This document shows positions 1 through 64,000 of a DNA stretch of 64,000 bases, piece after piece (positions within the stretch are counted from its first letter, which is position 1; each line of letters starts with the position of its first letter). The notes under the pieces are model-generated. The model was not told where the DNA came from, ran no database searches, and saw only the letters and a program-made list of their open reading frames with translations. The translations under genes were made by a program, and so were the position numbers. The stretch covers positions 33,922,052-33,986,051 of the forward strand of contig CM026565.1 in the NCBI GenBank assembly GCA_015143295.1, written 5' to 3'. Origin of the DNA: Tetracentron sinense (Eukaryota; Streptophyta; Magnoliopsida; Trochodendrales; Trochodendraceae).

Positions 1-226
1 GAAGTTGATTGTATGTTCATTGCAATGTCCGACTAAACTCCCTGATTAGAGTCAAGGACGAAGCTAAGTTATCTCTTTTTAATTTATATTTCATTCTTTA
101 TTTTTTTTCATTTTTTTTTTCTTTTTAATGATAGAATAGGTTATCTTCATTGCTCTAGGCAAAATTTGATGTTTATTGCTTAAATAAATATTTTTGACTG
201 TTTATGCTTAGATTTGATAGGTCGTG
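1..226. other. Unassigned AT-rich sequence
   Basis: Short AT-rich stretch with T-runs left of the first LTR. No coding, RNA or repeat signal was recognised. Confidence 0.4.
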
Positions 227-1955
227 TGTAAGCGCGGGTTTCGGTGAAACCCTGATTTGATCTCACGGGGTGAGTTTAGAGTCGCCACCTATTCATTCAT
301 AAGGAATAAGTCTCAAAGATTTGGATAAGGTCTTGGTTTGCGATCAGGGATTAGGGTAAGAGGTTCAGTTAAGTCCGGGGAAGGGGTTAGGCACTCCGGC
401 ACTTCCACTTTCAGTGGTTCCCTACTTGTTAGGGTTAAGCCAAATTTTAATCAAATGCCTAAATGTTTAAGATAATACTAATACAAGAATGAGAAAATCC
501 TAGACTAGGGTCGAACCTGGGTTGGGCTGCCTACGTACTCACATAGGGGTGAGATCAGACCGAACGTAGTTTTGGCACATGAGCCCGTGCCAAGGCTAGG
601 GGTGTGTGTGTATGCTCCAAGGGTGGTTAATGGGCCTAATCCGGTAGACTAGGGTTTGATTGACCGGGGTTGGTCAAAGTGCATGGTTTGAGCCCGGTAG
701 GCCTAAGCTAAGTTCGATAGATTAGGGTTGGGCCTGATAGGCCAAGAAGTAATTCCGGTAGGCTGGTATGGCCCGGTAGGCTCGATTTAGGCCCAGTAGG
801 CTAAGAGGTGAGGCCCGGTAGGTCCAGGGTGTCTTAATCAGGGGTTAAGGTTGCTAACCAAGGTTAAGGAGGTGGTTAACCATGGTTAGGGGTGCTAATC
901 ATGATTAAAAAGTTCAATAACTATTTTCTTAGTCTTTTTGGATTTTTTATTTTATTTTTTTGGGATTTTTTCTGATTTTTTCCGGTGGTTAAGGACCGCT
1001 TAACCGCGGTTAAGGTGGGGTGGTCACCATAGTTAGGGGTGCTAATCATGGTTAAATGGCCAAAAAGATTACATTTTTAAGCTTCTTAAATTATTTTAGA
1101 ATTTTTGAGCATTTTTCCAGATTTTTTATGGTTAAGGGCTGCTTAACCAGGGTTAAAAGTTAACCAAACATGATGTTTAACCATGGTTAAGGGCTCTAAC
1201 CAAAATAAAAATTGTCACAGAGGACAATTCTAGATTCCAAAGAATATTTTTGATTTTTCGATTATTTTTTCAGAATTTTTTGGGTCCATGGGCTGCTTAA
1301 CATGGTTAAGGGTTAACCACAGACGGGTTTAACCATGGTTAAGGGACTGGCTTGGTCAAAAATGGGCCTAGGGATCATTACAGGGCCTAGATTGGCCTCC
1401 TACCCGGTCTGGGCCCTCACAAAGTTCAGTAATTGCAAAAAACCCAAAAAATTCATTACATTTTTAACCATAGTTAACGTGAGTTTAACCATGGTTAACG
1501 GAGGAATCACGGGAATCCAAGACTGCCAGTGGGTATTCTGAAGTGTAGGGAGCAATTTGGGTGCTGGGCCCAAAAGGAGATCGTGGGTGGGCCCCACAAA
1601 GGCCCAAAGTTGCCTAATTGAAACTCACATAAAATGATGATTTTTAAGAAAAAAAACATAACAAATTTTTGGCTACTATTCGCGGCAATTTAACCGCGAT
1701 TTGGCTCAACCCCCGGGGGATCCAAGACCATCGTTGCGAAGCCTGACATGTAGGGAACAATTTGAGCCCTTATTGGACCCAAGAGGAGGTCGGATGTGGA
1801 CCCCTCAGAAGCCCAAAGTCGTCCCGTTGGACTGTTTTTCACATTGTCGACCCCACTTTAGGGTCGATTTAACCATAGTTAGAAGCGGAATTAGGGGCTG
1901 AAATTGCACAGGAGGTAGCCCGGAGTGTGGAGAGTCTAACCATGGCCCTAGTTTC
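227..1955 (+). mobile_element. Truncated LTR, family 1 (same family as 5102-7936 and 34541-37287)
   Basis: Begins TGTAAGCGCGGG and carries the block shared by all three family members: 'gagtcgccacctattcatt', then a segment around 'ggttaggcactcc', then 'gcctacgtactcacat' and 'gagcccgtgccaaggctag'. The middle (840-1500) is crowded with the palindrome TTAACCATGGTTAA and close variants. The family's terminal 'gggtgcttaca' is missing: similarity is lost near 1955, where reverse-orientation family-2 LTR sequence starts, so the right boundary is approximate. It is non-coding; short open frames here are chance. The LTR nature is inferred from the two intact relatives, which have TG...CA ends and 5-bp target duplications. 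Confidence 0.7.
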
Positions 1956-2775
1956 GACCTTGATTGAAACTTCAACTTGATTGAAGCTCCAACTTGGAAG
2001 AAGGGGGACCCTTGCTTGAAGAAGGCTTGATTTGAAGAGGAAAACCCCTTGCAAAATGCCGTAGGATTGCTGCCCTAGCTTGAAAAGGGGTCACCACACA
2101 AGCTTGAGGCTTGGCTTGGAGAAATCCAAGCAAGATGGATGATTGTGGGTCTTGAAACCCTTGATTTCTTCTTTCACAATGATGTCCTAGGAAAACTCTC
2201 TTCTCATCTCTCCTTTTCTCTTCTAAATTCTTCTAAGGATGGTGTGTGGGGACCAAATGCCCGAGCAAAGCCTTATAGGCAAGGGTTTAACACCCAAAAG
2301 ACAAAAAATCCCTTGATGAAAATTCTGCAAAACGCGATAGACCGAGCGATCGGTGGTTATGACTGATCGATCGGTCGCCTACCGAACGACCGGTGTTTTT
2401 GGCTGAGCGACCGGTCAAAAACACACTCTCTGAAAAAATTTCCTATACAAAAAAGTTAACTAGTCGATAACTTCCGATTGATCGATTATGGACCGATCGA
2501 TCGCTAAAAATGACCGAGCGATCGGTTGTAAACCGATCAATCGCTACACTGGACCAAGCGATCGGTGCTCTGCATGTCTCAACTGTTTCGGCCATAACTT
2601 TTGACCCGTTCGTCGGATTTTGACGATTTAACTTGCGTTGGATTCGTCTTTCAAAAAAGAACATTTCTGGCAGTTTAGAATTTCCAATTACTCCCTTATT
2701 TATTAATTAGACTACGTGGAAGGCCAATTGGCTACGAAATGCTATTCATCAAGTATAGAAAAGTCCGGGGTGCTA
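1956..2775 (-). mobile_element. Partial LTR, family 2, reverse orientation
   Basis: On the minus strand it starts TGTAGCACCCCGGAC, like the start of the solo LTR at 42183 (TGTAGAACCCTGG). It then shares the same ordered landmarks: 'gacgaatccaacgcaagtt', 'gtcaaaagttatggcc', a cluster of 'accgatcgatcggt' words, and a stretch ending in an 'atcaagg' motif. Similarity stops around 1955. Abuts another family-2 LTR (2776 onward), so it may be nested in it, but no target duplication could be paired. Left edge approximate. Confidence 0.65.
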
Positions 2776-4870
2776 CACGAACCCTCCTGAAACTACTGAC
2801 ATAAAAAGTATGATTGAGCAAACGAAAGCTCAGTGTATATGCAAAGTCTAACTAACAATATATCATAACATATTCACATGCTCATATTTTAACATAAATA
2901 ACATATCTTACAATTCATGTGCAGAAAACATGAAACATACAATTATGCAAATCAGATTCTTGACACGTGCAGACTAGTGAGACTTATGAGGTGCATATCA
3001 ATTATTTCTAGGTTTCCTCGTAACCACCTGTTACCGTGCTTGTTGTACCATTCTTGCCACCACATATTGTCATGTTTATTAGGTCATTATTATTCACCAC
3101 ATGTTATCATGCTTGTTAGGTCATTCATGTTCAACACATATTTTCATGTTTATTAAGTCATTCTTGTTTACCACGTGTTGTCATATTTTTAGGGTCATTC
3201 TTGTTCACCACATGTTTCTATGTTTATTGGGTCATTTTTATTCACCACATGTTGTCATGCTTGTTGGATTATTTTTATTCACCATATGTAACAATGTTTT
3301 TTGGGTCATTCTTGTTCACCACATGTTTCCATGCTTGTTATACCATGTCCTTAAAATCACATGCTTCCATATCCGGTCCTCGCAACTAGAGTCTTAAAAG
3401 TTTTGTTAGTTCGTGCGGATTCATAACTCATGAACTTATCAATTATCATACCATGAAACTTGTGTTTGATCGTATAATAACTAACCTTTATTTAGGTTGT
3501 CCCTTAGGTTCCGATATCATATCAAATCACTGAATCCCAACAAAGTCACCCATATAACTAAGGTTAGGAGATTCATAGCGTTGATATCATCCTCTAAGTA
3601 TTCACCTATCCGAAATTCAATCAATCAATAAACATGCATAATTTCATATGAATAACATACGAGAATCATATTAAAATCTTACTCATACATGAAGAATAAT
3701 TCGCAATATAAAAGTCAGGTTTAATAATTGACAAAATTAATTCATATCATCAATATAAATTACAAATTTCAAATTTCTAGCATTATCTATAATTCATAAT
3801 AATTTCATGATTATTCTCATTTTTCTTGTTTCAAGCATAAATCATAATGTTAACAGGGTTATTCATATCCCACTCATGTTATTCACATTCTACTTTAATA
3901 ATTCATGAATCCATAATCCAATCTCTTCCTCCGTTTTCAATCATAAACATAGAATCATACATTTATTCACTCTAGGTCTCATCTTTGAAATTATCTTCAA
4001 TTCATACAAGAAAACATGACAATATGATTATTCAATTCACATAAACTCATAATCAATCCTAAATCTTGATTTTATGCAAACTCTTAGAGATATCATTAGA
4101 TTTGATAATGCATAGTACATAAATACATCTTAAACACATATTCAGATATTAAAAATACTTAATCTTATAACAACAATTAAGTAGAACAGTGCATAGTACT
4201 TTCCTTAAACGTTTCCCTGCGATCCCTCGCTTGAGAATGGGCTTGGGTCTCGATATTCAAGCTTTCCCTTCTCCTTGAGATGAAAATCCTTGAGAAAACT
4301 TAAGTTGAACTCTCTTTGGAATTCCTAAAGATCTTAGAATGCTTTCCTAACCTTAAATCCATGAAATATGGGGTATAGAGTTAGAGACCCTAAAATATTA
4401 ACAAAGGTCGGAATCAGCGTTTTTCGAAAAAATCTTGTCTCAAACCCTGCTCCGGTATGTGACCCATAACTTTTGACCCGGTTATCGAAATTTGACGATT
4501 CAAAATGCGTTGGAAACCTTATTCAAATGGGAACAATTTCTTGTGAAATAGAGATGTCCCGATTGTAAGTTCTTCAAGATCGAAACAGCCCGTCAAGTTA
4601 GATAAATATAAAAGAGAACCACAATCTAATTAGAAAATAATTAGGATCATTCCTAATTAGTTTATGATTTCCTCTTCTAATCTAATTCATAATTTGAAGA
4701 GAGAGATGGAGTGTGTGGGATTTTAGGTGGAACTGAAATCCTCCAAATGTACTTCCAATACTTCTTGTAAGAATTTTGTAGGATTGTCGATCCAAATCAT
4801 TGAGAAGTACCAACTTCAATTTATTAATAAAGTGTTTTCACCAGATGACCTCCCAAACAATACCATGACA
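2776..4870 (-). mobile_element. Partial LTR, family 2, reverse orientation, with internal minisatellite
   Basis: Read on the minus strand it has the same architecture as the 42183-45576 LTR: a 'caacgcattttgaatcgtcaa' plus 'gggtcaaaagttatgg' motif (about 4450-4560), a non-coding middle, a minisatellite (3045-3350), then 'gctcaatcatactttttatg' (about 2810) matching 'gttcagccatacttttatg' in the other LTR. Ends are not resolved; the side near 2776 is cut by the neighbouring LTR. No gag or pol sequence was seen. Confidence 0.6.
3045..3350. repeat. Minisatellite of about 38-40 bp units inside an LTR
   Basis: About eight degenerate copies of a unit around 'ttgttcaccacatgtt' plus 'tcatgcttgttgggtcatt'. 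Overlapping open frames here come from the repeat, not from a gene. It sits at the same relative position within its LTR as the 44054-44975 array, though the unit sequence is unrelated. Confidence 0.8.
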
Positions 4871-5096
4871 TGACATGTACTCTAACTTTAATGGAGGTAT
4901 ATTTCTTGTTGTTTTACAACACCCCTCGAATGACAAACATATAACCAGATATCAATTTTCATTTTTGTTCAGTTTACCACCCTTATCAGCATATATGAAT
5001 AGGCAAAGATATTTAATTCTTTTCACACAACGTAGTATTCTCTTTTCTGCTTGCCAATAAGGCCTCGTTACACTATTTAATCAAGGATTTCGGATC
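4871..5096. other. Unassigned sequence between LTR elements
   Basis: No gene or recognisable repeat. It ends in the left target duplication CCTTC (5097-5101) of the next LTR. Confidence 0.4.
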
Positions 5097-5101
5097 CCTT
5101 C

Positions 5102-7936
5102 TGTGGGCACGGGATTTTGCGGTCCGCTCACAAAAAGCAAAGCTTGACTGTAAGAGTCGCCACCTATTCATTCTAAGGGATAGGTCCCGGGTGAGCAAAT
5201 ATTTGGATAAGGTAAGTGGTCTATCAAAGATTAGGGTAAGTGGTTCGATTAAGCCCTGAGGAAGGTGTTAGGCACCCTAGGACCCCCATTTTATAAATGG
5301 TTACCTATTCCCTAAAGTTAAGCCAATTTAATCTTAGAATTAATTAAAGTGCATAAATGTTTAATTAAATGCTAATTGAAGAAATAAGCAAAGTTAAGCT
5401 AAACTGAGGATTGTCTAGACTAGGGTCGAATCCAAGTTGGATTGCCTACGTACTCACATAGGAGTGAGATCAGACCGAGCGTAGTTCTGGCACATGAGCC
5501 CGTGCCAAGGCTAAGGGGTGTGTGTGTGTGCAAGGGTGGTCAAGGGTCTAGCCCGGAGGCCAGGGTTTAATTGACCGGGTTGGTCAAGTGCAAAGTCAAG
5601 TCTAACCGTAGTTAAAAGGGAGATAGTCATGATTAGGGAGCTAACCAAGGTTATGAAGTCCTAACAAGCAAGTTTTTGGTCTTTTTGCTTCTACATTGTT
5701 GTTTTTTTTGTATTTTTCCAATGTTTGATTCAAAGTCTAGGTCAATGGGAGTTAACCGGGGTCAAACCTTAACCCAAGTTAGGTTAGGGGCTAACAAGCA
5801 AAGCTCTACGGGTCTAGAGGAGATCTGAACTGAACAAAAATTCTAGAATATTGGTAAGCTTAATACCACAATTTCGGAGGTTCTCATTTTACCTAAGAAA
5901 GGCAAAGGACGAGGGGCTAGAAGACTTGTGCGACCATATACACATGAAAGAACATATAAGGGGAGCATCTCTCGAGATTTGAAAATGTAATGGACTTGGC
6001 ACTATCATGGTACAGGGGTTAGGACGGCATCAGCTTTCCCTCTCTTGAACTTGCTTTGGCTCGAATGATTTGTTAATGGGACCACAGTGGAGACTTGGTG
6101 AAGATATGGAATGAAATGGATTGCATGCTAACAGTATGCAGATGTTGTTCACAAGTTAACACAAAAAAAAAAATAATAATAAAAAAAGAAAGAAAAAAAA
6201 AAAAAAAGATAGTACGTGGTGTGTGATGTGTGTGCTAATTACATGCTACCATTCCTCAAAGGCATGTGTGGGTGTGATGCTAACACTTGTATATTGTTGC
6301 TTCTACAGACAATGACTGTGCATGATGTGTATGCAATCTAATCACATGCTATCATATCTAAACTAAAAAAAACATGCATATGTGTGTGGTGCTAACATTT
6401 CTAAACAAAAGCACGTGCATATGATCTAGAAACTTCGGCTATGATGGTGGGGCTTGGTGATTTCAGCAAAAACTTCTTACAGTAACCTGTCAACCACCTA
6501 TTTGTTTAAATTCATGAGTTTGGTGGTTAATGACCTTGTGTGTGTGGTGTGTGCCAAACGCAAGTTGACCTTTCTAACCATATATATATGTTTTGGGGCC
6601 TCGGTCAGGTTCATTAGGGCGACGCTCAATGGGCTTAAGGGGAACCAAGCTAGCATTGGTATAGCGTTGGACAAAGCGGACTGGAATCACAAAGTCAACC
6701 ATCCGTTTGATAACGCAAGCCCTGGATTACTCAAATTGCAGCCTACCTCCAATGGCGAGACCTACCCGCAGCACTGTGAGAGTCGAATTAACTAAGGCCG
6801 CACAGGATTAAACTGGGCTTACAGACTAAAGAAGAAAGACAAGATTTGATATAGTTTCTAGTATTTCCTATGTGACCGACATACTTGATGTCGATACTAC
6901 AAGACTTACTAGAAATGAGCAAAACCCAAGTTGCCAAGGTCCATGAAATATTTGGAATAGGTCTAGGAGGATGGTCTCTTATTTTTATTTTTGATCAAGA
7001 AAGCATAATAAGAATAAAAAACAACTACTTCTCAAAATACCACAACCAAATAGCGTCATCATGTGCTTGAACACTGTTCTAGGCTTAAAGTTATGATGCC
7101 GCTACCCACTCGTACATATTGTAGAACAGTGTTTAATCACATGAGACATGTCCCAATGATTTTCTTCTTTCCAGAAGATTCCTACTGGAACCAAACAAAT
7201 ATGCTATTGAGAAAGAAGTAGGTTATCTATCCCTTTGAGAATGCTACGAAAAGGTTAAAAGAAAAGCATGTTGAAGACCTACCCTTCTTCTGAACTTTCA
7301 GGCCTCAAGGCGGTGCTGAACCTCAAGAGGGAAACGTTAGGAGGTGTTTAGCAAGAGGTTATTATCCTCAATGAACCAACGTATCCCCTTTCACAGGTTA
7401 GAAGTTTAGGGTGTTTTATCGAGCTAGCAAGAGATTTTATTTTGGGATGCAGAAGGTTATGAGGGTTCTAAAGTGAAAAAAATTCTGGGCTCAAAACTTG
7501 GGAGTTCTTTCTTGGAATGAGACTTGGGTGGACATTTTCCGATCTCCCCTCTCCCCAGACCTAGGCCAAAGTATTTATAAAGCTTAAGAGGGTTGTGGCA
7601 CAGTTGGTAAATAGAAGAGGGTTAGGTGGGGAGTTTTGGAGCTTCCTGGTGCAGGCTGAGGAGTGTTTCAGATGCTGCAGTGTGCAGATCTTTTTTTTTT
7701 TCAAATTCAAAAAACCTTACACTCAAATGGGTATGGGGCAAATCTGCTACACCTGATGGATGGCCTATTCTTAACACCACAAAGGCAACAGGCTGGGCTT
7801 ACCCAAGGAGAATAAACAAATGGCCTTGGGCCTGGTTGAAACATGAGCTCAAGGTTAGACCTAGAGTTAGGGTGAGCTAACCATGATTAAATTAATTAAC
7901 CACGGTTGAGAGGGGGGTAAAAATAGGGTGCTTACA
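5102..7936 (+). mobile_element. Solo LTR, family 1, with perfect 5-bp target duplication
   Basis: Starts TGTGGGCACGGG and ends GGGTGCTTACA. It is flanked on both sides by CCTTC (5097-5101 and 7937-7941), a perfect 5-bp target-site duplication. It shares the 'gagtcgccacctattcatt', 'ggtgttaggcacc', 'gcctacgtactcacatagg' and 'gagcccgtgccaaggcta' blocks with 227-1955 and 34541-37287. No second LTR and no gag-pol lies inside, so it is best read as a solo LTR left by LTR-LTR recombination. The 113-codon open frame at 6454-6795 resembles nothing recognised and is treated as chance. Confidence 0.8.
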
Positions 7937-7941
7937 CCTTC

Positions 7942-9380
7942 TTGATAAATAAACTAAATGGCTATTGAAGCTAATAATTCCATTACTTCCCAGACAAGAT
8001 TTCATGACATTTGCTAGTATCCGATCTAGAAGAGTACAATGCTAATTTAACAAAATTAAAAGCGAAGCTAACTTTAAAGCTTCTAGATTTAGAATGGTGC
8101 CAAACCAACTTGTAAGGAATGTTCCTCACATTGATAGGGATCTTGCCAATTGCCAAGATCGCTTGTCGAGGCAATAACGATTCCAAAAGTGGCCTGTTCC
8201 AACCCAATGGATGGAAAGCATAATATGCCTAGTTCTAAAAAGGAAATGCATAATGTCTAATGACAAAACTTATAGAGTGTGGTACTAAACAAGTCTCCGC
8301 AAAAGAAATGACTTTTAATAGAAAGACATGAAATTCTCTAGGGTTATAATTGGACTCCTTGGAGTCTAGTTATGTCCCACAAGTCAACACATGACCATTT
8401 TAATACCCCTTAATTGTGGTTAAGATTCGCTAACTCATAGGGTTCAACCATCTAACCTTGGTTTTTAGAAAAAAAATATTAACTTAAAGGTTAAAGTTGT
8501 TAACCATAGTTAAAAGAAGGCTTTTGTGCTGTTACAACGCAACAAAGATATTCAAGTCTAATAGAAAATATCCGTGAGGTTCATGCATGTGAGAAGATTC
8601 CAGGTCCTATTCAATCCCACTCAAAATCTCTTTAATTAGGACCAGCGCCATCCCTAATTAGGAGCAGCGCCATCCCGTTCGCTTGGGTCCATATGTAATG
8701 GATATTTTTTAAGTTAGGGTCCTCCTTCACACCCCCGCCTTTTGCGTGAGTGATAGGGGTGCGGCATTCGATGGAGGGAAGTTGGGGGATCCAATTCCAG
8801 TTGCAAGAGCTCTAATGCCCAAGCTAATATCTGACGTACTAAATTAACATCTGACATACTAACTGTACTAACGTAGATAAATGATGCTTACACAAAAATA
8901 ATAATAAAATTGGGGTCCTCCTCTACCCATGCCTATATCCTCTAAAATCAAATAATACAGTATAAACTTATTTTTTTCTCCCAAAAGTTATAAACTTATT
9001 TTTTTCTCCCAAAAGTTCCAGGACTCTAGCCCCTGCCACCTAGCTTTACCCCTGCCTTTGACTGTCATTTAATTTGTTGACATTTTAATCTTTAAAGTTA
9101 ATATTTTTTAAAATTCTGTATTCTAAAAATTAAGATTAAATATAGTAAGTCTAAGAGTTAAATAATCTTAACCATAATCAAAGAGAATTAAAAAAGGAAC
9201 ATCCGCCCATGCTGATTTGTGGGTGCGATTGAATTCAGGAGAGTTCAATTGCGATTTGATATGACACCAAACTCCCGTAAGAATAACATGTTACCTGTCA
9301 CCTCTAAGTCATGTGGCAAGTTCAGAGGTGGAGTCGGGATTTTTCTCGTAGGAGGCAAGTGGAGACGAATTTTGGAAAGT
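7942..9380. other. Gene-free stretch with MITE fragments
   Basis: No coding exon was recognised. About 8345-8530 contains the 'ggttaagatt..ctaaccttggtttttaga' core seen in several MITEs. 8961-9018 holds two tandem copies of a 28-bp segment around 'aacttatttttttctccc'. 9215-9260 resembles the MITE terminus 'gagagttcaattgcgatt'. Confidence 0.5.
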
Positions 9381-9643
9381 AAAATAGTCACCTCCTCGGG
9401 CGAGGAGGGGACTTACCGTTTCGTCCTCCTTTTTTGGGGCCACGTGTCCCTTTTTCTCATTAAATATGGTTAAGATTTAGTCATTCTTAAGGTTCACACA
9501 TTTACCCTTGATTTTTAGAAAAAAATATTTTTAAAAAAATTAACCACAAAAGATGGTTAATTTTTTATCATAGTTCCAAGTATTTGTGAGAGCGAGTAAA
9601 AATAGTTCCCTCCTTAGCCTGAGGAGGTGACTATTGCTCTTTT
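9381..9643. mobile_element. MITE with palindromic CCTCCTCGG termini
   Basis: The left end reads 'aaaatagtcacctcctcggg' and the right end reads 'gaggaggtgactattgctcttt', an imperfect terminal inverted repeat. The interior carries the 'ggttaagattt ... ttgatttttagaaaaaaata ... gttaacca' core shared with MITEs of other terminal types. The same terminal type recurs in an intron of the transporter gene (18890-19143). Confidence 0.65.
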
Positions 9644-9868
9644 GAAAAATGATTAGATGTGTATGACAGTGTGACCAAGAACTTTTTTAGAATCAAGTGT
9701 GTGGATCATCACATCCATTTTTGGAAAATGTTTATTTTTTCCTTCAAAAGTAAGGAGCGATAATTTGCCCCCCTTGCCGCATTACTCTCCTCTCTCAATT
9801 AATTAAATAATATAATTTACCAATTAATTTTTTACGTTGCTGTCCCTGGCAATGTATATCTCCTCTGT

Positions 9869-10159
9869 GACCTCGGATTGTCTCTGGCGAAACAGAAAGG
9901 GCTTGTCTCGGGCAACCATAGAATAGGGGACAAGTGGTGGAGAAGTCAAAATCATGGGCCCCATGATTTTGACTTCTCCGTACACTATATGACACATGGT
10001 GACAATGTGTTGAGATAAAGGAGAAGAGATATCAAGTGGGGAGAAGTCAAAATCATGGGAAAAAAATAAAATGACTTCTCCCATTTTTAACGCCACATGT
10101 CCTTTATTCTATGGTTGCCTGAGAGTCCTTTCTAGCTTCGCCAAAGACAATCCTAGGCC
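9869..10159. mobile_element. Mutator-type MITE, same family as 48373-48659
   Basis: Ends are 'gacctcggattgtctctggc' and, inverted at the right, 'ggcctaggattgtctttggc'. It contains a perfect 20-bp inverted repeat around one central base (9939-9979, arms ggagaagtcaaaatcatggg) followed by a second related hairpin. Its relative at 48373-48659 has a 9-bp target duplication, which supports the Mutator assignment. No clean duplication could be paired here. Confidence 0.7.
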
Positions 10160-10179
10160 TCTCCCCTCGTGGCACAAAT

Positions 10180-11120
10180 CTTTTAAACTTGTGAGAGTAG
10201 CTTGAAATTGAGTTTCAAAAGTAATTTAAAATATTAAAAAATAGAGAGAATAAAAATTTAAAAGATTTGTATTAATTCTCACATGCAGATAAATTGCAAT
10301 ATTCACCACTTATTGTAAATATTGTATTTTTCAAAAAAAATATAGGAATTGATTCTATTTCAATCCTACATAAATAGGATTCCAAGGAGGTGGGAGCTTC
10401 CAAATACTGAAATCCATTTCAAATCTTCCAAATCTAGTTTTCATCTCCAATTTCTGCTATTCGGAAGGGTCCTATATATGTCTGGATAGAATAATACTAC
10501 GCTATCTTATCTAGAACCATTATATAAAGTGGTTTGTTTTGTTCATGAATATATATATATAAAACCTGGGTGTCTCCAACCTTTTGGGTCAGGACTAGAT
10601 CCCCAGGGATGTGACGAAGGCCTGCAATCAGCCACTCCAAGAAAGTCCAGAAAATCCGGGTGGGATTGACCCTAAAGAGGAAGTGAGAAATGGAACCCAG
10701 GACCTCCCACTTGGTCCACCCCTTTGGGGATCATGAATATTATTTTGTGTTAACTCTTTCTTATAAATTTCCCTTATTTCCAATTTATATTTAGTAGAAC
10801 AATAGTCCTATCCATTTCCCATCCCTACATAGCCGCACACTCAGAATAAATCAATCCGTTACTCCAAGACAAAACACTAATATAGGTGTTCGCATTGAAA
10901 ATAATGTCTTGTTTGTCTCGTTCACTCCATGGCGATTTTTTTAAGGGTCCCCACAGGGATGCTTATAAGTCGATTAGACTCGGACCGTAAGTAAAGCCAG
11001 TCACCTGCATACCCATTACTTAACCGCTCTTACGATGCCCTATTGTCATATATCAACCACTGTAAGAACCATGTTGCTAAACTTGCAAATTTATATAGAG
11101 GTGTATACTTGCCAATTTGA
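10180..11120 (+). repeat. Old divergent relic of the segmentally duplicated unit
   Basis: Colinear with parts of copy A. 'agtagcttgaaattgagttt' (10195) matches 27720. 'ccaaatactgaaatcc' (10400) matches 29936. 'cgcacactcagaataaatca' (10835) matches 30065. 'aataatgtcttgtttgtctc' (10900) matches 30147. 'atatcaaccactgtaagaac' (11050) matches 30597. The block between 27800 and 29920 is absent here. It is clearly more diverged than A is from B, so an earlier duplication is inferred. Confidence 0.6.
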
Positions 11121-13593
11121 AAAAAAATATACATGAAGAGGGTTATTCTAGAAAAGAATTTTTTTTTTTTTGGTAGTCGATATCATTTACCTACATCAGT
11201 AGAGTCAGCCGGTCAGAAATTAGCTTGGGCAATGGAACTCTTGTTGCTCATACCTGCAGGGGGGATTAGATCCCTAGACCTTCCCTTTGGAAGGCCACAC
11301 CCTTACCACTCACGTAAGAGGCAAGGTGTTTAGAAAAGAATTGTTAGATAAGCATTTTTGTTATCATAAAAATATATATGTGGAATTGTGGATGTGAGTA
11401 TTATTGTCATTTTAGAAAACTAAATATATGTAAGAGAGGTAGATTGTCATTTTAGAAAACTAAATATATATAAGACAGGTAGAGAAGTGTTTTTGTTATT
11501 TTGAAATGTAATCGGGATATGTTTATCATTTTGATAAATATATTTGAAGAGATGGTATTTTATTGGAAAATGGCAAATGAAATTTTAAAATGTAACTTGT
11601 TTTATTTTTTTGCAAAAAATTCTATTTCTCCGTAAAATGTTTTACTTCCAAAAGATTCCCATGCTAACAAACACACGTAAATGATATTTTTCACGGATGA
11701 TTTGTCCTCCCGGGCCGGCGATTATGGTGGATTTTGCTCACTCTTGACTTAGGTGGATTGTGGGATTTTAAAGAATTTTTCTTTCCATTTTCTCATGGTC
11801 ATGTACCATTGCTAAATTGAATTTTCATGATTTGTTTTTTCCTTTGCTTTGTCCACAAAATTCCTTAGTCTACTCTTCATTATCTCTTCAAAAACCTATT
11901 TCCCATTCTTGGCGACTTCTTTTCTAAGATCATCCATTTCTATATCTCTTCCATCCTGTCAAACTTTAGGCAAACATCCTCCGTCCTCGCAGTTCATAAA
12001 GTCAATAGTTACCACTGTTAATGAGCCGTGCTGGTGTCTGCCATGTTCTATTTAGGCCTCATATATTATAACTGTCCCTATATTTACTTAAGCTAGGGCA
12101 AGACTGGGGCCAAGATCAAGAACCAAAACCCTAACCCGGTCCTAATTAAAACATGATTTCAGTTCTAGAGCCCAGCCTACTTCAATGGGCTCAAAAATCT
12201 GGCCCCGGTGCTCTGCTGAGCCAACTCTGACCATTGACACCGTTAACAACTGTTCCTCACATTCCCTATCCCACATGATTCTTAGAGTTCGTTTGGTAGA
12301 TCTCCAATCTTGTCAATTTCAGATAGATCTTGCTAAAATAGATCTATGACAAAAAAACCCGTAAGAAATAGATCTTGTTTGGTATTCAATTTCCCATTCT
12401 TACCATATTTCAGATTGTACTTATCCAATTGCCATAGCATCCTTGATTTTCGTTAGATACAGATGTCATACCGTTCCTGAGTATAATTGTCCACTCCTAG
12501 GCACGAGCTCAAATTATCCATAATTAAGTTGTGAAAACTCAATAAACAACTGTAGCAATATGTATAGATGTTGGATATAGAAGAAGAATGAAAATGGTGG
12601 AGGGGTTAGATGCCGTGGGGCTGGTGATCGCCATATGAGGGGTTTTCTCTATGACTAGGATTGTCGTATACCCAAACCAAGATCAGAATAGAACTGGCCT
12701 ATATATAGATGGTCGGATGTTCCTAATCATTTTGAAGAAATGCCCCTCCATCAATGTGAAATTGTTATGAGAAGGGGTATTGATATGAGAAGGGAAATGG
12801 TCTGGCTTTATGACCACAACACATTCCTACATCTCCCACTTGGCCATAAGAGCCAAATACAAGGAGTATACCAAACTTTATATGAATGTAATTACTCTTC
12901 ACTTTACTTTATTATATATAAAAAAAATTAGTTCTTTAACTAAGTAGGACCCACTATTTAGTAGTATAGATTTATCTCTATTTTGTTGTTGTTATTGATA
13001 CCTAAAGACTATTAGTAGAGAATTGGAATAACTCTTTATATACTAATCACTCTTTATACATCTAGAGTGAATTTTCTAAGAGAGAGAGAGAGAGGAACTG
13101 CCAGGTATTGCCTTCGGTGGGTTGTGATGTTTTGATTGTTCATGGGATGAGGGGGGGGGGAGAGATGATCACGCTTGAGAAGAAGTCTACAATGCTGTTG
13201 GTCACAATAAACTTGATCTTGATACTTGCTCTATATTGACCTGGTTTTGTAGGGTGGTTTGAATTTATTCATTATTTTGGGTTATAGCATGAGATTGATT
13301 TGGGTTCTACCAATTTAGGTTTTGCTTTTTGAATGATGACTTTTTTATTTTGGGAAATACTTAACTGCGGTAGTAAGTTAAATATTTCCCTATTTGATTT
13401 TAAAAATCAATCTTAGATTGCTAACTATAGGAGTGAGTGAATCTTTAACTACAGTTGATGTGTGGTAAAAAGGAGGCATTGACCAATGAGGACTATACAT
13501 TAGACTAGAGAGTCTACTGTGGCAGTAAGTTAAGTATTTCCCTATTTGATTTGCAGTGAGTGGGGTTTTATGGCAACTCCATTTGGAGGGCAT
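11121..13593. other. Gene-free AT-rich intergenic stretch
   Basis: No exon, tRNA or rRNA was recognised. It contains a (GA)n run near 13080-13094, a G-run near 13150, and a local duplication of 'ttaagtatttccctatttga'-like sequence near 13370 and 13530. 11195-11335 has a tRNA/SINE-like look ('ccctagaccttccc') that was not convincing enough to call. Confidence 0.45.
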
Positions 13594-13598
13594 GCATT

Positions 13599-14179
13599 TA
13601 TTGAATATTAGCAAAAATTGGAGACCTCCGATCGATCGGCCAAGGTAGCGCTGATTGATCGGCGCGACGGGAAAATCCGAAAAACGGTTTTGATCATCAA
13701 TCGATTGGCCAGGGTAGCGCCAATTGATCAGTGGAGCGCCGAGATACTTTCTTGGTGCGGTTTTTAGAAGTTTATTTGCTTTGGGAAACTCCTATTGCGA
13801 GATGAGACTTTCTAGTTGTCTAGGTCTCTTGTTTAGACCTATAAATACGTAGTTATGGGTCTAGGGTTTGCATCTTGAAGATCAAGGGAATTCTTTTGCA
13901 TTGAGAGTAGGAGATAGTAGAAAATGTTAAAGCATACTAGAGCTTGGGAAAGGTCTAAGGGAGGATAGATAGGGATTCTTCTTTGGGTTGTCATTGAGAA
14001 GGTGAGTTGAGTGATTTTATACTAGTTCCTCAAGGTTTCTATGAATAAGGAAGGGATCAGATCTTGACCCGTGGACGTACGCAGGTTGTTTCTGAACCAC
14101 GTATATCTCTTATGTTTTCAAAGGGGTGTGTTTTTTAAGTTTACTCTTTTCCGTCTGGTTTCAGTTATTTTCCACAACA
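13599..14179 (+). repeat. Left LTR of the Copia element
   Basis: About 581 bp. It contains several 'cgatcgatcggc' words near its start. Pairs with 15903-16489. Confidence 0.85.
13840..13847 (+). promoter_or_regulatory. Candidate TATA box of the Copia LTR
   Basis: TATAAATA in the middle of the left LTR, in a plausible promoter position. The right LTR has the decayed form CATAAATA (about 16146). Confidence 0.5.
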
Positions 14180-14181
14180 AT

Positions 14182-14193
14182 TGGTGTCAAAGC
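14182..14193 (+). promoter_or_regulatory. Primer-binding site of the Copia element
   Basis: TGGTGTCAAAGC lies two bases after the left LTR. It is close to the plant retrotransposon initiator-Met tRNA site TGGTATCAGAGC, with two differences. Confidence 0.75.
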
Positions 14194-14359
14194 TTCGGGT
14201 TAATTATTTTCCATAAACTCTGGAGAAGTTTGACGGAAAGGAGTTTCAATTTGTGGTAAAGGAGGGTAAAAGATATCCTAGTTCAATAGGGTCTCGCAAT
14301 GGTATTGAAGGGGGAGTCCAGTAAATCCGAAAAGATGTCTAATGCGGATTGAGAAGATA

Positions 14360-15420
14360 TTGAGGCGAAGATAGTCAGCACAATATGCCTCTGTCTTGCA
14401 GATAATATCTTACCAACAGGTTATTTATCTTACCAACAGATATTGGAAACACTCTATATCGGAAATAGTCTTACCAACAAGTTATATCAGAATAAGGAGT
14501 TCAATACTTTAAAGATGGCATAGGGTGCAGATCTCATGGAGCACATTAAGTGTTCAACTAGATCTTGAATCAACTGCGGAAAGTTGATGTCAAGGTGAAT
14601 GAAGAAGACCAAACCGTAGGGCTTCTAACATCACTTCCGGACTCATATGATCATGTGGTGACAACTCTCATGTATGACAAGAAGACATTGTTGATGGAAG
14701 AGGTCACGGCGGCGTTACACTCTTATGAGATTAGGCAGAAACCCTCACATGATGGGAATAATCATGTCATGGTTGCTCGGGGAAGAGGAAGGGAGTTGGA
14801 GAGAGAATCTGGAAAAGGCAGAGACAAATCCAAATTTAAGGAAAAATGCGGGGTCTAGTGTAATCATTACAAATAATTAGGGCACTTCAAAAGGGAGTGT
14901 CTGAGGCATGCTGATGGGAAGAGAGATTCTTCCGGATGCGATTCTACGATGGCAATAGCTACAGACAAGGAGGAATACATTGGAGATACTTTCACAGTCT
15001 CCAAAGGGTTTGAACAATTCTTCCAGTGAGTGGATTTTAAATTCGGGGCTCCATGTCATATTTGCTCAAATATGAAATTTTTTTATACATTTCAAAAGGG
15101 GACCGAAAAAGTGTTCCTGGGTGATGAATTTGAATGTAAAATCACGGGGTTTGGTAATGTAAAGATAAAAATATTTGATGGAGCGATTCGGACTTTGGAA
15201 GGGGTAGCTTGTGTCCCAAAGTTGTGAAGAAATTTAATATCCCTCGGGCAATTAGACTCTAAGGGCTTTTGCTACATAGTTGCAACTGGAGTTATTAAAC
15301 TAAAGTGGGAAAGTTGGGATGCTTGGTTTTGATAAATGGGAAGAAGTGTGGTGGTTTGTATCTCTTGGAGGGAAATATGGTGGTAGGTGGAGCTTTTACA
15401 AGGCCGACAAGAAAAAGAAA
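14360..15420 (+). pseudogene. Decayed Copia gag-pol start (gag, zinc knuckle, protease, pre-integrase)
   Basis: The best intact piece is the frame at 14565-14858, which carries gag C-terminal features such as 'LLTSLPDSYDHVVTTLMY' and a basic Arg/Gly/Lys tail. Directly after it, interrupted by stops, comes a CCHC zinc-knuckle remnant (C-x2-C-x4-x-x-GHFKREC, about 14848-14910). Then follow a protease-like stretch (about 15030-15225, ending 'GVACVPKL') and a pre-integrase motif 'GGLYLLEGN' (about 15350). Multiple stops and shifts make it non-functional. Sequence downstream no longer resembles integrase or reverse transcriptase. Confidence 0.8.
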
Positions 15421-15902
15421 ACCTGATGTTGTGCAGAGGGTAGAAAGCTCACCTAAAGTCTCTTTCGCAGTCAGTGTAAAGATGAGTATTCCAGTAGGTT
15501 TTCATAAGGGTGGAGATAGTGATGATATGCCTTTGACCAATAGGACAGGTCTATGTCCTCGTCCGAAGTTTTTCTAGAATGAAGGATTGGTTTAAGGCTA
15601 CACATGGGTTGTGGTCATGTTTTATTGAATCCGGTGGAGTGCTCTCCGGGAGGGTATGTTTAGCTGTTGGGTTTCTTTCGCAGATGGTGCAAAAGTGGGT
15701 AGGGTCAAAACGGTTATTTGCGAACAAGTTTACAGAATTTGCAAATAGGGCTACAAAATTTTGAGAGAGATTTTGTTTCGAGGTGGAGGTGCTTCCCGGA
15801 TGTGGGTGATGCGGTGTTCTATCTTGGAGGGTTGTTTGATGATTAGTAAATCGGTTCTCTTGGTTGCAGTGATGTCGCGAAATTCTCGCCAAGGTGGGGA
15901 TT

Positions 15903-16489
15903 TATTTAATATTGGTGAAAATTGGAGACCTCTGATTGATTTACCAGGGTAGCGCCGATTGATTGGCGGCGTGACGGGAAAATCCAGAAAACAGTTTGAT
16001 CACCGATTGATTGGCCAGCGTGGCGCCGATCGATCGGTGGAGCACCAAGATGTTTTCTTGGTGGGGGTTTTAAAAGTTTGTTTGCTTTGGGAAACTCCTA
16101 TTGCAATAGGAGACTTTCTAATTGTTTAGGTCTCTTGTTTAGGCCCATAAATACGTAGTTATGGGTCTAGGTTTTGCATCTTAAAGATCAAGGGAATGTT
16201 TTTGCATTGAGAGTGAGAGATAATAGAAAGGGTTAAAGCATATTAGGGCTTGAGATATCAAGGTCTAAGGGAGAATAGATAGAGATTCTTCTTTGAGTTT
16301 TCATAAAAAAAAAGTGAGTTGAATGCTTATACTAGTTCCTCTAGGTTTTTGTGAATAAAGAAGTGATCAGATCTTGACCCGTGGACATAGGCAAGTTGTT
16401 ACCGAATCACGTATATCTTTTATGTTCTCTTAAGGGCTTGTGTTTTAAATTTATTTTTTTCGGTCTGGTTTCAGTTATTTTCCCGAACA
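15903..16489 (+). repeat. Right LTR of the Copia element
   Basis: About 587 bp, ending 'ttattttcccgaaca', followed by the GCATT target duplication. Confidence 0.85.
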
Positions 16490-16781
16490 GCATTAGCCTC
16501 AACAACTACCCACTGATCTTTAATTTAAAGTGCATGAAGCTTCCTCAAGCAAATCTCATGGTGGGTTTCGTATAATTTTGTATTCCTATTAACCATCACT
16601 ATTCTAGGGCCCTAGGCCCTAAAACAGAGGGCATTAAGCTGCCCAAAAACTTCTATTCACAAGTCTGGTAGGTGGCATCAAAATTTTGGCCAAATCCCAT
16701 GGTCTTATTCATATGGTTGTTTTTTTTAAATATTTTGTTCTAAAGAGGCTTCCCAGCCTCACTATATATATATATATATAT

Positions 16782-17607
16782 AGAGTAAGGTTCCTATTAG
16801 CACAGCTGATAGGAACCTCTTGTAAGCAAATTCCCTTTGACCGTCAGATCGTTTAACCACTTTAATCCTACGGCTATGGAAGGAAACCCCAAAACAAGGA
16901 GTGGTTTTGGATTTGGGAGAAATTTTACTTCCTTAAAATCGAGAATCCCTCTTTTCCCGTAGAAAATCTCTCTCCCTCCAAAAAATTGTTCGTTCTCTCC
17001 CACCTCTCGTTCATACCTCCATAGTTTTTTTTTTCTAAAACCCCATGGGCAGTGCAGCAATGGTTGCGAGTCTATGCAGCAAGGATTTCTCCCAACATCA
17101 CCACGAATACCACATGATCATTTGGAAGTTAATTCCAATGTCAATAAAAAAAAATGGGTAGAAAGAGCAGCTTTAATTCCAGAGATCCAAATATTTGTTA
17201 CTGACTGGTACATACACTTGCCCATATAACTACTCTCCTCAACCCAGAAACAGAGTGAAATGCTTTAAATTAAACTCTAGTATGATTATTTTGAAGGAAA
17301 CTTCTGGTTTTTCAAGCCATGGCCAGCCTTTGATTTTTCATGATTCAGCGACAGTATAAGTCTACCCCACATGTTGTGGAGCTGTGAGATTACAAGAAGA
17401 TGAGAGGGAGAGCCGAATGAGTAGGAGGGAGAGAGGAAGAGCCGTGAGAGAATATACCCGGTTTTCCTATTTAATGAGAGTGGTTTCACTCAAAAACTAC
17501 TGGTTTTAAGTTTGAGGGTTGGATTTAAAAGACCCCAACATCTAATGGTTACGAATTCACTGCTTACTAGAGTTTCTAGTAAGTGTAGCTATTAGGAACC
17601 CTACTCT
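16782..17607. mobile_element. Non-autonomous DNA transposon between (TA)n runs
   Basis: The left end is 'agagtaaggttcctattagc'. The right end inverted is 'agagtagggttcctaatagc', a good terminal inverted repeat. Both ends abut (TA)n tracts, so the target duplication cannot be read. Sub-terminal 'gaccgtcagatcg' resembles Mutator-type MITEs. The interior has no transposase. It lies immediately downstream of the transporter gene. Confidence 0.7.
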
Positions 17608-17939
17608 ATATATATATATAATATTTATTCCTGTTGAGCTGGTACCTGAGCTTGATTTTATGAGGCTAATGCTTGCTTGTTTGCAGGGTCTCTCAATCTC
17701 TCTCAGCATAAGCTTAGCATACTGATCAACAAACCAAAATGAAAGAAATCAATGAGTTCCATACAAATTAAAGGAACCCAACAGTTCTGCAAAGCACATC
17801 TGTAAATGATATACAATAGAGGTGAATTTTTGTGCATACTTATCTATTTCCCAATACTTAAATTTCCTTTACATAAATTCACCAGAGCAAGCTGACTAGC
17901 AAAACATACAAATCAAGCTTGCAATATTCCCTACACTTA

Positions 17940-20793
17940 CTACAACTCTTCTTCCACTCTCATCCCTTCTCCTTCATCCCTAACCCTAATGCCCTGATCG
18001 TCACAAGGTCCATAAGCCCAAGAACAAACAAGAAAATAAACAAAATTGATCAAACTTAAGATAGCAAGAACCCTATAATAATAATCAAAATGACCCTTGT
18101 TAATGTTACTTGACACCCAACTCTCCTTTCCCCCTCTTTTAGTAACATCATCAACAGTGCTTAGTAAAAGACTTGCTAACAAATTAGCTACAGCCGCACC
18201 CAGTGCGACAAGAGCCAACGCAATGCTAGACATGCTCTTAGGGAACTCAGAGTAATAGAACTCTGTTTGGCCTACTGCATTAAAAGCCTCAGCTAAGCCA
18301 GTCAAGCAATTTTGTGGAACTAGCCACATAGCTGACATTTCCAGCACAGCATGTGGATCATCCAAAAATCCTTGCTCGATTGCAGTTCTCCGTCGAACAC
18401 TCTCCACGGTTGCCGACACTGTCATGGAAATGAATGAGAGTAGCAGTCCAATCCCCATGCGTTGTTTAACACCAAGACGTTTAGGTTTCCCTGTGAACTT
18501 TTCCACTAGGGGAAGGATTATGCGATCATAGACAGCAATCCATATCATAAAAGGGATTATACTAAACATGCCAAATGAGCCTGCTGGAATTTGGAAGTCT
18601 GAAGTGATGTGCCTATCCATGGTTTTCGCCTGGAGTAATGGCAACGAACTTTGGCTTATGCTCACCGAAATCATGATCCCAGTTGACCACAATGGGATAA
18701 CTTTGATCAGTGCTTTCAGCTCTTCTACTTGTTCCACCGTGCAAAGACTCCACGGTTCTGAAGCTGATCCATCAGGGGTCAATTCTTGCTCAGGATTTCT
18801 AACGATGCAAGCTTTATTTAGGAACCTAGAGACAGTGACGCAAAGTATAACAAAATCAACAAAAGTTTGAAAGAGATATTGAAAGATGAGCAATAGTTTC
18901 CTCCTCGGCCGAGGAGAGGACTATCCTCCTCGCCCTCACAAAGCCCCTTTGAACTATGGTTAACAAGTTTTAATCCCTGTAGTTAATTTTTTTTCCTTCT
19001 AAAAACCAAGGTTAGATGCTTTACCCTAAGGGTTAGTGTATCTTAACCACAGTTAAAGGAAATAAAAAGGGGACAAGTAGCACAAAAAAAAGGGGGCACG
19101 AAGGTAAATCACCTCCTCCGCCGAGGAGGTGATTATTTACCTTGAAAGATTTATGCATGAAACTTAAAATGGTAATTATGATACCTTAATTTATCAGTCG
19201 GTACCAGAAGCTTTGAGCCCTTTCTGTGATGGTACAATCCGTTTGTGTGGTGAGACGGCAAAGCAAAATGTCTGTTTTTATAAGTGACCACAATCACTTG
19301 AGCAAACCCAGTGAACAAGCTCTTGTTGGCCTTCAACTTGACATAGAGGGGAGAAGCCAAGAAGAACAAAATAGCCGAAAATAACATGAGAAAGGTAGGA
19401 ACACCAAAACCCACTTTCCATCCCAAGTGATCTTGAATATATACAATACCAGTCAATGCGATCATGACCGAAAGTGCAGCTGAAGTGTAGTACCAGCTGA
19501 AGAAGCTCTCTAAGATCCTCTTATTTTTCGGATTGTCTCTTTTGTCTAACTGATCTGCACCAAATGCTAAGGAACATGATCTAATGCCACCAGCTCCAAT
19601 GGACATGAGGCTAAAAGAGGAAAATAAGAATGCAAGTTGGGGCAATGTTGGGGATATGCAGCCGTGATTAGATTGGTTGCAAGGGGGAGGTTTCGCTTGT
19701 GGAACCATTGTTGTTAACCATAGTATAATCATCCCCTGTAACACAAAAATGTAATGAGATTTGGTGCAGTGATTGATTAAATAAAGGGTTATTCTTTCTA
19801 AAACATGGAACCATTGCTTCTGATGTTTGCTTCTGATCTTAATTCCAAGCGGAAGGCTCTTATGCACTGAATAGAAGTATTCATATATCAATTGATCAAA
19901 TCACGTGTAGAATCTTCAAATAAACTTCAATCGTTCTTATGCACTGAATAGAAAGTACCCAAGTCATCTCTTTATCTACTTGAGGTTTGATGAAGACATG
20001 TTGCCAGAGTACTAGTATGAAGATGGAATAACATGTATCCTTCAGTCTAAAGTTTCATCATATGACAATATATGTTTACATCCATGACTACTTGAACTAT
20101 GGTAGTGGGAAAAATGTTCAATTAATCAAACACTATAACATATCAAACTCAATAATTCGATTCTAAAACTCATGCAAGTCCATTATTCTTCAACAAATGA
20201 GAAGATAAGAGTGCACAATCTTTCATCAAATGCATCTATCAAAACTTTTTCCTAAAAGTTCAAAACCTAAAAAAGCCCAAAACAATTCATTTTAAAGGAT
20301 AGGTGTTGAATAATTGAGAAGGATTGAAGACCAATCCAATTAAGGAGTATGAATGAGGTAAAAGAAACTTAAATAGGTGAATGGACGGATGCTCATGCCT
20401 TAAACCTTGGTTTTATGAAACATAAAACATGCAGGGTAGTTGTTCTTGACTTCAGCGGGGATTTTTTTTTTTTTTTTTATAAATATGCTGCTGGTATTTT
20501 CCATTATCTTACATCCTTAGAATCTTCTGAATTTGGGACCTCGATTATTGGGGATAGAGTATCTAAATTATTCGTGACTCCCTAAATTGATAATTGCAAA
20601 TTAGAAATATGTTTCTTGTGAGAATCCAGCATACCCACCAAAAATTTAAAATGGAAAAATATGGATAAAGTAATTATATGGATGCCAACTTCTGACCCAA
20701 TCAGCCAATAGACGGGCTCAGAATTTGTTTTCAGCTGGCTCACTAGATCCCAAGAGTCATAACACCTAATGAATTTTAATATATATATATATA

Positions 20794-20824
<31 letters not shown>

Positions 20825-21964
20825 TGATGTATTTATAAATATTTATTTTAAATTTAGATGTGACAATATTTATTTGTGTATTTTTATATTTGAGCTAGAG
20901 GCATTTGTAATTTTATCTGGCTCTGTGCACTTGCTTCTATTATCTCGCCTTTTATCTGTGGTATATATATAGATATATACCTTTCATCTATTTTAAAAAT
21001 TATCTATTTATATTAAAAGGGTGATGAGGGTAGGTTCCCTTCTCGCATTTTGTTATTTATAAATTCGCCATGAAAAGTAAGAAATTCTGCATATTTTGAC
21101 CAATTCAAGGTGAAAAAATGGGGTTGCTCCCTCCGCAAAACTGGAATACAGTTGAGCCGGGTTTGAATTAGATGTGTGCTAAATGCTAATAACCTCTCGA
21201 ACCCTATCCGGCCCACCGCTAGCCCTAAAAGTAACTAGCACTGTAATTGGAAAATTCAGTCAGGGAAGGGGAAATATATAAATGCTTTTGTTTTTGGTGG
21301 GGTGCAAGACAAACATGGTAAAACATAAGGCATAAGCACAAAATCCTCTAAAATTTTTAATGAAGGTTCCTATTTAAGATGTGGATCCCACAAGGAATTG
21401 AAGGCAAAAAAATCTTTATAAGACTACAAAAATTTAAAATTTTGTTCATATGTGTAGCAATTGAATTACAGAAAACAATTTCAAACATAAAAGAAAAAAA
21501 AGGATTTTTTTACCAGAAGGCTAGCAATGGAAGCAACCCCAAGCATCCGAAACCGACCAAGGTAAGAATCAGAGAGGAAAGCCCCAAGAATGGGCATGAA
21601 ATTGGTTGCTGCTGACCAGATGAAGAGAACGTTTGTCCCTCTAGTGATACTCATGTTGTAATCTGACATTAAGTACACTATCATGTTTGGAAGAAGCCCA
21701 TAGCTTGCAACCTTCTCAAAAGCTTCATTTGCTGAAAGAAAAAAAAATTAAAGAAAATTCAGAAAAACTAATAGATGATTTTTTTTATATATTTTTTTGC
21801 AATTCTACCCAAATAAGCACTGAAACTTGCAGATGCATGGGTGCATATGTGTGTGTATCAGTGTATGTACCTATGATGAAGGGCATGGTGATAAAGCCAC
21901 CCTTTTGTCTGCTCTTTGGAAGCAGTTGTTGGGTGATCTTCTTTTCATCTGAAGAAAACTCCAT
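17940..21964 (-). CDS. NRT1/PTR family transporter, NPF1-type, complete, four exons
   Basis: Proton-coupled major-facilitator (POT) transporter; NPF1 members carry nitrate and sometimes hormones, but the substrate is not readable here. Minus-strand exons: 21871-21964, 21514-21731, 19185-19735, 17940-18825, all GT-AG and in frame, giving 582 residues, a usual NPF length. The start 'MEFSSDEKK' is the first Met and leads straight into 'GGFITMPFII'. Residues 34-38 are EAFEK, the ExxE[K/R] proton-coupling motif of the first helix. Residues 81-105, starting 'GAFLSDSYLG', match PTR signature 1. 'SIGAGGIRSCSLAFGADQLD' opens the middle of exon 3. 'VEELKALIKVIPLWSTGIM' lies in exon 4, and 'GQTEFYYSEFPKSMSSIA' marks the C-terminal half. 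About 12 membrane helices are expected. It ends 'MRVEEEL'. No inactivating change was found. The NPF1 assignment rests on recognised motifs, not a search. Confidence 0.92.
18890..19143. mobile_element. MITE inside intron 3 of the NPF gene
   Basis: Left end 'aatagtttcctcctcggccg', right end 'ccgaggaggtgattatttac': the same palindromic terminal type as 9381-9643, with the shared core 'accaaggttagatgcttta' and 'cttaaccacagttaa' inside. It fills most of the 359-bp intron (18826-19184), starting 64 bp from the acceptor of exon 4 and ending 41 bp from the exon-3 donor. Confidence 0.7.
19736..21513 (-). other. Intron 2 of the NPF gene
   Basis: A 1,778-bp intron bounded by a GT donor after exon 2 (at 21513) and a 'gtgttacag' acceptor before exon 3. 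It holds a T-run (about 20462-20479) and an (AT)n plus (ATT)n microsatellite (20781-20824). No other gene was recognised. Confidence 0.7.
20781..20824. repeat. (AT)n/(ATT)n microsatellite
   Basis: Alternating AT followed by about ten ATT/TTA units within an NPF intron. Confidence 0.9.
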
Positions 21965-22100
21965 CTCCTTCTTCTTCTTCTCTGCTGTTAATTTGGCTTC
22001 ACAGTCCAGAGAAGAATACCAAGAAATGGAGAGAGAGAGTGAGAGAGAGATATTTGTGAAGAACTCTAATAACCAGAAGGAAAGGCAAGATTAGACACCC
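21965..22100 (-). promoter_or_regulatory. Likely 5' UTR and proximal promoter of the NPF gene
   Basis: Directly upstream of the start codon on the minus strand lies a GA-rich leader (agaagaagaagaagga) preceded by a CT microsatellite (about 22027-22053 on the plus strand), a common feature of plant leaders. No TATA box was confidently identified. Confidence 0.4.
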
Positions 22101-22368
22101 CACTAGTGGAATGGTGGTTGAGCACGAATCGTGTGGAGGGACTCTTCCAGATTTATTTGTGTTAGTGACAATTGCCTCGTCAAATTTTTTATTTTTTTTA
22201 TTCCTTTAACTTTTTCTGAAAATTTAATGTTTCGTTGGCTCGTATAGGCCGGGCAGACAAAATCCTTAGTCCCTACGATTTGAGATGACTGAGTGGGCAT
22301 GTCTTGGGTTCAATACCTCAGGCGCGGGTTGGTGCAGTCGGCAAGCATCTCGGGTTTGCTCCTTGGGG

Positions 22369-22999
22369 TGCGTTCGGTTGAGAAGAAAGTGGAGAAAAAT
22401 AAAGTAACGTGAAAGAAAGTTGAACTTTTCTTGTGTTCCGTACATAAGAAAGTTGGCAAAAGATTTAATCTATTGCTCACCAGAGTAACTCTCTGATGAG
22501 CTATGCCATCACCACGAAAAAAAAAAATATCTTGAGAGAAGTTCAATTTTTTTTCTGCTTATTTTTTTGACTTCTTTTCATTTAATATATTTTTTTCATT
22601 TTTTTTACCACATATCTACTAATGGCGTTGCTCGATATTCTGACGAGCAATAGAGTAAATCTTTTGCCAAGAAAGTTCAACTTTCTTGAGAAAATCATGC
22701 CTCGTAAACCATGTTTTTTCTCTCACCCTTTATTTTGTGTAAATAATGGTTATTTTGCAAGATGATAAAAAGTTACTTCTTGAGTTCCTAAAATGTCTTT
22801 ATCAAATGTCACCTCAAATATTATTTTAACATGCAAATATGATAATTTAAAAAGGATAATTTAATAAAGTTATATATTCTTCTTACTTTTTTTTTCTCAA
22901 AAACCAAACACAACCTAGAAAACTCATTTTTTTCTTTCCTTTATTTTATTTTCTTTTCTTTTCAATTCTTTTATCCACTTTCCTCCCAACCGAACACAC
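22369..22999. mobile_element. hAT-type MITE with 8-bp target duplication
   Basis: CCTTGGGG flanks both sides (22361-22368 and 23000-23007). The ends are inverted: 'tgcgttcggttgagaagaaa' at the left and 'gtgtgttcggttgggaggaa' inverted at the right. A second inner inverted pair, around 'aagatttaatctattgctc' and 'gagcaatagagtaaatcttt', makes the element fold back. No transposase. Confidence 0.85.
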
Positions 23000-23037
23000 C
23001 CTTGGGGTTATATTCAACTTCTACTCGGTTTACCTTA

Positions 23038-23286
23038 GGTGGTATTTGGTAACACTAATCTAAAAAGTAGAGCTTATTTAGAAATTATGTTTAGTTGGAC
23101 TTTAGATTGTTAAGTTAAAGGTTAAGTGCTTCCAATTGAGCATAATTTTCAAATAAACTCTATTTTTTAGATTAAATCTCTAAGATATAGACATACAATT
23201 AACATTCAACTTAACAATCTAAAGTCCAACTAAACATAATTGTCAAATAAGCTCTACTTTTTAGATTAGTGTTATCAAACGCCACC
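23038..23286. mobile_element. Tourist-like (PIF/Harbinger) MITE
   Basis: 249 bp, flanked by TTA on each side (23035-23037 and 23287-23289). The long inverted repeats (GGTGGTATTTGGTAACACTA left; GGTGGCGTTTGATAACACTA inverted right) extend about 85 bp, so it is nearly a complete palindrome. It lies 30 bp from the hAT MITE. Confidence 0.88.
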
Positions 23287-23504
23287 TTAGTGTATGTAAA
23301 GGAAAAAAAAGGAGGGATGGGGGGGTGGGGGGAATTTTCGAGTGGGTGAGTGCAAATACTCAAAGGGATTAGTCATTACATCGAAGGGTTTGAGGCACCC
23401 TCAATTACCAAAAAAAAAGCTCACGTATTTCTATGTAGGTTCTATTTGCTTTCTATCCACCCTTTAGCAAGGGAATGGATTTCGTCTGGCCCTCGCCTGA
23501 TGAA

Positions 23505-23660
23505 AATTGTCTTGCCCTCAACTAGGTTGACAAATGTCCCTTTTGACACTATTAAATTGTGGTTAAGTTTTACTAATCCTAAGGGTTCAACCATGTAACA
23601 TTGGTTTTTAGAAAAAAAATATTTTAAAAAAGTTAACCACATGAGTTTGATTTTTTTAAC
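23505..23660. mobile_element. MITE core fragment
   Basis: Carries 'attgtggttaagttttacta', 'gggttcaaccatgtaacatt' and 'ggtttttagaaaaaaaatat', the core shared by several MITEs in this window. Terminal repeats are not clear. Confidence 0.5.
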
Positions 23661-24448
23661 GAGGTTTTCATGTTATTGATTTCGAGGTGTAATGCTTCTT
23701 CTCATATGCCCCCTATTGGTATTAGTGGAATATGATTGACCTATAATACAGAACTTATAGGTGTAACGGTCCTAGTGAATGATCATTGTTCGGGAACAAA
23801 ACAATAAGTTTTAAGGGTTTCGCAGTTAAAGGGATATGTGAGTGAGCCAGACGGTTTTGGTCTGGCAAGAGCCAGACCAAATCCGATCCCTTTTAGCAAG
23901 TACCTTTAGCAAGTATTAAGAATGCTAACCACAGTCCCACTTTCACCTTTTAAGATAATAAATAAATAAATGATTTTGCGTAATGGGCTGACACAAAATC
24001 AATTATTTAATTTATTATTTAGGAAATGTGAGGACTGTGATAGTATTCTTTAAAAAAAATAAAATTGTGAGAGTATGCTTAACAATCCTCTAACTAGTAA
24101 AGGATGATACTAATTAGCATGATAAAATATGGGGGTGGCAAAGGACCTAATGGTGCAGGTTCGGATCAAGCTTATTAAAAAATTATTAAAATGTAAGTCT
24201 AAGCATAGCACATTAACAACCCTAGTGATGGTGTTGTGTGCCTCTATTTGAGGTAGGTCCTTAGGTTTGACTTGAGATGAAAGAGTTTCAACCGGATTAC
24301 TAACCCCCAACTACTAACAACCTTTAATAAATAAAAAAACTACTAACAACCAATTATGTTGGTACCATAAAATAAAAATAAAAAAACTATTTAATAAAAA
24401 AAATTATGAACAATTTCTTAAGTGAATTAAGCCTGCACAGCTGCACCC

Positions 24449-24846
24449 TAGGGTTTGAAATACCATCGGGATCTTGCCAAATCTCGGTTTCGTTCCCATC
24501 CTCGAAACCAAAATCACCCATATTTCGGATTTGTAGATTTTGGTCAAAATTTCAGAAATTTAATTTTAAATTATTTTTAAAATAAAATTCTAAAATATTC
24601 TTAATTTTTTGAAATATTTATCAAATTATCAAACATAATTAAAAAATCAAATAATGCTATTATACAAATATATTAAATTAAAATAAAATATTATTTCGAT
24701 AGAACTTTTTTGGAATTTCATGAAATATCATAAGTATATTTAATTTAATAAAATATTAAAAAAAATTAAAATTCCAAAATTTCGTCGATATATTTGAAAT
24801 TTTTGAAATTTCCACTCGGGCTGGAGGATCGAAATTTCAAACCTTG
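24449..24846. mobile_element. hAT-like foldback MITE, GAAATTTCG family
   Basis: 8-bp target duplication CTGCACCC (24441-24448 and 24847-24854). Ends 'tagggtttgaaat' and, inverted, 'caaggtttgaaat'. The interior consists largely of words such as gaaatttcg, ttcggat and aaaattcc. A related truncated piece follows (about 24890-25160). The orthologous copy is 40192-40595, so insertion predates the duplication. Confidence 0.8.
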
Positions 24847-25494
24847 CTGCACCCTCACTCCCTAGTATTATTAGTAAAAGCAAACATATTCTCAAGTGGA
24901 ATTTCATGAAATTTATCTGTTTATTTTTATTGAAATTTCGTGAAATTTATATGTTTATTTTGAAAATTAAATAATAATATTTATATAATTATTTAAAATT
25001 TTAATAAAATATTATTTTTATAACATATATAGTTAGTAAAAATATTAATAAATTGGAATCCAAAATTCTACCGAGATACCGAAATTTTTTGGGATTTCGA
25101 TTCGGGTTAATTGACTGAAATCATCGATAATATATTGGTTTCAAACCTTGTTGAGTAGAAGAAAAACTCGTTATCTAGAATGAGAAAAATATTCACACTT
25201 TTTTTCCCCCACACACAAGGACTCATAATATCTAGCGTTATCAACTGATATTATTTACTAGGCTCAACCCGAAACCTAACACATTTACAAAGACTTTGAA
25301 TCTAAATTCAACCCAATTGCCACCCCTATATTTGTGTGGTTAGTATCTATTGTAGACTTGTAGTTGGTGAAGCAGGTGGATATTTCAAATATCAATACCC
25401 TCATGGACTTATCCCGGATCATTGGATGACACGCAACCAAATTTGCTTCCCCAGTACGAGGATACTGGCACTTTGATGCGTATACATTAAAATT

Positions 25495-26046
25495 GGGATT
25501 TTTCCCTAAATACACCCGGGGTTTCTTGAGACCTCCAAAATACACCCCACTTTTAAAAACTTCCCCAAATACACCTGAATTTTTTTAAAGTCTATTATAC
25601 CCTTTAACCCAAATAATGGATAAAGGTAAGAAACTTGAGTCTCTCCCTACCACCGTGTAACTCTCTTCTCCCCACCTCTCTTCTTCCTCACCATTCTTCC
25701 CACTAGCTCCCTCCGTCTCACGCTGCCGTATCCTGTCGCTGCTCCACCGTTAGCTCCCGTGGTGGTTAATGCTCTCACATTTGATTTTAGCTCACGATAA
25801 ACCCTTTTTTTAAAAAAAAAATCTCTTTGTGCTTTTGGATCTTCATTTCTTGAGATGGTTTTTTCGCATATTGTAGTAACCCGTTGCTTTGAGTTGCAAA
25901 ATTGTTGTTGCAGACATGGCTTTTTCTGGTTTTGTACAGTTGAAGACTAGTAGTCGAACTGTACAGAGGGTCTTGAGGCTATAGTAGAAGATCTGGTTTC
26001 AGATTTTTGGCCTTCAAAATACCCAATGAACAAAGATAAAACTCTC

Positions 26047-26088
<42 letters not shown>

Positions 26089-27301
26089 AATTAATAAAAA
26101 CAAATAGATGAGTCTCTGATTCCTATAATGCCTTGAGAAGGATGGCATCGTCATTTTCTAAGCTCTTTATGTTAATTTTATTTTTGATTTAGGTTTTAAG
26201 TTTTGATTTTTGGGGGGTTTTACTTGTAAGAAGAATCGATCTCTTTATGTTAGTTTTATTTTTGATTTATTTTTCTTTAAAAAGAAACAATCTCTTTATC
26301 GTGTTATAGTTAATCGTGATTTTTCCATCATCTAGTTATAGTTAATCGTGACTTTAAGAAGAAATTGGTTTAGATTGTTATTTTTCTTTAAAAAGAAACG
26401 ATCTCTTTTCATGTTAAATTCAAAAAAATTAGGGGTTTTGTTTTGAAAGAATATAAACGAGGAATAGAAACAATCACATGTTGATCTTTTTCTATAAAAA
26501 ATTGCAGTTGATGTTAAGACACTTAATCCGTTTATACACTTAATCTGATTTTATGATCGTTAATTATAGTGCAATTAATCGTGAATTTTTTGGAAATGTT
26601 ACGATCAATCGTGAATTGATTGAAAACTTCAATCACGAAATGGTAGACAAATCACGATCAACCGTCAAATACTCGCGGTCAATCAATGGTAATGGTTGGA
26701 CGCTAACTTATCACAATTGACTGACCGCTAACTAGTTAAAATAAAGATTGATCGTGAATATTTTGATCTGATCGTGATATTTATATATTGATCGTAAGTT
26801 TCTGTAAATGATCGCGAAAATCAGAAATGTGATACTCTTCAACCTCTCGACTTCGAATCATTCAAGATGGAGGATCCCTTCATGAATTCTCCATTTTACT
26901 TTAAAAAATCTTCTATTAAATAAAAAAAATGATTCTAAAATAAGAGAGTGAATGATAGAAAGAAGTTGGAGAGATGAAAGAATAAATCCTAACTTTCATC
27001 TTATAGAAAATGGAGAGGATGGATGGTGAGAGTACTAACCACCACGGGATCCAACGACGGAGTAATGGCGGGAGACGGCGGCGTGAGATGGAGGAAGCCA
27101 GTGGGAAAAATGGTGAAGAAGAAGAGCGATTACGGTGGGGGGAAGAGAAACTCTTGCCTCTTAAGTTTCTTTTACCTTTTATTTTCATTGAAGGGTAAAA
27201 TGGTCTTAAAATAAGTTTCAGGTGTATTTTGAGAAGATTTTAAAAGTGGGGTGTATTTTGGGAGTCTCAAGAAACCCCAGGTGTATTTAGGGAAAAATCC
27301 C
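25495..27301. mobile_element. Non-autonomous Mutator-like element (TIR-MULE), 1.8 kb
   Basis: Perfect 9-bp target duplication ATTAAAATT (25486-25494 and 27302-27310). Copy B has the single unoccupied site at 41235-41243. The terminal inverted repeats exceed 100 bp and start GGGATTTTTCCCTAAATACA on both strands. The interior has a (TA)n tract (about 26052-26083) and many 'gatcaatcgtgaa' words (26570-26820). No transposase reading frame was seen. Whether the interior is captured host sequence (Pack-MULE) could not be decided. Confidence 0.92.
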
Positions 27302-27317
27302 ATTAAAATTTAAAACC

Positions 27318-27592
27318 AAATCTTCTAAGTGGCAAATTCGGTCTCACCCCTTAGGTCGTCACATATCCCTTTTGACCCCTTAAATGTAGTTAGGATTCAC
27401 ACATCCTTACTATTCACCCACACATCCTTGTTTTTCTTTTTCTTTTTTAATATTAATTTTTTTTTAAATATTACAACATTTTTAATAGTTTGAAAAAAAA
27501 ACCAAAGATGGGTGTGTGAACCATATTAACCCGGGCTAAGGGGTGTTAAAAAGAGACACGTGATATAAGGGTGATAACCGGATTTGGTTCCT
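27318..27592. mobile_element. MITE-like repeat with 'accaaatc' ends and shared core
   Basis: Left 'aaccaaatcttctaagtggc', right 'gataaccggatttggttcc' (inverted: ggaaccaaatccggttatc). The interior has 'ttaaatgtagttaggattca', a 'tgtttttc' stretch and 'acacgtgatataagggtgat'. Orthologous to 41264-41572. Boundaries approximate. Confidence 0.5.
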
Positions 27593-28130
27593 TAAATTTA
27601 CATGCCCGTGCTCACCAGCTTTTGTCCATGGGAAGTCCGTACCCTTCCTTAACAGAATATGTTTTCCATGCTGTGAGAATAACATGCTACCACATCTGCC
27701 TCATGTGGAGGGTGTATCTTGGCTTGAAATCGAGTTTCGAAATAATTTAAAAAATTGTAAAAGATTTGTGTTGATCCTTGTGCTCCTTTAACCCAAAAAA
27801 AAAAATCCTTGGGCTTCACATAAATGATTTTATAACATAAATTATATTATTTACGTTATAAGCGTTTCCATAAAGATAATTTTTATTAATATTTTTTGTT
27901 TGGTTGTATCTATAATATAAGGATCTTTTTTTTTTAATGTTATTTGTTTGTGTGTTTTTTTACTTGTGTTTATTGTAAATAAACATTAAAAATTCATACT
28001 TTTATGATTTTGAAAAATGACAATGTAGAGAAGGGTAGGGCGGAGCCATGATTTTCTTGTGGGGGGCTAACAATGGGGTGTGGGGGTTCAAGGTGTAGGC
28101 ACCATTTTTTTTTTTTGAGCTCCAAATTCG

Positions 28131-28286
28131 TGTCATTAGAAATAAAACTCCGAATGTCCCTGACACCAAAAAAATGATCAACATTATTGCAATTCGAACT
28201 GTCACTATCATTCCAACAATGAATGTTTTTATCTGTATCATTTCTAACGGGGTCTTCACTTTCACTGGTATTTCCAATAGGACCTC
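28131..28286 (-). pseudogene. accD: Plastid accD fragment (acetyl-CoA carboxylase beta subunit, N-terminal region)
   Basis: The minus-strand frame reads '[20 protein letters not shown]' followed by a stretch ending '[17 protein letters not shown]'. This is typical of the variable N-terminal part of plastid accD, upstream of the catalytic domain. It is too short to encode anything. Confidence 0.85.
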
Positions 28287-28413
28287 GTGGGATCCAGGCG
28301 GTCCGGGGGGGACCACTATGGCTCCTCTCTTCTCGAGAATTCATACATCCCTTATCAGTGTATGGATAACTATCTCTCGAGCACAGGTTTAGGTTCAGCC
28401 TCAATGAGAAAAT

Positions 28414-28516
28414 AAAATGGAGCACTATTTTTGAAACAGGATTTAAAGTAGTGGATCTTTTAGCTCCTTTTCGCCGTGGAGGAAAAATAGGACTATTTGG
28501 GGGAGTTGGAGTGGGT
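28414..28516 (+). pseudogene. atpB: Plastid atpB fragment (ATP synthase beta, P-loop region)
   Basis: The plus-strand frame reads '[20 protein letters not shown]' then '[10 protein letters not shown]'. This is the segment leading into the Walker A loop of the beta subunit; the final GKT lysine and threonine are cut off at the junction with rps8. The plastid protein normally reads [17 protein letters not shown], so there are a few substitutions. Confidence 0.85.
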
Positions 28517-28640
28517 CGGCTGATACGTTTTAAAATAGTTCTATATGGTCCTTTCTTATTCCTTCTATGTCGCAAGGTTAAAACCAAGAAATATTTGTTG
28601 CTTTTCCGATGTTTCCTCACGTTTTCGATGAAATATTCAA
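28517..28640 (-). pseudogene. rps8: Plastid rps8 fragment (ribosomal protein S8)
   Basis: The minus-strand frame reads '[20 protein letters not shown]' followed by '[20 protein letters not shown]', the central part of plastid S8 with a two-residue loss in the 'ILNLKRISRPG' segment. It abuts the atpB piece in opposite orientation. Confidence 0.88.
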
Positions 28641-29123
28641 TTAATTGAATTCGAGCCTGAACCCAAGTTTCGTTGAGCTTGAATCCACTTTTATAAATTG
28701 CATTTCATTTCAATTGGAATTCGCTTATCCTCGATATACGAGGATCCCCGCTAAGCATCTATGGGTCATTTTATTAATTTGTGTCCATTTGTAAGGAGTA
28801 TATATTTTTTAAAGTTAACGGCCTGCTCCTTTTGCCCATGGCTATATCATCTTCAATTAAATAATTTAAGAATAATTTTCTTTCTAAAGTTGAGGGGCAA
28901 CTTCCCCCCATTGCCCTATGTCTATGCCCTCTTAAATTAAATAATGAAAGTATAAATTTAATATTTTTTTCTCCTCTAAAGTTCAAGAGGGGCTATTGCC
29001 CTCGGCAGCCCTGGATATGCCCCTCCTCCCAAGCTATGCCCCCTTACTGTTGTTTTGTATTCAAAAGTTGAGGGGGGCTGGCCCCATGTGGCTCCATCCA
29101 TAGAGAAGGTTATATATATATAT

Positions 29124-29356
29124 AGCAACATTCCTAACATCTTAGTTGTTAGGAGACTCTGGTAAACAGTAGACTCTTAATCGTTAGATTATAAACTCAT
29201 TTAAATCCAACCCTACATCCAGGATAAGTGATTTTTGTAAAACTACATTAATTTAATTCTAAGAAATCACAAACTCATTTAAATTTCACCCTACATTCAA
29301 GATAGATGATTTTTGTATAACTACCCTTAATTCTAGGAAACCACACGAGATGTGTT

Positions 29357-29387
<31 letters not shown>

Positions 29388-29903
29388 AGTTTTTTTTTCT
29401 AAGAACCTAAAAGAAGAGGTTGAACCCTAGATAAAAGATGAAATTTTGGATTAATACCTTCTTAACCACAATTAAAAGGACACATGTTGGGTTGAGATTC
29501 AACCAAATATGATTTAGCAAAAAAACATCATTTTCGTTCTCACTGTAATTTCTTTTTCTAAAAACCTAAATAAAAGAAGTTGAACCCATGAAATTTTGGG
29601 TTAATATCTTCTTAACTACAGTTAAAAAGACCTCTGTTGAATTGTGATTCAATCAAATATGATTAAAAAAAAGTAACATGAGAGAGATAATATGAGAGAA
29701 AGAGTGAGTGACTATGAGAGAGAGCAAGGAAAAATATGAAACTCCTATTTTAGGGGGGAAGTTGGTTACGTGTTAGGTAGTTTGTGTTAGGTAGTTTGTG
29801 GTTCTAATTTCATCTCTTGAATTTGAAAGTAGTATTGATCTAACGGCCATAATTGCGTAACTTACTAGAATCTCTAGTAAGCTAAGCCAAAGAAAACTCT
29901 TCT
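29124..29903. mobile_element. Non-autonomous DNA transposon between AT tracts, copy A
   Basis: Related by its ends to 16782-17607: sub-terminal 'cgttagat' on both sides and 'ctctagtaagcta' at the right. It contains an internal imperfect direct repeat ('gttgaaccc..gaaattttgg.ttaat' near 29425 and 29580). Orthologous to 46925-47703. Confidence 0.55.
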
Positions 29904-30240
29904 ATATATATTTATATTGAAGACAAAGCGGGGCATCCAAATACTGAAATTCCAATTCTAATCTTCTAATTGTAGTTTTCACCTCCAGTTCTTGATATTC
30001 AGACGGGTCCTAGGTATGGATAAAATTATACTACATTATTTTAATATCATAAAATAGGAAAACATTCATAGCCACACGAGCAGAATAAATCATAAATCAA
30101 TCCGTTATTCCAAGACAAAAGGCTAATATTAGTGTTCACATTGGAAATAATGTCTGCTTGTCTCATTCACTCTACGATGGGGATTTTTTTTTGTTGTTTT
30201 TTGCACCCCAAGGGCGCTTATAAGGCTGTTAGGTTTGGAT

Positions 30241-30545
30241 CAATGTTTTCATAACCCGATCGGTGGTCCGACCGGCTGGGTTGCCGGTTCCCAATTGACT
30301 GGTTCAGCCGGTTTGATCAGTCTAGTTCTATAGTGTCCTTTTTTTTTTATTAAAAATTAAATTTTCCTTATTTTTATCCTATTATGATCGGTTCTGACCG
30401 GTTCTAACAACTATATCCAGTTCAACTGGTCGATTCTTAAATAAAAACGGCCGGTTTTTAAAGTGGTCCGATTTTTGGGTTTTTGGAAATCGGTGAGGGG
30501 ACGGTTTCTCCGGTTCGACTGGTCGGTCTAGTTCTAATAACACTA
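30241..30545. mobile_element. hAT-like foldback MITE, CCGGTT family, copy A
   Basis: Perfect 8-bp target duplication GTTTGGAT (30233-30240 and 30546-30553). Ends 'caatgttttcataacc' and, inverted, 'tagtgttattagaac'. The interior is built from ccggtt, gaccgg and aaccgg words. Orthologous to 48030-48323. Confidence 0.82.
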
Positions 30546-30614
30546 GTTTGGATTTGTAACCTGCCTATGCAGTACTAGACCGTCCTTAACGTGCATATAT
30601 CAACCTCTACGAGA

Positions 30615-30966
30615 TGTCACGTGCGTATATTTAGTCCCACACCAGTCATGTATTGGGCGTTCCGACCCATTGGTGTGGGAGTAGACAGCATCTAAATTGG
30701 CTAGTCATTTCGGTTGACAAGCGCTCCGTGACAAGTGGTGTTAGAGCCGATCCAGGGACATCGGGGGTGTTGGACGGATTCATAGCACGTTGGGATTCAA
30801 GGGTGGATCCCCCTAATGAGAGCGACAGGGATTTAGGCGGGAGAACCTGTTACGTGCGTATGTTTAGTCTCATACCAGCCATGTACTGGGCGTTCCAGGC
30901 CATTGGTGTGGGAGTAGACAATATCTGAATTAGCTAGTCACTTCGGTTGGCAAGCGCTCCGTGACA
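30615..30966 (+). mobile_element. TRIM (terminal-repeat retrotransposon in miniature), 352 bp
   Basis: Two 119-bp direct terminal repeats (30615-30733 and 30848-30966), each starting TGT.ACGTGCGTAT and ending CGCTCCGTGACA. One base after the left repeat lies a primer-binding site, GTGGTGTTAGAGCC, near the initiator-Met tRNA complement. A purine-rich tract, 'ggcgggagaacc', precedes the right repeat. GAGA flanks each side (30611-30614 and 30967-30970). Copy B has one uninterrupted GAGA (48693-48696). It has no coding capacity. Confidence 0.9.
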
Positions 30967-31109
30967 GAGAGCTTTCCCAATATTTGAAGTTGGTGTCCTT
31001 AAATTGGCACAAGTAATGCCAGTTATATGCCTCCTACGTAGGGCTGTCAAAGGGTAGGGTCGGGGCTAGGCAGGGGTCAAGGGAAGTAAGAAGCCCTGTT
31101 GATAGTGAA

Positions 31110-31436
31110 CGAATCACAGCCAATCATGAATGAATTGAGGGAGAGTTCAATTCTTCCCAAGGATCAACACGTGTCCTTTTTAACTCTTAAGGTTTTACCA
31201 TCTAAACTTGGTTTTTAGATTTTATTTTTTATTTTTTTAATTTGACCCTATTAAAATTTCTTACATCTAAAGTTCAAATTTTTTTTTTATACCTTTTCTA
31301 AAAACCAAGGTTAGATTATTGAGCCCTAAGGTTTTAGGAATCTTAACCACGGTTAATAGGGGTTAGCAAGGGCATGTGTTGACTTGTGGGTCCGATTGAA
31401 CTCTCCCTTAGTTCAATTACGATTGGTTGTGATTCG
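31110..31436. mobile_element. MITE with long inverted ends and G-box-like CACGTG, copy A
   Basis: The left end 'cgaatcacagccaatcatga' followed by 'gggagagttcaat' is mirrored at the right by 'attgaactctccc' and 'gattggttgtgattcg'. The inverted repeat continues about 60 bp inward, reaching 'aacacgtgtcc' at the left and 'gggcatgtgttgac' at the right. Shared core 'aaccaaggttagatta' inside. Orthologous to 48835-49192. Confidence 0.75.
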
Positions 31437-32900
31437 ATCTGATTCCTTTGACATCTCTCCATCTGCAAAGAATTCGCGATAACCAGGATTGACTAAGCCC
31501 TACCCTATGCTACAGGGTCAGGACAGGCCCAGAGGGTGGGAAAGAAAAGCGAGAAATTATTTTTCATTCAAGATAACATGCTTTTTTTATATATTGAATG
31601 TCAGCCCAACAAATAAAAAACTGAAATTATTTAGAATAAAATAAATATAAAAATAAGGTACAACAAGTATAATAATAAAAATAGATAAAATAGAATGTCA
31701 ATCAAAGTGTTAGGGATAATTACAATGTTAGGGTTAGAAAATCAGCCAATCAAAGGCTTAGGATTAGGGTTTCAAGGGATTAAGATTAGAATTTTAAAGG
31801 GCTTGAGTTAGGATGGGGTGTCAAAGGGTAGGGTAGGGCATGGATTAGTCCTAACTCTGTCCTTACTTATAAGGTAAAGACACTAACCCTGTCCTTGCCC
31901 TTCAATGGCTTAGATTGACTAGGCCCTAACCCTGCACTATAGGGTAGGGTCAGGCAATGTACTCTTGTTAAAGAAATTTTCTTTTACAGACCTACTTTAC
32001 GCAATACTTGACCACCCGTACCATATATATCAACCACCGCGAGAACTTTTTGGAGATTTGAACTCTGTCGTGTCCCTTGATTAGTATAAGTAATGCCACT
32101 TGTCCACTAAAATTATAAAATATTTAACTCTAGTTAAGAATTTTTAACCCTTAAAGGTTAATATTTGTTTAGTATTTCTTTTAAAAAAACTAAAATTATA
32201 TTATTGTAGTCCAAGGATTAATGAATTTTAATCATAATTAATAAGAGTTAAAAGAGGCACGTGTTAGTCTGAGGTTGTGATTGAACTCTTCCTAAGTCCA
32301 ATCGCAATTGGCTGTGATTCGAACTCCGTCAGGCAGCTTTTGGGTTGTTACGATTATGTCAGCTCATTTTCCTGGTTTTTTTTTTCCAGAAATGTTAGCC
32401 TCAGTTGCAAATCTTTGTACGGAGATCGAGCTTGTTAAGCTTATTAAATCCAATCTCAAACCTAAATATTCGAGCTCAAGCTTAGGTCAAGCATGTTCAA
32501 GACAAGCTCAACCTTAGCCAAGCTCTGCTCGAATACACCCCTAAAGCAACCTTGTTTTTTTTTTATATGATAATTAATCATAATTTAGTTAAGCTTAACC
32601 ATAATTAAAAGGGACACTGGGACATCGCGATATGATAGTCACTGCCATTTTTTTTTTAATTCAACTCGTAAAAAGACTTTTTGTATGTGAGAATTCATGC
32701 CCAAAAAATGCTAGTCCGTAATTACTTAAACATCAAATACTATGGTGTGTTTGGATTTGATTATTTTAACAATAAACCTTTATAATATAATTATTGGACA
32801 TATAACTACTAAAAAAATTATTACAAAATAAATAAACAGGTCAAAGCTATTTGAGATAATACTGGTTAAAATGATAGCAGTTTCATAAAACTGATAAAAT

Positions 32901-33067
32901 CACCATGGAGTTAGCCCAGTGGTAAGTGGTAGTGTATGCCCTCACTCGGAGGGAGGTTTCAGGACCAATCTTGAGGGGTGTGTCGCCACCCTTAGTCAAG
33001 CTTTCAATTCTATGCCTTCACTTAGAGATACTAATACCAATGACACTTGGATTCTCCCCAAAAAAAA
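32901..33067 (+). mobile_element. tRNA-derived SINE, copy A
   Basis: Starts caccatggagttagcccagt. The A box is TTAGCCCAGTGGTAAG and the B box about GGTTTCAGGACC, as in polymerase III promoters. It ends in an A-run. Target duplication GATAAAAT (32893-32900) and GATTAAAT (33068-33075). The orthologous copy is 50647-50800, so it predates the duplication. Confidence 0.82.
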
Positions 33068-34540
33068 GATTAAATTAAACTTGTTATCCAAACAGAATTT
33101 TTGAAATATTAAATATTTTAATTACTTATAATAAAAAAAATCAGAAAAAATCAAATCCAAACAAACCCTTTTAGGATTGGAAAAGGCACCTGCAATGGCT
33201 AACCGATTAAAGCAAAAGTGGTTATTGTTTTGACGGGATGTACAAAAGGGTGTACAAGTAATAGGTTCCTTGTAAAGCAATTATAAGTTAAGTATTTTTG
33301 CAAGCCATTCACCTAAGTGATACATATTTATTTATTTTTGGTTGGACAAGTGACTACATCAAGAGAGCGCTCCTCTTAATTGACACCTACCAATAAAAAT
33401 ATGAAATATAAACATCAACACTTAAAGAGTTGACTAAATCAGATTTTAAAAAATCAAAGATACCTGATATTTTTATTTTTATAATTTTATGTTCGTCAGA
33501 AGGCCAAAAATGGCAGACGATTCCATCCAAGAACTAAATGATTTGCACTCACTTTTGGGTGCATTTAGATTTATGGAGAAATGTCAATTCCATCACACAA
33601 TTCAACTTTGATCGCATGGGATATATTTTTATATGGTGGAATTGGAATTCTCTAATTTCATAAAGAATTAGATGAGTGATTTTAAGGGTAAATTTGTGGA
33701 ATTCAATTTCATAATAAAAATGTCTTATTTGACAAATTCACGTAGATATGAATTTAAAAACGAAAAAGAAACCCTAAGGTTTCATTTCTCCATGAATTTT
33801 AAAAGTACGTCCAAACAATTGAAATTTAATTAGTAGGCTTTAAATCTATGGAATTCAATTCTTGGGCACAATTCCAATTCCATAAATCCAAACACACATA
33901 CTTTTTGCACTCACCTTTACTCGCCGCTTGTAGGGAAAAAAAGGTTAAGGACATGCCACATGTCATTTGTATTTTCCTACTTTTGGGTGAGTTGATTAGC
34001 TTTCCCATCCAAAATTAATGAATATCTTCTATTCATACTGTTTCCCACATAAATAGGTAATATTTTTATCATCAGAGGAAAAATAAGTAAAGTCGAATAT
34101 TAATTAGTTCAGTAAAAATAGTACTTTTATATTTTCTTTTGTATCCTATTATTGTGAATGCACCAACACCATTAGTTGTAGTTAGAACTCGATCCCAACC
34201 CTCATACTTGGAGGATACTCTCCCTGCCTTACCATGAGCAAAAACTAAAGGGTAGATCCATATTTGACCACTACTCAATAATGCAACCACTTTATTATTT
34301 TATAAAAATGGCAGTCCCATGTCATATACCAATAACATGAAATGCTTTGGAAAAAAAAAATTTTGATTGCATAACACATGACAAGTTCTTTATTAGGCGA
34401 ATACATTTCCTTGCTGCTGTCCATTTCCTGGTGGAAAGAAAACTAGGGAAGGAATGAACGTTTAAAACCTCATGGTTGAAAGGTAGAGTATCAGGGGGTT
34501 GAGCTCCTGAATCCCAACTCAAGAATTTGGTTTTAGTGTT

Positions 34541-37287
34541 TGTAAGCATAGATTTTACTCGCTGGTGATTTTGGAGTCGTCATTTATTAATTCGGTAGTG
34601 ATAAGTCCTCAGGTAATGGATAAGATTTTGGTTTGTTTTAGAGTTTAGGCAAGAGGTTCAGTTAAGCTTAGGGAAGTTTTAGAGTTTTAGGCAAGAGATT
34701 CAGTTAAGCCTGGGGAAGATGTTAGACACTCCGGTACTTCCATTTTATAATGGTTCTCTACTTGTTAGGTTTAAGACAATTTAATGTCAATTATTAGTCA
34801 AATGCTTTAGGTTTAGTTTATACTAATCTAAGAAAGAAAAAACTAACTAAAGTCGAACCCGAGTTAGGTTGCCTACGTACTCACATTGGGGTGAGGTTAG
34901 ACCAAGCGTAATTCTAGTACATGAGCCGGTGCCAAGGCTAGGGGTGTATGTGTGTTCACCAAGGATGGCTAATGGCCTAGTCCTGTGGACTAGGGTTTGG
35001 TTGACCGGGGTTGGTCGAAGTGCATGGCATGGGCCCGGTAGGTCTAGGGTGAGTCCGGTAGACTAAGGTTTTGGTTCGGTAGGTCAAGAATGAAGCTCGG
35101 TAGGCTAAGATAAAGTTTGACCAAGGTTAGGGTTGCTAACCGGGGTTTGGTTAAACTAAAGATGATTAGAGTTTTTAACCATAATTAAGAGATGTGAGGT
35201 CAGGCCCGATAGGCTAAATGACCCAGTAGGGCAAAATGTGTTTAACCAAGGGTTAGAGTTGCTAATCGGGGTTAAGAAGGTGATTGACCATGGTTAGGGA
35301 TGCTAACCATGGTAAGAAGGTCCAATAACAGTATTTTTGGTATTTTTGAATTTTTTAGATGTTTTTTATATTTTTTTTCAGATTTTTACCAAAGTTAAAT
35401 GAGCCTAACCATGGTTAAAATAGGGTTTAACCATAGTTAATTTTTTTAACCATGGTTAGGCAGGGATTAGAGTATGGTTTCAGTTATTTCCTCAATTTTC
35501 AGTTTATTTGGGATTTTTAGGAAATTTATGAGATTTTTCCTTCTTGGTTAGATCAGCTAACCGTGGTTAAATCTTAACTAGGATTGAGTTAATTCATGGT
35601 TAAAGCTGGGGAGGGTCTGAGATAGATCCATGAGGCTAAGCAGGACCTAGAATGGCTTCCTACCAAGCCTGGGCCTATGCAAAACCCACTGTTACAAAGA
35701 ACAGAGAATGACGGTAATTATTCTACCGTCATTCTCTATTCTGTACAGAATGAGAATGTCGGTAAAATATTTACCGTCATTACTACTATTCTAAGAACAG
35801 TGGCTTTGCAGGGTGAATGGTGAACCCCAGGGGTTGCTAGGCCTCAAGGTAAGATAAAGGAGTTGGCCACATGTCCTAGGCCTGTGGTGGGCCCTGCACT
35901 AGACTCCAAAATGGGCACACCGTGATCCGAAGTGCCTACAACAGAAGATCAAAGAATGGCGATATAATAACTACCATCATTCTGCACAGTTTTAATTTTT
36001 TCTATTTTAACCATGGTTAAGGTGGTGAAATGAATCTGGAAGGACCAAGTTAGGTCTAGGGGAGTCTTAAGGTTCTAGCCCAGGTCTTAGAATGGATCAG
36101 GGTTGCACTAGATGGGGCCACATGGGCTCAAACAGAAACCACCAGGAATAACAGTACTGAGTTTACCGCAATTCCTGAATTCTTTCAGAAATCGGTTTTG
36201 CCCTACGGGATTACTGCTAGGATGGATCCAAGGAATCCCTCATGGATTGAAGGTCCCCTAGAAGAACTAAGGCTGGCCTGAGGCTGCTATTCCCGTGAGG
36301 GGTTCCCACGCCTATGAGGAAGGTGGGGGAAGCCCCTTGTTCTGGGTTTTTAGCAAAGCTAATCAACAAAAGTCCCCTGGAAATGACCAGGGGCTCACAC
36401 TGATGCAAAAATAGAAAAATGAGGGGAGGGTCAAGGCCCTACCCAGTTGCTACTGCTGCCTTCGCCGAAGTGGTGATGGACAGTGGCTGTGGCTTACGGT
36501 GGTGGTGTTGTATAGGAGCAGGGGGTGAGCTAGGTGATCCCTGGAGGTTCCTTCGAGCTACTAGGAGTGCCTATAAAAGTTCTAGGAGAAGGCTTAGGCC
36601 TAGATTCGAACAGGAGTTCTGGTAGGGGATTCTCCAGTTGGGGAAGAAGGTGGTGGAGCTCAGTTTTTATAGGGGGAGACTAAGGACACCCCTGGTATTA
36701 GTACCAGGGTGGGCGGAGCTACAGAGGAGGAGAGGGGTTGTCAGGGAGTGTGCCTGGTGCATTGGAGGGGCAGGTAAGCTGCTGAAATACGAAACCAGGT
36801 AATGGCGGTAGTTAGAATAACTACCGCCATTACCCTGTTAAGCTAAGAAATGAATGGCGGTAGATAATCTACCGTCATTCCAAGTTTTTACCCAACAAGG
36901 GCCTGACCCAGCAGTGCACGCGGTACGGGGGTTGGGTTTGAATTTTTGAGCCCCTTGAGCCCAACCCGAGGGTTTAGACCCTAGGAGCCTTGGATTTAAG
37001 GGTTTAGGCCCTCAAGGTTTAGGGCTAGGCTAGGACTAGTTCCTAGGGTTGACTAGGGTCTACCTAGGTTAGGGCTTAACTATGGTTTGCCTAGGATTAG
37101 GAGCTTAACTAGGGTTAGGTCCTAGGGTTTAACTAGGATTAGACCTAGGTTTGACTAGGGTTCGGTCATAGGGTTGACTAGGGTCTTCCTAGGGTTAAGT
37201 AGGGTTAAGGGGACTCGATTGGGGATAACCATGGTTAAAAAAACCTTAACCATGATTTAAAAGGGGTGTAAAAATTGGGTGCTTACA
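34541..37287 (+). mobile_element. Solo LTR, family 1, inserted in copy A
   Basis: Begins TGTAAGCATAG and ends GGGTGCTTACA. Flanks are GTGTT (34536-34540) and ATGTC (37288-37292), each one transition away from GTGTC. Copy B keeps the single intact GTGTC at 52333-52337. Same blocks as 5102-7936. It is rich in TTAACCATGGTTAA-like palindromes and contains four strong 'taccgYcatt' hairpins. No gag-pol. Confidence 0.9.
35703..36880. repeat. Cluster of 'aatgRcggta / taccgYcatt' hairpins within the solo LTR
   Basis: 35703-35737 has 14-bp perfect arms (agagaatgacggta). 35755-35781 is similar. 36798-36834 has 17-bp perfect arms (ggtaatggcggtagtta). 36852-36880 has 13-bp arms with one mismatch. All share the stem word aatgRcggta, suggesting copies of a small palindromic unit. 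Confidence 0.75.
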
Positions 37288-37653
37288 ATGTCAAAGCTCA
37301 AACATAAGCATCGCTAAGATCCTACAACCACTGCAAATTCAAAACAGGTTATATCAGCAATAAGATATACTCAAACTCAGTGTGTTTAACTTGTATCATC
37401 AAAGGGTCCTATCTAGTGTGCAACAAAAAAAAAGAGTCCTGCCTGAGATTTATGCCAAAAACCAATATGATCGCCCATTCAGAGTTCCGCATTTTAACAT
37501 TCTTGATTGATGTCCAAGCTCAATCCTATCAATTCAGTAAATTTCATGTCTTGCCAATGCTATTTGTGGCGGCTAATCTACTGCTCAAATCAGTAATTTA
37601 GTAGAACAGAGCCTTATCAGGGGGCATTCTCAGTAGTAAATAGTAATGTGAAC

Positions 37654-39013
37654 TGTAAGGGATAAAATTCGTAAAAATGAGTAAAAAGAATGGGTAAAAT
37701 AGGAATTTCTTATGCTAACAAATTCTAACAATTTAGCCGACAGAAGCCCACTTGGGCTATGTGCTAGCTCTCTTTAGTGTTGTCTGACAGGTGACCTCAT
37801 CATGACTACACAAGTCATGATGACTCCAAATGCCTATAAAGAAGCAAGAATCACCAGAAAGAAAAAGAAGATGGTGCGGAAGGCAAGAGAGGAAATAAAG
37901 GGCAGAAGAAGAAGAGGAAGAAGGAGATCTGAGAAGCTTGAGTCATTCACTCCCCTACCCCGAAGGGCTATGCAGGCGGCCACTCACCTGATTCTCTCAT
38001 CTTCCTTTGGTGTTATCCGGCTACTTGATGCTCTTTATGGCCTCACAATCTATTATGGTCACCGGATTCTCTCAAATAGGCCATGAATAGTGCCGAATCC
38101 GTTGTCGCGTTGTCTGTTGTGAATAGTGCCGAATCCGTTGTCGCGTTGTTTGTTCTGAATAGTGTTGAGCTCGTTGTCTGTTGTGAGTTGCACAAGGTAC
38201 CCGTTGTTTGATGCACAACGTATACGTTGTTTGTGCCTTATCCGAGCTGCGTTGTCAGAGCTACGTTGTTTGTGCTTTATCCGAGCTGCGTTGTCAGAGC
38301 TACGCTGTTTGTACCTTATCCGAGCTGCGTTGTCAGAGCTACGGTGTTTGTGCCTTATCCGAGCTGCGTTGTCAGAGCTACGGTGTTTGTGCCTTATCCG
38401 AGCTGCGTTGTCAGAGCTACGTTGTTTGTGCCTTATCCGAGCTGCGTTGTCAGAGCTACGTTGTTTGTGCCTTATCCGAGCTGCGTTGTCAGAGCTGCGC
38501 TGTTTGTGCCTTATCCGAGCTACGTTGTTTGTGCCTTATCCAAGCTGCGTTGTCAGAGCTACATTGTCTGTGCCTTGTCCGAGCTGCGTTGTCAGAGCTA
38601 CGCTGTTTGTGCCTTATCCGAGCTACGTTGTCAGAGCTACGTTGTCTGTGCCTTGTCAGAGCTACGCTGTTTGTGCCTTATCCGAGCTGCATTGTCAGAG
38701 CTACGCTGTCTGTGCCTTGTCCGAGCTATGTTGTCTGAGCCATATTCTTTGTGCCTCCTGAGTTACAATCTCCAGAGCATAACACCGGAGCTCATCCTCA
38801 AGCGCATATACCTAGTGACCTCACGATAAGTATCTCTATACTATTTTGTTCATATGTTCATGTATTTGTGCCTTATACTGACTTTATCATCGGAGCTTAT
38901 TTCAGGGTGCACACCCGCCCCCTCAGACTCATTCACATGTGGAGTTTTGCTGTTATTCCTCTACCAGCAAAGCAGCTATAGACGTGTGGCGTGTACGGGA
39001 TTTTCCCCTTTCA
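37654..39013 (+). mobile_element. Solo LTR of a third family, inserted in copy A
   Basis: Begins TGTAAGGGATAAAATTCG and ends GATTTTCCCCTTTCA, flanked by a perfect 5-bp duplication TGAAC (37649-37653 and 39014-39018). Copy B has the unoccupied TGAAC at 52780-52784. A candidate TATA box (CTATAAAG, about 37834) lies 180 bp inside. It contains the 39-bp minisatellite. No coding region for gag-pol. Confidence 0.88.
38220..38745 (+). repeat. 39-bp minisatellite, about 13-14 units
   Basis: The unit runs about 'gttgtttgtgccttatcc' plus 'gagctgcgttgtcagagctac', and itself contains a near-duplicate of 'gagctRcgttgt'. Because 39 is a multiple of three and the unit has no stop in any plus-strand frame, all three frames stay open for about 500 bp and give 13-residue repeats. 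This is a repeat artefact, not evidence for a protein. Confidence 0.9.
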
Positions 39014-39184
39014 TGAACCAAATTGAATTTTCAGTTATTTTGAATTGTTAAAAGTACCCAAATTACTGTGAAGAACATAGCTGAAGCTGTTCTGCTGTTA
39101 CTAGTTACTACACTTTGCCACTACTAAAGAATTTCAAATGAATTCCCTCCCTCCCAACACTAGAAGCGACCATTAACTTGTAGG

Positions 39185-39362
39185 CTAGAGCCCAGGGGGT
39201 TTGAATATCGGAACAAAACCCAGAATTCCCTCCACATCAACTGGAACTCTAAGAGATTGGCGGAGGATCTCTCGGTGCAGAAGTCTTTCCTTTCCACGTG
39301 TTGAACCGTGGCCCTCCACCAACTTCTAGGGCTGCCATATCGCTTGTAACATTCAGAATAAT
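39185..39362 (-). pseudogene. Duplicated last exon of tocopherol cyclase, frameshifted
   Basis: 178 bp matching the functional 177-bp last VTE1 exon (52951-53127), with the splice acceptor ('tttgtag') and stop triplet preserved. One extra base within 'accgagagatcc' (functional copy: accggagatcc) shifts the frame after 'NTWKGKTSAP'. The upstream VTE1 exons are not present in copy A, so it cannot be part of a working gene. Confidence 0.88.
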
Positions 39363-40191
39363 CTACAAATGGCAGGGTGGAACTGTTAGAAGTAAATATT
39401 ACACCAAATGTGCAGCTAAAGAAGGTCTAGAGAGAGACTCTTCAAGAATTTTTAACTAAGATATAAAACCAACTAGAAAATTGATTATTATTTCTACCCT
39501 CATAAATTCTCTACTCTATATTCATCACATCATGGCTATCTTAACCTACTTTGGGTTGCAAAATACATAAAGAAGACACTTAAGAATTTCGCTATCAAAA
39601 GAGCAGTTAAAGGGATATGTGAGTGAGCCAGACGGTTTTGGTACGGCGAGGGCTAGACCAAATCGGATCCCCTTTAGCAAGTATTAAGAATGCTAAGCAC
39701 AGACCCCCACTTTCACCGTTTAAGATAATAAATAAACAAATGATTTTGTGTAGTGGGCTGACACAAAATCACTTATTTCATTTCTTATTTAGGAAATGTG
39801 AGGACTATGATAGAAACCTTTAAAAAAAAAAAAAAATTTGTGAGAGTATGCTTAACAATCCTCTAACTAGTAAAGGATGATACTAATAGGCATGATAAAA
39901 TATGGGGGTGGCAAAGGACCTAATGGTGCAGGTTCGGATCAAGCCTGTTAAAAAATTATTAAAATGTAAGTCTAAGCATAGCACATTAACAACCCTAGTG
40001 ATGGTGGTGTGTGCTGCTATTTGAGGTAGGTCCTTAGGTTTGACTTGAGATGAAGAATTTCAACCGGATTACTAACCCCCAACTACTACAAACAATTATG
40101 TTGGTACCATAAAATAAAAATAAAAAAACTATTTAATAAAAGAAAATTATGAACATTTTCTTAAGTGAATTAAGCCTGCACAGCTGCACCC

Positions 40192-40595
40192 TAGGGTTTG
40201 AAATCCCATCAGGACCTTGCGAAATCTCGTGAAGTCGGTTTCGTTCCCACCCTCGAAACCGAAATCACCCACATTTCGGATTTTTAGATTTTGGTCGAAA
40301 TTCCAAAATTTTATTTTTAAATTATTTTTTAAATAAAATTCTAAAATATCTTAAATTTTTTGAAATATTAATCAAAATTTCAAACATAATTAAAAAATAA
40401 AATAATGCTATTATACAAATATATTAAATTAAAATAAAATATTATTTCGATAAAACTATTTTGGAATTTCATGAAATATCATGAGTATATTTAATTTAAC
40501 AAAATATTAAAAAAATTAAAATTCCGAAATTTCGTCATATATTTGAAATTTTCGAAATTTTCACTCGGGTTGGAGGATCGAAATTTCAAACCTTG
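40192..40595. mobile_element. hAT-like foldback MITE, GAAATTTCG family, copy B
   Basis: Orthologue of 24449-24846 with the same 8-bp CTGCACCC flanks (40184-40191 and 40596-40603). Confidence 0.8.
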
Positions 40596-41263
40596 CTGCA
40601 CCCTCACTCCCTAGTATTATTAGTAAAAGCGAACATGTTCTCAAGTGGAATTTCGTGAAAATTATATGTTTTATTTTTATTGAAATTTCGTGAAATTTAT
40701 ATGTTTATTTTGAAAATTAAATAATAATATTTATATAATTATTTAAAATTTTAATAAAATATTATTTTTTTTAACATATATTTTTAATAAAAATATTAAT
40801 AAATTGGAATCCAAAATTCTACCGAGATACCAAAATTTTTTGGGATTTCGGTTTGGGTTAGTTGACCGAAATCATCAATACTATGAGGGTTTCAAACCTT
40901 GTTGAGTAGAAGAAAAACTCATTATCTAGAATGAGAAAAATATTCACACTTTTTTTCCCACACACAAGTGCTCATAGTATCCGGCATTATCAACTGATAT
41001 TATTTAATAGGCCCAACCTGAAACCCAACACATTTACAAAGACTTTGAAACCAAATTCAACCCAATTGCCACCCCTATTTGTGTGGTTAGTATCGATTGT
41101 AGACTTGTAGTTGGTGAAGCAGGTGGATATTTTAAGTATCCATACCCTCGCGGACTTATCCCGGATCATTGGATGACACGCAACCAAATTTGCTTCCCCA
41201 ATAGGAGGACACTTTGACACTTTGATGCGTATACATTAAAATTTGAAACCAAATCTTCTAAGT

Positions 41264-41572
41264 TAAAATTTGAAACCAAATCTTCTAAGCGGCCAATTCG
41301 GTTATCACCCCTTGGGTCGCCACATGTCCCTTTTGACCTCTTAAATGTAGTTAAGATTCACCTCTCCCTACGATTCACCTACACATCTTCTTCTTCTTTT
41401 TTTAAATATTAATCTTTTTAAAATATTACAACATTTTTAATAATTTAAAAAAAAAAATACCAAATATGGGTGTGAACCTAGGATGGGTGAATATTAACCA
41501 GGATTAACCAGGATTAAGGGGTGTAAAAAGAGACACATGATATAAGGGTGATAACCGGATTTGGTTCCTTAA
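41264..41572. mobile_element. MITE-like repeat with 'accaaatc' ends, copy B
   Basis: Orthologue of 27318-27592. A 27-bp tandem duplication ('aaatttgaaaccaaatcttc') sits at its left edge, near the site where copy A received the MULE. Confidence 0.5.
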
Positions 41573-42182
41573 ATTTACATGCCCGTGCCCACCAGCATTT
41601 GTCCATTTGAAGTCCGTACCCTTCCTTAACAGAATATGTTCTCCAGGCTGTGAGAATAATTACATGCTGCCACATCTGCCTCATGTTGGGGTTGTACCTT
41701 GGCTTGAAATCGAGTTTCGAAATAATTTAAAAGTTGTAAAAGATTTGTCTTGATCTTGTGCTTCTTTAACCAAAAAAAATCCTTGGGCTTCACATAAATG
41801 ATTTTATAACATATATTATATTATTTACGTTATAAACGTTTCCATAAAGATAATTATTATTATTTTTTTTTGTTTGGTTGTGTCTATAATATAAGGATCT
41901 TTTTTTATGTTATTTGTTTGTGTTTTTGTTTTACTTGTGTTTATAGTAAATAAACATTAAAAATTCTTATTTTTATCATTTTGAAAAATGACAATGTAGA
42001 GAAGGGCAGGAGCGGAGCCATGATTTTCTTATAGGGGGGCTAACAATGGGGTGTGGCGATTCAAGGTGTAGGCCCCATTTTTTTTTAAGGGTCAAGTTCA
42101 TGGGTCATTTCATTAATTTGTATCCGTTTGTGAGGAGTATATATTTTTTAAAGTTAAGGGCCGCTGCTCCTTTTGCCCCGTG

Positions 42183-45100
42183 TGTAGAACCCTGGAACCG
42201 AGTTCACTATGCTATGAATAGTGTTAGTGAATAGTGTCCTTATATGGTGTGTGTAAAGGCCTAAGGCCTCTCATTTTGTTCTTGATATTATGATTAGTCA
42301 ATTGAGGGTTTTAGGTACATGGTTTGAGTCTTAAAAAGAGAGTGTAAAGATACTCTAAGTGGGTAAAATCAATGGTACAAATACCCTAAGTGTTTCAATG
42401 GGTTGTTGGTGAATAGTGCTAGTGCATGAGGAATAGAGAGGCCGGAGCCTCTCATGCGTGTCGGTGTGAATTTGATGATCATTGAGGTGGGTTAAAGACT
42501 TATGAAAAATGATTTATGAGTTGTGAGTAGGGTGTTGGACACAAGGGAAAAGAGTGTGAAAACACTCGAGGTGTTCTAGGTGTTGAAAAGGTATGTCTTG
42601 GCATTGGCTTCAACTTTAAAGGGCTCTAGTTTAGTCATCGTTGTTCATAATCGAATGATTACTGAATTTTTGGAAAGGTATTAGAACCCTCTTCAAGGTT
42701 CATGTTTATCATTTTCCCAGATTTTGAGTCGGGGCCAAGTCAAAAGTGGGAATTCCAAAATCGGGTCGGCTGCAAATCTGGGCTGTCGCAACTCATTGCA
42801 GACCAGTCCGCTTTATGGGCATTTTGGTCTATTAATAAAGAAGAATTAGAATTTCTTTAAAACACAAAAATTGTTCCTCTTCGAAAGACGAATCCAACGC
42901 AAGTTGAATCGTCAAAATCGGAGCTCCGAGTCAAAAGTTATGGCCAAAATACTGAAGTGCGTTTTGCAGCACCGGTCAATACCGAGAGATCGGTCCACCA
43001 CCGAGAGATCGGTCATAAGCACCGATCGATCGGTCCACTACCGATCGATCGGTCATCTATCGGTCGTCTATCGGTCCTACGCAATTTTCAGAATTTTTTA
43101 AAGGGTTTTTTTGGTCTTTTGGCCACTCCACCCTTATTTTTAAGGGTTGGCTCGAGCCAAGGGTGTTCATAAACACCCTTAGCCATATTTTGAGAGGGAG
43201 TGAGAGAGGAGAGAAGGGGTTTTCTCCTAGGGCATCAAGTGGAGAAAGATCAAGGGTTTTGAAACCCTAGAGCATCCCAAAAAGCTTGGATCTCTCAATT
43301 TACGACTCAAGCACATGAGGAGCACGTTCTCCAAGCTCGACAGCATCTTCCATGGTATTTTTCAAGGGTTTTCTTCCCCTTATCAAGGTTAGTACACCCT
43401 TCCTAGTTCAGCTTAGTGATAACCTAGGTTTTCCTTTAAGCATGCTTGTGTGTGATCTTGTATATATTCCCTCTTCTTAATAATGTATAAAATGCCCTAA
43501 ATGAACAAGATGAATTAAATGGTTGTGGATGTATGGGATGTGGATGGTAGAGGTGCTTGGATGCCATGTAGAGGTGATGATTATTGTGTGATGAAAAAGG
43601 TGGAAGGGCAATGTATCCATAATGCACATACACTACATGTTTGATGAAATGCTTGATTTAAATATACAAGTTAAAGGTTAAAAGAATTATTGCATATCAC
43701 ATATTTGATGAAATGCATGAATGAGGACTAAATTAAGACAATGAAAATATGATTTAGGGGTTTCTCCCCAATTGGGAAACTTGAATGAAATGTTATACAT
43801 GTTCCTCGAAAACTCACATGCTTATTGGGATTATAGTAATACTATATGATGTTTATCATTATATCACCATGATATCACCAATTGTTATGCATGCATAAAT
43901 ATATCACTATGATTTCCACAACTTGCTACACACACAAGCACGGATATGTGAATGAACTAAGGTTTTTAAATGAGCATTAAGAAGTGAAACGAGTACAGGT
44001 AAATGTAAGGAAAGTAAGTAAGACCTCACATGCATAAGTTTGATAAATGAAATGTTAAGGAGGTTGGTAGCCCCGGTTAAGGGTGCTAACCTCTGGCTCA
44101 TAAGTAAAGTATTGGACTGTCAAGGAGGCTGGTAGCCCAGGGATGTGCGGGTGCTAGCCTCTGGCTCATAAGAAATATGTTGAACTGTCAAGGGGGTTGG
44201 TAGCCCAGGATTGTGCGGGTGCTAACCCCTGGCTCATAAAAAAATATATTGTACTGTCAAGGAGGTTGGTAGCCCAGGGATATGCGGGTGCTAACCTCTG
44301 GCTCATAAGAAAAGAATTGAATTGTCAGGGAGGTTGGTAGCCCCGGTTAAGGGTGCTAACCTCTGGCTCATAAGAAAAGTAACGATATTGTCAAGGAGCT
44401 TGGTAGCCCAGGATTATGCGGGTGCTAACCTCTGGCTCATAAGAAAGGTGTTGTATTGTCAAGGGGGTTGGTAGCCCAGGGATGTGCGGGTGCTAACCCC
44501 TTGCTCATAAGAAATATATTGTACTGTCAAGGAGGTTGGTAGCCCAGGGATATGCGGGTGCTAACCTCTGGCTCATAAGAAAAGAATTGAATTGTCAAGG
44601 AGGTTGATTAACCTCTGGCTCAGAAGAAAAGTAATGGAAATTGTCAAGGGGGTTGGTAGCCCAGGATTGTGCGGGTGCTAACCCCTGGCTCATAAGAAAG
44701 ATATGGAACTATCAAGGAGGTTAGTAGCCCAGGGATGTGCGGGTGTTAACCTCTGGCTCATAAGTAAGGTATCGTACTGTCAAGGAGGCTGGTAGACCAG
44801 GGATGTGCGAGTGCTAGCCTCTGGCTCATAAGAAGTGTATTGTACTGTCAAGGGGGTTGATAGCCCAGGGATGTACGGGTGCTAACCCCTGGCTCATAAG
44901 AAAGGTATTGTACTGTCAAGGAGGTTGGTAGCCCAGGGATATGCGGGTGCTAACCTCTGGCTCATAAGAAATATTGAAATGACAACTTAAAGAGGAATTG
45001 TATGATGCATAGACATGTTTTAGTTTCATAATAATTATGACTTGATAAAATGTTTATGTATTATGTTGCTTTACATAATTATGATCTGTACTATTCCATC

Positions 45101-45576
45101 ACTTATATATGTTATTTACTCGTTATTATAATGGTTAGCTAGGAGCTTGTACTTGCTGAGTATTCCATGTTCAGCCATACTTTTATGTCGGCAGGTACAA
45201 TATACGTTTATGTATTCTGGGTCCGTGGATCGGGGTTATCAGGGAGAGTAGAAGCTTGATTGAATTGTCACCAGACATTGGGGGCTCGGATATGTGGTAC
45301 TATGGGGGGGTTGAGTGAGAGAGACATGTATTTTGGGATTTACTTTTGGGAGGATTTTCATGTAGGCTTGAATTGGTGATTCAAGCATTTGTACATTTGT
45401 ATTATTGTATTTTATTCAGTCGTTCGTTTTTGTAAACACTTGGGAGTACATTTATTTTAAAGAAATTTTATGTGTCACTTTTTGGCATGCCTTGTATGCT
45501 CTTGCAGGATGGTTGTCGTGGTAGGTAACGAGCTCAAATATCGCCTAACTCCTAGGGGGTGTTTTGGGGCATTACA
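42183..45576 (+). mobile_element. Solo LTR, family 2, 3.4 kb, inserted in copy B
   Basis: Begins TGTAGAACCCTGG and ends GGGGCATTACA. Flanks are CCGTG (42178-42182) and CTGTG (45577-45581). Copy A shows the unoccupied site as CCATG (28836-28840). All three differ by CpG-type transitions from one ancestral CCGTG. Internal landmarks in order: 'gacgaatccaacgcaagtt' (42889), a cluster of 'ccgatcgatcggtc' words (43020-43080), the minisatellite (44054-44975), 'catacttttatgtcggcagg' (45176). The organisation recalls long Gypsy LTRs (Tekay/Del type), but the lineage is a guess. No internal gag-pol. Confidence 0.82.
44054..44975 (+). repeat. Minisatellite of about 66-69 bp units with paired arms, 14 units
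   Basis: The unit runs 'gtcaaggaggttggtagccc', then about 12 variable bases, then 'cgggtgctaacctctggctc' and 'ataagaaa' plus a tail. The left arm GGAGGTT and right arm AACCTC are complementary. In most units a change in one arm comes with the matching change in the other. Unit 9 has lost the loop. Units with 'agccccggttaagggtgct' are a second loop variant. Confidence 0.92.
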
Positions 45577-45770
45577 CTGTGGCTATATCATCTTCAATTA
45601 AATAATTTAAGTATAATTTTCTTTCTAAAGTTCAAGGGCAACTTCCGGATATGCCCCTCCTCCCAAGCTACGCCCTTACTGTTTTTTTGTTTTTCAAAAG
45701 TTGGGGGGGCTGGCCCCATGTGGCTCCGTCCATAGATAAGGGTAAATTGTAATTTTAATATATATATATA

Positions 45771-46308
45771 TCTACTACTATAATATAAACAAATAAGACT
45801 TTTCTCTTTGCTCTCCAAACATCAATCCATCATCTCATAGGTTCTATTTTAGAGATAACATGCGGCTTTTCTCTTTAATCTCCACCATTCAAATTTGGGA
45901 CCTACTATTTAAGCCAAAGCCTTTTTTATTTCCACTATTGTAGACTCATCTCTTATCTCCAACTCTTAGTGGCTTGGGACACACTATCTCATCCTAGAGC
46001 CTATCTATCTCCACTATTGTAGAGTTTTCTCTTATCTCCAACTTTTGGGTGTATTAATTTAAGTTTAATATTAAGAAACTTATGATTTTTCTATAAATGT
46101 TATTAAAATAATAATAAATTATTATTATAAAATTAATTAATTAATACAAATAATAATTTATATCAAATAATAAAAAACTTATACTATTAAAAATAAAATT
46201 TATGAAATATTCTTAAAATATATTACTTAATATTTAAATAAAAAAATAATATTATTTAATTTTAGATATTATTAATTATTACCGTGCATCGCATGGAGTC
46301 TCTGCTAG
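45771..46308 (+). mobile_element. Non-autonomous Helitron 1
   Basis: 5' end TCTACTACTATAATATAAAC, 3' end CTAG preceded by a short hairpin (ccgtgcatcgcatgg). It lies between A and T with no target duplication, as Helitrons do. Absent from copy A. No Rep/helicase. Confidence 0.8.
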
Positions 46309-46312
46309 TATA

Positions 46313-46918
46313 TCTCTACTATTATAATGCAAGAAGGGTGGATGGCGTTACCTAAAAATATATCCTTAAATTATATTTCTAGATTAGATAAGTATTTTAG
46401 GGTATCATATTAATTTAAAAATAACTAACCACATCTCTACTAATTAGGAGCTATTTTAGGAGATTGGGATAAGAGGACATGAGAGTGTTTTAAATGTGTA
46501 GGGTAACTCTCCTAGATCTTATCCTAATAAGGATTCCGTTCCAAAGGAAACGGTTTTACCATTATTCTCTCCTAAATTTTTTCTAGGTATTATATTAATT
46601 TAAAAATAACTAACCACATCTCTACTAATTAGGAGCTATTTTAGGAGATTGGGATAAGAGGACATGAGAGTGTTTTAAATGTGTAGGGTAACTCTCCTTG
46701 ATCTTATCCTAATAAGGATTCCGTTCCAAAGGAAATGGTTTTACCATTATTCTCTCCTAATTTTTTTCTTACAATAATAATCTATTAAATCTTACAATAG
46801 TTAAATTCATTGTTTCCGGTTACTTCCCGTTCACATAAAAATTTATTTATCATTTAATTTAATGTCTTATAATTGTTTGGACTGTACACTCACGTGTATC
46901 GCGCGTGCCTTCCACTAG
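46313..46918 (+). mobile_element. Non-autonomous Helitron 2, four bases after Helitron 1
   Basis: 5' end TCTCTACTATTATAATGC, 3' end CTAG preceded by 'cacgtgtatcgcgcgtg', inserted between A and T. It has an internal 185-bp tandem duplication. Absent from copy A. Confidence 0.8.
46402..46771 (+). repeat. 185-bp tandem duplication within Helitron 2
   Basis: Two near-identical copies, 46402-46586 and 46587-46771, each starting 'gtatYatattaatttaaaaa' and ending near 'attattctctcctaa'. Confidence 0.88.
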
Positions 46919-46924
46919 TATAAA

Positions 46925-47703
46925 TAGTAACATCTTAATTGTTAGGAGACTCTGATAAATAGTAGACTTTTAATCGTTAGATTATAAACTCATTTAAATC
47001 CAACCCTACATCCAGGATATGTGATTTTTGTAAAACTACATTCCTTAATTCTAGGAAATCACAAACTCATTTAAATTTCACTCTACTTTAAAGATAGATG
47101 ATTTTTGTATAACTATCCCTTAATTCTAGGAAACCACACGAGATGTGTTCTCTCTCTCTCTCATTCTCACTATCAGTTTTTTTTTTTCTAAGAAACTAGG
47201 AGAAGAGGTTTTTTTTTTTTTTTTTAGGAGAAGAGATTGAACCCTAGATAAAATATGAAACTTTGGATTAATATATTCTTAATCACAATTAAAAGGACAC
47301 GTGTTGGGTTGAAATTCAACCAAATATGATTTAGCAAAAAAACACTTCTCTCGTTCTCACTATAATTTCTCTTTCTAAAAACTTTAAGAAAAGAGGTTGA
47401 ATCCTAGAGAAAAGACGAAATTTTGGGTTAAGATCTTCTTAACCACAGTTAAAAGGACACGTGTTGGATTGTGATTCAATCAAATATGATTAAAAAAAGT
47501 AACATGAGAGAGAGAGAGAGAGTGATTCAAAGAGAGAACAAGAAAAAATGTAAAACTCCTATTTAAGGGGAAGTTGGTTACGTGTTAAGTAGTTTGTGGT
47601 TTTAATTTCATCTCTTGAATTTGAAAGTAATATTAATCTAACGGTGATGATTGCATAATTTACTGTAATCTCTAATAAGCTAAGCCAACGAAAACCTTTT
47701 ATA
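46925..47703. mobile_element. Non-autonomous DNA transposon between AT tracts, copy B
   Basis: Orthologue of 29124-29903. Its left edge was the landing site of the Helitrons. Confidence 0.55.
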
Positions 47704-48029
47704 TATATATATTTTGGAAGACAAAGCGGCATCATACTGAAATTCCAATTCTAATATTCTAATTCTAGTTTTCACCTTCAATTCTTGATATTCAGACGGG
47801 TCCTATGTATGGATAAAATTATACTACACTATTTTAATATCATAAAATAGGAATACATCCGTAGCCACACAATCAGAATAAATCATAAATCAATCCGTTA
47901 TTCTAAGACAAAAGGCTAATATTAGTGTTCACATTGGAAATAATGTCTGCTTGTCTCAAATCTATGATGGGGATTTTTTTTTATTGATTTTTGCACCCCC
48001 AGGCGCTTATAAGGCTGTTAGGTTTGGAT

Positions 48030-48323
48030 CAATGTTTTCATAACCAGATCGGTGGTCGAACCGGCTTGGTGGCCGGTTCCTGATTGGACCGGTTCAACCG
48101 GTTTGATCAGTGCAGTTCTACAGTGTCCTTTTTTTTAATTAAAAAAAATATTTCCTTATTTTGATCCGGTTATGATCGGTTCTAACACCAATACCCGGTT
48201 CAACCGGTTAATTCTTAAAAAAAATTGGCTGGTTTTTAAAATGGATCGATTTTGGGGTTTTTGGAAATCGGTGAGGGGACGGTTTCTACAGTTGAACTGG
48301 TCGGTCCAGTTCAAATAACACTG
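48030..48323. mobile_element. hAT-like foldback MITE, CCGGTT family, copy B
   Basis: Orthologue of 30241-30545, with the same GTTTGGAT flanks (48022-48029 and 48324-48331). Confidence 0.82.
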
Positions 48324-48372
48324 GTTTGGATTTGTAACCTACCTATGCAGTACTAGGCCGCCTTAACGTGCG

Positions 48373-48659
48373 GGCCTTGGATTGTCTCTGGCCCAGAAAG
48401 GGCTTGTCTCGGGGTTCCATAGAATAGGTGACAAGTGGTGGAGAAGTCAAAATCATGGGGCCCATGATTTTGACTTCTCCCCATAATAAGACATGTGGCG
48501 TTAAGTGTGTGAGAATAAGGGTGAGATAAATCAAATGGGGAGAAGTGAAAATTATGGGGAGAAAATGAAATTATTTCTCCCCATTTTTACGCCAACTGCC
48601 GCACAATGTATGGAACCCCCGAGAGCCCTTTCTGGCTTCGCCAGAGATAATCCGAGGCC
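48373..48659. mobile_element. Mutator-type MITE with hairpin, inserted in copy B
   Basis: Target duplication TAACGTGCG (48364-48372) and TAACATGCG (48660-48668), 9 bp with one CpG-type change. The copy A empty site is TAACGTGCA (30587-30595). Ends ggccttggattgtctctggc and, inverted, ggcctcggattatctctggc. A perfect 20-bp-arm palindrome lies at 48440-48480. Confidence 0.88.
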
Positions 48660-48834
48660 TAACATGCGCTATTGCAATATATCAACCTCTACGAGAACTT
48701 TCTCACTATTTGAAGTTGGTGTCCTTAAATTGGCATAAGTAATGCCAGTCACATGCCTCCTACGTTGGGTCGTCAAAGGAAAGGGTCGGGGCTAGGCAGG
48801 GTCATGGGAAGTAAGAAGCCCCGTTGACACAGAA

Positions 48835-49192
48835 CGAATCACAGCCAATCATGATTGAATTGAGGGAGAGTTCAATCACGCCCAAGGATCAACACGTATC
48901 TTTTTTTAACCCTTAAGGTTTTACAATCTAACTTGGTTTTTTAGATTTTTTTTTTTTTAATTTAGCCCTAGGGTTAAAATTTCTTACTCTTAAAGTTATT
49001 ATTATTTTTCCATCAAAAAAAAAAAGTTATTATTATTTTTTTTTTATACATTTTCTAAAAACCAAGGTTAGATTATTGAGCCCTCAGGATTAAAAAATCT
49101 TAACCACGGTTAATAGGGATTAAAAGGGACATGTGTTGACCTGTGGGTCCGATTGAACTCTCCCTTAGTTCAATTACGATTGGTTGTGATTG
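48835..49192. mobile_element. MITE with long inverted ends, copy B
   Basis: Orthologue of 31110-31436 with the same ends; slightly longer through T- and A-run expansion. Confidence 0.72.
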
Positions 49193-50646
49193 GATCTTGA
49201 TCCCTTTGAAATCTCTCCATCTGCAAAGAATTCGTGATAACCGGAATTTACTAAGCCCTACCCTACGCTAAAGGGTCAGGACAGCCCTAGAGGCTGACAA
49301 AGAAAAGCAAGAAATTATTTTTCATTCAAGATAACATGATTTTTTTCTATATTTAATGTCAACCCAACAGATAAAAAAACTAAAATATTTAGAATAAAAT
49401 AAATATAAAAATAAGGTACTACAAGTATACTAATAAAACAAGATAAAATAGAATGACAATCAAAGTGTTAGGGATAATCAGGGTTAGGGAATCAACCAAT
49501 CAGAGGCTTAGGGTTAGGGTTTCAAGGGATTAGGATTAGAATTTAAAAGGGTTTGAGTTAGGGTGGGGTGTCAAAGGGCAGGGCATGGGTTAGTCCTAAC
49601 TCTGTCCTTACTTATAAGGTAAAGACCCTAATCCTGTCATAGCCCTTCAATGGCTTAGATTAACTAGGCCCTAACCCTGCCCTATAGGGTAGGGTCGGGC
49701 AGTGTACCCTTGTTAAAGAAATTTTCTTTTACAGACCTACTTTACGCAATACTTTGACCGCCCTTATCATATATCAACCACAACGAGAACTTTTCGGAGA
49801 TTTGAACTCTGTCGTGTCCCTTGATTAGTATAAGTAATGCCAGTTGTCCACTAAAATTATAAATTATTTAACTCTAGTTAAGAATTTTTAACCCTTAAAG
49901 GTTAATATTTGTTTAGTATTTCTTTTAAAAAAACTAAAATTATATTATTGTAGTCCAAGAATTAATGAAGTTTAACCACAATTAATAAAAGTTAAAAGAG
50001 ACACGTGTTAGTCTGAGATTGTGATTGAACTCTCCCCAAGTCTAATCACAATTGGCTGTGATTGGAACTCCATCCGACAGCTTTTGGGTTGTTACGATTA
50101 TGTCAGCTTATGTTCATAGTTTTTTTTTTCAGAAATGTTAGCCCCAGTTGTAAATTTTCGAACGGAGATCGAGCTCGTTAAGCTTGTTAAAGCCAATCTC
50201 AAACCTAAATATTCGAGCCAAGCTCAAGCTTAGGTCAAGCATGTTCAAGACAAGCTCAACCATGGGCAAGCTCGGCTCGAATACACCCCTAATCCAACCT
50301 TGTTTTTTTTTATATCATAATTTAGTTAAGCTTAGCCATAATTAAAAGGGAGTTAAAAGGGACACGTGGACATCACGATATGATAATCACTGCTATTTTT
50401 TTTTAATTCAAGTCGTAAAAAGACATTTTGTATGTGAGAATTCATGCCCAAGAAATGCTAGTCCGTAATTACTTAAACATCAAATACTATGGTGTGTTTG
50501 ATTTGATTATTTTAACAATAAACCTTTATAATATAATTATTGGACATAAAACTACTAAAAGAATTATTACAAAATAAATAAACAGCTCAAAACTATTTGA
50601 GATAATACTGACTAAAATGATAGTAGTTTTATAAAAGTGATTAAAT

Positions 50647-50800
50647 CACCATGGAGTTAGCCTAATGATAGTGTATCTCTTCACTAGGAGGGAGGTTTTA
50701 GGATTAATCCTGAGGGGTGCGTCGCTACCCTTAGCCAAGCTTTCAATTCTAGGCCTTCACACTAATACCAATGACACTTGGATTTTTCCCAAAAAACAAA
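50647..50800 (+). mobile_element. tRNA-derived SINE, copy B
   Basis: Orthologue of 32901-33067. Left target duplication GATTAAAT (50639-50646), right GAGTAAAT (50801-50808). Confidence 0.8.
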
Positions 50801-52950
50801 GAGTAAATTAAACTTGTTATCCAAACAGAATTATTGAAAGATTAAATATTTTAATTACTTATAATAATTAAATCAGAAAAAATCAAATCCAAACAAACCC
50901 TTTTAGGGTACGAAAAGGCACCTGCAATGGCTAACCGATTAAAGCAAAAGTGATTATTGCTTTGACGGGATGTGCAAAAGGATGTACAAGTAATAGGTTC
51001 CTTGTAAAGCAATTAAAGTCAATTATTTTTGCAAGCCATTCACCCAAGTGACTACATTATGAGAGCGCTCCACTGAATTGACACCTACCAATAAAAATAT
51101 GAAATATAAACATCAACACATATCCTAAAGAAATATCTTCCAAAGGAAGAGTTAATGTTGACTAAATCAGATTTTTAAGAAGTCAAAGATACCTGATATT
51201 TTTATTTTTAGAATTATATGTCGGTCAAAAGGCCAAAAGTGGCAGACGATTCCATCCCGAGAACTAACTGATTTGTACTTACTTTTGGGTGCATTGTCAA
51301 TTCCATATCACAATTTAAATAATTTCATTGTTTCATATACATTATAAATAAGGAAGAATGAGAATTCTCTAATTCTATAGAGAATTAGAGTGATTCTAAA
51401 GGCAAATATGTGGAATTTAATTTCATAATAAAAATGTTTTATTTGATAAATTCATACTGCTATGAATTTAAAAACTAAAGAGAAACCCCATGGTTTCATT
51501 TCTCCATGAATTTTAATAGTGCATCCAAACAATTGGAATTTAATTAGTAGGTTTTAAATCTATGGAATTCAGTTTTTTGGCACAATTCCAATTTCATAAA
51601 TCGAAACACACTTTTTGCACTCACATTTACTCGCTGCTTGTAGGGAAAAAAAGGTTTTAAGGACATGCCACATGTGACTTGTCGTTTGTATTTTCCTACT
51701 TTTAGGCAAGTTGGCTAGCTTTCCCATCTAAAATTAACGAATATCTTCTTTTCATACAGTTTTCCCACATAAATAGGTAATATTTTTATCATCAGAGGAA
51801 AAATAAGTAAAGACAAATATTAATTAGTTTAGTTAAAATATAGTACTTTTATAATTTCTTTTGTATCCTAATATTGTGAATGCAGCAACACCATTAGTGT
51901 ATGTTCTTTGTAGTTAAATGCCTACCATGTTAGCTTGACAGTGGGCATTAACGGCCACACCCCCTACGAAACTCGTTCCCAACCCTCATACTTGGAGGAT
52001 AGTCTCCCTGCCTTACCAGGAGCAAATACTCAAGGGTAGATCCGTATTTGACCACTACTCAATAATGCAACCACTTTATTATTATTTTATAAAAATGGCA
52101 GTCCTATGTCATATTCCAATAACATGAAATGCCTTTGAAAAACAAAACAAAGGAGCCATCGATTGCAGAACACATCACAAGTTCTTTATTCGGCTGCAGT
52201 CCATTCCTTGCTGCAGTCCATTTCCTTGTGGAAAGAAAACTAGGGAAGGAATTAACGTTTAAAACCTCATGGTTGAAAGGCAGAGTATCAACGGATTGAG
52301 CTCCTGAATCCCAACTCAAGAATTTGGTTTTAGTGTCAAAGCTCAAACATAAGCATCGCTAAGGTCCTGTAACCACTGCAAATTCAAAACAGGATATATC
52401 AGCAATAAGATGCACTCAAACTCAGTGTGTTTAACTTGTATCATCAAAGGGTCATGTCTAGTGTGCAACAAAAAAAAAAGGAGTCCTGCCTGAGAGATTT
52501 ATGCCAAAAACCAAATGATCACCCATTCAGAGTTCCGCATTTTAACTTTGATTTGACCTATCCTATTGCGACTGGGAATTCTGGCAGTAGTACCAAGTTG
52601 AAAACCCCATATGTCTGCCCTATGCTTGCGTTCATCTCGGATTTTAACGTTCTTCATTGATGTCCAAGCTCAATCCTATCAATTCAGTAAATTTCATGTC
52701 TTGCCAATGCTATGCTCAAATCAGTAATTCAGTAGAACAGAGCCTTAACAGGGGGCATTCTCCTTAGTAAATAGTAATGTGAACCAAATTGAATTTTCAG
52801 TTCTTTTGAATTGTTAAAAGCAACCAAATTACTGTGAAGACCATAGCTGAAGCTGTTCTGCTGTTACTAGTTACTACACTTTGCCACTATAAAAAAATTT
52901 CAAATGAATTCCCTCCCTCCCAACACTAGAAGTGGCCATTAACTTGTAGG

Positions 52951-64000
<11,050 letters not shown>

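Follow-up and report, generated by a model that had tools for sequence, protein, structure and literature searches.

Hairpin units of a minisatellite in a plant LTR family: a probable row of structured elements in sense RNA

A minisatellite of 14 hairpin units lies within a solo LTR in a window of 64,000 nucleotides from Tetracentron sinense, the window being the whole stretch of DNA that was analysed. Judging from sequence comparison, we consider it probable that this array is a row of sense-RNA hairpins kept by selection, and that it would function as a cis-acting element, probably offering repeated protein-binding sites. Selection for a hairpin in RNA or DNA had been raised in the initial annotation. 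Support for it came mainly from related LTRs and favours RNA, while the window array by itself suggests a weak case for selection on pairing, with two pair positions changing on both sides. All comparisons were made within one genome, in which neither array units nor family copies are independent of each other. LTR minisatellites are easily mistaken for slippage products. Should the present units be RNA hairpins under selection, some of the bulk of non-coding plant DNA would have an RNA function open to testing, a signal by which gene-less elements are recognized would become plausible, and the abundance of copies in each genome would amount to a natural experiment on stem evolution through G·U.

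The array and its host LTR

The 14 units start at positions 44059, 44124, 44192, 44261, 44329, 44395, 44463, 44531, 44599, 44648, 44716, 44784, 44852 and 44920 (Table 1), and their stem is longer than first described, comprising 11 pairs and an upper stem. The arm versions reported initially, GGAGGTT/AACCTC, GGGGGTT/AACCCC (4 units) and GGAGGCT/AGCCTC (2 units), were all present in the 14-unit array. Pairing is kept in 152 of the 154 cells of the 11-pair stem; unit 6, previously given as the only unit to break it, is indeed broken, but unit 13 also carries one mismatch (A·C). The change from TTGG/CTAA to TTAG/TTAA in unit 11 likewise keeps pairing, but consists of two one-sided neighbour changes (G·T to A-T and G-C to G·T) and no double change. 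Upon reassigning right arms to left arms, none of 200,000 reassignments reached 152 paired cells, in a test that ignores shared descent. The GC and CG arm versions recur inside a higher-order repeat with a period of 253 bases detected by the repeat finder, and their repetition in the window array therefore looks like block amplification. The caution in the initial annotation that part of the signal may be block amplification was right for the window array.

Table 1. Positions of the array, of individual units and of accompanying features in the window
Feature	Positions	Strand	Evidence or remarks
Array of 14 hairpin units, spacing mostly 68 bases	44059..44985	+	Repeat finder and unit listing
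Unit 1 hairpin, short CCGG-type loop	44059..44094	+	
Unit 2 hairpin, GGAGGCT/AGCCTC version (also unit 12)	44124..44162	+	Sense -23.5 kcal/mol, z -3.2; antisense -13.3, z -1.6
Unit 3 hairpin, GGGGGTT/AACCCC version (also units 7, 10, 13)	44192..44230	+	Sense -23.2, z -3.2 (sense only folded)
Unit 6, lower stem broken by one G to C change	44395..44433	+	
Unit 8 hairpin, commonest version	44531..44569	+	Sense -21.2, z -4.0; antisense -10.9, z -1.4
Unit 9, loop deleted, arms kept	44599..44616	+	Same short unit present in other copies
Unit 11, two one-sided pair-keeping changes	44716..44754	+	
Solo LTR, gene-less LTR retrotransposon family	42183..45576	+	Ends TGTAGAACCC...GGGGCATTACA; homology to other copies
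Target-site duplication, left copy CCGTG	42178..42182	+	4/5 letters as in right copy
Target-site duplication, right copy CTGTG	45577..45581	+	4/5 letters as in left copy
Conserved anchor hairpin, 0.2 kb downstream of array	45147..45200	+	Sense z -3.4, antisense z -1.5
Second cluster of palindromes within this LTR (ACCGAGAGATCGGT, ACCGATCGATCGGT)	42978..43076	.	120-base windows z -5.2, -6.1 on +; -5.9, -3.9 on -

The solo LTR has the termini TGTAG...TTACA and is the only match of its family, referred to as type 1, in the window among the matches listed. Other copies also have TG...CA ends, and in some of them (e.g. loci L010 and L017) the 5-base target-site duplication is perfect. Among the loci read, L015 and L021 hold copies in the order LTR, inner stretch, LTR; the LTRs measure 3.2 to 3.3 kb, and about 1.55 kb lies between them. 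In L021 a primer-binding site (PBS), TGGTATCAGAGC, which presumably fits initiator Met tRNA, follows the 5' LTR, and a polypurine tract (PPT), AAGGGGGGGAGGA, precedes the 3' LTR; L015 has the same ends. No coding region was found in the inner 1.56 kb of L021, the one open frame of at least 60 codons being 69 codons long and lying at the edge, so that the family seems to be without genes of its own. In this it resembles a large retrotransposon derivative (LARD), with which it shares long LTRs and a PBS and PPT flanking a non-coding inner region. It differs in that the inner region is only about 1.55 kb, whereas that of a classic LARD is longer, and in that the structure sits in the LTR. As to an affiliation with the chromovirus (Tekay-like) lineage, which would be marked by a reverse transcriptase, an integrase and a chromodomain, type 1 offers no genes to judge by; a flanking target element in L027 gave a match to SH3_Tf2-1, with the Chromo match below its cut-off.

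Pair states in type-1 units and related LTRs

The type-1 alignment comprised 495 units, some of them from diverged families, taken from the window and 33 further regions (504 matches, 9 dropped as too gapped). Only one stem pair, 8-42, stands out in it. This pair is A-T in 356 units, G-C in 128, G·T in 4, A·C in 3 and another combination in 4, and the change could have passed through G·T. Pair 11-39 is T-A in 384 units, T·G in 61, C-G in 47 and another combination in 3, with C·A never seen; since T·G is this common and is the usual state of the pair in diverged arrays, two one-step changes may be all that it reflects. G·T or T·G also prevails at pairs 13-37 and 15-35 (453 and 409 of the 495 units, respectively). 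Type-1 units vary more in the loop than in the arms, and little variation is seen in the arms or in the tail TGGCTCATAAG. Examined as a tRNA-like candidate, this tail gave no tRNA call. Orthologous type-1 arrays carry their unit types in much the same order, indicating that most of the repetition is inheritance and block copying.

To account for descent, a tree was built from 206 distinct units, 27 of the 233 having been removed for their short cores, and compared with a home-made null that shuffles substitutions, in two versions for type 1. Pair 8-42 scored highest of all column pairs, with whole-alignment E values of 0.57 and 0.41 under the two nulls and an E of about 0.003-0.004, derived arithmetically, for the 14 stem pairs alone. 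No other type-1 stem pair was significant under the tree null, 11-39 included.

Related LTRs were found via a weak search, and they keep the unit frame but not the letters. In the sister family F4, 40 of 2,241 candidates were scored and 22 arrays read; one F4 element has only a zinc knuckle, in three open pieces. The F4 LTRs mostly carry seven full units with seven different arm pairs, which are complementary in their commonest forms, and the outer stem co-varies too. A shuffle test was performed on 79 gapless units out of 132 distinct ones (1,185 stem cells, 500 shuffles preserving column variability). The real units have 98.1% of stem cells paired (mean of shuffles 88.8%), 149 cells with both sides changed (43.9) and a covariation score of 0.392 (0.206), with none of the 500 shuffles as high in any of the three measures; slid registers gave only 33.7 to 51.5% paired. 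The number of doubly changed pairs, 8 of 15, was not above shuffles (mean 7.4; 248/500 as high), nor was the number of pair types (491/500 as high). RNAalifold predicted 14 of the same 15 pairs from the F4 alignment. To connect the seven modal unit types, the most economical tree requires no fewer than 12 pair-state changes, with 8 pairs variable, and exact permutation of the seven arms gave 1/5,040. Double transversions occur at columns 6-44, from G-C to T-A in 24 of 158 units, and at 10-40, where A-T stands beside C-G and T-A (22/158). At pair 5-45, 149 of the 158 units have G·T. Conservation in F4 is higher in the loop, where 15 of 19 columns reach at least 90% identity, than in the stem, where 14 of 30 do, as expected if the loop were presented to a protein.

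Under the tree null, E fell below 0.05 for 7 of the 15 F4 stem pairs when only those were tested. In the unit alignment and R-scape-style statistics proposed in the initial annotation, pair 8-42 and these seven F4 pairs were significant when the stem alone was considered, but no pair passed in the whole-alignment tree test (best E 0.41 for type 1 and 0.17 for F4). Some F4 stem columns that are not partners of each other also co-vary, with a strength equal to that of true pairs (e.g. 15 with 48).

Pair states were also counted in three further relatives. In the F2 sample, 137 units with the CTCACAAG tail, out of 202 with full arms, have T-A in 75, C-G in 34, T·G in 25 and another combination in 3 at pair 15-35. 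In F5, the first 100 of 1,388 pattern matches, counted by eye, have A-T or G-C in 87, G·T in 9, A·C in 3 and T·T in 1 at the free pair. Two loop letters, mostly TT/CC, were also seen to track the A-T/G-C stem pair in F5 (L023 290-720 and the same first 100 of 1,388), with exceptions. F7 is a single, non-tandem hairpin, represented by 19 hairpins and 10 arm versions in the loci examined with a search pattern in which the six inner pairs and the three leading letters of the right arm were fixed. Pairing is kept in 88 of its 90 cells (53 Watson-Crick, 35 G·U, 1 A·C, 1 other), and G·U occupies pair 2 in all 10 arm versions and pair 3 in 8 of 10, the right-side T there being set by the pattern.

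The anchor hairpin is shared by these LTRs, and in the window it departs from its most frequent form. Its 22-base core has 14,667 exact matches in the 1.16-Gb genome, while a reversed control has 0. Among 20 of the first 31 listed anchor sites, all on one contig, picked by place rather than content and judged from the listing, 17 have, no more than 1 kb upstream, a hairpin or array of a recurring kind (11 F7, 5 F2-type arrays and 1 F5-type array) and 3 have none of the recurring hairpins there. Short repeats GAAGGG-TCTC-CCTTC and GAGGGG-TCTC-CCCTC, an apparent double change, were also noticed upstream of the anchor (L016 +8587, L013 +1528, L011 -9356), followed by tails such as CTCGCAAG or CTCACAAG.

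Strand evidence and rival explanations

Single changes away from Watson-Crick pairs on the sense strand yielded G·U over A·C at 27:10 in type 1, 28:11 in F4 and 15:5 in F2, or 70:26 pooled over the three families (p 8e-6). Including the upper stem lowers the type-1 ratio to 38:20, showing that the upper stem itself has no G·U bias. The non-stem controls for this comparison are not wholly even. Transitions per site were C>T 3.8, G>A 3.6, A>G 1.4 and T>C 1.2 in type 1; 5.8, 4.4, 1.6 and 2.3 in F4, where C>T amounts to 29 at 5 sites and G>A to 31 at 7; and 1.8, 2.2, 1.1 and 0.2 in F2, where A>G amounts to 9 at 8 sites and T>C to 1 at 5. When G·T and A·C were scored alike, background window hairpins (3.5 per kb) gave 126 G·T versus 122 A·C, distinct type-1 hairpins 106:4, F2/3 20:7, and other families 38:35, background hairpins dominating in the last. 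A hairpin-density scan of sampled loci likewise returned mostly background hairpins among the matches listed.

Pair-keeping and pair-breaking changes were then compared between inner branches (46:13) and tips (67:54), with p 0.003 over the three families. By family, the contrast has p 0.014 in F4 and p 0.11 in F2; in type 1 it is absent on the full tree (15:6 versus 31:19, p 0.59) and present on a tree made without the arm columns (24:0 versus 44:27, p 1e-4). Mutations at the tips also lean to G·U and pair-keeping, though neutral decay was expected there.

The rival that survives best, although we regard it as unlikely, is the arm-to-arm correction through a cruciform that the initial annotation had offered. 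One arm would be copied as the other's complement during reverse transcription or replication, by way of a snap-back strand or cruciform and with no functional selection. Such templating would yield double changes in several families at once, including the F4 double transversions at 6-44 and 10-40, and the pair-keeping lean of tip mutations fits it too. However, copying gives Watson-Crick pairs and should erase G·U, which persists nearly fixed at several pairs (F4 5-45, type-1 13-37 and 15-35, F7 pairs 2 and 3), and it predicts no bias of G·U over A·C. Templated correction is thus disfavoured.

A role at the DNA level, with the palindromes acting in the promoter region as cruciforms or as binding sites for protein dimers, or else being preferred targets of nested insertion, we judge to be quite improbable. 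The array may lie upstream of the promoter, several type-1 copies are inserted in or adjoining the hairpin arrays of other LTRs, and the second palindromic cluster at 42978-43076 and F7 (z -6.3 and -5.2) fold well on both strands. By contrast, array units fold better in the sense orientation (z -3.2 to -4.0 for five units folded) than in antisense (-1.2 to -1.6 for four), and a DNA cruciform predicts no G·U bias because the opposite-strand counterparts would be A·C mismatches. RNA is therefore favoured over a DNA cruciform, although folding of 120-base windows was modest against shuffles, with z 0.4 to -3.4 for the array and -0.2 to -2.0 for F4. Loops of 19 to 24 bases, as found in these hairpins, should also make poor cruciforms, and a sequence-specific dimer site would keep its arm letters. 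A weak preference for palindromes at insertion has been described for plant LTR elements (PMC6911290) and would suit copies nested in palindromic sequence; in the available text of that source it concerns 20-base target-site stretches, Tekay is without it, and covariation would be left unexplained.

Least probable of all is that unit phylogeny suffices, a few paired ancestral types having been amplified in blocks so that the covariation is shared descent: it fits most of the repetition in the window (orthologous unit order, the 253-base period, best-pair E of 0.41-0.57), the co-varying non-facing F4 columns and the failure of any pair in the whole-alignment test, but F4 needs its 12 pair-state changes even on the best tree, F2 and F5 vary at other pairs, the single-copy F7 hairpin also varies in a pair-keeping manner, and why each ancestral type was paired is left unexplained.

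Proposed role, known systems and other repeats

For the preferred reading, a row of selected sense-RNA hairpins, we propose the following course. The array would form a hairpin row in the sense transcript of the LTR, and selection on elements still transposing would have kept each hairpin folded while stem letters drifted by paired changes, often via G·U. A protein, encoded by a helper element or by the host, may then bind repeatedly along the row of hairpins, and binding could serve export, packaging or protection of the element RNA; both the binding and the step it serves are what we infer. The array precedes both a TATA-like stretch and the conserved hairpin, a position that suggests U3 and would place it near the 3' end of the full-length RNA. 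Because the gene-less type 1 bears the longest arrays read, use of the array would have to be in cis, with helpers.

More tentatively, these hairpins may represent an undescribed class of RNA element in a plant LTR superfamily of more than ten thousand members, characterized by one or many sense hairpins per LTR, compensatory drift and tandem expansion, and forming a multivalent docking array through which even gene-less elements would be recognized. In such a class the hairpin might stay while its stem drifts, with the loop conserved in F4.

The nearest working models for export or packaging, though not relatives, are the RNA export elements of retroviruses and retrotransposons (CTE; RTE of IAP), which in the text available on them are likewise structured cis-acting RNAs in the sense transcript of LTR elements, but come from animal elements. 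To our knowledge, neither is a long tandem minisatellite. Rfam covariance models gave no match in the window at the gathering score, with one weak match (E 7.3) outside the array. Neither a report of covarying hairpin arrays in plant LTRs nor the letters of the anchor hairpin were found in the literature searched, and absence is claimed within those searches only. Retand-type arrays (PMC11963269) are also family-specific tandem repeats in plant LTR elements, but as portrayed in the available text they sit in the internal region, between pol and the 3' LTR, whereas the present array is in the LTR; the main text of that paper contains 0 occurrences of hairpin and 0 of secondary structure.

Some further observations concern nested copies and other repeats. 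Nested type-1 copies were noted at L011 3095-6523, L023 2132, L025 3368-6594, L009 2133, L010 4399 and in L015, their sites being an F4-unit loop, type-1 units or places within about 30 bases of the anchor hairpin. Palindromic clusters of the second type (ACCGATCGATCGGT, TGCGATCGATCGCA, CCGATCGATCGGC) occur in the window at 42978-43076 and at 13628-13728, and in L020 at 8610-8871, and their ends seem to change together. Finally, another minisatellite at 38223-38756 of the window consists of units of 39 and 25 bases (TACGTTGTTTGTGCCTTATCCGAGC...), and all three forward frames are open across 183 to 205 codons.
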